Of a DNA stretch of 55,104 nt, positions 1-55,104 are shown piece after piece; position 1 is the stretch's first letter, and each line of letters opens with the position of its first letter. The stretch covers positions 1 through 55,104 of the forward strand of contig JAKMDW010000068.1 in the NCBI GenBank assembly GCA_022426245.1, given 5' to 3'. The translations under genes and the position numbers were made by a program. The notes beneath the pieces are model-generated. The model was not told the DNA's origin. It worked only from the letters and a program-made list of their open reading frames with translations, and made no database searches. This DNA comes from Alphaproteobacteria bacterium (GTDB lineage Bacteria; Pseudomonadota; Alphaproteobacteria; RS24).

Positions 1-661
1 CCTCGTCAAAAAACAGCTCTGACGTATCCGCCGCGTGTTGGCCCATTTTATCGAGATTGCGCCCGCGCGCAAAACCATCGCTTTCGGCTTCGACAATGAC
101 CAGCGAAATACCTTTGGCCCCTTGTTCCGGGTCGGTTTTGGCAACCACCAAAACGACATCGCAATGCTGGCCATTGGTGATGAATGTTTTGGAGCCATTG
201 ACGACATATTGATTGCCGTCTTTGAGCGCCGTTGTTTTGACCGATTGCAAGTCTGAACCGGTGCCCGGCTCGGTCATCGCAATGGCGCATACCATGTCGC
301 CGCTGGCCATTTTCGGCAGATATTTTTTCTTCTGCTCCTCCGTGCCATAGGCGAGGAAATAATGTGAGCAAATCAGCGAGTGCACGGACTGGCCCCAGCC
401 GCCAATGCCCAGCCGCGTTTGCTCTTCAGTCAAAATCGCTTCATGGCGGTAATCACCGCCGCCGCCGCCATATTCTTCCGGAATGGAGGTCAGCAGCAAA
501 CCCGCCTCACCGGCCTTGTTCCATGCCTCGCGGTCAACCATGCCCTGTTCGTGCCATTTATCAGCCAGCGGCACAAATTCAGCCTGCATAAATTTGCTGG
601 CCGCATCTTTAAAGATGGTCAGGTCTTCGCTCATCCAAGGCGATGTATAATTTCCAAGCAT
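1..661 (-). CDS. acyl-CoA dehydrogenase, N-terminal part (cut by left edge)
   Basis: Reading leftward from the ATG at 659-661, about 220 codons stay open to the window edge, so the C-terminus is missing. The protein begins MLGNYTSPWMSEDLTIFKDA. It carries the N-terminal helical domain and the start of the beta domain, including MTEPGTGSDL, the acyl-CoA dehydrogenase signature that contacts FAD and the acyl thioester. Members oxidise acyl-CoA to trans-2-enoyl-CoA and pass electrons to ETF. The catalytic glutamate lies in the unseen C-terminal half, so chain-length preference cannot be judged. The start is preceded by GGGAGATAAC, a fair Shine-Dalgarno. The next gene upstream is another flavoprotein of the same fold, but 235 nt of repeat-bearing DNA separate them. 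Family is certain, substrate unknown. Confidence 0.93.
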   Translation of the reverse strand, partial: MLGNYTSPWMSEDLTIFKDAASKFMQAEFVPLADKWHEQGMVDREAWNKAGEAGLLLTSIPEEYGGGGGDYRHEAILTEEQTRLGIGGWGQSVHSLICSHYFLAYGTEEQKKKYLPKMASGDMVCAIAMTEPGTGSDLQSVKTTALKDGNQYVVNGSKTFITNGQHCDVVLVVAKTDPEQGAKGISLVIVEAESDGFARGRNLDKMGQHAADTSELFFDE

Positions 662-756
662 TGTTATCTCCCAAACACTGTATCGCGCCAGCTTAGGGAG
701 GCCGACCCGACTGTGCAAGCCCGGCCACGCCGCGTGCTTGGTGCTGAGGCCATCCG

Positions 757-831
757 CCTGACAATTCGCCCGACAAATCCACCTGACAATTCGCCCGACA
801 AATCAACCTGACAATTCGGCCGACAATCCGC
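757..831. repeat. 3 x 25-nt tandem repeat, intergenic
   Basis: Three consecutive 25-nt copies start at 757, 782 and 807. Copies 1 and 2 differ only near their ends and copy 3 is more diverged. Each unit is itself an approximate doubling of a GACAATTCG / GACAAATC half-unit. It lies between two leftward flavoprotein genes. There is no spacer structure and no coding context. Confidence 0.9.
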
Positions 832-856
832 GTTGGCTGGCGCGCGCGCCTATCGC

Positions 857-892
857 TCTGATGGCTCTGACGTCTCTGATGGTTCTGGCGCT
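857..892. repeat. 4 x 9-nt tandem repeat next to a stop codon
   Basis: Four 9-nt copies of the form TCTGATGGC, TCTGACGTC, TCTGATGGT, TCTGGCGCT lie immediately beyond the stop of the flavoprotein gene ending at 897. Copies diverge toward the gene. It is one of several unrelated repeats at gene ends in this window. Confidence 0.8.
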
Positions 893-896
893 TCGC

Positions 897-2057
897 CTAT
901 AATTGCATGCCCGGATGATACCCGCCGAGCAGCACCCGACCGGTCATTTCATAGGTCGTCGGGTTGGTTATCATATGTTGGGTCATGGTCTGCGCATCGC
1001 GCAAGCGACGCTGTATGGTGCTGTCTTTATAAACCGATGTGCCGCCGGCAATATCGTGCACACCCCGCACAACCCCGGCGCAACTTCTCACCGCATGGGT
1101 CGCGGCAAGGCGCAGATCGGCTTTTAAGGCGGGCGTTACCTCACCCGCTTGCGCGGCCTGCCAACTATCGCCAACGGCTTTTTCAAACAAGGCATGCGCG
1201 GCGCGCCAATCGGCCTCAGCCTGTGCCAATGATGATTGAACACCGCTACGCTCGGCCAATGCGCGGCCATGGCCTTGCGCTTTTTTGGCTGTTGCCAGCG
1301 CAACCACCTCATCTAAGGCGGCGCGCGCATTACCCAATGCCACGGCCGCAACCCCCGCCGCCAATAAAGCGAAATAAGGCATATGATAGAGCGCCCCATC
1401 GGCCCATGGTGTGTCGGTGGCAATCGAGTAGCTATGCGCAACCGGCACCCGCACCTTGTCCAGTTCAACATCACCCGAAGAGGTGCCGCACAGGCCCATT
1501 GTGTGCCAAGTGTCGTGAAAAATAACCTTGTCGCGCGGCACCATCAGCAAGCGAATTTTGTGACCCGATGGCTCATCATCTTCGCTATCCAGCGCCATGC
1601 ACCCCAAGCCGATATAATCGGCATTGGCCGAGCCGCTGGCCCAAGCCCAACGCCCCGAGGCGATATAATAATCACCCTCATCATCATGGCCGCGCACGGC
1701 GCGACCATTCGGCGCAAAAATGCCGCAGGTAATGCGCTCTTTGGCGGCAAATATATCAGCGCCGATGGCGGCCGGAATATAAGCCGCACCGAGTGCCGCG
1801 GTTGCGCCAATCATTGACACCCATGCGCTGGCAGCGTCGTGGCGGGCCAAATATTCAAGCCGCATCATCGCATCGGGCGGCGGCAATTCCTGCCCGCCCA
1901 GAGCTTTTGGCACAAACATATCAAAAAACCCGGCGGCAGCTAACGCCCGCGCCAATTCGCGCGGCAATTGGCGCGCCTGTTCTGTGGCGTCGCTCTGGGC
2001 TGCCGCACGCGCGCATACGGCTTCAATATCTGCGTTTATGACCGAATGCGCATTCAT
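897..2057 (-). CDS. acyl-CoA dehydrogenase-fold flavoprotein (HsaA/DszC-type hydroxylase group)
   Basis: This is a 386-residue protein starting MNAHSVINADIEAVCARAAA. The fold is that of acyl-CoA dehydrogenases, but the C-terminal part, with HDIAGGTSVYKDSTIQRRLRD near residues 340-360, is the 'type 2' domain found in reduced-flavin-dependent monooxygenases such as HsaA, DszC and HpaB-like hydroxylases. That suggests a two-component hydroxylase needing a separate flavin reductase, and none is nearby. The open frame extends upstream to 2126, but the ATG at 2055-2057 fits the family start and has GGGGA upstream. The MTEPGTGSDL signature of the neighbouring dehydrogenase is absent, which supports a different chemistry. 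The substrate cannot be inferred from context. Confidence 0.8.
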   Translation of the reverse strand: MNAHSVINADIEAVCARAAAQSDATEQARQLPRELARALAAAGFFDMFVPKALGGQELPPPDAMMRLEYLARHDAASAWVSMIGATAALGAAYIPAAIGADIFAAKERITCGIFAPNGRAVRGHDDEGDYYIASGRWAWASGSANADYIGLGCMALDSEDDEPSGHKIRLLMVPRDKVIFHDTWHTMGLCGTSSGDVELDKVRVPVAHSYSIATDTPWADGALYHMPYFALLAAGVAAVALGNARAALDEVVALATAKKAQGHGRALAERSGVQSSLAQAEADWRAAHALFEKAVGDSWQAAQAGEVTPALKADLRLAATHAVRSCAGVVRGVHDIAGGTSVYKDSTIQRRLRDAQTMTQHMITNPTTYEMTGRVLLGGYHPGMQL

Positions 2058-2119
2058 CGGAGCGTCCCCACCAGCATCAAAATTACTCTCAAGGATTACT
2101 GTGCGCCAATCACCCGGCG

Positions 2120-2168
2120 AAATCAATCCGCCAAATCAATCCGCCAAGTCAATCCGCCAAGTCGATCC
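2120..2168. repeat. 13-nt tandem repeat across the xth stop codon
   Basis: Nearly four copies of a 13-nt unit (AAATCAATCCGCC on the + strand) begin at 2120, 2133, 2146 and 2159. The xth stop (TCA on the + strand at 2149-2151) lies inside the third copy. Because 13 is not a multiple of three, the TGA in successive copies falls in all three reading frames. Confidence 0.92.
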
Positions 2169-2955
2169 AAAGCGGCGCATGATCTGACGGGCGCTCCCAG
2201 CCGCGCGCGGCGCGCAAAACGCCGTAAGCCGTCACCCCATCCGATAAATCAGGCGTGACCCAAATATGGTCCAAACGCCGCCCGCGATCGGACGCCGCCC
2301 AATCGCGCGCCCGATAACTCCACCAGCTATAAAGCTTCTCCTCAGGCGGCACAAAACGCCGCGCCACATCATCCCAATCAGCGGCGTTTTGAACTTTCGC
2401 CAATTCAGCAATCTCAATAGCGGTATGGCTGACCACATTTTTCAGCTGTTTTGACGACCATACATCATGCTCGCCCGGGGCAATATTAAGGTCACCCAAC
2501 ATGACTTGACCAGCCGCTTTTCCGGCCTTTTTTAGCCTCTTAAAGGTCTTTTGCATCTCGCTTAGAAAAGCCAGTTTATGGGCAAATTTCTCATTGATTT
2601 CCGGGTCCGGCTCATCGCCGCCGGCCGGCACGTAAAAATTATGCACGGTCACCGGTTTTCGGCCCGGCTTGACCGTCACCGCAATATGGCGGCCATCACC
2701 TTTTTGGCAATAATCGACAATATGACTGTCGATAATCTCATGCTTGGAAAGCGTTGCCACGCCGTGATAACCCTTAATGCCGTTTTTGGCGATATGGCTG
2801 AAACCCGCCTTTGCAAAGGCTTTTTCGGGAAACTGATCATTCGGGCATTTGGTTTCCTGCAAACAAATAATATCAGGGTCGAGCTTTTTCATCAGCTTCA
2901 GCACCAGCGGCTCCCGCAACCGCACAGAGTTAATATTCCACGACACAATCCGCAT
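2149..2955 (-). CDS. xth: exodeoxyribonuclease III (AP endonuclease)
   Basis: This 268-residue Mg2+-dependent enzyme cleaves DNA at abasic sites and removes 3' blocking groups in base-excision repair. Family motifs in order: the N-terminal MRIVSWNINSVR with the metal-site Asn, ICLQETK near residues 38-44 (metal-binding Glu), MLGDLNIAPGEHDVW mid-protein (catalytic Asp/Asn), and a C-terminal RRLDHIWV ... SDHAPLWIDL with the catalytic Asp-His pair. An open extension to 2976 adds MKKGREP, but the ATG ending at 2955 matches the family start. The last codons and the stop are built from a 13-nt tandem repeat. It is followed by the leftward flavoprotein gene. Confidence 0.96.
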   Translation of the reverse strand: MRIVSWNINSVRLREPLVLKLMKKLDPDIICLQETKCPNDQFPEKAFAKAGFSHIAKNGIKGYHGVATLSKHEIIDSHIVDYCQKGDGRHIAVTVKPGRKPVTVHNFYVPAGGDEPDPEINEKFAHKLAFLSEMQKTFKRLKKAGKAAGQVMLGDLNIAPGEHDVWSSKQLKNVVSHTAIEIAELAKVQNAADWDDVARRFVPPEEKLYSWWSYRARDWAASDRGRRLDHIWVTPDLSDGVTAYGVLRAARGWERPSDHAPLWIDLAD

Positions 2956-3004
2956 TGGCTCCCGCCCTTTCTTCAAAATCGACGGCTATGATGGGCCGAT
3001 AAAA

Positions 3005-3727
3005 TTAGAATAAATTCAGGCTGCGCCCGCTCAGTGCCAACGGCCAGCGACCCAGCTCAAACAGACGATAACGCAGCAAAAGCGGGTGCTCCAGCGCTTC
3101 TTCACCGGCCGCTTGATCGTCTTGTTCAGCCATTTCCAACGCCGCCGCCGCCAGCGCCAAAGCGCCGCCAAAGGCAGCTTGCTGCGCTGCGCCAACGGCC
3201 AAATCGCGAATCGCATCAGGCGGCTCATCGGCCATCATCAGCGCCTCATCAGCCATTTCGGCCAATGGCTCGGCCAAAGCGGCGGATAAATGCGCCAGCA
3301 TAACACTCAGACCTTCTTCTGAGACACCGTTCAGCACTCGGTCGGTCAGCGCAGCGCGCAATTGTTCTTCGGCCTCCCACGCCTCAGAGTTCAAATCGCC
3401 GCTTTCTGCCGCATCAAGCGCATCGTCCCAATTCATCACCGGCAAGGGCTCGGCATCAGGAAACCCCAAAGCGTCCAAATAAAGCCGCGCCAAATTCTCG
3501 GTCTCGCCATCGATCGGCTCCCCCAATTCGGCGAACCAACGCGCGCGCGCAGCGCGTTCGGTAAATTCGCGCACAGCAGAAAGAAGCGGTATCTCGGCCT
3601 CCAACGCAAGCAGGGTTTCGGGGCTGGCTGCCCAATCATTTTCATGACTATTTTCTTCATAGCCGTTTTCAGAGCCGTTTTCAGAGCCAACTTCAGCGTC
3701 TTGTGTCACCTGTGTCCTATGCATCAT
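3005..3727 (-). CDS. acidic Ala/Glu-rich protein of unknown function
   Basis: This is a 240-residue protein I do not recognise. It is strongly acidic and alanine-rich. The first ~30 residues are low complexity (AEVG-SENG-SENG-YEEN-SHEN), encoded by an in-frame 12-nt repeat at 3661-3696. The rest reads as soluble amphipathic helices (LAHLSAALAEPLAEMADEALM and similar) with no Cys cluster, signal peptide or membrane segment. Its position between lolA and xth and in the same orientation suggests co-transcription, which says little about its job. The start could be MMHRTQ at 3727 or a later codon past the repetitive part. The stop is 49 nt upstream of the xth start. Confidence 0.7.
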   Translation of the reverse strand: MMHRTQVTQDAEVGSENGSENGYEENSHENDWAASPETLLALEAEIPLLSAVREFTERAARARWFAELGEPIDGETENLARLYLDALGFPDAEPLPVMNWDDALDAAESGDLNSEAWEAEEQLRAALTDRVLNGVSEEGLSVMLAHLSAALAEPLAEMADEALMMADEPPDAIRDLAVGAAQQAAFGGALALAAAALEMAEQDDQAAGEEALEHPLLLRYRLFELGRWPLALSGRSLNLF

Positions 3728-3732
3728 AACGC

Positions 3733-4407
3733 CTAATAATCATCCTCTTCATTTTCGATAATATCGAAATAGCTACGCGGTAATGTTTCATGGGTGATGA
3801 TTTCAGACAGCCGCACCAATGTCACCAGATTTTGCACATCGGTCAATTGCCAAGCATAAAGGCGGTCGCCCTTTCGGGTGAAAAACAGCTCAGCCATGCC
3901 GGGCAGTTCATCACTCGGGTCATGCAGGGTGATGGAATAATTATCCTCGCGCAGCGTAAACTCATGCACCATCTCGGTGCTGATGCCGTCGCTTATGGCT
4001 TGGCGCAACACCGCCAAAGGGGTCAATGCGACGGGAAACCAATTCGGCTCAGCCCCCGCAACCTCTTGCACCGCGACAAACTTGCCCTTTACCGTCACAA
4101 TGCTCTCGCCGCCAACATCATAGGCAAAGCGCAAACGGTCGGGCCAATCAATGGCATAGGACCCCGCCGCATGAGCGCCATTGGGCAGTTTTTGTTGAAA
4201 CCGACCGCTTAAAGGCGGCATCGCTTGCAAGGCTTGGTTAATGCGCGTCATCCAAGCGCTGTCTGGCGCTGAAGAAGCAGAAGCCGTCGATATGGCCGTC
4301 AAGCTGAGTGCCATCACCAATAAAAGTCCCAATATGAACGCCGGCACAGGCGCAGCGATAGGCACAGGAGGCCAAGGCCGGGCGGTTTTACTATTGCTGT
4401 TATTCAT
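3733..4407 (-). CDS. lolA: LolA-type periplasmic lipoprotein carrier
   Basis: This 224-residue protein has an N-terminal hydrophobic segment (AFILGLLLVMALSLTAIS) followed by Ala/Ser-rich residues suited to signal peptidase I. The mature part, about residues 50-220, contains LSGRFQQ...NGAHAAGSYAIDWPDRLRFAY, the LolA/LolB-like half-barrel that shields acyl chains of lipoproteins between inner and outer membrane. Its alphaproteobacterial position directly downstream of ftsK is familiar. Start: the open frame runs back to 4509 inside ftsK, but the ATG at 4405-4407, 22 nt past the ftsK stop, gives a normal signal peptide. The C-terminal tail (IIENEEDDY) is unusually acidic. Confidence 0.9.
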   Translation of the reverse strand: MNNSNSKTARPWPPVPIAAPVPAFILGLLLVMALSLTAISTASASSAPDSAWMTRINQALQAMPPLSGRFQQKLPNGAHAAGSYAIDWPDRLRFAYDVGGESIVTVKGKFVAVQEVAGAEPNWFPVALTPLAVLRQAISDGISTEMVHEFTLREDNYSITLHDPSDELPGMAELFFTRKGDRLYAWQLTDVQNLVTLVRLSEIITHETLPRSYFDIIENEEDDY

Positions 4408-4429
4408 TCTTTCGGCCCACCTTTTGCGG

Positions 4430-6793
4430 CTAATGTTTTCCTGCCAAAATTTCTCGTTTGCCGGCATGATTGGGCGGCGAGATGACCCCTTGCTCTTCCA
4501 TTTGCTCAATCAGGCGCGCCGCACGGTTATAGCCGATGGAAAGCCGCCTTTGCACATAGCTCGTTGAGGCGCGGCCATCGCGGGTCACAATGGCCACCGC
4601 CTGGTCATACAGGCTGTCGCCGCTGGTCGCCTCCATATCGGGCATTTCCTCGGGCTCCTCGGTCACTTGCTCAATGTAATCGGGCGCGCCTTGTTTCTTC
4701 AAAAACGTCACCACTTTTTCAACCTCTTCGTCAGAGACAAACGGCCCGTGCACACGCTGCACACGGCCGCCGCCGCCCATATAAAGCATATCGCCCTGGC
4801 CCAATAATTGCTCGGCCCCCTGCTCACCCAACACTGTGCGGCTGTCAATTTTTGACGTCACTTGAAACGAGATACGGCTCGGGAAATTGGCTATAATCGT
4901 GCCGGTAATCACATAAACAGACGGGCGCTGTGTCGCCGTGATGAGATGCACACCGGCGGCGCGCGCCATTTGCGCCAGACGCTGCACAGCCGCCTCAATT
5001 TCTTTGCCGGCAACCATCATCAAATCGGCCATCTCATCAATAACCACAACGATAAAGGGCAGCACTTCGGTTTCAATAATCTCATCTTCATAAATCGCTT
5101 CGCCGCTTTCAGGATCAAAACCGGTCTGCACGCGCCGCGACAGGGTCTCGCCAGAGGCCGTGGCCTCGCGCATGCGTTCATTAAAGCCGTCAATATTCCG
5201 CACCCCAATCTTGGCCATTTTGCGGTAGCGGTTTTCCATTTCCTGCACCACCCATTTCAACGCAACCACGGCTTTCTTCGGTTCCGTCACCACCGGTGCC
5301 AGCAAATGCGGAATGCCGTCATAGACCGACAATTCCAGCATTTTCGGGTCGACCAAAATCAGCCGACATTGGTCGGGGGTCAAACGATACAGCAAAGATA
5401 ATATCATTGTGTTAATGCCGACTGATTTGCCCGAGCCGGTCGTGCCGGCAACCAAAAGGTGGGGCATTTTTGTCAGATCAGACATTACCGGCGCGCCGCC
5501 AATATCTTTGCCCAGCGCCATGGTGAGTTTTGATTTGCCGCTTTCAAAATCACTGGAGGATAAAAGCTCACGCAAGGACACCAATTCGCGGGTCTGGTTT
5601 GGCAGCTCAATACCGATGACATTCGAACCGGGCACCGGTGCCACCCGCGCCGAAACCGCGCTCATCGAACGGGCAATATCATCAGACAGACCGACAACGC
5701 GCGATGAGCGCACACCGGCCGCCGGTTCAAGTTCATATAGCGTAACAACGGGCCCCGGGCGCACTTGCCCGATTGAGCCTTTAACGCCGAAATCGGCCAG
5801 CACAGTTTCCAACATGCGCGCATTGGCCTCCAATGCATCCTTGCTGAGGTTCACCGCTTGGCGCGGCTTTTTATGCTCGGTCAGAAGCCGCAAAGGCGGC
5901 AATTCATAAGTTGACCGGTCAAAGGCTAGGCTTGGCTGGGCTTCGCGTGCCGCGCGGCGACCTTTTTTGGGTGCCGGTTTTTTATCCGCCACCTGCACTT
6001 CACCACGCGCCACATCAGGCTGTGTTGCTTCGGTTTCCGGCATATTCTGCACAGGCGCAATGTTTGCTTGGGCTGTGTCACGCGACCGCCATACCACCGG
6101 CAGGCGCGCCGCAAGGCTGCGTAATTGCGATGGGCTGAGCCATATCACCGCCGCCCTGAAACGCCGATAAGCGTCGGGCAGTCGGCGGGTCGTGCGCAGG
6201 CTTTGTCGGCCCATATGCCAGCCCAGCTGCGCCGTATTGCGCACCAAACCGCTGCCGAACAAAGCCGCCAACAAGGCCAATGCGCCCAAGCCATAAGCCA
6301 ATGCCAGCTCAATCCGGCGCGGCATATAAATCTCGAAGGTCGCCAAGCCCACTTCCAACCCATCGGCCAGCAATTCGCCCAATGCGCCGCCCGGAATCGG
6401 CGACAGCGGATCGACTTGGCGACCGCCCAAAGCCAAAGCCAGCGCCATAATAAGCGGCGCGGCCAGCGCCGCAATGAACCGCCAATTCGGCAGGTTGAGC
6501 GCATCGCCGGTCAATTGGCGGGCCGCGCGCGCGCCCAGAGGCAGCAGGATAAGCCAAATGGCGAGGCCGAAAAGTTGCAATACCATATCCGCCGCAATCG
6601 CCCCCGGGCGCCCCAGCCAATTATCAATATCGGCGCCGCTGGAGACATTCATACTGGCGTCTTGCGGCGCATAGCTGAGCACAGCCAATGCCAGCAGCAG
6701 GACCACTGACAGGCTGATGGCGGCGGATAGGCGCAACCATAAAAACCCGGCCGCGACACGCCCCCGCTTGGCGATATGGCGTAAACGGCTCAT
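4430..6793 (-). CDS. ftsK: FtsK/SpoIIIE DNA translocase
   Basis: This 787-residue septal DNA pump clears chromosome ends from the closing division plane and activates dif recombination. The N-terminus has about four membrane segments (residues ~15-40, 68-90, 105-122, 160-182), then a short linker rich in Pro, Lys and Ala (230-290). The motor has Walker A GTTGSGKS (450-457) and Walker [10 protein letters not shown] (582-590). A C-terminal winged-helix gamma domain (725-787) reads polar KOPS sites. In the conserved stretch after Walker B the sequence reads [11 protein letters not shown], whereas the family normally has D at the Y. The ATG overlaps the stop of the upstream aminotransferase by 4 nt, implying translational coupling. 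Confidence 0.97.
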
Positions 6794-7992
6794 CGCGCAC
6801 CGGCCTTTGATGCGGCGGTAAAATCATCGAGCGCCGTTTTCAACCGTGGCAGCGCATCTTGCGTTACCGCCATATCAGCGACCAAAGCAATGCGGATATA
6901 GGGCGTGGCATGCGGTGCCGCTGATGCCCCCAAATACCCCCCGGGCAATACACGCAACCCCTCTTGGCGCCAAAGATGGAGAGCCGCAGCCGCGCCATCA
7001 CCAACATTCAGCCATAGAAAAAACCCGGCTTGCGGGCGGAAAAAGTCAAAGCTTCCGGCCAGCAGGGTTTCGGCCAAATCGAATTTTTCGGCATAGCGTG
7101 CGCGATTATCTTCGACATGCGCATCATCGCCCCAAGCCAATGCAGCGGCAGCCTGTGCCGGCATTGGGCATTGCGGGCCGGCGATTTGGCGCAAGTCATG
7201 AAAAGCCTGCATCAGCCTTTCGCCGCCTGCCGCAAAACCGCTTCTGAGGCCGGGCAGATTTGAGCGCTTGGAAAGCGAATGAAAGGCAATCACCGGCGCG
7301 TCACCCTGACCGCTTTCCTCCATCACCTCAAGGATAGACGGCGGCGGCGTTTGCTGCGGGTCATAAATTTCCGCATAACACTCATCGACCAGCAATAAGA
7401 AATTATGCTGCACGGCCAGCCCCAGCGCTTTTTCCAGATAAGCCTTATTGGCCACCGCGCCTTGCGGATTGGACGGATTGCACAAATAAAGCGCGCGCAA
7501 TCGGGCCAGCATATCGGCATCAAGCGTGTCCAAATCGGGCAAGAAATTATTTTCCGGTGTCGCCGCAAGATAATGCGGGGCCGCGCCCGCCGCCACGGCG
7601 GCGCTGGCATAAATTTGGTAAAACGGGTCAGGCATGGCCATAATGCCATCGGGTTTAGGCGGCGCGATTTGCGCGGCCAGAAACAGCCCTTCGCGGGTTC
7701 CATTGAGCGGCAGGACTTGGTGCGGCTGGGCCACTGAGGCGGCAACGCCAAAGCGTCGCTTCAGCCAACCGCGCGCCGCCGCCTGCCAATCGGACGTGCC
7801 GGCAATTGGCGGGTAACGGCGATATTGTTCGATATTTTCGCTGACAGCAGAAAGTGCAAAAGAAGGCGGCGCGTGTTGCGGCTCGCCCAAGGCCAGAGAG
7901 ACCGGCTCACGCGGCGGCGTCACATCGTCCAGCAGCGCGCGAAGGCGGGTAAATGGCGAGGCGGGCAGGGTGTCAAAAGCCCGTTTTTGCAT
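6790..7992 (-). CDS. dapC: class I/II aminotransferase, likely succinyldiaminopimelate transaminase
   Basis: This 400-residue PLP enzyme has CNPSNPQG (171-178), the cofactor-stacking stretch VDECYAEIY (202-210), the Schiff-base lysine in [15 protein letters not shown] (K242) and a C-terminal substrate-carboxylate Arg in PYIRIAL. The [15 protein letters not shown] form is characteristic of DapC, which makes N-succinyl-LL-2,6-diaminopimelate for lysine and peptidoglycan; a general aspartate-type aminotransferase is the alternative. The ATG at 7990-7992 has a good GGAGA site 5-9 nt upstream and was chosen over the extension to 8049. Its stop overlaps the ftsK start (ATGA). A large hairpin sits 77-130 nt upstream. 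Confidence 0.82.
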
Positions 7993-8068
7993 TTTTGTCT
8001 CCAAACGAAAAACCCGCGCGCGGCGTATCAGCCTGCTCGGATTGTTCACGAATCAGCCTGCTTCACAT

Positions 8069-8122
8069 TAACCCAGCCACGCCGCTTATAGCAAAGGCTA
8101 AAGCGGCGTGACTTTTGGGTTA
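8069..8122. terminator. large inverted repeat between amt and dapC
   Basis: A nested hairpin has an outer stem TAACCCA (8069-8075) / TGGGTTA (8116-8122) and an inner stem CACGCCGCTT (8078-8087) / AAGCGGCGTG (8101-8110), continued by TAGC/GCTA around a 4-nt loop with one bulge. It lies past the leftward amt stop and in the leader of leftward dapC. No U-tract follows on the leftward strand, so it is either a Rho-dependent or processing-stabilising 3' end for amt, or a leader structure for dapC. Confidence 0.6.
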
Positions 8123-8148
8123 TGCGCGGCGCGGCTTGAGGAGGAGAC

Positions 8149-9366
8149 TTAACCGATACCGCTTTCGGGATTGGCGGCAATCTTGTGAATGGAAAGGTCA
8201 GCGCCTTGCTGCTCTTCTTCTTCGCTCAAACGAATGCCGAGGGTCTGTTTTAATGCGCCATATACAATGGCACCGGCAAACGCCGCAAAGCCACACCCGA
8301 CTATCGTGCCGATAATTTGCGACATCAGGCTGACGCCGCCCAAACCGCCAAGCGCCTCAAGGCCGAAAATGCCACAGGCAATGCCGCCCCACGCACCGGC
8401 CAGACCATGCAGCGGCCAAACACCCAGAACATCGTCGATTTGCAGCTTCTCTTGGCAGAAGACAAACATTTTGACAAACAACACACCGGCAATCGCGCCG
8501 GTGGCCAAGGCGCCGCCCGGATGCATGACATCAGAACCGGCGCATACGGCAACCAAACCGGCCAGCGCACCATTATGCACGAAGCCCGGATCGTTTTTGC
8601 CAACAAACAAGGCGGCCAGAATACCGCCGACCATGGCCATTAAGGAATTGACGGCGACGAGGCCGGACACGCCCTCCAACGATTGCGCGCTGACCACGTT
8701 AAAGCCGAACCAACCAATGCACAAAAGCCAGCTGCCCAGTGCCAGCCACGGAATTGAGCTTGGCGGAAAGGCCGAGCCCTTATCGCCATAGCGACCGAGG
8801 CGCGCGCCGAGCAGGATAACCGCAGAAAAAGCAATCCAACCGCCGACGCCATGCACGACAACCGAACCGGCAAAATCATGGAAGCTGGCCCCAAAGCTGG
8901 CTTCGAGCCAAGCTTGGAAGCCGTAATTGCCGTTCCAAATCATGCCTTCAAAAAACGGATAGACCAACGCCACAATGACGCCGGAGGCAATCAGCTGCGT
9001 GCCAAATTTGGCCCGCTCGGCAATGCCGCCCGAAATAATCGCCGGAATGGCGGCTGCGAAAGTCAGCAAGAAAAAGAATTTAATCAGCGACAGGCCTTGC
9101 GGGCCATAAGCCTCATCACCGCCATCACCGCTAATGGTCGCGGCGGAGGATAAGAAGTCCATGCCGTAAGCGACCGAATAACCGATGAAGAAATAAGCCA
9201 AACTTGACATGCCGAAATCCGCTAGGATTTTGACCATTGCGTTAACTTGGTTTTTCTTCCGCACCGTTCCGACTTCGAGAAAAGCAAAACCGGCATGCAT
9301 TGCGAACACCAGAATGGCGCCCATAAGAATAAAAAAGACGTCGCCGCCTATCGCGTTGGTTTCCAT
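8149..9366 (-). CDS. amt: ammonium transporter, Amt family
   Basis: This is a 405-residue polytopic inner-membrane channel for ammonium uptake. The recruitment Asp (D164 in FHDFAG) and the twin pore histidines (H172 in VVVHGVGG, H320 in PLHGLAG) are all present. The protein starts METNAIGGDVFF directly with the first membrane helix, so it lacks the cleaved signal sequence of E. coli AmtB. The C-terminal tail, which in the family contacts GlnK, ends LSIHKIAANPESGIG. No glnK gene adjoins it, unlike the usual glnK-amtB pair. The start has GGGGAG 6 nt upstream. A sigma-54 promoter lies just ahead, so expression is probably tied to nitrogen limitation through NtrC. Confidence 0.95.
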   Translation of the reverse strand: METNAIGGDVFFILMGAILVFAMHAGFAFLEVGTVRKKNQVNAMVKILADFGMSSLAYFFIGYSVAYGMDFLSSAATISGDGGDEAYGPQGLSLIKFFFLLTFAAAIPAIISGGIAERAKFGTQLIASGVIVALVYPFFEGMIWNGNYGFQAWLEASFGASFHDFAGSVVVHGVGGWIAFSAVILLGARLGRYGDKGSAFPPSSIPWLALGSWLLCIGWFGFNVVSAQSLEGVSGLVAVNSLMAMVGGILAALFVGKNDPGFVHNGALAGLVAVCAGSDVMHPGGALATGAIAGVLFVKMFVFCQEKLQIDDVLGVWPLHGLAGAWGGIACGIFGLEALGGLGGVSLMSQIIGTIVGCGFAAFAGAIVYGALKQTLGIRLSEEEEQQGADLSIHKIAANPESGIG

Positions 9367-9395
9367 GATAAACTCCCCTAGATATGCTAAAAGGA

Positions 9396-9411
9396 TGCAA
9401 AAATCATGCCA
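9396..9411 (-). promoter_or_regulatory. sigma-54 (RpoN) promoter of amt
   Basis: On the leftward strand the sequence is TGGCATGATTTTTGCA. It has the invariant GG and GC elements with exactly 10 nt between them, and differs from the TGGCAC-N5-TTGCA consensus at one position. The predicted start point is about 20 nt before the amt ATG, leaving a short leader that holds the ribosome site. This is the expected nitrogen-controlled promoter. I did not find a convincing NtrC dyad upstream. Confidence 0.8.
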
Positions 9412-9534
9412 AACTTATAGCGACCGGTTCGGGGGGCTTTGGTTCGCCCCATGCCAAAACTGCTATCTTTTTAGGCAGCAGCTTTTCGGGTGACTAAATT
9501 ATGGGCATTTATTGGCTGCGCTGAGGCCCGCTTC

Positions 9535-9578
9535 CGGCATCATGGCGGCATCATGGCGGCGTCATTACGGCGCAGGGG
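9535..9578. repeat. 11-nt tandem repeat, intergenic
   Basis: Units start at 9535, 9546, 9557 and 9568. The first two (CGGCATCATGG) are identical, the third is diverged and the fourth is partial. It is noncoding, in the gap between amt and the ubiH-like gene. Confidence 0.85.
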
Positions 9579-9720
9579 CTGGACGCGGCGGTGCTTTTGC
9601 GGCACTGTCTCAGCCGATTTAGGGCAAACGTGAGACCGCCAATCAAAGGCGGCGCAGAGGAACAGCCCCCGAGATGGCCCGATAGCCCCCGCTAGAGAAC
9701 CAAATAGAGCACGAGACAGA

Positions 9721-11025
9721 ATGCCAGAGCAAAATCCGATATTAATTCACGGTGACGGCAGCACAGCGCGGGTCACCGCTCTGGCCCTAAGGGCGGCTTT
9801 GGGCGATAAGGATATCCCGATAAGTGTGCCCGCGCCGCCAAGCCGGGCAGACGATAAGGCAAAGAATAATGACTGGGGCAGCGTTTTGGCGCTCAGCGCA
9901 GCGGCCAAAACCATGCTGGAGGTGTTGGGTGTCTGGGCGCGACTCGACCAGCCCACCGCGCCGGTATGCGATATGGCGGTTTATGGCGATGCCGCCGCGC
10001 TGGGTCACAATATCGGGCTTGATTTCAACCCCATCGAAACTGCTGAACACAGCAAAACAGACGCGAAGAGTGACATTCATGTGCTGGCGCATATCGTCAG
10101 CCGCACCGCCCTCGACCGCGCCATTAAATCGGCCTTTGACGACGGCGTCGCCACTGCCGGGCTGGATGTTCGAAACAGCCCGCTGGTCGGCTTCGATAAG
10201 ACCGACGGCCGCGCAAGCTGCGCAGATGGCACAGATTTCAAGGCCGCGCTTTTAATCGATTGCGCCCGCGCCACAGCCGACAAGCGCGCCGCGCCGCCAT
10301 GGCGCAAAACCAGCGCAGCACAATGTCTGACCCATGATTATGACGCCGCCGCTTTAGTGTGCGCGCTGGCCTGCGACCAACCGCATGGCGGCCAAGCGGT
10401 GCAAATCTTCTTACCCGCCGGACCATTGGCGCTCTTGCCGCTCCCCGACCCGAAAAAACGCGCCCTCATATGGTCTTTACCGCAAGCCCGCGCCACCGCG
10501 CTGGCCGAAATCAATGACGATATCTTTGCCTATGAACTGACCAAAGCGACGCAAGGCCATGTCGGCGGGTTGACCCTTGACGGGCCGCGCGTATTGCAAA
10601 AACTGTCGCTGGCACTGGCCGAAAATTATGTCGATGGCCGCCTCTGCCTATTGGGCGAAGCGGCGCATATTATTCACCCACTGGCCGGTCAGGGTTTTAA
10701 TTTGGCGTTGCGCGATGCGGCGCAATTGGCCGACATATTATTTGAAGCGCACAGTCTCGGTTTGGCTTTTGACGGGCCGCATGTGCTGGCCGATTATCAA
10801 GCCCTGCGACGCGCCGATGGCGGCGCAATGGCGGCGACAACGCATCTATTGGCAGAAATTTTTTCTGGCCCCCAAAGCCGGTTAACCGCGCCTCTGGCCC
10901 GGCTCGGCCTTGCCTTAACCGGCCGCTTGGCGCGCTCGAACAGGGGGGTGGCCACGCGCTTTCGCGCGACAGCCAATGGCGGGATGGTGGCCTTGCCGCG
11001 GTTGATGCGCGGGCGCGGCTTTTAA
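9721..11025 (+). CDS. UbiH/UbiF-family FAD-dependent monooxygenase, with degenerate FAD motifs
   Basis: This is a 434-residue protein. The C-terminal half carries GEAAHIIHPLAGQGFNLALRD (312-332), the flavin-contact motif of the UbiH/UbiF/UbiI aromatic hydroxylases of ubiquinone synthesis, and FLPAGPLALLPLPD (230-243) also fits. The N-terminal nucleotide motif is weak: ILIHGDGSTA (7-16) instead of GxGxxG. The middle DG-motif region reads LLIDCARATA (177-186) instead of a typical GADGxxS. It may therefore bind FAD unusually or have a changed role. It is convergent with the Trm112 gene, 13 nt apart. Family is fairly sure; a specific symbol is not justified. Confidence 0.8.
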   Translation: MPEQNPILIHGDGSTARVTALALRAALGDKDIPISVPAPPSRADDKAKNNDWGSVLALSAAAKTMLEVLGVWARLDQPTAPVCDMAVYGDAAALGHNIGLDFNPIETAEHSKTDAKSDIHVLAHIVSRTALDRAIKSAFDDGVATAGLDVRNSPLVGFDKTDGRASCADGTDFKAALLIDCARATADKRAAPPWRKTSAAQCLTHDYDAAALVCALACDQPHGGQAVQIFLPAGPLALLPLPDPKKRALIWSLPQARATALAEINDDIFAYELTKATQGHVGGLTLDGPRVLQKLSLALAENYVDGRLCLLGEAAHIIHPLAGQGFNLALRDAAQLADILFEAHSLGLAFDGPHVLADYQALRRADGGAMAATTHLLAEIFSGPQSRLTAPLARLGLALTGRLARSNRGVATRFRATANGGMVALPRLMRGRGF

Positions 11026-11038
11026 TTTTTGACCAAGT

Positions 11039-11224
11039 TTAGCCATCGAGCTTGCGCGCTTCTTCGGCCAACATAATTGGAATGCCGTCGCGCACCGGAT
11101 AGGCCAAACCGGCATCTTTGGACACCAGCTCACCGGCTTTCTCATCATAGGACAGCGGCCCATGGCAGACCGGACAGACCAGCAGTTCCAATAATGCCGG
11201 GTCGAGTTTTTGAGTATCGCTCAT
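11039..11224 (-). CDS. Trm112-family zinc-ribbon-like protein
   Basis: This 61-residue protein has [42 protein letters not shown]. The single CPVC pair and the [10 protein letters not shown] end are the Trm112/YcaR signature. Eukaryotic Trm112 activates methyltransferases; the role of bacterial homologues is less clear. It is the last gene of a leftward trio with the Lon-domain and thioredoxin-TPR genes, an order familiar from alphaproteobacteria. Confidence 0.9.
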
Positions 11225-11247
11225 CTGTGTCGCCCCTTTAACGGTAT

Positions 11248-11913
11248 TTATTGCACGGCATTATCATTGGCCCCGCCCGATTGCCCCAATTGCGCCAGCA
11301 CCATTTCAGTCAGCGCGATTAATATTTCAGCGCGCTCGGCCAATGTTGCCGCCTCCAGCATGGCTTGCTTTTCTTGCGCGCCATACGGGCTGATAATACA
11401 CAGTGAATTGACCAGAGCCTCATTATTTGAGCTTTCAATGGCCGGCCAATCGGCCGACATGCCATTGGCCTCGAGATAGCGCTTCAACACGTCGAGCACG
11501 CCTTCCCGATTAACATCAATGCTGCCGACATCGGCGATTAAATCGCTTTCATAGGGGCGATAATCGGCACGAATTTGGCGATAGGGTGTCAGCACATTTA
11601 ATTCCTCGGCGACGGCAAAGCGCGCCACACCGGTCAGCGAGACCACCATGCGCCCATCCTCTGTTTCGCTAAACGAAGAAATACGGCCGAGGCAACCGAC
11701 GCGTTGTAAATTATCCGGCCCGCCCTCATCATCATAGGGTTGCACCAACCCCAATAGGCGGCCCTTGCCCAGCGCATCTTCAAACATTTGCAGATAGCGC
11801 GGCTCAAAAATATTCAGCGGCAATTGTCCGCGCGGCAGCAGCAACACGCCCTCCAGCGGAAACACCGGCACGGTTTCGGGCAATTCACTAATCATCTCAG
11901 GGTCAAAGGACAT
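11248..11913 (-). CDS. Lon N-terminal (LAN) domain protein
   Basis: This 221-residue protein covers only the substrate-recognition domain of Lon protease ([29 protein letters not shown] at the start, GCLGRISSF mid-way). It has no AAA+ or protease domain, so it is a stand-alone LON-domain protein that may bind unfolded clients. It follows the CnoX-like gene after 12 nt and precedes the Trm112 gene. The grouping with a redox chaperone suggests protein quality control, which is inference. The start [15 protein letters not shown] is clear. Confidence 0.9.
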
Positions 11914-11925
11914 AAATAAAGCCTA

Positions 11926-12903
11926 TCAGCTAAACAGGATAGATGACAGCCGCTTACGCGCCGCAATCACCAACTCATCTTGGGCGCCATATGCATCGAA
12001 TAATTCGACCAATTGTTTGCGCGCCGCTTCTTCGTTCCAATCGCGCTGACGCGCAACGATTTCCAGTAATTCATCAAGGGCTGCCTCACGCCGACCGTCG
12101 CCATGATGCGCCAGCGCCAAATCAAAGCGGGCCTGATGATCATTCGCATTTTTTTCTAACGCCGCTATAAATTGCGCCGCATCGCCCAAATCTTTAAGCG
12201 CGGTTTTGGCTGCCATTTTTTCGGCCAGCGCCACGGCGGCACGCGCCGCGACCAGAGCCGGATTATTGTCATGCGGCGGGGCAGAAGCCAAAATATCTTG
12301 TGCGGCGTTGATATCCTCGCCGGCCAAATGGCTTTGGGCTAACCCCGCCATCGCGGCGAGGTTTTCGGGCTCTTGTTCCAGCGCCGCACCATAGCACTCC
12401 AACGCATCATCAATCTGACCGGCGGCCAGCGCTTCCTCGGCCGTCTCCATCAGCGCCTCAGCCGGCGATGGGCCAAGCGCAACTGCTAAGTGCTTTTCGA
12501 GGAATTTTTTGACCTCGCTTTCGGGCAGCGCACCCATAAAGCCATCGACCGGTTGACCGCCCTTAAACGCAAACACGGCGGGTATGGACTGCACTTGCAG
12601 TTGCTGGGCAACCGCCGGGTGCTCGTCAATATTCATTTTCGCCAAGCGCACAGCGCCGTCTGATTGCGCGGCCAATTTTTCCAGCACCGGCGTTAATTGC
12701 TTGCACGGGCCACACCAGGGCGCCCATAAATCGAGCAAAACAAGGCGCTCTTGCGACGCCTCGATGACATCGGCCATGAAGGTCTCGGTCGTCACATCAA
12801 TAACGCTTTGGCCATTCCCGCCTTCGGGCGCGGCGCCGACCTCGCCAAGCGGGTCTTCCAATCCGTCCGGCGCACCGCCGGGGGGGTTCAATTCTGATGG
12901 CAT
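11926..12903 (-). CDS. ybbN: thioredoxin-TPR protein, CnoX/YbbN-like
   Basis: This 325-residue protein has a thioredoxin domain (about residues 32-145) with the active site WAPWCGPCKQL (C64, C67), then TPR-like helical repeats (about 160-320). This is the layout of CnoX/YbbN, a holdase that works with GroEL and DnaK. E. coli YbbN has lost the CxxC redox pair (SxxC), whereas this one keeps both cysteines and could act as an oxidoreductase. A low-complexity Gly/Pro/Glu leader (residues 1-30) precedes the thioredoxin fold. The start has AGGAG 8 nt upstream. It is first gene of the LON/Trm112 group. Confidence 0.9.
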   Translation of the reverse strand: MPSELNPPGGAPDGLEDPLGEVGAAPEGGNGQSVIDVTTETFMADVIEASQERLVLLDLWAPWCGPCKQLTPVLEKLAAQSDGAVRLAKMNIDEHPAVAQQLQVQSIPAVFAFKGGQPVDGFMGALPESEVKKFLEKHLAVALGPSPAEALMETAEEALAAGQIDDALECYGAALEQEPENLAAMAGLAQSHLAGEDINAAQDILASAPPHDNNPALVAARAAVALAEKMAAKTALKDLGDAAQFIAALEKNANDHQARFDLALAHHGDGRREAALDELLEIVARQRDWNEEAARKQLVELFDAYGAQDELVIAARKRLSSILFS

Positions 12904-13056
12904 GATTAAATCTCCTGCCCCTTAAATGGGGTCTGGCGCGCGCTTTGTCTAGGGGGTGTGTCGCGGATAGGTCGCGGGCGTATATTTGGGGATATATAAA
13001 GCTGCGCCATATCGGGCCCGCGATAAACGCCACGTCAGGGCGTGTTAAATGGCCAC

Positions 13057-13085
13057 TTGTCAAACCGGCAGTGATGGTGCATAAC
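13057..13085 (+). promoter_or_regulatory. sigma-70-like promoter of tRNA-Gly
   Basis: TTGTCA (13057-13062), a 17-nt spacer, and CATAAC (13080-13085) end 18 nt before the tRNA. Spacing is ideal; the -10 element has two mismatches. Confidence 0.5.
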
Positions 13086-13103
13086 GCAATCCGTTCTGAC
13101 ACA

Positions 13104-13178
13104 GCGGGCGTAGCTCAGGGGTAGAGCACAACCTTGCCAAGGTTGGGGTCGTGAGTTCGAATCTCATCGCCCGCTCCA
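13104..13178 (+). tRNA. tRNA-Gly(GCC)
   Basis: A complete cloverleaf is visible. The acceptor stem pairs GCGGGCG (13104-13110) with CGCCCGC (13168-13174), followed by discriminator T and an encoded CCA (13176-13178). The D arm is GCTC...GAGC. The anticodon arm is CAACC-TTGCCAA-GGTTG with anticodon GCC. The T-arm loop contains TTCGAAT. It lies alone between ybbN and a small membrane-protein gene. Confidence 0.97.
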
Positions 13179-13333
13179 GAACATTTCCCACAACCTAAAA
13201 CCGGCCCGCATGACGGGCTCAGGCCTTGATGCAAGCTTGCGCCCGACCACCCGGACGCCAGCCAATCAAATACTTGTCGCCTCCACGCGATTAGCCTAGC
13301 GTTAGCTTGTTCACTTTATAGGGAGAAAATTTC

Positions 13334-13753
13334 ATGGAACAAATGTCTGAATATCAATCCTTAACAATGTTCGGCACATACAGCATCGCCTTTGCCTTGC
13401 GCTCAATCGGCGCCCTATTGGGCATCTGGCTGGCATTGCGTATCGCCAATAATATCCGTACCTCGGATGAGGATAATATGATCGCCAAAATCCTCGGCAC
13501 CGGCTTTGGCGTATTGACGGTAATGTTCGCCTATTATTGGCAGTCAGCCTATTTCAGCCTGCGCGGCAATGTGGCAAACGGCCTGAATGATTTGGCCGCC
13601 AGTGGCACAGAACTGTCAGCCGGTTCTCAACAATTTGTCGCCAATTTTGCGACAGGCAATGCGGTAACCTCGCCAAACGCGCCGGTTATCCTGTTTGACC
13701 TGATTGTTCTCGCAATGATTGTGGCGCAAATCTGGATGCCGAAAAAGGGCTGA
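13334..13753 (+). CDS. small multi-pass membrane protein of unknown function
   Basis: This is a 139-residue protein I do not recognise. Two or three hydrophobic helices are visible: about residues 17-38 (FALRSIGALLGIWLALRIA), 50-70 (ILGTGFGVLTVMFAYYW) and 116-134 (APVILFDLIVLAMIVAQIW). A polar segment of about 45 residues with many Asn, Gly and Ser sits between the second and third. It has a strong GGGAGA site 7 nt before ATG and its own Rho-independent terminator, so it is probably monocistronic. There are no catalytic motifs. The isolated unit beside a tRNA is unusual in an otherwise operon-dense window. Confidence 0.8.
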   Translation: MEQMSEYQSLTMFGTYSIAFALRSIGALLGIWLALRIANNIRTSDEDNMIAKILGTGFGVLTVMFAYYWQSAYFSLRGNVANGLNDLAASGTELSAGSQQFVANFATGNAVTSPNAPVILFDLIVLAMIVAQIWMPKKG

Positions 13754-13786
13754 TCAGCCGACGCGCATCACACCTTAACGTGATGA

Positions 13787-13816
13787 GAGAGGGGCCCATT
13801 TGGGCTCCTCTTTTTT
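13787..13816 (+). terminator. Rho-independent terminator
   Basis: The stem GAGGGGCCCA (13789-13798) pairs with TGGGCTCCTC (13801-13810) with one G-T pair and a tight loop, followed by TTTTTT (13811-13816). It ends the small membrane-protein transcript. The opposite strand lacks a T-run, so it serves only rightward transcription. Confidence 0.92.
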
Positions 13817-13830
13817 ATGTGTTTAGGCTT

Positions 13831-15072
13831 TTACTTGCGGTCGACCGTGGCGCGCAAAAGCCGCCTGATGGTCAACCAGACCAATGGCACGGTGATGGCG
13901 ACCAGCGCCATATTGACAATCAACGGGTCAAGCGCCGGTTGGCGCGCCAATACCCAATCGGCAGGGGCGCGCAGTAAATTCACCAAATAATATGAAATGG
14001 CAACGGTCGAGACGCCCTCCACCGTATGTTGTAGGCGTAATTGCCGTGCCGCCGAATGATTGAGCGAGGCCAAGAGATCGGCATTTTGCTGCTGCATATC
14101 CAGTTCAATGCGGGTTTGCAGCAGGCCGGTCATGGCTGAAATCTGTTCGGCCAAATCATGCCGGCGGCGCTCGGTAGATTGATAGGTGGCAATCGCCGGT
14201 TGCAGGCGGCGTTCCAAAAAACCACCAATCGTGATGCGGCTGTCAAATGCCTGTTCTTGCAAAGACGCCAGCCGCGCCGTTACCAAATCCCAATAGGCGG
14301 TGCAGGCAGCGAAACGAAACGAGGTGCGCCGCCAGACATCCTCCAACTCACCGGTCAGCTGGCTCAATAATTCGAAGCGCTCACCATCCGCACTACCGGC
14401 GGCTGAAATGCTCGGCGGCACGCGCGCTGCAATGTCCGCCAGCTGGGCTTGCGCGGCGCGGGCGCGGTTCAGGCCAATGGCGGCAAAAGACCGATAGGTT
14501 TCGATCTCGACAACTTGTAACGCGATGCGCCCGACATCGCGCACATCACTATCGGGGGCGAAATCAAGGGCGATTTTCGTGTGCCCGTCTTCGGCCACTT
14601 TGAAATCGAAAAACCCATCGGCCAATCCGTTTTCAAGGCGACTGGCGCAGGTCCAGCCCTCGCGTGCCGTGCCGCGCATACTGCACTGGCAATCGACGGC
14701 AACGACGACTTCGCCGCGGTTTTTTTCGAGCCAATCGCTCGGCAGGTATTGGGCGGCCGAACCGCTTTGCGCGCGCTCATCAATAATCGTCAACGAGACA
14801 AATTCCGTATGCCGCTCAATATTAAATTGCACATCCTGATGGCGCGCCCGGATAAGGCGGCTTTGCCCCTCATTGTCCCAATCAATGCCCGTCAAACTAT
14901 CGGATAGAATATCGCGCAGGCCGTCAAAGGCTTTATCACCCGACAGGCACAGGCGAAAAATGGCCGTCGGCAGAGCAAAGCGCGGAAACGGACGGGCGTT
15001 TAACTCATCAGTCACCTGGCGCAACCGCCATTGCGATTTATGCATTTGGTTCGGGGTCTTTAACTCACTCAT
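13831..15072 (-). CDS. DUF3422 membrane-anchored protein
   Basis: This 413-residue protein begins with RQVTDELNARPFPRFALPT, the DUF3422 (COG4949) signature. It has a long soluble part with acidic and helical stretches, then a hydrophobic C-terminal region of two segments (about 353-370 and 385-402) ending in basic residues. That fits a protein anchored in the inner membrane by its C-terminus with a CorA-like outline. Function is unknown. It is read leftward, 12 nt from the next gene. Confidence 0.85.
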   Translation of the reverse strand: MSELKTPNQMHKSQWRLRQVTDELNARPFPRFALPTAIFRLCLSGDKAFDGLRDILSDSLTGIDWDNEGQSRLIRARHQDVQFNIERHTEFVSLTIIDERAQSGSAAQYLPSDWLEKNRGEVVVAVDCQCSMRGTAREGWTCASRLENGLADGFFDFKVAEDGHTKIALDFAPDSDVRDVGRIALQVVEIETYRSFAAIGLNRARAAQAQLADIAARVPPSISAAGSADGERFELLSQLTGELEDVWRRTSFRFAACTAYWDLVTARLASLQEQAFDSRITIGGFLERRLQPAIATYQSTERRRHDLAEQISAMTGLLQTRIELDMQQQNADLLASLNHSAARQLRLQHTVEGVSTVAISYYLVNLLRAPADWVLARQPALDPLIVNMALVAITVPLVWLTIRRLLRATVDRK

Positions 15073-15084
15073 ACACTTAATACG

Positions 15085-15675
15085 CTACTTATGGCGCTCC
15101 GGTTTCCAGCCATTGGCCAGAAGGTGACCTTCGGCAAACGCCAGCGGGCTGTCCTCTAGCTCAGTGGCCAACGTATCATTCCAGCGATTTAGAAAGCCGA
15201 ATGTCGCAATCACCGCAACAATCTCGCAAATTTCAGCCTCCGAAAAATGCGGTGTCAGCGCATCGAAATGCGCTTGGGTCGCGCCATTGGGCACGCTGCC
15301 GCCGGCTTGCGCCAGCGCCAAAGCCGCGCGTTCAGCATCCGAAAATTGCGGGTCGGTTTGATATGACCAAAGCGCTTCGATTTTTTCATCCGACACGCCG
15401 CGTTCATGCGCACCATGCGCCGTATGCGCTTGGCAGTAACGACACCCGGCTGCCGCGCTGGCAATATGGGCAATCATTTGCCGCAACCCCGGTTCCAATT
15501 TGGCCTCAGGCCCCAACACGGCCGCGCTGAGAGCCAGAAACCCACGCAGGATTTCGGGCCGGTGCGCCATAATTTTTAAGCTATTGGGCTCAAAGCCCAT
15601 CACCGCCGCAGCCAGCGCCAACTCATCGCCAACCGCTGCAAGCTGCGCCGCATCAGCATTCTTCAAATGTGCCAT
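15085..15675 (-). CDS. AhpD/carboxymuconolactone decarboxylase-fold protein
   Basis: This 196-residue protein has the catalytic motif ACRYCQAHTAHGAHERGVS mid-protein: a CxxC pair followed by His, as in AhpD-like alkylhydroperoxidases. The HFSEAEICEIVAVIATFGFLNRWNDTLATELE tail matches the uncharacterised peroxidase-related CMD branch. A role in peroxide detoxification by thiol chemistry is probable. True carboxymuconolactone decarboxylase activity is unlikely because of the cysteine pair. It lies between the PaaI-type thioesterase and DUF3422 genes, all leftward. Confidence 0.85.
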   Translation of the reverse strand: MAHLKNADAAQLAAVGDELALAAAVMGFEPNSLKIMAHRPEILRGFLALSAAVLGPEAKLEPGLRQMIAHIASAAAGCRYCQAHTAHGAHERGVSDEKIEALWSYQTDPQFSDAERAALALAQAGGSVPNGATQAHFDALTPHFSEAEICEIVAVIATFGFLNRWNDTLATELEDSPLAFAEGHLLANGWKPERHK

Positions 15676-15684
15676 GACCGTCTC

Positions 15685-16182
15685 CTATTTTTTCTCGCGT
15701 TTTTTTAATGTAACGAAATTGGCCGTTGATGAGCCGGTGGCCAATAAGTGACCCTCGGCATCATATAATTGACCCTCAACAAAACCGACCGAACGCCCGC
15801 GCCTTACCACTTGGCCGATCGCATAAATGCGCCCGGGTCGGGCCGGTGCCAACATCGAAACCTTCAGTTCCAATGTCGGGCTTATTTGCCCCCAATCGAG
15901 ATTGAGGCCAATGGCAAAAGCCATCGCATCATCCAACATTGCGGCCACATTGCCGCCTTGAATGCCGCCCCATTTATTGCACAGCTTATCACCAGCGTTA
16001 AACGCCATTTCGACAATACCGCCCTGCTTGTCAACGGCCAGCAATTCCAACCCCAAATGGGCCGAGGTCGGGGACGGCTTTTCATGCGCCGCTTTGACAT
16101 TGGGCGGCCAATTTTCGCACGCGGTTTCAAAGCCGGTGCGCGCCGAGCCAAGACGGCTCACATCAATCGGGTTTGTGCTCAT
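15685..16182 (-). CDS. PaaI-type hotdog thioesterase
   Basis: This 165-residue protein is of the HGG/PaaI family. Its active-site stretch reads NKWGGIQGGNVAAMLDDAMAF, with IQGG in place of the usual HGG; the catalytic Asp lies in MLDD. It should hydrolyse a short or aromatic acyl-CoA. The open frame extends to 16416, but the ATG at 16180-16182 has GGAGAG 6 nt upstream and matches family length. The nearby acyl-CoA thioesterase gene at 16316 is divergent and from another hotdog branch. Confidence 0.85.
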   Translation of the reverse strand: MSTNPIDVSRLGSARTGFETACENWPPNVKAAHEKPSPTSAHLGLELLAVDKQGGIVEMAFNAGDKLCNKWGGIQGGNVAAMLDDAMAFAIGLNLDWGQISPTLELKVSMLAPARPGRIYAIGQVVRRGRSVGFVEGQLYDAEGHLLATGSSTANFVTLKKREKK

Positions 16183-16315
16183 AATAATCTCTCCACACCG
16201 GCCCCCCGAATATGTCGGCGCCGTAAACTTGCCAGACAGTAAGCGGCGGCATTGATGCTGGCAAGGGGGCTTGGGCGTCTTGCGCATGATCGGTTTGGCG
16301 CATAGTTTGTAACAT

Positions 16316-16780
16316 ATGAGCGAGACCACACCCACCCTATCCTGGCTGCTAAAGCCGCAACATGTGCTGACCCTGAATGTGCGCGCCGGCGATATTGATG
16401 GCTTCGACCACGTCAATAATGTGGTTTATCTGGGCTGGATGGCACGCGCAGCGTGGGATCATTCACAGGCTTTGGGGTTTGACTTTAGCGCTTATCGCAA
16501 GCGCGATTGTGGTTTTGTCGTGACCCGCCATGAGATCGATTATAAGGCCGCTGCGCTGGCCGATGAGACCGTGCATATTGCAACTTGGGTCAGCCTGAAT
16601 GATGGCCGCTTGCGGTTGCGGCGGCGATTTCAAATGCTGGCTGATGATGGCCGCGAACTGGCGCGCGGCATGAGCGATTTCGCGGCAATGAAAATTTCAT
16701 CGGGGCGCGCCATGCGCATGCATGCCGATTACATTAACGGCTATCCGGCCATTGACGCGGCTGAAGCGCTCTTCGGCTAA
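16316..16780 (+). CDS. 4HBT-type acyl-CoA thioesterase
   Basis: This 154-residue hotdog protein has DIDGFDHVNNVVYLGWMARAAW (residues 26-47), the 4-hydroxybenzoyl-CoA thioesterase/YbgC signature with catalytic Asp and HVNN. Substrate is unknown. No clear Shine-Dalgarno is seen before the ATG (GTTTGTAACAT). Its end faces the response regulator gene 20 nt away. Confidence 0.85.
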   Translation: MSETTPTLSWLLKPQHVLTLNVRAGDIDGFDHVNNVVYLGWMARAAWDHSQALGFDFSAYRKRDCGFVVTRHEIDYKAAALADETVHIATWVSLNDGRLRLRRRFQMLADDGRELARGMSDFAAMKISSGRAMRMHADYINGYPAIDAAEALFG

Positions 16781-16799
16781 GGCCGGTTTGGGCCGCCCG

Positions 16800-17489
16800 C
16801 TAGCCCCGCGCAAGGGCATAGCCGCCCTCCAGCGTCAGCAATAATTTCGCCTCAGACGGGTCAGCCTCAATCTTGCGGCGTAGCCGATAAATATGGGTTT
16901 CCAACGTATGGGTCGAGACTTGGGCATTATAGCCCCAAACTTCGTGCAACAGCGTATCGCGCGCCACCGCAGCACCGGCCGCACGGTGCAGAAATTTCAG
17001 AATATTGGTTTCTTTTTCGGTTAGACGAATTTTGGCCGCGCCGCCCTGCGGCTCAAGAATTTTCAAACTCGGGCGAAACACATATTCACCGATTTGAAGC
17101 TCCGCCGTCTCGGCCTGTTCGTGACTGCGCAATTGCGCCCGCATGCGCGCCAATAAAATGCCGAATTTGAACGGCTTGGTGACATAATCATTGGCGCCTG
17201 CATCCAGCCCCAAAATCGTATCGGCTTCGCTGGCCGCGCCCGTCAACATGATAATCGGCGTGGTGATTTTATTTTTGCGTATAATCTTGCAGGTCTCGCG
17301 GCCATCTTGGTCGGGCAGGCCAACATCCAACAAAATCAGGTCGAACCCATTGCCCGCTTGCGCCAAGGCGGCGGTGGCAGTCTGAGCCCGCGTCAGTTCA
17401 AACTCATCATGCAACGCCAATTGCTCGCTCAGCACCTCCGCCAAGCTATCGTCATCTTCCACCAGTAAAATTTTTTGTTTCACCGCCAT
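16800..17489 (-). CDS. OmpR-family response regulator without adjacent kinase
   Basis: This 229-residue regulator has a receiver domain (about 5-120) with acidic pocket EDDD (11-14), phospho-acceptor D55 in LILLDVGLPD, T84 and K105 in DYVTKPFKF. A winged-helix DNA-binding domain follows (about 130-228; TEKETNILKFLHRAAG, HTLETHIYRLRRKIE). All activation residues are present, so it should respond to phosphorylation. No histidine kinase gene lies beside it, so its partner is elsewhere. The target genes cannot be inferred. The start MAVKQKILLV is the usual family start. Confidence 0.93.
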   Translation of the reverse strand: MAVKQKILLVEDDDSLAEVLSEQLALHDEFELTRAQTATAALAQAGNGFDLILLDVGLPDQDGRETCKIIRKNKITTPIIMLTGAASEADTILGLDAGANDYVTKPFKFGILLARMRAQLRSHEQAETAELQIGEYVFRPSLKILEPQGGAAKIRLTEKETNILKFLHRAAGAAVARDTLLHEVWGYNAQVSTHTLETHIYRLRRKIEADPSEAKLLLTLEGGYALARG

Positions 17490-17604
17490 AAGCCGTTTTA
17501 TCCCACGCTTCGCCCAAAAGGCAAGATGGGGCAGAACGGCATTCCAAACGGGGCACTAAAACAAGCGCTTGCCGTGCCGCTCAAATTCGTCGACTTTAAC
17601 CCTT

Positions 17605-18126
17605 ATGAATGATGTCATCATTACCCCGCACGGGGCCCACAAACATGGCGGGCATTTGCAATTTGGCCCGCATCGCGCGCGCTGTGCGCTGGGGCGTGGC
17701 GGCGTGACAAATAATAAGCAAGAGGGCGACGCAAAAACCCCTTTGGGGGTGTTCCCCTTGCGGCGTATTTGGTACCGACCAGACCGCGTCATGCGCCCCC
17801 ATAGCAGCTTTCCGATTGCCGAAATATGCGAGAAAAGCGGCTGGTGTGATGATGTTACGGCCAATTGTTACAATCGCCCAATCACCCGCCCAATCGCGGC
17901 GCGTCACGAGCGTTTATGGCGTCAGGACCGGCTATATGATGTGTTTTTCGAGCTTGGCTACAATGATGCGCCGCCCGAAAGCGGTCGCGGCAGTGCCATT
18001 TTTCTGCATTTAGAGAAAAACAACTTCAATCCGACACTGGGATGCATCGCGGTCAGCCATGCCAGCATGTCGTTTTTGCTGCGCCACGCCGCGCCGGGCT
18101 GCTATGCGCGCATCATGAGCCGGTAA
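17605..18126 (+). CDS. L,D-transpeptidase (YkuD-fold) protein
   Basis: This 173-residue protein has the YkuD catalytic stretch with H135 and C147 (FLHLEKNNFNPTLGCIAVS), giving the expected His-(x)n-GC order. Such enzymes form 3-3 peptidoglycan cross-links or attach proteins to murein in the periplasm. No signal peptide or membrane helix is visible from either candidate start (17605, or 17569 in the same frame), which is at odds with a periplasmic site. KTPLGVFPLRRIWYRPD near residue 44 matches the family substrate-groove region. The ribosome site is weak. Confidence 0.85.
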   Translation: MNDVIITPHGAHKHGGHLQFGPHRARCALGRGGVTNNKQEGDAKTPLGVFPLRRIWYRPDRVMRPHSSFPIAEICEKSGWCDDVTANCYNRPITRPIAARHERLWRQDRLYDVFFELGYNDAPPESGRGSAIFLHLEKNNFNPTLGCIAVSHASMSFLLRHAAPGCYARIMSR

Positions 18127-18138
18127 TCATTAACAAAA

Positions 18139-18846
18139 TCAGTCTCTTGCTCCAAATAGTGCTGTGCCGACACGAATATGCGTCGCGCCCAATGATAAAG
18201 CCGTCTCAAAATCACCGGACATGCCCATTGACAGCTGCGACACGCCAAGATCGGCGGCCATTTTGGCCAGCAGTGCAAAATGCGGGCCCGCCGCTTCATC
18301 ATGCGGCGGCAGGCACATGAGCCCGGCCACATCGAGACCCAGCTTATCGGTGCAAAGCCCATAAAAAGCGGCTAGTTCGGACGGCGAGACACCCGATTTT
18401 TGCGGCTCGTCCCCGCTATTGACCTGAATGAAAAGACGCGGAAAAGGCGTGTCTACTGCTTGGGTTTTTGCATGGTCTTGTTTCAGGGCGGCAAGTTTGC
18501 GCGCCAGCTTTTCGCGGTCTAAGGTCTGAATAACATCAAACAGGGCAACCGCCTCTTTTGCCTTATTGGTTTGGAGCGGCCCGACCAAATGTAATTCCAG
18601 CCCGTTATGCGCCGCTTTAAGCGCCGGCCATTTTTCGGCCGCTTCCTGCACGCGGTTTTCGCCAAAATGGCGTTGACCGGCGGCAATCAGCGGTAAGATG
18701 GCCTGTGCCGGTTTGGTTTTGGAGATGGCGAGCAACTGGGCGGCCCCCTCGGCACGGCCACCGGCTTTCAACGCGACAGCCATGCGGCGGTTTATTTCCG
18801 CCAGCTTTGACGCGGCATCATCTTGCATATCGGGCGTATCGGTCAT
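18139..18846 (-). CDS. YggS-type PLP-binding protein (PLP homeostasis)
   Basis: This 235-residue single-domain TIM-barrel PLP protein has K43 in LLAISKTKP, the cofactor lysine, followed by GQRHFGENRVQEAAEKW, VGPLQTNKA, FIQVNSGDEPQKSGV, GLMCLPP and LSMGMSGDFETALSLGATHIRVG. The family (YggS/PLPBP) buffers free PLP and has no known catalytic reaction. Start: ATG at 18844-18846, or a TTG at 18856-18858 that is closer to AAGGAAAGG. The candidate start region overlaps a five-copy 13-nt repeat. It is read toward the L,D-transpeptidase gene. Confidence 0.94.
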   Translation of the reverse strand: MTDTPDMQDDAASKLAEINRRMAVALKAGGRAEGAAQLLAISKTKPAQAILPLIAAGQRHFGENRVQEAAEKWPALKAAHNGLELHLVGPLQTNKAKEAVALFDVIQTLDREKLARKLAALKQDHAKTQAVDTPFPRLFIQVNSGDEPQKSGVSPSELAAFYGLCTDKLGLDVAGLMCLPPHDEAAGPHFALLAKMAADLGVSQLSMGMSGDFETALSLGATHIRVGTALFGARD

Positions 18847-18847
18847 A

Positions 18848-18912
18848 TTGCGTTTCAAACCTTTCCTTTAAACCTTTCCTTTGAACTTAGCCTTCAAGCC
18901 TGGCTTTCAAAC
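18848..18912. repeat. 5 x 13-nt tandem repeat upstream of yggS
   Basis: Five exact-length 13-nt units start at 18848, 18861, 18874, 18887 and 18900. Each ends in a TTCAAAC-like core (TTTCAAAC, TTTAAAC, TTTGAAC, TTCAAGC, TTTCAAAC). They occupy the leader and possibly the first codons of the leftward yggS gene. On that strand two units read AAAGGAAAG and could act as repeated ribosome-binding sites. Confidence 0.92.
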
Positions 18913-19011
18913 TATTGCCAGACGCGCACGAAACAGCCAAGTTCAAAATATAGCTTCTGATTTAAAACACGAGCTTAAGCCTCTGACCTGAACCTTTACA
19001 ATAGAGCCACC

Positions 19012-19599
19012 ATGTTTGCGCCACCTTTTTTAATGCTCTCAGACCTGACCCGCCAACCCGATTGGCGCGCAGCCGTGACAGCGCAGCCGCTATGTGTCGG
19101 CTTGGTGCTGCGCGATTATGCGCATCACACCCGCGCCGCAGTGGCGGCCGAGATGGCGGCGCTTTGTCGTCAACAGGGGCGTTATTTTTCGATTGCCGGG
19201 GATGCGCGCTTGGCCGTCAAACATGGCGCGGCGTTTCATTGCCCCTCCTTTATGCTTGCGCGTCCGCAATTGCGGCCGGTGCCAATGACGGGCTTGGGCG
19301 ACGGGTCGGCGACAGGTAAGGCCAATAATCATACGGCCGCCGCGCACAATATGAGCGAGCTGATGGCCGCCAAGCGCGCCGGATTTGCCGCCGTCCTCGT
19401 CTCGCCGGTTTTCCCGACCACCAGCCATCCCGATGGGGCGCCGCTGGGCGTTTTGCGCGCCGTGCCGCTATTGCGGGCAGCGCGCCAAATGGGCCTGCGC
19501 GCCTATGCGCTGGGCGGCATGGATATGCAGCGCTGGCATCGCCTCGGGGGCTTTGCCATGGCTGACGGGTTTGCCGCTATCCGCGCTTTCGCGCCTTAG
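19012..19599 (+). CDS. ThiE/TenI-like thiamine-phosphate synthase family protein
   Basis: This 195-residue TIM-barrel protein has AAHNMSELMAAKRAGFAAVLVSPVFPTTSHPDGAPLG (about 110-145), the ThiE phosphate and pyrophosphate-binding region, and YALGGM near 167 (family GGI). The N-terminal FLMLSDLTRQPDW matches family starts. ThiE joins HMP-PP and HET-P to make thiamine phosphate. It is shorter than typical ThiE and no other thiamine gene adjoins it, so it may be the TenI-like or a second copy. Confidence in family is good, in activity moderate. Confidence 0.8.
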   Translation: MFAPPFLMLSDLTRQPDWRAAVTAQPLCVGLVLRDYAHHTRAAVAAEMAALCRQQGRYFSIAGDARLAVKHGAAFHCPSFMLARPQLRPVPMTGLGDGSATGKANNHTAAAHNMSELMAAKRAGFAAVLVSPVFPTTSHPDGAPLGVLRAVPLLRAARQMGLRAYALGGMDMQRWHRLGGFAMADGFAAIRAFAP

Positions 19600-19742
19600 C
19601 GCTTTAGCCATGTCTTTTCAAATCGCATAAAGCCACGCAATGATTGGGAACAGGCTTTACTTTTGGCCATGTCCATAATAGTCATGTGCTTAATTATCAC
19701 GGGTCTGTTTGACCAATTGGAATTGACATAAAGAGTTCTGCC

Positions 19743-20297
19743 ATGCGCCGCTTATCAACTTGCTTCACACCCCTTCGTCGCCTCTTCGTGACACTTAGCC
19801 TCACTGCCGCTTTGGCCGCGTGTGGCACGCTTTCGGTTGAGGCCGATTATCCCGAGACCGACAATATAGCGAGCGCCGACAGCGGGTCGTTTTTTGATTT
19901 TTTCACCTTTGACAAAAAAGACCCCGCACCGGTAGCGCAGGCGACACAAAAGACTGCCGCCCCATTGCGCGGCCTATCGGTCAATGCGGTGCTGTGGCAG
20001 GCCAGTCTTGAGACATTATCCTTCATGCCGCTGGCCTCGGCCGACCCGGTCGGCGGGGTGATTATCAGCGACTGGTATAATGACCCGGCCGCAACCAATG
20101 AGCGGGTCAAGGTCAATCTGATTATTTCAGGCCTCGAATTGCGCGCCGATGCCCTGCGCGCCAATTTATTCCGCGAGACACTGCGCGGCGGCAAATGGGT
20201 CGCCACCGCCAGCTCGTCAAAAGCCGCGCGGCAGCTTGAGAATATTATTCTGACACGCGCCCGCGACCTTGCCGTATCGCGCCGCGCCGATCGGTAA
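19743..20297 (+). CDS. DUF3576 lipoprotein
   Basis: This 184-residue protein has a lipoprotein signal: basic [13 protein letters not shown], hydrophobic core, lipobox LAAC with C27. The mature part contains [29 protein letters not shown], the DUF3576 signature, then [21 protein letters not shown]. Function is unknown. It sits directly upstream of leuS-lptE-holA, and its stop is 5 nt before the leuS ATG. An envelope role alongside LptE is tempting but unproven. Confidence 0.9.
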
Positions 20298-20302
20298 AAT
20301 TG

Positions 20303-22882
20303 ATGAGCGACACGTCGCGCGCGCCCTACGACCCGTCTGCGCATGAAGCCCATTGGCAGTCGGCATGGGAAGCGGCCGGCTCTTTCGTGGCCGATGAAAG
20401 CGACACGTCGCGCCCGAAATATTATGTCCTGGAAATGTTTCCTTACCCGTCGGGGCGCATTCATATGGGTCATGTGCGCAATTACGCCATGGGCGATGTC
20501 GTTGCGCGCTTTAAAAAAGCGCAAGGCCATAATGTGCTGCACCCGATGGGGTGGGACGCGTTTGGTATGCCAGCCGAAAACGCCGCGATGGAGAAAAATA
20601 CCCATCCGGCAAAATGGACTTACGAGAACATCGACACCATGCGCGGCCAGCTTAAAAAGCTTGGCCTATCGATCGATTGGGGCCGTGAATTTGCTACTTG
20701 CGACCCGTCCTATTACGGCCATGAACAAGCCATGTTCTTGGATTTTGTGGAAGCCGGGTTGGTCGACCGACGCGAGAGCATTGTCAATTGGGATCCGGTT
20801 GACCAAACCGTGCTGGCCAATGAGCAGGTCATTGATGGCAAGGGCTGGCGCTCGGGCGCTCCGGTTGAGCAGAAAAATCTGACGCAATGGTTTTTGCGGA
20901 TTTCAGATTATGCCGAGGAATTGCTCGGCGCGTTGGACGGGCTGGATCGCTGGCCCGAAAAGGTCCGTCTGATGCAGGCCAATTGGATTGGCCGCTCTGA
21001 GGGATTGGCGTGCCGCTTCGACCTCACCCGGCCAGTATATGATTTTGACGCGCTAGAGGTTTACACAACCCGTCCCGACACGCTTTATGGTGCGAGCTTT
21101 TGCGCCATTTCGCCCGACCATCCGCTGGCCATTCGGCTGGCTGAAGATCATCCGGCACTGGCCGCTTTTCGTGCCGACTGTGCCAAGCGCGGCACATCGG
21201 AGGCCGATATTGAAGCGGGTGAAAAGCTTGGCTTTGATACCGGATTGAGCGTCCATCACCCGCTGGATAAGGATTGGCATTTGCCGGTCTATGTCGCCAA
21301 TTTTGTTTTAATGGGTTATGGCACAGGCGCGATTTTTGCCTGTCCGGCACATGACCAGCGCGACCTTGATTTTGCCCTGAAATACGCCCTGCCTGTCAAA
21401 ACCGTGGTGCGCCCCAAAGACACGGCTGATTTTAACGTCACCGATACGGCCTATACGGGCGACGGGGTGATGGTGAATTCGCCAACGCTTGACGGGCTGA
21501 CCCCGAAAGCGGCACGGGCGAAAATGATTGACCGTTTCGAGGCTGAGGGGCGCGGCCAAAAGCGGGTCAATTTCCGCCTGCGCGATTGGGGGATTTCGCG
21601 CCAGCGCTATTGGGGCTGTCCGATACCGATTATTTTATGCGACGCATGCGGCGCTGTGCCGGTGCCGCGCGACCAATTGCCGGTGATGCTGCCCGACGAT
21701 GTTAGCTTTGAGAGGCCGGGCAATCCGCTGGCCCATCACCCGACATGGAAACACACAAAATGCCCGACATGCGGTGGCGATGCGACGCGCGAAACCGACA
21801 CATTCGATACTTTTATCGACAGCAGCTGGTATTTTGCCCGCTTTGCCGGTTTGAATGAGAGCGCGCCAACCGACCGCGCCGCGGTTGATTACTGGCTGCC
21901 GGTTGACCAATATATTGGCGGTATTGAGCATGCGATTTTGCATTTGCTTTATGCCCGTTTCTACACGCGCGCCATGCACAAAACCGACCATTTATCAGTT
22001 GAAGAACCATTTGCCGGATTGTTCACGCAAGGCATGGTGTGTCACGAGACCTATCGCCATGCGGGGGGCTGGCTGTCGCCCGATGAGATTATTCGCAATA
22101 CTGATGGCGCGGTTTTGGCCGCCAATGGCACAAGCCCGGTCGAGGTCGGCGCGGTTGAGAAAATGTCCAAATCGAAAAAGAATATTGTCGATCCGGACGA
22201 TATTATCGCCCGTTATGGAGCCGACACGGCGCGCTGGTTTATGTTATCCGACAGCCCGCCCGAGCGCGATGTGCAATGGACGCAAGACGGCATTGAGGGC
22301 GCGTGGCGCTTTGTGCAAAAAGTTTGGCGCTTGTTTGATGGCCGCGACGATGAGGCATTTGTCGATCGATTGGATGCGCCGGATGACGATGGCGCGCGCG
22401 CGCTATACGGGCAGGTGCAAACGGCGATTGACGCGGTGACGCGCGATTTGGAGGCACTTGGGTTTAACCGTGCGGTGGCGCGGCTTTATGAATTGGTCAA
22501 TGCGCTGGGGGCTTTCAAGCCGGTCGATCGAGCGGGCGCGCAATGTCGGGCTTATGCGCTGGCCCAATTGATGAAGCTGTTATCGCCCATGATGCCGCAT
22601 TTGGCCGAAGCCGGATGGCGCGCCCTTGGCGGCGATGGGCTGGTGGCTGATGCCGCTTGGCCGCAAGCCGACCTGTCGATTTTGAGCAGCGATGAGGTGA
22701 TTTTGCCGGTTCAGGTAAACGGCAAAAAGCGGGGAGAAATTTCCGTGCCGAAAGACGCCGATGAGGCTATAATCAAAGAATTGGCGCTGAACGAAGCTGG
22801 GGTTAAAAAATTCATTGACGGTCAAGAGCTCAAAAAAACCATCATTGTCCCCGGGCGCATTGTTAATCTGGTGGTCAAATAG
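20303..22882 (+). CDS. leuS: leucyl-tRNA synthetase
   Basis: This 859-residue class I synthetase charges tRNA-Leu. It has HMGH (54-57, the HIGH motif in [15 protein letters not shown]), the CP1 editing domain (~225-420) with TTRPDTLYG (255-263) and [15 protein letters not shown] (341-355), a zinc-type insert with CPTCGG (487-492), and KMSKS (620-624). The anticodon-binding helical domain and a C-terminal domain ending [12 protein letters not shown] complete it. An in-frame TTG at 20300 precedes the ATG at 20303; the ATG is preferred. The 3' end overlaps the likely lptE start. Confidence 0.98.
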
Positions 22883-23393
22883 AACAACCGGCTTGGCGAG
22901 CCTGCCGGTTTTGGCGGTGCTGGTTTCGGCGCTGTTTGTTTCGGCCTGCGGCTTTACCCCAATTTATAAAATGGATGGCGCGCGCGGCGGCGTGCTTCAT
23001 CTCGCGGCGCTGGTTCTGCCCGACAGTGATAATGGCCGCCTGTTGGCGCGCGCACTTAAAGGGCGCTGGCAGCGCGACCGCTTGGCGGCCTTCGATATCC
23101 GCATATCGCTTGAGGCGACGGCCCGCGATACCCAGCTTAATGAGGCTGGTATTGGGGCGCGTATTGAGTTGTCTTATGTGTTGCGGGCCGAGCTGCATAA
23201 TCGCCAAGACGGCACACGCCGGCTGATTGATTTAAGCCATGCGGCCAATGTGGCGCGCAGTGGCAGCGGTGCCGATGATTTGGCGCAAAAGCGCAATCAA
23301 GCGCGTCTTGCCATGCAGCTATTGGCTGAACGTTTGGTCATGCGATTATCGCGCGACGGGGTCGGCGACCAAACCGAAGGGGTGGCGCGATGA
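22860..23393 (+). CDS. lptE: LPS-assembly lipoprotein LptE
   Basis: This protein of about 177 residues has a lipoprotein signal ending VSALFVSAC and mature CGFTPIYK, the typical LptE beginning. LptE plugs and assembles the LptD barrel that inserts LPS into the outer membrane. No ATG is available ahead of the signal peptide. In-frame TTG codons at 22860 (overlapping leuS by 23 nt) and 22893 are the candidates; 22860 leaves an Arg before the hydrophobic core and is preferred. The stop overlaps the holA ATG (ATGA). The leuS-lptE-holA order is typical of alphaproteobacteria. Confidence 0.9.
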
Positions 23394-24463
23394 AAGTCAA
23401 AGCGCATGAGGTCGAGGCTTGGGTCGCCGGTCTGAAGGCCGATAAAGCGCCGGCTTTGGTTTTGGTTTACGGGCCTGACCGCGGCGGTGTGCATGAAACG
23501 GCAAAGGCCATAAGGGCCGCCTATCTCGGCAAAGATTTTGACCCGCTACAATATGTATCGCTGGACGAGGGGGCGCTTTCCGGCCAGGCCGGATTGCTGG
23601 GGGATGAAGCGGCGGCACTGCCCATGTTTGGCGATTGCAAACTGGTTCATGTCAGCGGTGCCAATGCGGCGGTGGTGGCGGCGGTTAAGTTTTATCTGGC
23701 GAAACTGGCGGATGCATCGGCATCATCATCGCCGTCGGGCTCATCTATGGTCATCATCGAGGCGGATAATCTGCGCCCGACCTCGCCATTGCGAAAGGCC
23801 GCCGAAACCGATAAGCGGGCAATGGCGCTGCCGTGTTATGCGCTGGAAGCGCGCGATATTAGCCGACTTATTCGCCATACATTGGAAGCCGAAAATTACC
23901 GCATCGAAGCGCAGGCTATGGATCTATTGAGTGCACGACTGGCGACCGATCGCGGCATTATTAAGCGCGAATTGGAGCGGTTGGTTTTATATAAGGGTGT
24001 GCGTGATAAAAAAGCGGCGCCGGGCATGGTAACGGGCGACGATGTCGAGGCGGCTTTGGGTGACCAGACGCAAGGGGATTTTGACCGGCTGATAGACAAT
24101 GTGGCGCTTGGCCGTTTGGACGAAGCCGACCGCGCACTGGCACGATTGGCGGCGGCAGGCACGGCAGCTGCCGGTGCCTTGGCTGTCGCGCGCATGCATT
24201 TTCAAACATTGCATTTGGCGCTGGGTCAGATGGAGAGTGGGACGCCGCAGGTCAAAGCGCTGAACACATTTCGCCCGCCGCTGCATTTTCGTCGCAAGCC
24301 ATTGGTCGAACAACAATTGCGTTTATGGTCAAGCGGAAAATGTGCCCGCGCCCTTGAGATTTTAAACGCAGCCGAAAAAGCCTGTCGCGGCGGCGCGAGC
24401 AGCCTTTCGCAAGCGCAGGCCGGAAATGCCCTTTTGCGCATTGCGCGGGCAGCGCAAAGATAA
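23390..24463 (+). CDS. holA: DNA polymerase III subunit delta
   Basis: This 357-residue protein starts [16 protein letters not shown]. It is the delta subunit of the clamp loader, opening the beta ring. It shows the family VYGPDRGGVHETAKAI near the N-terminus, VIIEADNLRPTSPLRKAAE mid-way, and helical domains II-III (QAMDLLSARLATDRGIIKRELERLVLY). A Ser/Ala-rich insert SASSSPSGS (about residues 110-118) is a small in-frame repeat. It overlaps lptE by 4 nt. The stop lies between two copies of GCGCGGGCAG 24 nt apart. Confidence 0.95.
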   Translation: MKVKAHEVEAWVAGLKADKAPALVLVYGPDRGGVHETAKAIRAAYLGKDFDPLQYVSLDEGALSGQAGLLGDEAAALPMFGDCKLVHVSGANAAVVAAVKFYLAKLADASASSSPSGSSMVIIEADNLRPTSPLRKAAETDKRAMALPCYALEARDISRLIRHTLEAENYRIEAQAMDLLSARLATDRGIIKRELERLVLYKGVRDKKAAPGMVTGDDVEAALGDQTQGDFDRLIDNVALGRLDEADRALARLAAAGTAAAGALAVARMHFQTLHLALGQMESGTPQVKALNTFRPPLHFRRKPLVEQQLRLWSSGKCARALEILNAAEKACRGGASSLSQAQAGNALLRIARAAQR

Positions 24464-24476
24464 AAAGCGCGGGCAG
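24443..24476. repeat. 10-nt direct repeat flanking the holA stop
   Basis: GCGCGGGCAG occurs at 24443-24452 and 24467-24476 (offset 24 nt). The holA stop TAA at 24461-24463 lies between the two copies. Confidence 0.75.
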
Positions 24477-24496
24477 TGAAGGGATAGCGGAAATTT

Positions 24497-25495
24497 TTAC
24501 GGGCGCAGCAAGCGCGCGATCAAGGCGTCTAATTGTTCCAGCGTTTTATAGGCAATTCGCACATCGCCGCCCTTTTTACCCTTATCATCAAGGCGCACAC
24601 TCAGGCCGAGACGATCAGCCAATTGCTTTTCAAGCTGTCGCGTATCGGCCGATTTCTCGCTAATGATTTTGGACGCATCGCCAGCCGCTGTCGGCGTTTT
24701 GCCACTTTGCGCCGCCACCAGCCGCTCAACAGCGCGGACGCTCATGCCTTCTTTGACAATGAGCTTAACCGTTTTCTCAATCAAATCTTGTGTTTGTTTG
24801 TCAGCATCGCTCAAGCCCAAAAGGGCGCGCGCATGGCCCATCGAAATTGTGCCCGCGCTGAGGGCGTTTTTCACCGCTTGCGGGGCGCCGGTCAGGCGCA
24901 GCAAATTAGCAATATGGCTCCGGCTCTTGCCAATGGTCTCGGCAAGCTCCGCTTGTGTATAGGCAAACTCATCTATAAGCCTTTGATATCCCTCAGCTTC
25001 TTCAATTGGATTGAGGTCGGCACGCTGCACATTCTCAACCAAGCCGATTTCCAATGCGGTGACATCATTGACCGGCTGCACAATCACCGGCACCTGATGC
25101 AAGCGCGCCATTTGCGCGGCGCGCCAGCGTCGTTCACCCGCAATAATTTCATAGCCGGCATCCACGGGTCGCACCAAAAGTGGTTGCAACACGCCTGATT
25201 TCTCAACCGACGCCGCCAAGGCCGCCAATTCGTCTTTATCAAAGGTCTTGCGGGGCTGAAAAGCGCCCGGCTTCAGCTCATCAATACCGACATAGATAAG
25301 GCCATTACCAGCCGCTTTTCCGGCATTATCAGAGGCTGAAGCGGCTTTGTCGGCGTCGCCCTGTGGGGCAGGGCTGCTACCAACCGGTGGGTTAACCGCC
25401 ACTTTCGGCGCAGCGGCATCGCCGATCAGCGCCGACAGGCCGCGGCCCAAACCACGCTGGGCTTTTCGGGGGGCGGGTTTTTTTGCGTCACTCAT
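24497..25495 (-). CDS. parB: chromosome-partitioning protein ParB
   Basis: This 332-residue protein starts with Lys-rich residues and GLGRGLSALIGDA, then a low-complexity linker. The CTPase/ParB domain has IIAGERRWRAAQMARLHQVPVIV and ENVQRADLNPIEEAEGYQRLI, and a central helix-turn-helix (YTQAELAETIGKSRSHIANLLRLTGAP). A C-terminal dimerisation domain ends LDALIARLLRP. ParB loads on parS sites (two at 27020 and 29113), slides as a CTP clamp and recruits SMC and ParA. It is translated from the same leftward run as parA, 30 nt after its stop. Confidence 0.97.
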   Translation of the reverse strand: MSDAKKPAPRKAQRGLGRGLSALIGDAAAPKVAVNPPVGSSPAPQGDADKAASASDNAGKAAGNGLIYVGIDELKPGAFQPRKTFDKDELAALAASVEKSGVLQPLLVRPVDAGYEIIAGERRWRAAQMARLHQVPVIVQPVNDVTALEIGLVENVQRADLNPIEEAEGYQRLIDEFAYTQAELAETIGKSRSHIANLLRLTGAPQAVKNALSAGTISMGHARALLGLSDADKQTQDLIEKTVKLIVKEGMSVRAVERLVAAQSGKTPTAAGDASKIISEKSADTRQLEKQLADRLGLSVRLDDKGKKGGDVRIAYKTLEQLDALIARLLRP

Positions 25496-25525
25496 TTGGG
25501 TTTTCCCATTCGGATTGATTGCGGT

Positions 25526-26383
25526 TCACGCCGCTTGCCGGGCGCGTTCGCGCCGAACAAGTTCACCGGCCAATTGCATATAGGCCAAAGAACCACTGCA
25601 TTTATGGTCATATAAGAGCGCCGGCTTGCCGAAACTGGGCGCCTCTGAAACCCTCACATTTCTCGGAATAACAGTGTCATAAACCAGCGTCTCAAAATGC
25701 GTGCGCACATCGGCATCGACTTGCGATGACAAATTATTGCGCGCATCATACATGGTCAGCACAATGCCCTGAATATCCAAAGACGGGTTGAGGCTGCCCT
25801 TAACCTGCTCGATGGTGCTTAAAAGTTGGCTCAACCCCTCCAGCGCAAAAAACTCGCATTGCAAGGGCACCAATACCGATTGCGCGGCGGTCATGGCGTT
25901 CAATGTCAGCATGTTGAGCGATGGCGGACAATCGATAAAAATATAGGAAAAGCGGCTGGCCGTACTATCGGCAGTGTAAGCGGCCAGGGCATCGGCCAAG
26001 CGGTGGATGCGCCGCTCATTATCCGACAACTCAACCTCGACGCCGAGCAAATCCATGCTCGCCGGCACCAGATGGAAGCCCGGCACGGCGGTTTCACAAA
26101 TCGCCTCGGCCAATGTCGCATCGCCCAACAGCACATCAAAGCTGGTCACCGTCCGGTCGGCGCGGTCAATGCCCAAGCCGGTTGACGCATTGCCCTGCGG
26201 GTCTAAGTCGATCAACAGAACCGGCTCGCCAATCGCGGCCAAAGCGGTTCCGAGATTGATCGCCGTGGTGGTTTTGCCGACACCGCCTTTTTGATTGGCC
26301 AGACACATAACGCGCGGCGACGTTTGCGCAATAGCGCCCCTGGGGGATGGATCAAATGGCGACAAACGAGCCTCCTCACACAT
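25526..26383 (-). CDS. parA: chromosome-partitioning ATPase ParA (Soj)
   Basis: This protein of about 285 residues has a deviant Walker A KGGVGKTT in MCLANQKGGVGKTTTAINLGTAL, the ParA/MinD family ATPase that moves origins by binding DNA and ParB. Later motifs are LLIDLDPQGNAST and IFIDCPPSLNMLT. The start is not settled: TTG at 26399-26401, ATG at 26381-26383 (used here), or a TTG at 26363-26365 that has the best ribosome site (GAGGAG, 6-nt gap). All three lie upstream of the ATPase core. It sits 39 nt after the rsmG stop. Confidence 0.96.
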   Translation of the reverse strand: MCEEARLSPFDPSPRGAIAQTSPRVMCLANQKGGVGKTTTAINLGTALAAIGEPVLLIDLDPQGNASTGLGIDRADRTVTSFDVLLGDATLAEAICETAVPGFHLVPASMDLLGVEVELSDNERRIHRLADALAAYTADSTASRFSYIFIDCPPSLNMLTLNAMTAAQSVLVPLQCEFFALEGLSQLLSTIEQVKGSLNPSLDIQGIVLTMYDARNNLSSQVDADVRTHFETLVYDTVIPRNVRVSEAPSFGKPALLYDHKCSGSLAYMQLAGELVRRERARQAA

Positions 26384-26422
26384 TTCCTCAAACAGACGCA
26401 AACTTGCGCTGCAAGCCGCTTT

Positions 26423-27079
26423 TTAGCCAGTGATTGGCGAAACAGCCCTAATTTCCAATATCCGCGCCGCCGGATCCGTATCACTCACCTGCGCCGTTAC
26501 ATTAAGTTTCCAATATTGTTCGCTCGCCGTCAATTCTTCCTGCCAATTGCGCCCCTTATGAACCAGCGCAACTGTGGATGAATTGCAAAAAGGCGCCAAT
26601 AACCGCAGTAAATCGGGCAGGGGCGCCAGGGCGCGCGCGGTAATCACGTCTATTCTCGCCAATTCAGGCGGCATGGCCTCCGATACGGCTTCAATGCGGG
26701 CATGATGAACCGTTGCCGCAAGCCCGATATCAGCAATAACGGCGCGCAGAAAGCCGGCTTTCTTGCGGTCACTCTCGATAAAATGCATCCGCGCCTCAGG
26801 GGCTTTTTCAGCCAGCATAATGGCCAAAACCAACCCGGGTAGGCCGCCGCCGCTACCCAAATCAAGCCATGATGTCGCCATATCCGGCGCATGACGCAAA
26901 ATTTGGGCCGAGTCCGCGGCGTGCCGCTGCCAGAAATGCGCCAGCGTATTGGGCCCCACCAGATTGACCGATTGCTGCCACTTGCCCAATAGCGCCTGAT
27001 AAGCCATCAGTCTGGCAAGTGTTTCACGTGAAACATGATAGGTTGCGGCGAATGTTTCCGGCGTCATTTCTTCGGGCAT
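26423..27079 (-). CDS. rsmG: 16S rRNA m7G527 methyltransferase
   Basis: This protein of about 218 residues uses S-adenosylmethionine to methylate G527 of 16S rRNA. It shows WLDLGSGGGLPGLVLAIML (SAM motif I), FIESDRKKAGFLR and ARALAPLPDLLRL. Near the N-terminus, YHVSRETLARL is encoded by DNA containing a perfect parS site (27020-27035). The start is ambiguous: ATGCCCGAAGAAATGA is present twice, at 27079 and 27108 on the leftward strand, in different frames. Only the 27079 copy reads directly into rsmG. An open extension to 27169 overlaps mnmG and is unlikely. Confidence 0.95.
   Translation of the reverse strand: MPEEMTPETFAATYHVSRETLARLMAYQALLGKWQQSVNLVGPNTLAHFWQRHAADSAQILRHAPDMATSWLDLGSGGGLPGLVLAIMLAEKAPEARMHFIESDRKKAGFLRAVIADIGLAATVHHARIEAVSEAMPPELARIDVITARALAPLPDLLRLLAPFCNSSTVALVHKGRNWQEELTASEQYWKLNVTAQVSDTDPAARILEIRAVSPITG
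27020..27035. promoter_or_regulatory. parS site within rsmG
   Basis: TGTTTCACGTGAAACA is a perfect 16-bp palindrome identical to the universal parS consensus bound by ParB. It lies inside the rsmG coding region, where it encodes part of HVSRET, so both protein and DNA site are under selection. Confidence 0.97.
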
Positions 27080-27109
27080 CTTTTTTTTGGCATCATTTCT
27101 TCGGGCATC
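27064..27109. repeat. 17-nt direct repeat duplicating the rsmG start region
   Basis: TCATTTCTTCGGGCATC occurs at 27064-27080 and 27093-27109, 29 nt apart, with an 8-T run (27081-27088) between. Each copy carries, on the leftward strand, ATGCCCGAAGAAATGA. The offset is not a multiple of three, so the upstream ATG (27108) opens a 14-codon frame that stops inside the downstream copy. Confidence 0.9.
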
Positions 27110-27122
27110 AGTGCGGCCTTGG

Positions 27123-29033
27123 CTACTCAGCCGCGCTAGGTTTGGCGGGAATATTGGCTTTGCGCGCATGATGCAGCAACAATGTCAGCGCCGCCGGTGT
27201 CATGCCGTCGAGCCGTGCCGCTTGTCCCAAAGTGGCCGGTCGCGCGGCGGCCAACTTCTGGCGCACCTCCGTGGCCATGCCCTCCAGCGTCAAATAATCA
27301 ATGTCCTTCGGCAGTTGCAGCGCCTCGTCGCGGCGGAACGCCTCAATATCAGCCTGCTGGCGGTCAAGATATCCGGCATAGCGCGCATCGGTTTCAATCT
27401 GAAAACGAATATCATCATCCCATGTCGCCATTTCGGGCCAAATCGACGCAAGGTCCTGCCAATCAATTGACGGGTAAGCCAATAACTCAACCATATTGCG
27501 GCGCACACCGTCGGCGCGGATATGCAGGCCTTTTTCGCCGGCCTCATTGGGGGTCATTTGCCAGCTTGCGGCCAGCCCACGCGCCGCCTGCAGCTTGGCC
27601 ATTTTTGCGTCAAAATGCGCCGCCCGCTGGGCGCCGACAAGCCCCGCCGCCACGCCTTTAGCCGTCAGCCGCTGATCGGCATTATCGGCGCGCAGGGTGA
27701 GACGATATTCGGCCCGCGCCGTGAACATGCGATAGGGCTCTGAAACCCCTTTGGTCACCAAATCATCGATCATCACGCCGATATAAGCCTCAGCCCGGTC
27801 GAACATAACAGCGTCTTTGCCGCCCGCGGCGCGCGCCGCATTCATGCCGGCCACCAAACCCTGACCGGCGGCTTCTTCATAGCCGGTTGTGCCGTTAATT
27901 TGTCCGGCCAGATAAAGCCCCGGCAAGGCTTTCAGCTCCAGGCTGGGTTTCAAGGCGCGCGGGTCAACATAATCATATTCAATGGCATAACCGGGCCGCA
28001 TAATATGCACATTCTCAAGCCCCGGAATGGTGCGGATAAACGCATCTTGAATGTCTTCGGGCAATGAGGTTGAAATGCCATTGGGATACACTGTCGGGTC
28101 ATCAAGACCCTCCGGCTCGAGAAAGATTTGGTGCGCGATGCGATCGGGAAAGCGCACCACCTTATCCTCAATCGCCGGACAATAACGCGGGCCCACTCCG
28201 GCAATCTGACCCGAATAAACCGGCGATAATTTGACGTTTTTCTCGATAATGTCGAATGTCGCCTGATTGGTGTGGGTGATATGGCAGACGGTTTGCGGCA
28301 CGGTAATTTTATCGCTCATAAAGGAAAACGGCACCGGATTGTCATCGGCCGGTTGCGCTTCCAAAATATCCGTATTGATTGTGCGTCCATCGAGACGCGC
28401 CGGTGTGCCGGTTTTCATGCGCCCCAATTTCAGCGCACCGCTTTCGGCGGCCAGCGCGTAAAGGCGTTTTGACAGGGTAATGGCCGGAGCCTCCCCGTGG
28501 CGACCCGCCGGAATGCGTTGCGTACCAATATGCACAATGCCGTCGAGAAATGTGCCGGTGGTCAACACCACACAGGCCGCCTCAATGCGCCCGCCATCGC
28601 CGGTCACAATGCCACAACATCGGCCGTCCTCAACCACCACATCGTCAACAGGCCGAGCCAAAACAGTCAGGTTTTCGGTCGCGGCAATCGCTGCCTGCAT
28701 GGCTGTGCGATAAAGCTTGCGGTCGGCCTGGGTGCGTGGCCCGTGCACGGCCGGCCCTTTGCGCCGATTCAGCAACCGAAACTGGATGCCTGCCTGGTCG
28801 GCAACGCGACCCATCAGCCCGTCCAACGCATCTATTTCACGCACCAAATGGCCCTTGCCAACCCCGCCAATGGCCGGGTTGCAAGACATCTCGCCAATCG
28901 TCTCGCGCTTATGGGTGACCAGCAGAGTTTGCGCGCCAAAGCGCGCCGCCGCCGCCGCCGCTTCGCAACCGGCATGACCGCCACCAATGACAATCACATC
29001 ATAGCTCGGCGCGATTTGTGTCTCTGCACTCAT
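27123..29033 (-). CDS. mnmG: tRNA uridine-5-carboxymethylaminomethyl(34) synthesis enzyme MnmG
   Basis: This 636-residue FAD enzyme modifies wobble U34 of tRNAs together with MnmE. It has the dinucleotide-binding motif [12 protein letters not shown] (15-26), [24 protein letters not shown], and the two long GidA signatures including [12 protein letters not shown], with a C-terminal helical domain that contacts MnmE. The open frame continues upstream to 29195 through the parS site, but [19 protein letters not shown] fits the family start; no clear ribosome site is seen there (also ATG at 29051). It ends 14 nt from the upstream rsmG ATG copy. Confidence 0.96.
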
Positions 29034-29112
29034 GGGGGCGTGATAGCGCATAAGCCCGCATGCCGACAAGCGATAATGCGTCGCGCGCACATGCCCCGAA
29101 TAAGATGTCGAT

Positions 29113-29128
29113 TGTTTCACGTGAAACA
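29113..29128. promoter_or_regulatory. parS site between mnmE and mnmG
   Basis: A second perfect TGTTTCACGTGAAACA palindrome lies 80 nt upstream of the mnmG ATG, 52 nt past the mnmE stop. With the site in rsmG it makes a parS pair 2.1 kb apart and 7-10 kb from the candidate origin. I saw no third perfect copy in the window. Confidence 0.97.
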
Positions 29129-29179
29129 TTTTCGCGCCTGCCGTTTGAGGCGCGGCTTTATCTGCGATCCGGGGCCCGA

Positions 29180-30592
29180 TTATTTCCCGATACAAAAATC
29201 GGCAAACACAATGTCGAGCAATTGTTCAATATCGACAGCCCCGGTCAGTCGGCCCAGCGCGCGCTGTGCCAAGCGCAAATCCTCAGCCGCCAATTCCAGC
29301 GCAGCGGCACTTTGTGCGGCGTCAATATGCCCGACCACTTCTTGCAGAATTTCGGTGTGGCGATGGCGCGTCACCAATACACTATCGCCAAGCCCGGCCT
29401 TCTCTTTCACCAAGTCACCAAGCCGCGCCATCAGCGCCTCTGCGCCCTCACCGGTTTTTGCCGATAGCGCAATATCATGGGCGCCGGTTTTCGGCTTCGA
29501 ATGTGCGTCGGGTTTTAGATCAGACTTATTGGCAAGGCGCAAATCAGCCTCGGCCAAGCGGCCTTTCACATCGTCCGGCATCGCGGCCAGCATTTCATCT
29601 GATGCCAGCGCCGCATCGGGTGCGCTGACCAGCACCACAATATCGGCTTCGTCGGCCGCTTGCTCGGCGCGGCGCACACCCTCGCGCTCAATATCGTCAC
29701 CCGCGGCGCGCAAACCGGCCGTATCAACCAGCGTCACCGGCACCCCATCAAGCACCATCGCCACCTCAATGGCATCGCGCGTTGTGCCCGCACGGGCGGA
29801 CACAATCGCCGCGTCGCGCCCGGCTAACATATTGAGAATGCTAGATTTTCCGGCATTTGGCGCGCCCAGCAAGGCAATCCGTACGCCGTCGCGCAACCGC
29901 AAGCCGCGGGTGTCGCCAATATGGGTCGCCAAGGATTTGCGCAAAGCCGGCAGGCCGGACAGCGCCGCTTGACCCAAGCCGCCCGGCAGGTCCTCATCAG
30001 CAAATTCCAAATCGGCCTCTAAATGCGCCAGCATGGTTTTAAGCGCCGCGCGCCATTCTTCCGCTTGGTGTTTTAATTTTCCACGCAATTGGTCGAGCGC
30101 ACGCGCTTGTTGCGCGCCGCCTTCCGCATCAATCAGGTCGGCAATCGCCTCGGCGGCGGTTAAATCCATTTTGCCATTGACCACGGCGCGACGTGTAAAC
30201 TCCCCGGCCTCGGCCGCGCGCACCCCGTCAAGACCGGACAGCGCCGTCAACACGGATTGGGTAACAGCCAAGCCGCCATGCAGATGCAGTTCCACCATAT
30301 CCTCGCCGGTAAAACTGTGCGGTGCCTCAAAGCGCAAGACCAGCGCCTCATCGAGCAGGCTTGCATCGACATCTGAGGCAGAGGCCGCACCCATAGGCGA
30401 TGCAAGCGGCGCATAGAGCGCGCGCAGCGCCGCTTGGCGCGGCGTCGGCAGGGCGGTGACGCCAAGCGCCGTCAGCGCCCCGACACAGCCTTTGCCGGAC
30501 AGCCGAATAATCGCCACGGCCGCGCGCACCGGCGCGGTCGAGAGTGCGAAAATCGTGGCATCGTGCCTATCGCCATAACTATCCGCCGACAT
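29180..30592 (-). CDS. mnmE: tRNA modification GTPase MnmE
   Basis: This 470-residue GTPase partners MnmG in tRNA wobble-uridine modification. An N-terminal formyl-THF-binding domain (~1-120) is followed by helical segments with an inserted G domain: GAPNAGKSS (243-251), LVDTAGLR (G3) and NKSD (G4). The protein ends in FADFCIGK, the conserved C-terminal Cys motif. ATG at 30590-30592 is used; a second ATG lies at 30598. The region upstream is shared with the divergent DUF255 gene (60 nt apart). Confidence 0.97.
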
Positions 30593-30651
30593 GGTCAAGT
30601 CTCGCCTCGTCTTGTCTTGTGCTGCATCGAATTTCGGCTAACCTGCCCGAC

Positions 30652-32724
30652 ATGACCGATAAAGGCAATATCGATAACAGGGCCGCCATCTTCGCGCGCA
30701 ATCGTCTGGCCGATGCGACCAGCCCCTATCTGTTGCAGCACAAGGATAACCCTGTGCATTGGCAGCCCTGGGGGGACGCGGTGTTTGAGGAGGCGCGCCG
30801 CCGCAATGTGCCGGTTCTCTTATCGGTCGGCTATGCGGCGTGCCATTGGTGCCACGTGATGGCGCATGAAAGCTTTGAAGATGATGCGGTCGCGGCATTG
30901 ATGAATGCCCATTTTGTTTGCATTAAACTCGACCGCGAAGAGCGTCCCGACCTCGATGAAATTTACATGAGCGCGCTATCGATGATGGGCGAACAGGGGG
31001 GCTGGCCGCTGACCATGTGTCTTGACGCCGATGGCGCCCCTTTTTGGGGCGGCACTTATTTTCCCAAAAACCCCCAATATGGCCGCCCGGGTTTTATGCA
31101 AATTCTGGCTGAGATAAATCGCATTTGGACCGAGACGCCTGACAAAATTATCGCCAACACCAAAGCCCTGACGCAATCATTGCGGGCCAAAGCGGCGGCC
31201 GATGCCCGCGGCGACATGCCGGTCGATTTACCGGCCCGCGCCGCACAGACCTTGGCAGAACATGTCGATATGCAAAAAGGCGGGCTGGCCGGAGCGCCAA
31301 AATTTCCCCAACCGTTTCTCTATCGGTTCTTATGGCAACAAGCCCAACTCGGCGGTAATGGCGCGATGCGCGACGCGGTTTTGGTCACGGCGCGAAAAAT
31401 CTGCCAGGGCGGCATATACGATCATCTGGGCGGCGGCTTTGCGCGCTATAGCGTCGATGCCGATTGGCTGGTGCCGCATTTTGAGAAAATGCTCTATGAC
31501 AATGCGCTGCTCATTGGCTGGCTGTGCGATCTGTATCGCGACACAAAAGACCCGCTTTTCGCCGCGCGCATTGAGGAGACCATAGGCTGGCTGGAGCGCG
31601 AAATGGTGACCCGAGAGGGCGCTTTTGCCGCCAGCCTTGATGCCGATACGGAGGGCGAGGAGGGTAGGTTTTATGTCTGGGACAAAGCCGAGATTGACGC
31701 CGTATTGGGCGACGACGCTGCGGCTTTTTGTGCGGCTTATGATGTTTCAGACAATGGCAATTTTGAGGGTAAAAACATTCCCAATCTTTTGTCTCATGAT
31801 GACGCGCCCTTGCCGGCGCTTGGCGGGGCGCGCGAAACGCTGCTGAAAACCCGCGCCGCCCGCACAGCGCCCGGGCGCGATGACAAAATTCTGGCCGATT
31901 GGAACGCCATGATGATTGCGGCGCTGGTCGAAGCAGCGCGCCTGTTTGAGCGCCCTGACTGGTTGCGCTTGGCCGAGACCGCCTATGATGCGGCGCGCCA
32001 CGCGCTGAGCAATGGGTCCGGCCAATTATGTCACGCCGCGCGTGACGGCAAACGGCTCGCCGTCTCGCTATCGGCAGATTATGCCTTTATGGGGCAGGCC
32101 GCAGCGGCGCTTTACGCCGCAACAGCCAAGCCGGATTATTTGCGCCAAGCGGTTGCCGATGCGGCTTATTTGCAGGCGCATTTTCATGACCGCACGCGCG
32201 GTGGTTATTTTGCCAATTTGGCCGATGAGGAAACCCTTTTGGTCAATAATAAGCCGGTGCAAGATAATGCCCAGCCCGCGGCCAATGCGGCGGTGCTCGA
32301 TTTATTTGCCGCGCTGGCCACCCTGACCGGCGACACCGCTTGGCACGATAAAGCCGAGCAGGGGTTTTCTGACCTGGCAGGTCATTTGGCGCAAGGCTAT
32401 CCGTCGATGACGGCGCTGCTTGGCACCCGCCTGGCGCTCGACAACGCCCTATCGATTATTATTATTGGGGGCGCTGAAGAGGCCAATGCGCTGGCAAGCG
32501 CCGCCTTCAGCCACCCGATATTTTGCCGCCATATTATTGTGCTGGCGCCCGATAGCGCGCTTGATGCCGCCCATCCGGCGCATGGCAAGCAGATGATTGA
32601 CGCCAAAGCCACAGCCTATATTTGCCCGGGCCAGAGCTGCCGCGCGCCATTAACCGACGCCGCCGCGCTCACCGCCGCGCTTGACGCATTGCTGGGGGCG
32701 CGACAAACTATCGGCACACCTTGA
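30652..32724 (+). CDS. DUF255 thioredoxin-fold protein (YyaL/SPATA20-like)
   Basis: This 690-residue protein has an N-terminal thioredoxin-like domain with [24 protein letters not shown] and [19 protein letters not shown] (C64, C67), then a large (alpha/alpha)6-barrel region resembling N-acylglucosamine epimerases ([33 protein letters not shown], about 260-295). The human homologue is SPATA20. Bacterial function is unknown; a redox or sugar-related role is usually proposed. MTDKGN was chosen as start, since the upstream extension overlaps the mnmE promoter side. It is followed 16 nt later by a dienelactone hydrolase gene. Confidence 0.9.
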
Positions 32725-32740
32725 AAACGGGAGCAGCGAG

Positions 32741-33454
32741 ATGGGCGAAACGGTTCAGATTACCATTGGCAAAGATTATTTTGACGGCTATTTGGCGCGC
32801 CCCGCCGATCAGATATCGGGCGACACCAAAGTTGGCCCCAAGGGCGGGGTTGTTGTCATTCAAGAAATTTTCGGCGTGAATGCCGATATTAAAGAAACCG
32901 CTGACTGGCTGGCCGGCGAAGGTTATCTGGCCCTCGCCCCCGATTTGTTTTGGCGGCAAGAACGCGGCGTGGTGATGAGCGACGGCTCAGAGGCTGAATG
33001 GCAAAAAGCCATAGCATTGATGAACGGCTATGACGCCGATGAGGGTGTTGCCGACTTGCAGGCCTGCCTTGATTATTTGCGCGGCGTTGGCTGTGCCAAA
33101 GTGGGCACAATCGGGTTTTGTCTCGGCGGTCGCATGGTGTTTCTCGCCGCCTGCCGCACCAATGCAGACGCACACGCCTCTTATTACGGGGTCGGCATTG
33201 AGGGCCTATTGGGCGAGGCGGACAATATTACCGCGCCGACATTGGTTCACATTGCATCTGAAGATGAGTTTGTGCCGAAACAGGCACAAAGCGCGATTGT
33301 CGACGGCTTGGCGGCGCATGGGCTGGCAGAGGCACATATTTATGACGGCCAAGACCACGCTTTTGCCCGCCATAACGGTATGCATTATGACGCCGCCGCA
33401 ACCGAGCTGGCGCATGGCCGGACGCTCGATTTATTCGCCAAAGCACTGGCCTAG
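32741..33454 (+). CDS. dienelactone hydrolase family protein
   Basis: This 237-residue alpha/beta hydrolase uses a Cys-Asp-His triad: nucleophile in GTIGFCLGGRM, acid in HIASEDEFVP, and His in YDGQDHAFARHNG. The N-terminus IQEIFGVNADIKETADWLA is the family oxyanion region. The true substrate may be a lactone or ester unrelated to aromatic degradation, as no catabolic genes are near. GGGAG 7 nt before the ATG supports the start. The stop codon is the first of a five-copy 11-nt repeat. Confidence 0.92.
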   Translation: MGETVQITIGKDYFDGYLARPADQISGDTKVGPKGGVVVIQEIFGVNADIKETADWLAGEGYLALAPDLFWRQERGVVMSDGSEAEWQKAIALMNGYDADEGVADLQACLDYLRGVGCAKVGTIGFCLGGRMVFLAACRTNADAHASYYGVGIEGLLGEADNITAPTLVHIASEDEFVPKQAQSAIVDGLAAHGLAEAHIYDGQDHAFARHNGMHYDAAATELAHGRTLDLFAKALA

Positions 33455-33500
33455 AGCTGGCTTAGAGCTGGCTTAATATTGGTTCAAGACTGGCCTTGCT
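33446..33500. repeat. 5 x 11-nt tandem repeat across a stop codon
   Basis: Exactly five 11-nt units start at 33446, 33457, 33468, 33479 and 33490 (CTGGCCTAGAG, CTGGCTTAGAG, CTGGCTTAATA, TTGGTTCAAGA, CTGGCCTTGCT). The hydrolase stop TAG is at 33452-33454. Units 2 and 3 place TAG and TAA in the other two frames. It ends 5 nt before the convergent rho stop. Confidence 0.95.
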
Positions 33501-33505
33501 CCGAA

Positions 33506-34777
33506 TTAAGTGTTCATCGAGTCGAAAAACTCATCATTATTCTTGGTGTTTTTCAGCTTATCGATCAGGAACTCAGCCGCATCAACCGCGCCCATCGGGT
33601 TGAGGATGCGGCGCAGCACGTAGATTTTCGCCAATGCGCCCGGGTCAACCAACAGCTCTTCCTTACGCGTGCCCGATTTCATAATATCGATGGCTGGGAA
33701 GACCCGCTTGTCGGAGATTTTCCGGTCGAGCACGATTTCAGAATTACCCGTGCCTTTAAATTCTTCAAAAATAACCTCGTCCATACGCGAACCGGTTTCA
33801 ATCAAAGCGGTGGAAACAATCGTCAGCGAGCCGCCTTCTTCAATGTTCCGCGCCGCCCCGAAAAAGCGTTTCGGGCGCTGCAAGGCATTGGCATCAACGC
33901 CGCCCGTCAGCACTTTGCCCGAACTGGGCACGACCGTATTATAGGCGCGACCCAAGCGGGTAATGCTGTCGAGTAGAATGACCACATCGCGGCCACGCTC
34001 AACCAAGCGCTTGGCCTTCTCAATAACCATTTCCGCCACTTGCACATGGCGCGTTGCCGGTTCATCAAAGGTTGAGGACACAACCTCGCCCTCAACCGAG
34101 CGCTGCATGTCGGTCACCTCTTCCGGGCGCTCATCAATCAGCAGCACAATCAAATAACATTCCGGGTGATTGGCGGCGATGGATTGCGCGATGTTTTGCA
34201 TCAGCACGGTTTTACCGGTCCGCGGCGGTGCCACGATTATGGCGCGCTGGCCTTTACCCAGAGGCGACACAATATCGATAACCCGCGTCGACAAATCCTT
34301 GCGCGTCGGGTCGTCGATTTCCATGCTGATGGCTTCATCAGGATAAAGCGGTGTCAAATTATCAAAATGAACTTTCTGGCGGGCTTTTTCAGGGTCCTCA
34401 AAATTAATTTTATTGACCTTAAGAAGCGCAAAATAACGTTCCCCATCTTTGGGACTACGAATTTCCCCCTCCAGCGTATCGCCCGTGCGCAAGGCAAACC
34501 GACGAATTTGACTGGGGCTCACGTAAATATCATCCGGTCCCGGTAGATAATTTGCGTCCGGTGAACGCAAGAAACCGAAACCGTCTTGCAGCACTTCAAC
34601 CACGCCCTCGCCAATAATTGTCACATCATCATCAGCCAGTTTTTTCAAAATGGCGAATAACATATCCTGCTTCAGCATGGCCGACGCGTTTTCAATCTCA
34701 TGGGTTTCAGCAAACGCCAAAAGTTCGGTAGGTGATTTCGCCTTCAACGCTTCAAGTTTAATTTGGTCCATTGTCAT
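33506..34777 (-). CDS. rho: transcription termination factor Rho
   Basis: This 423-residue hexameric RNA helicase ends transcripts by pulling RNA from polymerase. It has the N-terminal Rho-N helices, a cold-shock-like RNA-binding domain with GFGFLRSP (67-74), Walker A APPRTGKT (183-190), Walker [20 protein letters not shown], and the Q/R-loop region [20 protein letters not shown]. It lacks the long N-terminal insertion of some actinobacterial Rhos. The ATG at 34775-34777 is used; the open frame starts at a TTG three codons earlier. It has a near-ideal promoter and a leader of about 110 nt, room for autoregulation. Confidence 0.97.
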
Positions 34778-34895
34778 TCTCGCCAATTTTGAGGAAATGC
34801 TTTTTTAAAACACATGCGCCGCCCGATAGACCGGACGACCAACAGATTTTACGAAAAGCAAAAGTGCCGCCGTGCGGCTTTCGGTAGGAAAACTG

Positions 34896-34924
34896 ATTAT
34901 AGGCGAAAACGAAGACTATCTCAA
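34896..34924 (-). promoter_or_regulatory. sigma-70 promoter of rho
   Basis: On the leftward strand: TTGAGA (34924-34919), a 17-nt spacer, then TATAAT (34901-34896). The -10 is perfect and the -35 has one mismatch. Predicted start is about 34889, giving a leader of some 110 nt to the rho ATG. It lies between hemJ and rho. Confidence 0.85.
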
Positions 34925-34962
34925 GCGGCTTTCAAAAACCGGCCTTTGGGGCGCTTTCTCGC

Positions 34963-35412
34963 CTAAAATGGCTGCACCACAACCAAAATAACAATCACCA
35001 CCGTCAGCACTGGCGGCACTTCATTAATCATGCGGTAAAATCTCGATGGGCGTGGTGGCGTGCCGTCCAATAGCCTCTTGCGGGTAGCTGATAAAAACCC
35101 GTGATATGCTGACAATGCAACCACCACAGCCAATTTGCTGATAAGCCAAATATCAACAAGCGGCCAATGCCCGCCGGCAAATATTAGCGACAGACCGAAA
35201 ATCCACGCTGCCGCCATTGCCGGGGTCATGATGATGCGGAGTAATTTTTCTTCCATCACCGGAAACATCTCGCTTGGGGTTTTATTCTCCAATGCCTCGA
35301 CATGATACACAAATAACCGCGGCAGATAATACATGCCGGCCATCCAAAACATCACTGAGATAATGTGAAACGCCAAAAGCCACCGATAATAATCAGCCAA
35401 AAATTGCATCAT
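34963..35412 (-). CDS. hemJ: protoporphyrinogen IX oxidase HemJ
   Basis: This 149-residue membrane protein has four to five hydrophobic helices. It has a conserved His in the first helix (LLAFHIISVMFWMAG) and a conserved Lys in WLISKLAVV, both known from HemJ. HemJ oxidises protoporphyrinogen IX in organisms lacking HemG/HemY. A good ribosome site (AGAGGAAACAATA) precedes the ATG at 35412. It stands between hemE and rho, as in other alphaproteobacteria, but hemH is not in the group. Confidence 0.93.
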   Translation of the reverse strand: MMQFLADYYRWLLAFHIISVMFWMAGMYYLPRLFVYHVEALENKTPSEMFPVMEEKLLRIIMTPAMAAAWIFGLSLIFAGGHWPLVDIWLISKLAVVVALSAYHGFLSATRKRLLDGTPPRPSRFYRMINEVPPVLTVVIVILVVVQPF

Positions 35413-35462
35413 TATTGTTTCCTCTCGCCGCCATCAAAAATATTTCAAGCGCTTCGGCCAAC

Positions 35463-36500
35463 TCATCCGGCTGTGCGTATCAGCTCAATCAGCTGCGTTA
35501 CATTTTCAGGCGGCGTCTGCGGCACAATACCATGACCAAGGTTGAAAATATGCGAGGTATTTTTGGTCTTCGCCAGAATTTCCCGCACAGCATCGTCTAA
35601 CGCTGCGCCTCCGGCGGCCAGGATTTGCGGGTCGAGATTACCTTGCAACACCATCTCATCCCCGACCTCGCGGCGCACGGCGTCAATATCAGCGCTTGTA
35701 TCAAGCCCCAGCGCATCGCATCCGACAGCCGCACAATAATCCCCCATATGGGTTTTGGCGGCGCGCGGAAAAGCGATGATCGGCGCATCAACACCACGCG
35801 CGCGCAAGCCCCGAATGATTGCAGCCACCGGTGCAACGCACCATCGCTCAAAATCAGCACCCTCAAGCGAAGCCGCCCAGCTTTCAAAAAGCTGCAACAC
35901 TTCCGCACCGGCTTTTACCTGCGCGGCCAAATAATCCACCGTTGCCGCGACCAATATATCGATAATCGATTGAAACGCCGCCGCATCCCGCGCGGCCAAC
36001 TCGCGAGCCGGTGCTTGGTCTGGCGTGCCGCGTCCGGCCACCATATAGCTGGCCACGGTCCATGGCGCGCCGGCAAAGCCGATTAATGTCGTCGCTTTTG
36101 GCAGGCTTTTGGAAAGCCGATCAACCGTCTCACATATCGGTGCCAAACGAGCCGCCGCATTGTCTAGCGACAGGCTGTCGGCATTTTCTATCGGCGTTAG
36201 CCGCGGGCCTTCGCCGGTCTCAAACCATAGCTTTTGGCCCAGCGCCTGCGGAATTAACAAAATATCGGCAAATAAAATGGATGCGTCAAAACCATAGCGC
36301 CGTATCGGTTGTAGGGTAACCTCTTCGGCCAAAGACGGGGCATAGCATAAATCGAGAAACCCGCCCGCCTGTTCGCGCGTCGCGCGATATTCGGGCAAAT
36401 ATCGTCCGGCTTGTCGCATCAACCATATTGGCGGAGTCGCATCATGATGACCTTGCAAAACCCGCAAAAGTTTCTTTTCGGATGGCAGCTTCAAACTCAT
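35463..36500 (-). CDS. hemE: uroporphyrinogen decarboxylase
   Basis: This 345-residue cytosolic TIM-barrel enzyme removes four acetate carboxyls of uroporphyrinogen III to make coproporphyrinogen. It shows PPIWLMRQAGRYLPEYRATRE (residues 22-42) with the substrate-binding arginines and FADILLIPQALG with the catalytic Asp. AAGGAG sits 5 nt before the ATG. It is the first gene to the left of the candidate origin, a placement seen in Caulobacter and Rickettsia. Confidence 0.97.
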   Translation of the reverse strand: MSLKLPSEKKLLRVLQGHHDATPPIWLMRQAGRYLPEYRATREQAGGFLDLCYAPSLAEEVTLQPIRRYGFDASILFADILLIPQALGQKLWFETGEGPRLTPIENADSLSLDNAAARLAPICETVDRLSKSLPKATTLIGFAGAPWTVASYMVAGRGTPDQAPARELAARDAAAFQSIIDILVAATVDYLAAQVKAGAEVLQLFESWAASLEGADFERWCVAPVAAIIRGLRARGVDAPIIAFPRAAKTHMGDYCAAVGCDALGLDTSADIDAVRREVGDEMVLQGNLDPQILAAGGAALDDAVREILAKTKNTSHIFNLGHGIVPQTPPENVTQLIELIRTAG

Positions 36501-36652
36501 ATCTCTCCTTAACCGTTTTTCTTATTTAAATAAATAAAGGATGTTGTTGTTGTTGTGTCCGCCGTTTTCTGTTGATTACTGAGCTTAGCTATTTCTATCC
36601 CCAGATGAGACTAAGCCAAAAGTGTTCTGTGAAGATCGGGGAAAAATAAAAC

Positions 36653-36661
36653 TTATCCCCC
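36653..36661 (+). promoter_or_regulatory. DnaA-box-like site TTATCCCCC
   Basis: It has two mismatches to TTATCCACA. It is one of several TTATCC-led nonamers confined to the gap between hemE and PPSR. Confidence 0.5.
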
Positions 36662-36753
36662 AGCGATCCCCTAGCTATTTCAAACCAGTGTCAAACTGGC
36701 TTCTGGCAGTCCGACGCAGAGGACTGGGTTAACATTGCTAGGCTGTCTAATTG

Positions 36754-36771
36754 TGGGGATAAGGGGGATAA
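36754..36771 (-). promoter_or_regulatory. two abutting DnaA-box-like sites, leftward
   Basis: On the leftward strand TTATCCCCC (36771-36763) is followed with no gap by TTATCCCCA (36762-36754). They have two and one mismatches to TTATCCACA. Same orientation, back to back. Confidence 0.65.
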
Positions 36772-36796
36772 AAACGCGATGAATAAAACCCGATGA

Positions 36797-36880
36797 TTTG
36801 TCCCCGTTCTCCCAAATAGGCGAAAGTGATTTAATAAACCCTGTATAAACGGCGGCGACAAAAAGCATAGCGGGGACAAA
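36797..36880. repeat. 10-bp inverted repeat in the origin gap
   Basis: TTTGTCCCCG (36797-36806) and its exact reverse complement CGGGGACAAA (36871-36880) are 64 nt apart. A near copy, GCGGCGACAAAA at about 36850, makes a direct pair with the second arm. It may be a binding site for an initiation regulator. Confidence 0.7.
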
Positions 36881-36907
36881 ATTTCTTGGATTCGCGCGCA
36901 GCGCAAC

Positions 36908-36925
36908 TTATCCTCACTATTCACA
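36908..36925 (+). promoter_or_regulatory. two abutting DnaA-box-like sites, rightward
   Basis: TTATCCTCA (36908-36916) and CTATTCACA (36917-36925) abut in the same orientation, each one mismatch from a TTATNCACA-type box. They lie 32-49 nt before the PPSR ATG, mirror-wise to the pair at 36754-36771. Confidence 0.6.
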
Positions 36926-36956
36926 TAATTCACCCACTTCCCGAAGCGGAGCCCTG

Positions 36957-37790
36957 ATGGCCGATACCCAATTTCACCTACACTTAATCTCCGACAGCAC
37001 CGGCGAGACCGTGCAGGCAGTCGCGCGAGCAGTGTGCGCGCAATTTGTCGATGCCGCGCCGCATGAACATATTTACGGCCTGGTGCGCGGGTCGAAAGCC
37101 TTGGCGCGCGCGCTGGATGAGTTAAGGGCCAATCCGGGGCCGGTGATGTATTCCATCCTTGATGATGGGTTGCGCAGCGAGCTGCATGCTGCCTGCGATA
37201 AGATCGGCGTGCCGTGCCTATCGCTTTTGCAGCCCTTCGTAAACTCCCTGGCCCCTTATTTAAAGGTAGAGATCGCCAATAAGCCGGGAAGCCAGCACGC
37301 GCTGGACACGGATTATTTCCACCGCATCAATGCGCTTAACTACACAATCCAACATGATGACGGGCAGAGCCAGGGCGATTTGAACGAGGCGGATATTGTT
37401 TTGACCGGGGTCAGCCGCACCTCAAAAACCCCGACCTGTATTTATCTCGCCAATAAAGGCATTAAGGCTGCCAATGTGCCGCTTGTGCCGGGCATGGACC
37501 CGCCGCGTGAGTTGCTGGAAGCGCACCACCCGCTCATTGTCGGCCTCACCAACAGCCCCGAACGCCTGCAGGCGATACGCCGCAATCGGCTGTTGACGCT
37601 CAATGAGGATAATGAGACGGAATATATCGACCCGGAGCTTATTCGCGGCGAAGTGGCTGAAGCGCGGCGCTTATTCACCCGGCAAAAATGGCCGGTCATT
37701 GATGTAACGCGGCGCTCGGTTGAAGAGATCGCCAGTGCCATTTTGAACCTGTATCAAGAACGTGAAAAAACCCATCATGCAACTGACTAA
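36957..37790 (+). CDS. pyruvate,phosphate dikinase / PEP synthase regulatory protein (DUF299)
   Basis: This 277-residue bifunctional kinase/pyrophosphorylase family protein switches PPDK or PEP synthase on and off by ADP-dependent phosphorylation and Pi-dependent removal. Visible motifs are LHLISDSTGETVQAVARA at the N-terminus and the P-loop-like TGVSRTSKTPTCIYLANKG (about 146-164), followed by VPLVPGMDPP. CGGAG lies 5 nt before ATG. It is the first gene right of the origin gap, equivalent to RP001 in Rickettsia. It ends within the start region of maf. Confidence 0.95.
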   Translation: MADTQFHLHLISDSTGETVQAVARAVCAQFVDAAPHEHIYGLVRGSKALARALDELRANPGPVMYSILDDGLRSELHAACDKIGVPCLSLLQPFVNSLAPYLKVEIANKPGSQHALDTDYFHRINALNYTIQHDDGQSQGDLNEADIVLTGVSRTSKTPTCIYLANKGIKAANVPLVPGMDPPRELLEAHHPLIVGLTNSPERLQAIRRNRLLTLNEDNETEYIDPELIRGEVAEARRLFTRQKWPVIDVTRRSVEEIASAILNLYQEREKTHHATD

Positions 37791-38376
37791 AAAACTGACG
37801 CTTGCCTCTAAAAGTAAAATCCGCGCTGCCATATTAAGTGGCGCCGGTCTCGATTTTTCAGTGCAGGTTTCCGGCGTTGATGAGGATGCGCTTAAAAACA
37901 CCCATAAGGGCGCTGCCGAAGCGCTGGCTTTGGCTCTGGCCGAGGCGAAAGCCAAAGCAACAGAAAGGGCAGCGGGTGATGGCGGCCTGATTATCGGGGC
38001 CGACCAAATTCTTGAATGCGATGGCGTATTGTATGACAAGCCGGACGACATGGAAGAGGCGCGGCATAATTTGAAGATTTTTCGCGGCCAAACGCATTAT
38101 CTGGTTGGCGCGGTGGTGTTGGTTGAGGACGGACAAACGGTTTGGTCGCATTGCGGCCGCGTTGCCCTGACCATGCGCGATTTTTCCGATGTGTTTCTCG
38201 ATGCCTATTTGGCCACTGCGGGGGAGCAAATTTTAAGCTCTGTCGGCGGCTATCAACTTGAGGGCTTGGGCGCGCATTTATTCGCCCATATTGACGGCGA
38301 TTATTTCTCCATTTTAGGCTTGCCGCTCTTGCCTTTGCTCAATGGCTTGCGCGTCCATGGCGGGCTGGTCGCATGA
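37777..38376 (+). CDS. Maf-family nucleoside triphosphate pyrophosphatase
   Basis: This 199-residue house-cleaning enzyme hydrolyses non-canonical or pyrimidine NTPs to NMP and PPi. N-terminal LTLASKSKIRAAIL, ADQILECDGVLYDKPDDMEEAR and YQLEGLGAHLFAHIDGDYFSILGLPL match the family. A GTG at 37762 would overlap the preceding gene by 29 nt; the ATG at 37777 is used. It precedes aroE, as in many alphaproteobacteria. Confidence 0.94.
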   Translation: MQLTKKLTLASKSKIRAAILSGAGLDFSVQVSGVDEDALKNTHKGAAEALALALAEAKAKATERAAGDGGLIIGADQILECDGVLYDKPDDMEEARHNLKIFRGQTHYLVGAVVLVEDGQTVWSHCGRVALTMRDFSDVFLDAYLATAGEQILSSVGGYQLEGLGAHLFAHIDGDYFSILGLPLLPLLNGLRVHGGLVA

Positions 38377-38389
38377 CGGGCTTTTCACC

Positions 38390-39247
38390 ATGATGCGCCC
38401 ATCAGGCAAGCTGGCCATTATTGGCTGGCCGGTCAGCCATTCGCGCTCGCCGCTCATTCATAATTATTGGTTGGCCGCGCACGGCTTGCCGGCGCTCTAT
38501 GAGGCCTATCCGATAAGCCCGACCGATGATTTTGGCGCCGCATTGCGCGCCATGGCTGATGCCGGGTTTGTCGGTGCGAATGTCACCGTGCCGCATAAGG
38601 AGGCGGCTTTTGCCGCAATGGATGCGCTAAGCCCCGCGGCGCAAACACTCGGCGCGGTTAACACGATTAGCTTTAAAGACGGCCGCCTGCTGGGCGACAA
38701 TACCGATGGCGACGGTTTTTTGGCCGGGCTCGAAGCGGCTGCGCCAGACCATGGCGGCAAGGATGGTTGGCAAAATGCCCCGGCTCTGGTGCTTGGGGCC
38801 GGGGGTGCTGCGCGCGCCATTGTCGCGGCCCTCGGGCGCGCTGGTATCCCAGACATTCGCTTGGTCAACCGCACCCGCGATAGAGCCGAGGCGTTATCCG
38901 GCCTTGCCGCCAGTATTGCTGTCGGTGATTGGGACGCCCGCGCCAAGCTGGCTGATGGCTGCGGGCTTTTGGTCAACACTACCAGCCTCGGCATGGCGGG
39001 TCAGCCCCCGCTCGATATGCCATTGGACAGACTAAAAAAAGCTGCGCTGGTCAGCGATATTGTTTATACGCCGCGACACACAGAACTTTTGCGCAAGGCG
39101 CAACAGGGTGGATTTATTGCGGTTGATGGTCTTGGCATGCTGCTCAATCAAGCGGCATTGTCGTTTGAGATTTGGACTGATACGCGCCCGCGCATTGACG
39201 ATGGCTTGCGCGCTTTACTGTTGGCAGATTTGACGAAAAAGGATTAG
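38390..39247 (+). CDS. aroE: shikimate dehydrogenase
   Basis: This 285-residue NADP enzyme reduces 3-dehydroshikimate in aromatic amino acid synthesis. It has PVSHSRSPLIHN (14-25) with substrate-binding serines, NVTVPHKEAA (64-73) with catalytic K70, D106 in GDNTDGDGF, and the nucleotide motif GAGGAARAI (136-144). VSDIVYTPRHTELL lies near the C-terminus. Two ATGs stand in tandem (38390 and 38393), 13 nt past the maf stop. Confidence 0.96.
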   Translation: MMRPSGKLAIIGWPVSHSRSPLIHNYWLAAHGLPALYEAYPISPTDDFGAALRAMADAGFVGANVTVPHKEAAFAAMDALSPAAQTLGAVNTISFKDGRLLGDNTDGDGFLAGLEAAAPDHGGKDGWQNAPALVLGAGGAARAIVAALGRAGIPDIRLVNRTRDRAEALSGLAASIAVGDWDARAKLADGCGLLVNTTSLGMAGQPPLDMPLDRLKKAALVSDIVYTPRHTELLRKAQQGGFIAVDGLGMLLNQAALSFEIWTDTRPRIDDGLRALLLADLTKKD

Positions 39248-39251
39248 CCCC

Positions 39252-39887
39252 ATGTATCTTATCGGACTGACCGGCTCTATCGGCATGGGCAAATCGGCCA
39301 CCGCGACATTGTTCCAAGAAGCCGGCGTGCCGGTTTATGATGCCGACGCTGCTGTCCATGCGCTTTATGAAAAAGGCGGCGCGGCTGTTGCGCCGGTCGG
39401 TGATTTGGTGCCCGAGGCGATTGTCGACGGGGCGGTTGACCGCGCCGTTTTGGGGCAGCACGTGCTGCGCGATGGCGCAAAATTAAAAGCGCTGGAGGCG
39501 ATTGTTCATCCGCTGGCCGGGCAAAGCCAGTTTGATTTTTTGGCGCAGGCGCAAGCCGATAACGCCCCCGCCGTGGTTTTGGATATCCCGCTTTTGTTTG
39601 AAACCGGCGGCGCGGCTTTTGTTGATTGCGTGGTTGTGGTCTCGGCCCCGTTTGAGCTGCAAAAGCAGCGCGTCTTGGCGCGCGACGGCATGAGCGAGGC
39701 GCGGTTTAACGATATTCTGGCCAAGCAGGTTCCGGATAAAGACAAGCGCGCCAAAGCTGATTTTATTGTGGACAGCGCGATATCAATAGAAGACGCGCGC
39801 ACCCAAGTGCATGCTATTTTAGAGGCGATTAAAGGGCGTGCGGGCAGCGCCTATGAGGCGCGCATGGCTCGGTTTAAAAACCGCTAG
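39252..39887 (+). CDS. coaE: dephospho-CoA kinase
   Basis: This 211-residue kinase does the last step of CoA synthesis. It has P-loop GSIGMGKS (8-15), [12 protein letters not shown] and [12 protein letters not shown]. The lid region [17 protein letters not shown] is typical. It follows aroE after 4 nt and precedes dnaQ. A second CoA-pathway kinase gene, coaA, lies 7 kb downstream. Confidence 0.95.
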
Positions 39888-39913
39888 CTGCGGCGCAGAA
39901 AAAGGAGCGCGAC

Positions 39914-40657
39914 ATGCGCGAGATTGTTCTTGATACCGAAACCACCGGCCTTGATCCGGCGCGCGGCGACCGTATTGTTGAAATCGGTTGCCTTGAATTG
40001 GTCAATCGCTTGCCGACCGGCCAGACCTATCACGTCTACATAAACCCGGAGCGCGATATGCCGCGCGAGGCTGAGGCTGTGCATGGGCTGAGCGAGAAGT
40101 TTTTGTCTGACAAGCCGCTCTTTGCTGAGATTGCCGATGAGTTTGCGGCTTTTGTCAAAGGCGCGGCGTTGATCATTCACAATGCCAGCTTTGATATGAA
40201 ATTCCTAAATGCCGAATTGGCCAAGCTGGGTCGCGACGATTTGCGCGATAATGAAATTATCGACACGCTGTCGATGGCGCGCAAAAAATTTCCGGGCGCG
40301 CCTGCCAGCCTTGATGCCCTATGTCGCCGCTTCGGGGTGGATAATTCCAACCGAGACCTGCATGGCGCGCTGATTGATAGCGAATTGCTGGCCGGTGTGT
40401 ATCTCGAATTATCGGGCGGGCGTCAGCCGGGTCTGGTGTTTCAGGCCGATGCCGCCAAAGCCGAAGCGGGACAAAACCGGTCACCGGCAGCAGGGGTAGG
40501 GGTGGGGGCAGAGGCAGAGGCACTGCACCCCAAACAACCGCGCCGGCGTCGCGAAACGCCTTTGGCGCCTCGCCTTAATGCGGCTGAGCGCGCGGCACAT
40601 CAGAGCTTTTTGCAAACCCTGCCGCAGCGCGCCTTGTGGCTCAAAAACGAAGACTAA
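39914..40657 (+). CDS. dnaQ: DNA polymerase III epsilon (proofreading) subunit
   Basis: This 247-residue 3'-5' exonuclease has Exo I DTETTGLD (7-14), Exo [16 protein letters not shown] and Exo III-epsilon [17 protein letters not shown], keeping all acidic metal ligands and the catalytic His. The tail after residue ~185 is Ala/Gly/Glu-rich ([12 protein letters not shown]), from an in-frame 6-nt repeat, and should bind the alpha subunit. AAGGAG lies 8 nt before ATG. Confidence 0.96.
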
Positions 40658-40675
40658 ATTATTAATAGCGGCGGG

Positions 40676-41191
40676 CTAATTGACCGGCTCGCCCTCATTG
40701 GGGCCATCCGGCGCATCAGATGCGCCCTCAGATGCCGCCTCGTTTTGCTGATAAAGTGCCATGAAATCAATCGGGTCGAGCATAATCGGCGGATAGCCGC
40801 CATCGCGGGTCGCATCGGCCAGCACGCGGCGGGCAAAGGGGAAAATTTGGCGCGGCGCCTCAATCAGCAAGACCGGCTTGGCCTCATTCTCGGGAATGTT
40901 GATAAGGCGAAAGACACCGCAATATTCCAGCTCGGCAATGAATTGCACATTGTCTCCATTTTTGGCCTCGACACGAAACTTCAAGCCGACCTCATAATCA
41001 GTATCAGATAATTTACGCGCACCGACATTGGCGTTCACGCCAATCTCAGGCTGCATATCGGCAAAATTGGGTGCACCCGGATTTTCAAAAGATAAATCGC
41101 GGACATATTGCACCATGATTTGTAAGCCCGGCGCGCCAGCTTCAGCGGCAGCTTGGTTCTCGGTTTCTGGCGTATCTGGCGTATCTGACAT
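40676..41191 (-). CDS. secB: protein-export chaperone SecB
   Basis: This 171-residue tetrameric chaperone keeps preproteins unfolded and hands them to SecA. The core runs [21 protein letters not shown] (about 22-42) through [31 protein letters not shown]-type sequence. Acidic N- and C-terminal tails flank it ([27 protein letters not shown]). The N-terminal tail is coded by an in-frame 9-nt repeat. It faces dnaQ and follows fxsA on the same strand. Confidence 0.95.
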   Translation of the reverse strand: [171 protein letters not shown]

Positions 41192-41285
41192 GGGTGTCTC
41201 CTTTATGAGCGGCGACCATAAACTCTTTTTCGCGCAAGAAAAGCTGAAAATGAGTTAACCCAGGCCGCTATTTGCTTACCCGTTA

Positions 41286-41348
41286 CCAGGCCCATCATCA
41301 AGGCCCGTCATCAAGGCCTGCCATCAAGGTCGTCATCAAGGTCGTCAT
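41286..41348. repeat. 12/13-nt tandem repeat across the fxsA stop
   Basis: Five units start at 41286, 41299, 41312 (13 nt each) and 41325, 41337 (12 nt each), core CAAGGCCNGTCAT on the + strand. The 12-nt copies encode the DDDL/DDDL end of FxsA. The change to 13 nt shifts the frame and creates the stop (TCA at 41311-41313) at a unit junction. Confidence 0.93.
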
Positions 41349-41805
41349 CAATGCGGTAATCGCCCTCAATCGTTTTGTCGCCCGCATCGTCACGATGAGA
41401 TGCACCATCCGCCGCATGCCAGCGGCGGCCCGGGCGCACGCGCATAATATGCGGCAGCAGCGCCTCAAGAACAGCGCTGATGAGGAACAGTCGCGCGGGT
41501 CGAAACAGGCATAAAAACCCGACAGCATCGGTAAGAAAACCGGGCAATAAAAGCAGGCCACCGCCCAATAAAATCAACAGGCCATGAGCCGCTGCCGCCA
41601 AAGGCGGGCGCCCGGCGGCCTGCGCGCTTTGCGCTTCTTGCAAGACCGCAAGGCCCTGTCGGCGCATCGCCGATACACCAATAGCGGCGGTTAGGAATAT
41701 CAATAAAATGGTCCCGCCCGCGCCCAGCGCGCCGCCGATTTCAATGAACAGATAAATCTCAATAATCGGCAGAATAATGAGCAGAAATAGTGCCAATAGC
41801 CCCAT
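41311..41805 (-). CDS. fxsA: FxsA-family membrane protein
   Basis: This 164-residue protein has three to four hydrophobic helices (MGLLALFLLIILPIIEIYLFI; GTILLIFLTAAIGVSAM; HGLLILLGGGLLLLPGFLTDAVGFLCLF) and a polar C-tail. FxsA proteins are named for relief of phage T7 exclusion by F plasmid; cellular function is unknown. AAAGAGG 5 nt before the ATG at 41803-41805 sets the start; the longer open frame to 42237 overlaps the divergent Tim44-like gene. The acidic end RIDDDLDDDLDGRP is made by a tandem repeat. Confidence 0.92.
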   Translation of the reverse strand: MGLLALFLLIILPIIEIYLFIEIGGALGAGGTILLIFLTAAIGVSAMRRQGLAVLQEAQSAQAAGRPPLAAAAHGLLILLGGGLLLLPGFLTDAVGFLCLFRPARLFLISAVLEALLPHIMRVRPGRRWHAADGASHRDDAGDKTIEGDYRIDDDLDDDLDGRP

Positions 41806-41910
41806 AAAAACCTCTTTCCTGCGCCAGCATAACGCAGTTATGAGGAAAGGCCAGCGCTTTGCATTTTCCCAAAAAAAGGTCATAGTGTCGCTCAGAAAAA
41901 GGATAATGAT

Positions 41911-42657
41911 ATGGACCCGCTTAATCTTATATTGCTGATAATCGTGGCGCTGATTGGCTGGCGCTTGCGTTCGGTTTTGGGCACGCGCAATGATGATGAA
42001 AAGCCGAGCAGCCGCGCCGATGCCTATCGCCTTAATCGCGACGCTTACGAAAACCCAACGCGTGTTGGTGGTGACGATAAAGAGGGCGACATTAAAGAAA
42101 GCCCACGCGCCGATGCGCCGGCGGCTGATGCGCCGCAAAATGGCGACACAACCGATACGCAGCCGGACGCCGGTCAAGACACACAGACGGCGATTGATGA
42201 TGCGCCGCAAATCGGTCGCGGCCTGGCATATTTGCACGGGATCGACCCTGATTTTGATGAGGCCGAGTTTTTAGAGGGCGCGGGCCGCGCCTATGAGATG
42301 ATTTTGACCGCCTTTGCCGCCGGTGACTTGTCTGACGTGCAGGGGTTTTTGGGCGATGATGTGGCCAGCGGATTTGAGGGTGCGATTGGAGAGCGCGAAA
42401 TGGCGGGTCAAAAATTGGAGACGCGCATTCTGCGCCTCGACCGACCGGCGCTTGATGATGCCGAGATCAATGGCGCGGTGGTGCGCCTTGATGTGCGCTT
42501 CCGGGCTGAGATTATTTCAGCCGCCTATGCCGCCGATACAGTTTTGGACGAAGATAATTTGCCCGCCCCGACAACGACGATTGATGTCTGGAGCTTTGAG
42601 GGCACACACAGCGCGGCCAATGCGGGCTGGAAGCTGGTGGCCACCCGCGCGGGCTGA
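41911..42657 (+). CDS. Tim44/TimA-like domain protein
   Basis: This 248-residue protein starts with an uncleaved membrane helix (LNLILLIIVALIGWRLRSVLG). An acidic low-complexity linker (about 30-100) follows, then a Tim44-like C-terminal domain (FLEGAGRAYEMILTAFAAGDLSDVQGFLGDDVASGF ... WKLVATRAG). Alphaproteobacterial TimA is considered the relative of mitochondrial Tim44. It lies divergent from fxsA-secB; the mltA gene often found next is absent here. Confidence 0.88.
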   Translation: MDPLNLILLIIVALIGWRLRSVLGTRNDDEKPSSRADAYRLNRDAYENPTRVGGDDKEGDIKESPRADAPAADAPQNGDTTDTQPDAGQDTQTAIDDAPQIGRGLAYLHGIDPDFDEAEFLEGAGRAYEMILTAFAAGDLSDVQGFLGDDVASGFEGAIGEREMAGQKLETRILRLDRPALDDAEINGAVVRLDVRFRAEIISAAYAADTVLDEDNLPAPTTTIDVWSFEGTHSAANAGWKLVATRAG

Positions 42658-42678
42658 GGTTTGCGCATATTCGAGCCG

Positions 42679-43284
42679 ATGATGACGGATAAAAACGCAC
42701 GTAAAGGGAAAAATAAAGCCGCCCCAAAAGATGTGGACGGCAAAGCGGCTTGGGCGCGCTTGACGGCCAGCGCCAAACCGCTGACCGGCGAGACGCGCAA
42801 CCGCCATTTGCCTGAAAAGAGTGCGGGTCTAGAAAACACCCCGAAAAGCCGCAGCGATGCCAGCGCGCCGGTGAAACAACCGACCCAAGGCACGTCCGCC
42901 CTAATGCCAAAAGCGTCCCCTGCCAAATCGCCCCCTGTTAGGCCGACACCGCAAGGTGATTTGCAATTGCGCACACGCCGTCGCTTGTCGCGCGGCACGA
43001 TATCGCTGGATGGGAAGCTTGACCTGCACGGGCTGACGCTTTTGGAGGCCGAGGCAGCGCTGGCACGCTTTGTGGCGCGCGCGCAGACCCAACATCATAT
43101 TTGGCTATTAGTGGTCACCGGCAAGGGCACGGGCGGCGAAGGCAAGCTGCGCCGTGCTTTGCCCGAATGGCTGGACCGCGGTGCGCTGGCCGGTCGGGTT
43201 GTTGAATACGGCCCTGCCGCGCCCAATCATGGGGGTGGCGGTGCGTTTTATTTGCGCCTGCGGCGCATGAAGGCGTCGTCCTAG
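42679..43284 (+). CDS. Smr-domain protein
   Basis: This 201-residue protein has a basic, disordered N-terminal half and a C-terminal Smr domain with KLDLHGLTLLEAEAALARFV (LDLHG), VVTGKGTGGEGKLRRALPEWL (TGKG) and a HGGGGAFYLRLRR end. Smr domains can nick DNA or RNA. The stand-alone form without a MutS core is common in proteobacteria. Two tandem ATGs (42679, 42682) lie 22 nt past the Tim44-like gene's stop. Confidence 0.9.
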   Translation: MMTDKNARKGKNKAAPKDVDGKAAWARLTASAKPLTGETRNRHLPEKSAGLENTPKSRSDASAPVKQPTQGTSALMPKASPAKSPPVRPTPQGDLQLRTRRRLSRGTISLDGKLDLHGLTLLEAEAALARFVARAQTQHHIWLLVVTGKGTGGEGKLRRALPEWLDRGALAGRVVEYGPAAPNHGGGGAFYLRLRRMKASS

Positions 43285-43394
43285 CATTTGAGCGGCGGCC
43301 CGTTCAGCAGTAGCGCTTTGAAAAGTGCTCGAACATTGCTACAAGAAGCCAGCTAGGCACTAGCTGAATTATGAGCTGGATAAAGGATTGCATC

Positions 43395-44003
43395 ATGGCG
43401 GCTCGCATTGGCGAACAATCCCGCGCGACCAAAGAAACCGAGATTAGCGTTAAGGTTAATTTGGACGGCAGCGGCACTTATAATGTCTCAACCGGCATTG
43501 GTTTTCTTGACCATATGATGGAGCAATTATCGCGCCATTCGCTGATCGATATCGACCTGGAGGCTAAGGGCGATCTGCATATTGATTTCCACCACACAAC
43601 CGAGGATACCGGCATTGTGCTGGGCGAGGCCGTGCGCGAAGCGCTGGGTGATTTTAAAGGGCTGACGCGCTATGGCAGCGCCACCATTCCGATGGATGAA
43701 ACCTGCACGAGGGTATCGCTGGATGTGTCGCAACGCCCTTATCTGATTTGGCAGGTCAATCTGTCGAAGCCCAAATTGGGCGAGATGGACACGGAATTAT
43801 TCAAAGAATGGTTTCAGGCCTTTGCTCAATCGGCGGGCATTACCCTGCATGTCGAAAATCTTTATGGCGAAAACAATCACCATATTGTTGAAAGCTGCTT
43901 TAAGGCATTGGCGCGGGCTTTGCGTCAGGCCATTGAAATTGACCCGCGCAAGGCCGATGAGGTGCCATCGACCAAAGGGGTTTTGGGCAGCAAGGGCGCT
44001 TAG
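43395..44003 (+). CDS. hisB: imidazoleglycerol-phosphate dehydratase
   Basis: This 202-residue Mn-dependent enzyme of histidine synthesis has [26 protein letters not shown] (metal-binding HH...E) and [21 protein letters not shown]. It is the monofunctional form with no phosphatase domain. AAAGGA 8 nt before the ATG at 43395 decides the start over an upstream one at 43371. It is first of the hisB-H-A-F-E run. Confidence 0.97.
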
Positions 44004-44008
44004 GGCCA

Positions 44009-44680
44009 GTGAGCCAAGCCGCCCCTTCCATTGTCATTATTGATTACGGCTCGGGCAATTTGCGCTCGGCCGAAAAGGCCTTTGCGCGCGCCGCAGCCCA
44101 AACGGCCAAGCCGCGGGATGTTTTGGTTTCGGGCGAACCGGAGCATTTGCGACACGCCGAGCATATTATCCTGCCCGGCGTCGGCGCGTTTGGCGATTGC
44201 GCCGATGGCTTGCGCGCCATTGATGGTATGGTTGAGGCGCTGAATGAGCGGGTTATCAAGGACGGAAAGCCGTTTCTCGGTATTTGTGTCGGCATGCAGC
44301 TTATGTGCCAAAGCGGGGTCGAACGGGCCGCCGAGGGTCGTCCGCATCAGGGCCTTGGCTGGTTCGATGCCGAGGTGCGTGCGATCAATGTTCCCGCCCC
44401 GCTGAAAGTTCCGCATATGGGTTGGAATGAGATAAGCGTCGCCCATACGCATAAAGTCATTGCCCCGCTTCACGGACAAGATGTTTATTTCGTGCACGGC
44501 TTTGCCGCGCAAGTGCTGTCTGATGACGGCGCGCAAGACATTGCGGCGGTGACAGATTATGGCGGGCCGGTGACGGCGATACTGGCGCGCGATAATTATA
44601 TCGGCGTGCAATTCCACCCCGAAAAAAGCCAAGCAGTGGGGCTGTCTTTCATTCAGCGTTTTTTGGAGTGGCGCGCATGA
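44009..44680 (+). CDS. hisH: imidazole glycerol phosphate synthase, glutaminase subunit
   Basis: This 223-residue class I glutamine amidotransferase has nucleophile C93 in [12 protein letters not shown], oxyanion LPGVGAFG, and His/Glu in VQFHPEKSQ near the end. It supplies ammonia to HisF. The start is GTG, 5 nt past the hisB stop. The hisA ATG overlaps its stop by 4 nt. Confidence 0.97.
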
Positions 44681-45429
44681 TTTTATTTCCTGCCATTGAT
44701 TTGAAACAGGGCCAATGCGTGCGCCTCGAGCAAGGCGATATGGCGCGCGCCACCGTGTTCAACACGGATGCAGCGGCACAAGCTGCGCAATTTGCCGAAC
44801 AGGGTTTTTCGCATTTGCATATTGTCGACCTTGATGGCGCTTTTGCCGGAGCCAGCGTTAACCGCACCGCCGTGGAGGCGATTGTTGGCGCGACCCAAGC
44901 CAAGATCCAGCTGGGCGGCGGCATTCGCAGTCTGCAGAATATCGAAGACTGGCTGGCTGCGGGCATTGATCGCGTGATTTTGGGTACGCTCGCCATGCGC
45001 GCGCCGGCGCTGGTTATCGAGGCCTGCCAAAAATTCCCGGGCCGGATTTCGGTCGGCATTGATGCGCGCAATGGATTTGTCGCCGTTGAGGGCTGGGCCG
45101 AAGCGACTGAAATGAGGGTCGGTGAGCTGGCGGCGCGGTTTGAAGATGCCGGTGTCGCCGCGCTGATTTATACTGATATTGACCGCGATGGTTTGCTCAA
45201 AGGCGTCAATATTGAAGCCACGCAAAAACTTGCAGACAGCACCTCCATTCCGGTGATTGCCTCCGGTGGGCTGGCCGGATTGGATGATGTGAAGGCGTTG
45301 CTGGCGCTGGCGGATAAGGGCTCGAAAAGCGCGACTGGAAGCGGTATCATCGGCGCTATATCGGGGCGCGCACTTTATGATGGACGCCTTGACGCCGCCG
45401 CTGTCCTGGCGCTGGACGGGGTCGAATAG
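44677..45429 (+). CDS. hisA: ProFAR isomerase
   Basis: This 250-residue (beta/alpha)8 isomerase converts ProFAR to PRFAR. It has catalytic D8 in [23 protein letters not shown] for phosphate, and [14 protein letters not shown] with the second Asp. Overlaps hisH by 4 nt (ATGA). About residues 209-214 the sequence KGSKSATGS is a small Ser/Lys insert. Confidence 0.97.
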
Positions 45430-45439
45430 GAGCACTTTT

Positions 45440-46216
45440 ATGCTGAAAATTCGCATCATTCCCTGCCTCGATGTTCATGATGGGCGGGTCGTCAAAGGCG
45501 TTAATTTCGTTGACCTTATTGATGCGGGCGATCCGGTCGAAGCGGCGCGCGCCTATGACGCTGCCGGCGCAGATGAATTATGCTTTCTCGATATTTCTGC
45601 CAGCCATGAGGGCCGCGACACGCTGGTCGACATGGTGCGCCGCACGGCAGAACAATGCTTTATGCCGCTGACCGTCGGCGGTGGGGTGCGCGAAACCGCC
45701 GATGTGCGCAAGCTGTTATTGGCCGGCGCCGATAAAGTGTCGTTTAACACGGCGGCGGTCAAAAACCCTGAAGTGATAGAAGCCGCCGCCCGGAAATTTG
45801 GCAGCCAATGCATTGTTGTCGCTATCGACGCAAAAAAAACCGATGAGGATAAAGACGGCGCGCGCTGGGAAATTTTTACCCATGGCGGGCGCGAGGCGAC
45901 GGGCATTGAAGCGATTGGATTTGCCCGCAATATGGCGGCGCGCGGTGCCGGTGAAATTTTGCTGACATCGATGGACCGGGATGGCACAAAATCGGGGTTT
46001 GATTTGGCGCTCACCCGCGCCATTGCCGATGCTGTGCCGGTGCCGGTCATTGCCTCTGGCGGTGTCGGCGCGCTTGAGCATTTGGTGGCAGGGGTGCGCG
46101 ACGGTCATGCCAGCGCGGTTCTGGCTGCCTCAATATTTCATTTCGGCACTTATACGATTGGGGAGGCGCGGGCCGCCTTGGCGGCTGCCGGATTGCCGGT
46201 GCGCATGGCTTCTTAA
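45440..46216 (+). CDS. hisF: imidazole glycerol phosphate synthase, cyclase subunit
   Basis: This 258-residue cyclase pairs with HisH to form IGP and AICAR. It has D11 in [35 protein letters not shown] and [15 protein letters not shown] with the second catalytic Asp. AGGAG 8 nt before the ATG at 45440 sets the start; a longer frame back to 45377 overlaps hisA. Confidence 0.98.
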
Positions 46217-46309
46217 AACGGGAACTGCGAAAACGGGCAGAAGAGGGTTTGAGTTTGGTGCGAAAAACCGTTAGTCAAACGAAATAAAGAGTAAATATGG
46301 AGCGAGCAT

Positions 46310-46663
46310 ATGGATGAGCTCAGCTATTTAAATGAATTATTCGCCGAGATTGAGGCGCGGCGCTCGGCCTCGCCCGATGCCAGCTATTCGGCGCAATTGC
46401 TGGCCGACCTCCCGCGCGCTGCCAATAAATTGGGTGAGGAGGCGGTCGAAACCGTGACGGCTGTCCTGACCGGCAGCGATGAGGCGGTTTTGGCGGAAAG
46501 CGCCGACCTGATTTATCACTGGATGGTTGTGCTGGCGGCGCGGGGCCTTACGCCGCTGCAAGTGGTGGAAACGCTGGCGGCGCGCGCCGGCACATCGGGT
46601 CTTGTCGAAAAAGCGGCGCGCCAAAACAATGACGGTGACGGTGACGGCGAGGGTGAGGGCTGA
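46310..46663 (+). CDS. hisE: phosphoribosyl-ATP diphosphatase
   Basis: This 117-residue all-alpha NTP-pyrophosphatase removes PPi from PR-ATP. The MazG-like helical core has [15 protein letters not shown] with metal-binding acids and [16 protein letters not shown]. The tail [10 protein letters not shown] is an acidic in-frame 6-nt repeat ending at the stop, beyond the functional core. GGAG lies 7 nt before ATG. It shares one nucleotide with coaA (TGATG). Confidence 0.96.
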
Positions 46664-47604
46664 TGTTGGACAGCGCGTTTTCGCCCTATCGCGATTTTAC
46701 CGCTGACGAATGGGGCAAGCTGCGCGAGGGCGCGGAAATGACATTGACCGAGGGCGAGCTTGAAAAATTGCGCGGTCTTGGTGAAACCATCTCGCTTGCT
46801 GAGGCGGAAGAAATTTACTTGCCGCTGTCGCGCCTGTTGAGCCTTTATGTTGAAGCGACGCAAACACTGTACAGCGCGACCAATGCGTTTTTGGGTCGCG
46901 AGACGAAAGTGCCGTTTATTATCGGGGTTGCCGGTTCGGTCGCCGTTGGCAAATCGACGACCTCACGTATTTTGCGCGAAATGCTGGCGCGCTGGCCATC
47001 ACACCCAAAGGTCGAACTGATTACCACTGACGGGTTTTTGTTCCCCAATCAGGTTTTGGAAGAGCGCGGCATCATGCAGCGCAAAGGGTTTCCCGAAAGC
47101 TTTGACCTGAAGCGACTGCGCGGGTTTTTGGCCGATGTTAAATCCGGCCGCGCGGCGGCTGAAGCGCCGGTCTACAGCCATATTGCCTATGATATTTTGC
47201 CGGAAGAAAAAATCCGTGTCTCGCGCCCCGATATTTTGATTGTCGAGGGGCTGAATGTTTTGCAGCCCGCTGTGCTGGCGAAAGAAGGCACGGAAATTCC
47301 GTTTATCTCGGATTATTTTGATTTCTCAATCTATATTGATGCCGATATCGAGACGGTGCAGCGATGGTATGTTGAGCGTTTTATGGGCTTGCGCAAAACC
47401 GCCTTTCGCGAACCCGGTGCGTATTTTGAGCGCTATGCCGATCTTGATGATGCGGCAGCGGAAAAAACCGCCATTGATATTTGGACGCGGATTAATTTGA
47501 AAAACTTAAACGAGAATATTTTACCGACCCGCGCCCGCGCCGATTTGATTTTGCACAAAAGCGGCGATCATCACATTGACCGCGTATTGCTGCGCAAAAT
47601 CTAA
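46663..47604 (+). CDS. coaA: pantothenate kinase, type I
   Basis: This 313-residue kinase does the first, feedback-regulated step of CoA synthesis. It has P-loop GSVAVGKS (91-98), [28 protein letters not shown] and [10 protein letters not shown]. The placement after hisE with an overlapping start is a known alphaproteobacterial arrangement. It converges with the PfkB kinase gene, 8 nt apart. Confidence 0.97.
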
Positions 47605-47612
47605 TCAATCGC

Positions 47613-48590
47613 TCAAGAGGCCGCCTGATCAAGCGGCGGGCGCGGCCCGATATGGCGAATGACGTCGCTGGCCGCATCAATGCCCATGGCGGCGGCATCC
47701 TCCATGCCCTTGCCCTGATGCAATCCGGCCAGAAAACCGGCGGCGAATTGGTCGCCCGCGCCGGTCAAATCAACAATTTCATTATCGGCAATATTTTGCG
47801 CTGGCACATGGGCGCGCGTTGCGCCGGCACATAAATGCGCCCCATGGCTGCCATGGGTAATGGCCGCCAATAAGTTGTGAGGCGCCAGTTTTTCCGCCAC
47901 ATCCGCCGGGTCATCCGTGCCCAGCAGGGCTGTTATCTCCGCCTCATTGGCCAGCAGAATATCAATATGGCTATCCAGCAGCGCCAGAAAATCCGCGTGA
48001 TGACGCGCGACACAAAGCCCATCGGCCAACGAGAACGCCACTTTGCCCCCCGCTTCGCGCACCGTATCGGCGGCCGTCAGAAAAGCGGTCCGTGCGCTCG
48101 GGCTGTCCCATAAATAGCCTTCGCCGAATAACAAGCCGGTATCGGCCAAAAGCGCGGCATCGATATCGGCCGCACTGGTTGTCACTGACGCGCCCAAAAC
48201 CGTGTGCATGGTGCGCTCGGCATCGGGCGTGACCAAAACCAGACAATGGCCGGTCGGCTGCGCGTCCATGGGCGTTACCGGAAAGCGCACATTGGCGCGG
48301 GCAAAGGCATCGGTAAAAACCGCGCCCAAAGCATCATCGCCGATCTTGCCGATGAAGCCGCTGGGCACGCCGCGCGCCGCAATGCCGGCAATCGAATTGG
48401 CAATCGACCCGCCGGGCTGGCGTTCATGCACGTGCAGCTTTTCTTGCATATCGTCCGACTGCCTCGGTTCAACCAGCGACATTGAGGCTTTGGGGCTGCC
48501 CAATGCGGTCAGCTCGGCCTCGGTCACATGGGCGAATAAGTCGACCAAAGCGGCCCCCATGCCGGTTATTAATTTTGGGTTCTGGCTCAT
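47613..48590 (-). CDS. PfkB-family sugar/nucleoside kinase (adenosine kinase-like)
   Basis: This 325-residue ribokinase-fold protein has N-terminal GMGAALVDLFAHV, PGGSIANSIAGIAARG (substrate Gly-Gly) and DLTGAGDQFAAGFLAGL, with the catalytic Asp of the PfkB signature 2. Homologues beside coaA are usually called adenosine kinase; the exact substrate cannot be read here. The start MSQNPKLITG follows a GGAAACCGAG leader. It follows nth on the same strand. Confidence 0.9.
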   Translation of the reverse strand: MSQNPKLITGMGAALVDLFAHVTEAELTALGSPKASMSLVEPRQSDDMQEKLHVHERQPGGSIANSIAGIAARGVPSGFIGKIGDDALGAVFTDAFARANVRFPVTPMDAQPTGHCLVLVTPDAERTMHTVLGASVTTSAADIDAALLADTGLLFGEGYLWDSPSARTAFLTAADTVREAGGKVAFSLADGLCVARHHADFLALLDSHIDILLANEAEITALLGTDDPADVAEKLAPHNLLAAITHGSHGAHLCAGATRAHVPAQNIADNEIVDLTGAGDQFAAGFLAGLHQGKGMEDAAAMGIDAASDVIRHIGPRPPLDQAAS

Positions 48591-48601
48591 CTCGGTTTCC
48601 T

Positions 48602-49279
48602 TTATTCGGGATTGGCAATCTTGGCTTTGCTTTTAAAGCGGCATTCATCATAAACAATGCAATTTCCGCATTTCGGTTTGCGTGCCACACAAACATACCG
48701 GCCATGTAAAATGAGCCAGTGATGGGCGTGGCGGCGATAGGGTTCGGGCACTTTTTTATCGAGCTTTTTCTCAACCGCCAAAACATTTTTGCCGGGCGCC
48801 AAGCCGGTGCGGTTGGACAGGCGAAACACATGCGTATCAACCGCAAAACTTGCCACGCCGAAGGCTTCATTCATCACCACATTGGCGGTTTTTCGCCCGA
48901 CCCCCGGCAGGGCTATCAACGCATCCATATCGCGGGGCACAGCGCCACCATATTGCGCCAAAAGGGCTTGCGATAAGGCGAAAACATTTTTTGCCTTATT
49001 GCGATAAAGACCGATGGTTTTAATCTCTTGACGGATTTTAGTGGCGCCCAGTGCGACCATTTTTTGCGGGCTGTCGGCCAGCTTAAAAAGATTTTTGGTC
49101 GCCTTATTGACCCCAATATCGGTTGCCTGCGCCGACAATACAACGGCGACCAAGAGCGTGAATTCATTGGTAAAGGCCAGCTCAGTGCGCGGCGCCGGGT
49201 CAATCTCGGCCAGCTTGGCGAAAAAGGTAACAATAGCATCGGGCGGCATTTGCCGACTGGAGGGCGTGTCGAGCGTCAT
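48602..49279 (-). CDS. nth: endonuclease III
   Basis: This 225-residue DNA glycosylase/AP lyase removes oxidised pyrimidines. It has the helix-hairpin-helix LPGVGRKTANVVM with the catalytic Lys, VDTHVFRLSNR with the catalytic Asp, and the 4Fe-4S loop Cys-x6-Cys-x2-Cys-x5-Cys in CVARKPKCGNCIVYDEC. It faces the DUF2244 gene across 128 nt in which I see nothing more than a T-rich stretch. Confidence 0.96.
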   Translation of the reverse strand: MTLDTPSSRQMPPDAIVTFFAKLAEIDPAPRTELAFTNEFTLLVAVVLSAQATDIGVNKATKNLFKLADSPQKMVALGATKIRQEIKTIGLYRNKAKNVFALSQALLAQYGGAVPRDMDALIALPGVGRKTANVVMNEAFGVASFAVDTHVFRLSNRTGLAPGKNVLAVEKKLDKKVPEPYRRHAHHWLILHGRYVCVARKPKCGNCIVYDECRFKSKAKIANPE

Positions 49280-49407
49280 CGCTTTTTATACCCCGTCGCC
49301 GGCCCTGCGGCACGTTTTTTTGCTTTCTCTGCGGCTTTATTTGCCTGCGGCAATCTTGCGCTGGCTGCGGGCTGTTTTTCTCATCCGGCTGCCTTAAGTT
49401 GACTTTT

Positions 49408-49944
49408 ATGGAAAAGACAATTCTTTTGCCGCATGATTTCGATCTTGTGTTGCGGCCCAATATGTCACTGTCGCGACGCGGATTTTTTTGGCTGATGGTG
49501 TTTTTCGCCGCCATATCGATCATCGTCGGCGGCTATTTTTGGTCGCTCGGTGCTTGGCCGGTCTTTGGCTTTTTCGGGCTTGATATCGTGCTGCTTTATG
49601 GCGCGTTTCGGATGAATTATCGCTATGGCAAACGCTATGAGACGCTGAGCATGGTTGAGCAAAAGCTGGTATTTCGTCAAATCACCGCATTTGGCGCAGC
49701 CCGCGCTTGGGTGTTTGACCCTTATTGGGTGCGCATCAAATTGGAGCGCTTCGGCAAGGATGGCGAAGATATTGGGGCGCTTATTTTATCAAGCCATGGC
49801 AAATATGTTTCGGTGGGAGCCTTTTTGGCTCCCGAAGAACGCGCCGGCTTGGCCGAAAGCCTGAAGCTAACCTTGAGCGATGTGCGCGGTGACGGATTGC
49901 AAAGCCGTGGTCTGGGGGCTGGCGGCGTGCGCCTGAGTGCCTGA
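49408..49944 (+). CDS. DUF2244 membrane protein
   Basis: This 178-residue protein has two adjacent membrane helices (about 24-46 and 50-68) after a short polar start that includes LRPNMSLSRRGFFWLM, the DUF2244 signature. A soluble domain (~75-165) follows. Function unknown. A TTG lies three codons upstream of the ATG at 49408. The gene ends in an 8-nt tandem repeat. Divergent from nth, as in other alphaproteobacteria. Confidence 0.88.
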   Translation: MEKTILLPHDFDLVLRPNMSLSRRGFFWLMVFFAAISIIVGGYFWSLGAWPVFGFFGLDIVLLYGAFRMNYRYGKRYETLSMVEQKLVFRQITAFGAARAWVFDPYWVRIKLERFGKDGEDIGALILSSHGKYVSVGAFLAPEERAGLAESLKLTLSDVRGDGLQSRGLGAGGVRLSA

Positions 49945-49955
49945 GTGCCTGAGCG
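49932..49955. repeat. 3 x 8-nt tandem repeat across a stop codon
   Basis: CCTGAGTG (49932), CCTGAGTG (49940) and CCTGAGCG (49948). The DUF2244 stop TGA is at 49942-49944 in the middle unit. The 8-nt step puts TGA into all three frames. It abuts the convergent gpmA stop. Confidence 0.93.
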
Positions 49956-50573
49956 TTAACGCGCCAAGATGTCCTTGCCGATAATCGCGCCGTCGGCGTC
50001 CATATCATAAATATAAGGCACGCCGGTATCGATATTCACTTCTAAAATCTGTTCCGGCGACAGACCCTCCAGCCGCATCACTAAAGCGCGCAAACTATTG
50101 CCATGTGCGGCGATGAGAATGTCTTTGCCATTTTGGATAAGCGGCAGAATTTCGGCCTCATAATATGGCAGCACGCGCGCGGCCGTATCCTTCAGGCTCT
50201 CGCCGCCGGGTGGGGGCGTATCAAAAGACCGCCGCCATATATGCACTTGATCGGCGCCCCATTTTTCCCGCGCATCATCTTTATTCAGGCCGGCCAAATC
50301 GCCATAATCGCGTTCGTTCAACGCCTCATTGCGGGTCACGGCCAAATCGGTTTGGCCCTGTTCCCCCAAAAGCAACGACAGGGTTTTTTCAGCCCTTTGC
50401 AAATTAGACGTAAAGGCCAGGTCGAAGGTCATGCCGCGGGCTTTCAATGCGACACCGGCCGCTTTGGCTTCGCCCACACCCTTTTCAGTCAGCTCGGGGT
50501 CGCGCCAACCGGTAAATAGGTTTTTTTCATTCCATTCACTTTGCCCGTGACGGACCAGCACCAAAAGGCTCAT
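49956..50573 (-). CDS. gpmA: 2,3-bisphosphoglycerate-dependent phosphoglycerate mutase
   Basis: This 205-residue glycolytic enzyme has the phospho-histidine motif [18 protein letters not shown] at its start and [11 protein letters not shown] with the second His. It is slightly shorter than the E. coli enzyme (250), lacking part of the C-terminus, as in other alphaproteobacterial dPGMs. AAGGAACG precedes the ATG at 50571-50573. Confidence 0.95.
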
Positions 50574-50605
50574 CAATCGTTCCTTTTCCTTAACTTCCGT
50601 TTGCC

Positions 50606-51403
50606 TTAAAGCCCCAGCACATCCTGCATGGTATAAAGACCTTGAGATTTGTCATGCGCCCAAAGCGCGGCTTTCAGCGCACCGCGGGCAAAAATATCGC
50701 GATCCTCAGCGCGGTGCGCAAGACGGATTTGTTCATTTTCTCCGGCTATGATGACCTCATGGTCGCCGACCACAGAGCCGCCGCGAAGCGCTGCAAAACC
50801 AATCGCTCCGGTTGCGCGCGGGGCACCAAGACCGCCCCTGCCGCTCTCGCGCATATTATTCAGTTCGACGCCGCGCCCGTCGGCCGCCGCTTCGCCCAAT
50901 AGCAAAGCCGTGCCCGATGGCGCATCAACTTTATGGCGATGGTGCATATCAAGAATTTCAATATCCCAGGCATCGCCCAATTGCGCAGCGGCTTGCTTCA
51001 CCAAACCCGCCAACACATTAACGCCAAGGCTCATATTGCCGGATTTCACAATGCGCGCATGACGCGCGGCGGCGGTAATTGCGTCTTCTTGCGCCGCGTC
51101 AAAACCGGTTGTGCCAATAATATGAACGCTGCGGGCTTGCGCGGCCAAGCCGGCCAGCTCAATGGTTGCTGCGGGTGTCGTGAAATCAATCACCCCATCG
51201 GCCTCAGCCATCAGGGCCAGCGCGTCATCACTGGCACTTAGCCCCAGCTTTTCACCACCGGCGAGCACGCCCAAATCTTGCCCGAGCGCGGCACTGCCTT
51301 TTGCCTCCAGCCCACCGGCCAGATGCAATGTGCCATGGTCATTAATCAGCCTTATCAGCGTGCGGCCCATACGACCGGCGCATCCGTTTACAATCAGTCT
51401 CAT
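50606..51403 (-). CDS. dapB: 4-hydroxy-tetrahydrodipicolinate reductase
   Basis: This 265-residue NAD(P)H enzyme serves lysine and diaminopimelate synthesis. It has nucleotide motif [13 protein letters not shown] (4-16), [17 protein letters not shown], the catalytic HHRHK region ([22 protein letters not shown]) and [18 protein letters not shown] second diaminopimelate-pathway gene, dapC, is in this window. It lies between dnaJ and gpmA on the same strand. Confidence 0.97.
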
Positions 51404-51436
51404 AAAATCGTGTATAGCAGGGTTCGCCGCGCGGCT

Positions 51437-52594
51437 CTATCGCTTTGCGTCAGCTTTTTTGGTGCGGTCGATAAATTCAGCCATGTCCGGATAATTGCCT
51501 TCATCAAGGCTTTCGGCAAAAGCTTCGAAGCGTTTTTTCTGCTCGCGGGTCAATCCGGTCGGCGTTTCAACCTCGATTTGCACATAAAGATCACCATAAG
51601 AGCGCGCGCGCAGAACCGGCATGCCCTTGCCGCGCAAACGGAATTGTTGCCCCGAACGCGCGCCGGCGGGAATGGTCAGCTTGACGCTTTTGCCGGCAAT
51701 TAGCGGCACATTGATGGCGCCGCCACGCACCGCAATATCAAACGGCACAGGCATGGCGCACATCAAATCGGCACCCTCGCGTCGCAAAACCGCATGCCGC
51801 GCGATATTTACAAAAACATACAGATCGCCATAGGCCGCGCCATTGGGGCCGGCATTGCCCTCGCCGGAAAGCCGAATGCGCGTGCCGTCTTCAACCCCGG
51901 CAGGGATGGCCACCGACAGATTGCGCGCCTCGCTGGTTTGGCCGCCGCCGCGACATGTGCCGCACGGGTCGGCAATAACTTGGCCGCTGCCTTGGCATTG
52001 ATGGCAGGGGCGTTCAACGGTGAAAAAGCCTTGCTGGGCGCGCACTTTGCCGTGGCCGTGACAGACAGAACAGGTGGTCGGTTGACTGCCCGGCTTGGCC
52101 CCCGAGCCGTTACAAGTGCCGCACGCGGCGGCGCGGGTCAGATTAATCTGCCGCTCTGTGCCGTCATAGGCGTCTTGTAGGGTAATATCAACTTCGGTGC
52201 GCAAATCGTCACCGCGCCTCTGGCGTCTTTGGCCGCGCCCCTGACCTTGCCCGCCGCCGCGACCGCCGAAAAATTCTTCAAAAATATCGCCAATATCGCC
52301 AAAGCCGGAAAAACCACTGCCGCCACCCATGCCGCCGGGTCCGCCGGGTCCGCCGCCCATGCCGCCTTGTTCAAAAGCAGCATGTCCAAACTGGTCATAA
52401 GCAGCGCGTGATTGGTCGTCCTTCAACACGTCATAGGCTTCAGAAACATCTTTAAATTTCTGTTCGGCCTCAGCATTGCCCGGATTGACATCGGGGTGAT
52501 ATTTCTTTGCCAGCTTGCGATAGGCGGATTTCAGCTCAGCCGCATTGGCTGAACGGTCAACACCTAATTGCGCATAATAATCGGCCTTCGCCAT
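51437..52594 (-). CDS. dnaJ: co-chaperone DnaJ
   Basis: This 385-residue DnaK partner has a J-domain (1-70) with YHPDV (HPD), a Gly/Phe-rich stretch (~75-120), and four zinc repeats CGTCNGSG, CSVCHGHG, CHQCQGSG and CGTCRGGG. C-terminal client-binding domains follow. All functional motifs are intact. It lies 36 nt downstream of dnaK and probably shares its heat-shock promoter. Confidence 0.98.
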   Translation of the reverse strand: MAKADYYAQLGVDRSANAAELKSAYRKLAKKYHPDVNPGNAEAEQKFKDVSEAYDVLKDDQSRAAYDQFGHAAFEQGGMGGGPGGPGGMGGGSGFSGFGDIGDIFEEFFGGRGGGQGQGRGQRRQRRGDDLRTEVDITLQDAYDGTERQINLTRAAACGTCNGSGAKPGSQPTTCSVCHGHGKVRAQQGFFTVERPCHQCQGSGQVIADPCGTCRGGGQTSEARNLSVAIPAGVEDGTRIRLSGEGNAGPNGAAYGDLYVFVNIARHAVLRREGADLMCAMPVPFDIAVRGGAINVPLIAGKSVKLTIPAGARSGQQFRLRGKGMPVLRARSYGDLYVQIEVETPTGLTREQKKRFEAFAESLDEGNYPDMAEFIDRTKKADAKR

Positions 52595-52630
52595 GCCGCC
52601 CCCTTTTGGCAGTATTTAAGCGCCTGTTTT

Positions 52631-54562
52631 CTAGGAGGCTTTTTGATCGCTATCAGTATTCTCGCTATCGTCTTCGGAAACTTCCTCAAACTCGGCATCG
52701 ACAACATTGCCATCATCACCCGCATCAGCCGCCGCATCGCTTTCGGCCGCTTCGGCCTGCTGGGCTTGGTAAACCGCCTCGCCGATTTTCATGGCCGCTT
52801 GGCTCAGGGTTTGCGCTTTCTCATTCAGCGCGTCCATATCCTCGCCTTCCAGCGCGGTTTTCAGCTCGGCAATGGCCGCTTCAGCAGCCTGCTTATCGGC
52901 GGCGTCGATTTTATCCTCATTATCGGCAATAGATTTTTCGGTCGCGTGAATAAGCCCTTCAGCATTATTGCGCGCCTCCACCTGCTCGCGGCGCTCTTTA
53001 TCGGCGCTTGCATTGGCTTCCGCATCCTTGACCATTTGCTCGATATCATCATCTGACAGGCCGCCCGATGCTTCAATGCGAATGGCTTGCTCCTTGCCGG
53101 TCGCCTTATCGGCAGCCGATACATTTACCAAACCATTGGCGTCAATATCAAAGGTCACCTCGATTTGCGGCACGCCGCGCGGTGCGGGCGGAATGCCCTC
53201 AAGGTTAAACTGCCCGAGGTTTTTATTATCGGCGGCCATTTCCCGCTCGCCCTGACACACTGAAATGGTCACGGCTGATTGATTGTCATCAGCGGTTGAG
53301 AAGACTTGGCTCTTTTTGGTCGGAATGGTGGTGTTGCGGTCAATCAGGCGGGTAAATACGCCGCCCAAAGTTTCAATGCCCAAAGACAGCGGCGTGACAT
53401 CAAGCAGCAGCACATCTCTGACATCGCCCTGCAAAACACCGGCCTGAATGGCCGCGCCCATGGCGACAACCTCGTCAGGGTTCACGCTCATATTGGGCTC
53501 TTTGCCGAACACATCTTTTACAAATTCGCGAATGCGCGGCATGCGGGTTTGCCCGCCAACCAAGACAATCTCGTCAATTTCCGACAAGGAAACACCGGCA
53601 TCCTTCAGCGCGGCCTCGCAGGGTGTGCGGGTGCGCTGGACAAGGTTTTCAACCAGCCCCTCAAAAGCCGCTTTGGTCAGCTTCAGGTTCAAATGTTTGG
53701 GGCCCGAGGCGTCCGCCGTAATAAACGGCAGATTAACTTCGGTTTGGGTGGCTGAGGACAGCTCGATTTTGGCTTTCTCAGCAGCCTCTTTCAGGCGTTG
53801 CAGCGCCAGCTTATCGCCGCGCAAATCAATGCCGTTTTCCTTATGGAACTCTTCGGCCAAATGCTCGACCAAAGCCATATCGAAATCCTCACCACCGAGG
53901 AATGTATCGCCATTGGTTGATTTAACCTCAAAAACGCCATCGCCAATCTCAAGAATGGAAACGTCAAATGTGCCGCCACCCAAATCATAAACCGCAATGG
54001 TCTGGCCGTCATTTTTGTCGAGGCCGTAAGCCAAGGAGGCTGCGGTCGGCTCATTAATGATGCGCAAAACTTCAAGGCCGGCAATTTTGCCGGCATCCTT
54101 GGTCGCTTGGCGCTGCGCGTCATTGAAATAAGCCGGCACGGTAATCACCGCCTGTTCGACTTTTTCGCCGAGATAATCTTCAGCCGTTTCCTTCATTTTT
54201 TGCAGAATAAAAGCCGAGACTTGCGAGGGCGAGTATTTCTCCCCGCCCGCTTCAACCCAAGCATCGCCGCCATCTGAGGCAACAATCTCAAACGGCACCA
54301 TTTCCTTGTCTTTCTTGGTCGCCGGATCATCAAAGCGGCGGCCTATCAGGCGCTTAATGGCAAATAATGTATTGAGCGGATTGGTGACGGCTTGGCGTTT
54401 GGCCGGTTGTCCGGTCAGGCGCTCGCCATCCTCGCTAAAGCCGACAATCGACGGCGTGGTGCGCGCGCCCTCGGCATTTTCAATCACGCGCGCGCTGCTG
54501 CCATCCATAACGGCGACGCAGCTATTCGTCGTGCCCAAGTCGATTCCGATTACTTTGCCCAT
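52631..54562 (-). CDS. dnaK: chaperone DnaK (Hsp70)
   Basis: This 643-residue Hsp70 has ATPase signatures [14 protein letters not shown] (4-17), [16 protein letters not shown] and [17 protein letters not shown], the linker [14 protein letters not shown], a substrate domain and a lid rich in Ala and Asp ending [17 protein letters not shown] at 54560-54562 with GGAG 8 nt upstream is preferred over an extension to 54583. An RpoH-type promoter lies about 100-130 nt upstream. Confidence 0.98.
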
Positions 54563-54660
54563 AATAGTCACTCCATATCGCACCCTTCACGGCGCGGTTT
54601 GTTTCCGGGCGGCCATGCTTTTGGCGACCCTGGTTTTCGGCAATTTATGTCCTGTTCGTC

Positions 54661-54689
54661 ATATAGGAAGCCGCAAGCTGTGCTGCAAG
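54661..54689 (-). promoter_or_regulatory. RpoH (sigma-32) promoter of dnaK
   Basis: On the leftward strand CTTG (54689-54686), an 18-nt spacer, then CCTATAT (54667-54661). It matches the alphaproteobacterial RpoH form CTTG-N17/18-CYTATNT. Predicted start is about 54654, with a dnaK leader near 90 nt. It lies between grpE and dnaK, so dnaK-dnaJ can be induced separately from grpE. Confidence 0.8.
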
Positions 54690-54708
54690 CCCCCCGATTC
54701 TTTTTGCT

Positions 54709-55104
54709 CTAATCTTTCGCAATACCCACTTTGGCCGGGCGCAGCAGGCGCTCTTCCATCATATAGCCGGTCTCAACGACCTCAATAATCGTGCCGCCCT
54801 CTTGGCCCGTGCCGGGGGCCTCAAACATGGCCTCATGCACATTCGGGTCAAATTTCTCACCCATCGGGTCAAGCGGTGTTACTTTATGGCGCGCCAAGGC
54901 GGCGAGTAAATCGCGCTGTGTCGCGCCAATGCCTTCCAACAAGCCGCGCATGGTGTCCGGCACGTCATCTGCCATGTCGTCCACTGCTTTCAGGGCACGC
55001 TGAAAATTATCAGCAACGCCCAGCATGTCGCGGGCAAAACTCATCGCGCCGAATTTCAGGGCTTCGGCGCGGTCGCGCTCGGCGCGCTTGCGGGTGTTTT
55101 CAAG
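54709..55104 (-). CDS. grpE: nucleotide exchange factor GrpE, C-terminal part (cut by right edge)
   Basis: About 131 codons are open from the right edge to the stop at 54709. The edge shows the coiled-coil end (LENTRKRAERDRAEALKFGAM), followed by FARDMLGVADNFQRAL and the beta domain with EKFDPNVHEAMFEAP and VVETGYMMEERLLRPAKVGIAK. GrpE opens DnaK for ADP release. The N-terminus lies outside the window. An internal ATG at 55044 is not the start. Confidence 0.95.
   Translation of the reverse strand, partial: LENTRKRAERDRAEALKFGAMSFARDMLGVADNFQRALKAVDDMADDVPDTMRGLLEGIGATQRDLLAALARHKVTPLDPMGEKFDPNVHEAMFEAPGTGQEGGTIIEVVETGYMMEERLLRPAKVGIAKD

What the first reader, a model, noticed from the sequence alone, without database searches (positions are those of the whole stretch)
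36501..36956. Probable chromosomal origin of replication (oriC)
Seen: a 456-nt noncoding gap between divergent hemE and the PPSR/DUF299 gene, an AT-rich tract on one side, TTATCC-led DnaA-like boxes, and inverted repeats. Genes on both sides run outward. Known: Caulobacter and Rickettsia origins lie between hemE and the RP001/DUF299 homologue. Inference: replication starts here.
Basis: partly seen in the sequence, partly recalled or inferred. Interest (0 to 1): 0.72.

Follow-up and report, generated by a model that had tools for sequence, protein, structure and literature searches.

The report
Replication origin of a PS1-clade alphaproteobacterium
This 456-base gap is almost certainly where a small marine bacterium of the PS1 clade starts copying its chromosome; the place is ordinary for its class, but the short repeat that should help open the DNA breaks the published 'middle adenine' rule.

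Summary
The gap 36501-36956, between divergent hemE and PPSR (DUF299/COG1806), is the chromosomal origin of a PS1-clade alphaproteobacterium. The window's genome is a 133-contig MAG, so skew was tested in a near-complete congener, G026. There GC skew changes sign at hemE/PPSR (local cumulative minimum 9 bp from PPSR), and the opposite change lies about 895 kb away (half the genome is 902 kb). The densest DnaA-box cluster and the only parS pair in the 760 kb sampled also sit there. In the window's genome both exact parS sites lie 7-10 kb from the gap.

In the window's clade the array is (TTG)4, so the middle adenine required of DnaA-trios is absent. Of 148 alphaproteobacterial hemE-PPSR gaps, 97 have such an array (about 4 in shuffles), with T as common as A in the middle. 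DnaA there mostly has Tyr at the B. subtilis Asn187 position, which contacts that adenine. Known origin type, variant unwinding module; how DnaA reads it is inferred.

The parts
36501..36956 (.). oriC: noncoding gap between divergent hemE and PPSR
   Evidence: skew sign change at the same gap in congener G026
36517..36537 (.). AT-rich tract, probable first melting region
   Evidence: 80% A+T in the bin 36511-36540; 36521-36550 is 96-99% conserved in 7 species of the clade
36538..36555 (+). DnaA-trio-like array AGG ATG TTG TTG TTG TTG; sister genera have TAG/TTG mixtures
36556..36569 (.). 14-nt spacer holding a GC cluster (CCGCCG 36559-36564)
36570..36578 (-). array-proximal DnaA box TAATCAACA (TAATCCACA in sister genera; 2 mismatches to TTATCCACA here)
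36595..36603 (+). DnaA box CTATCCCCA
36653..36661 (+). DnaA box TTATCCCCC
36754..36771 (-). tandem DnaA boxes TTATCCCCC + TTATCCCCA, 9-bp period, pointing to hemE
   Evidence: 82% conserved at 36751-36770 within a poorly conserved centre
36798..36806 (+). weak DnaA-like site TTGTCCCCG
   Evidence: arm of inverted repeat I5
36828..36849 (.). conserved GATTTAATAAACCCTGTATAAA, role unknown
36871..36889 (.). conserved CGGGGACAAAATTTCTTGG (weak DnaA-like site plus unknown motif)
   Evidence: 97% conserved at 36871-36890; the extended motif has one copy per genome in the window's genome and 10 congeners
36908..36934 (+). three tandem DnaA-like 9-mers TTATCCTCA / CTATTCACA / TAATTCACC, pointing to PPSR
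   Evidence: 91-94% conserved at 36901-36930
35463..36500 (-). hemE, uroporphyrinogen decarboxylase
   Evidence: Pfam PF01208, E 9e-109
36957..37790 (+). PPSR / DUF299 (Kinase-PPPase, COG1806)
   Evidence: Pfam PF03618, E 1e-89
27020..27035 (.). parS TGTTTCACGTGAAACA, inside rsmG
   Evidence: only two sites in the 1.8-Mb assembly, both on this contig
29113..29128 (.). parS TGTTTCACGTGAAACA, inside mnmG
25526..26401 (-). parA
   Evidence: AAA_31, CbiA
24497..25495 (-). parB
   Evidence: ParB_N, HTH_ParB, ParB_C

Best explanation
The gap is the single chromosomal oriC. DnaA binds the boxes in the gap: a cluster of TTATCC-type sites with 9-bp-spaced tandem arrays pointing outward in the middle and at the PPSR end. 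From the box at 36570-36578 DnaA is thought to extend as an oligomer past the GC cluster onto one strand of the adjacent trinucleotide array (36538-36555), stretching it so that the AT tract (36517-36537) melts next to hemE and the helicase can load. ParB loaded at two parS sites 7-10 kb away would then help separate the new origins. Shown by computation: position, skew (in a congener), box cluster, parS, conservation of the module. Inferred: DnaA binding, the melting site and the way DnaA reads the array. Because the middle base of the box-proximal trios is T here, and DnaA has Tyr238 at the B. subtilis Asn187 position, DnaA probably does not use the adenine-amine contact described in B. subtilis.
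For: Skew: in G026 all 20-kb stretches sampled on contig C3 left of hemE/PPSR have negative GC skew and all those to the right positive; 1-kb bins turn at 776-777 kb and the cumulative minimum over 40 kb is at 775,646, 9 bp from PPSR. The reverse change is at C2 600-660 kb, about 895 kb away against a half-genome of 902 kb. The window's own cumulative minimum is at 37,587. Box cluster: 12 boxes within 540 bp at the G026 gap against at most 5 elsewhere in 760 kb. parS only beside the gap in both genomes. hemE-PPSR arrangement in 24 PS1 loci, 104 of 106 further loci and 34 of 40 more. Module: 97 of 148 gaps carry array plus box, shuffles mean 3.75, opposite orientation 7. Caulobacter and Rickettsia origins lie between the same genes (PMC1914354).
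Against: Whole-genome skew could not be computed for the window's own 133-contig assembly; in G026 it was sampled, not continuous, and the order of two contigs is assumed. The reading of the array is not shown: the published minimum of three consecutive NAN trios beside a box (PMC8287927) is not met, and thymine in that position impairs B. subtilis origins (PMC10721633). The proximal box has 2 mismatches to consensus. No IHF or CtrA consensus site was found in the gap.
Confidence: 0.82

Rival explanations
1. The origin is here, but opening follows the E. coli way: the TTG array is a DUE whose TTGT motifs are recruited back to DnaA bound on distant boxes, not a BUS in which DnaA extends directly from the neighbouring box.
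For: TTGTTGTTGTTGTTGTG holds TTGT several times, the motif bound in E. coli ssDUE (PMC10316083); several boxes are far from the array; the proximal box is weak in this clade.
Against: No IHF consensus site in the gap within 1 mismatch. The box, 14-nt spacer and array are held in fixed spacing across genera, as in a BUS, and sister genera carry TAG units in the same frame.
Confidence: 0.3
2. The conserved hemE-side module is the promoter and leader of hemE, and its trinucleotide run has no part in replication.
For: It lies about 20-80 nt upstream of hemE, where a promoter is expected; A+T-rich tracts suit promoters. Origin and promoter functions can overlap.
Against: The period of 3, the GC cluster and the box recur beside hemE over the whole class although the surrounding sequence and the distance to hemE differ.
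Confidence: 0.12
3. The gap is only a divergent promoter region with chance DnaA boxes, and replication starts elsewhere, for example near dnaA or the parABS locus.
For: Whole-genome skew of the window's own assembly is not available; in G026 dnaA (C3:701.6 kb) is 75 kb away, so a dnaA-linked origin had to be tested.
Against: Skew stays negative through 690-766 kb and turns only at hemE/PPSR; box density at the gap is unmatched in the window and in 760 kb of G026.
Confidence: 0.03

Closest known systems
Caulobacter crescentus origin (Cori) and Rickettsia prowazekii origin, hemE-COG1806/RP001 type
   Same: Same flanking genes in the same orientation, similar length, DnaA boxes, AT-rich tract (PMC1914354)
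   Different: No TTAA-N7-TTAA CtrA site (up to 1 mismatch) and no IHF consensus in the gap although a CtrA-like protein is encoded; Cori has five CtrA sites and one IHF site (PMC1914354)
Basal unwinding system (BUS) with DnaA-trios, Bacillus subtilis oriC
   Same: Order DnaA box, GC-rich spacer, trinucleotide array, AT-rich tract; strand and orientation; spacer 14 nt
   Different: Middle base of the first four units is T, not A; one box rather than a clear tandem pair; DnaA has Tyr at the Asn187 position and Lys at the Arg202 position
Escherichia coli oriC DUE (TTGT/TTATT ssDUE motifs)
   Same: TTGT repeated in one strand of the putative unwinding region; hydrophobic residue at the H-motif position of DnaA
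   Different: Array is strictly periodic by 3 and sits 14 nt from a box; no detectable IHF site
Thermotoga maritima DUE with three TAG repeats (eTrio)
   Same: Three or more tandem trinucleotides of T-N-G form beside AT-rich sequence
   Different: TTG in place of TAG; different DnaA-box sequence

Membership tests
Bacterial chromosomal origin (oriC) | Position at the skew sign change | tested here: met
   In congener G026; not possible genome-wide for the window's own assembly
Bacterial chromosomal origin (oriC) | Cluster of DnaA boxes in noncoding DNA | tested here: met
Bacterial chromosomal origin (oriC) | Highest copy number in growing cells; supports replication | not testable with these tools
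   No reads, no experiments
hemE-COG1806 type alphaproteobacterial origin | Between divergent hemE and the COG1806 gene | tested here: met
   class-wide
hemE-COG1806 type alphaproteobacterial origin | CtrA sites TTAA-N7-TTAA (Caulobacter; not present in every published member) | tested here: not met
   None with up to 1 mismatch in the gap; no exact site in 24 PS1 gaps
hemE-COG1806 type alphaproteobacterial origin | IHF site WATCAANNNNTTR (consensus from memory) | tested here: not met
   None with up to 1 mismatch; a diverged site is possible
BUS / DnaA-trio | DnaA box (at most 2 mismatches) within 16 bp of the array | tested here: met
   TAATCAACA, 14 bp away
BUS / DnaA-trio | At least three consecutive NAN trios (conserved middle adenine) | tested here: not met
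   Box-proximal units are TTG TTG TTG TTG; rule from PMC8287927
BUS / DnaA-trio | DnaA-dependent strand separation that needs box and array | not testable with these tools
   Biochemistry needed

The most novel reading that the evidence does not exclude
Alphaproteobacterial origins use a changed single-strand code: DnaA with an aromatic residue at the Asn187 position reads T-(A/T/G)-G trinucleotides, so the middle adenine thought to define DnaA-trios is dispensable, and PS1-clade origins with pure TTG arrays are the extreme case.
Probability: 0.4. Interest if true: 0.6.

Novelty: new variant of a known kind. Interest (0 to 1): 0.4.

Why it matters
The location gives a little-studied marine lineage a firm origin, useful for growth-rate estimates from read coverage. 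The array matters more: the proposed widely conserved opening system of bacterial origins rests on a middle adenine, and the published genome-wide scan demanded NAN units, so arrays with T or G in the middle would have been missed by design. A whole class that keeps the layout but not the adenine, with a different residue in the DnaA pocket, makes the recognition rule directly testable with short DNA scaffolds.

Tried and rejected
I first looked for a DnaA-pocket change specific to the TTG clade: none of the five contact residues differs between TTG and TAG clades within the family. The clade-specific changes in domain III are R222, V250 and T288, and V at the 250 position is also what B. subtilis has, so co-change inside the family was dropped. 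The Asn-to-Tyr difference is family- and class-wide instead. CtrA control as in Caulobacter was considered and not supported by sites. The 80-aa ORF at 36691-36933 inside the gap is taken as spurious: much of the DNA under it is poorly conserved and it carries the boxes. No RNA family matched the gap. One literature query failed on its syntax. The order-level search repeated the family-level one.

Full report
OBSERVATION. The gap is exactly 36501-36956: hemE starts at 36500 on the minus strand and PPSR (Kinase-PPPase, DUF299, COG1806) at 36957 on the plus strand. It holds nine DnaA-like sites within one mismatch of five common box forms. The contig average is 0.46 per 456 nt, and windows over this gap rank first of 480. 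The stretch 36511-36540 is 80% A+T. Most good inverted repeats are oppositely oriented boxes.

WHERE THE WINDOW LIES. The window is a whole contig of a 1.8-Mb, 133-contig assembly, 90% complete. Its PPSR is closest to PS1-clade and 'Rhodobiaceae' MAGs, and IMCC14465, named in the literature as a PS1-clade isolate, is a more distant match in the same table. The contig also carries parB, parA, rsmG, mnmG and mnmE.

ORIGIN TEST. The window's own genome is too fragmented, so I sampled 760 kb of G026, a congener with contigs of 1,041,791 and 759,859 bases. GC skew is negative in all sampled stretches before hemE/PPSR on C3 and positive in all after it. In 1-kb bins the turn is at 776-777 kb, and TA skew broadly follows. 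The cumulative minimum of the 40 kb around it is at 775,646, next to PPSR at 775,655. The reverse turn is at C2 600-660 kb, about 895 kb away if C3 is followed by C2, against a half-genome of 902 kb. The window's own cumulative minimum is at 37,587, 0.6 kb from the gap. dnaA of G026 is 75 kb away at 701.6 kb and shows no turn.

SUPPORTING MARKS. parS (TGTTTCACGTGAAACA) has two copies in the window's genome, at 27020 and 29113 of this contig, and two in sampled G026, at 783,372 and 785,441, again 7-9 kb from the gap. The DnaA-box cluster of the G026 gap (12 in 540 bp) exceeds everything else sampled (at most 5). The hemE-PPSR arrangement is kept in all 24 PS1 loci long enough to show both genes, in 104 of 106 further loci and in 34 of 40 more. 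Published work places the Caulobacter and Rickettsia origins between the same genes (PMC1914354).

ANATOMY FROM RELATIVES. In seven species of the window's clade two ends are strongly conserved and the middle is not. On the hemE side: AT tract, then AGGATGTTGTTGTTGTTG, a GC-rich spacer of 14 nt, and a minus-strand box TAATCAACA. On the PPSR side: CGGGGACAAAATTTCTTGG, then the tandem 9-mers TTATCCTCA, CTATTCACA, TAATTCACC. A tandem box pair in the middle (36754-36771) is also kept. The order on the hemE side matches the basal unwinding system of B. subtilis, where DnaA-trios (5'-TAG-3' type) follow a GC-rich spacer next to the boxes (PMC8287927, PMC10316083).

THE UNUSUAL POINT. Sister genera have mixed arrays such as TAG TAG TTG TTG TAG or TAG TTG TAG TAG. 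The window has TTG four times, so the middle adenine is missing from every box-proximal unit; one clade member (L010) keeps a single distal TAG. The published scan required at least three NAN units (PMC8287927). In B. subtilis thymine or guanine in the middle lowers strand separation and initiation, while cytosine works, because an amino group contacts Asn187 (PMC10721633). I therefore surveyed 148 alphaproteobacterial gaps. Arrays of at least three NNG units with a box within 24 nt occur in 97, against a mean of 3.75 in shuffles and 7 in the opposite orientation. T-first units were 119 TAG, 114 TTG, 54 TGG and 5 TCG. In the group drawn mostly one or a few per family the counts are 46 TAG, 44 TTG and 32 TGG, and seven of these loci hold TTG three times in a row. 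The detector fixes T and G but leaves the middle free. It was written after seeing examples, and the rows are not independent, so the counts are descriptive. Local base composition could explain A and T being about equal; that would still mean no strict adenine rule.

DnaA. The genome's DnaA (506 aa) aligns to 8btg with Tyr238 at Asn187, Ile241 at Ile190, Leu244 at Ile193, Lys253 at Arg202 and Glu279 at Glu228 (positions counted from that alignment). Tyr is present throughout the PS1 family and in 25 of 29 class members read; the others have Phe or His. So the residue that contacts the adenine is replaced by an aromatic one in the class where the adenine rule is loose. This is correlation across one class, not proof, and the authors of the B. 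subtilis work themselves note that DnaA homologues might read a range of sequences.

MECHANISM AND LIMITS. Most likely DnaA extends from the box at 36570-36578 onto the array and opens the AT tract. An E. coli-like recruitment of TTGT motifs is the main rival. Neither DnaA binding nor melting was tested. No CtrA site (up to one mismatch) or IHF consensus was found in the gap, although a CtrA-like regulator is encoded (L278; identified by reading its sequence, not by a family search).

VERDICT. A correct call of an ordinary type of origin, plus a variant unwinding module that deserves a bench test. I found no paper describing T-middle arrays in the library searched, which lacks most subscription journals.

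Noticed in passing
window 36871-36889: CGGGGACAAAATTTCTTGG, followed at fixed distance by ACTTATCC, is nearly invariant in the genus; the extended motif has one copy per genome in the window's genome and 10 congeners. Role unknown (promoter of PPSR, bending site or DnaA site).
   Followed up: partly
window 36570-36578: The array-proximal DnaA box changed from TAATCCACA to TAATCAACA in the same clade whose array became (nearly) pure TTG; the two changes may be linked.
   Followed up: no
window 27020-27035 and 29113-29128: Both parS sites lie inside coding sequence (rsmG and mnmG).
   Followed up: no
L278 (G000 contig C40): A CtrA-like response regulator (contains [22 protein letters not shown]) is encoded although the origin has no recognisable CtrA site.
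   Followed up: partly
L039 (G026 C3:480001-500000): A 20-kb stretch at 37.8% G+C in a genome of about 53%; looks like a genomic island. L031 and L053 are also low (47-48%).
   Followed up: no
L197: Another alphaproteobacterial family has TTGTTGTTGTT followed by CTGTTGAAAA, resembling the PS1 combination of TTG array and TGTTGA box.
   Followed up: no
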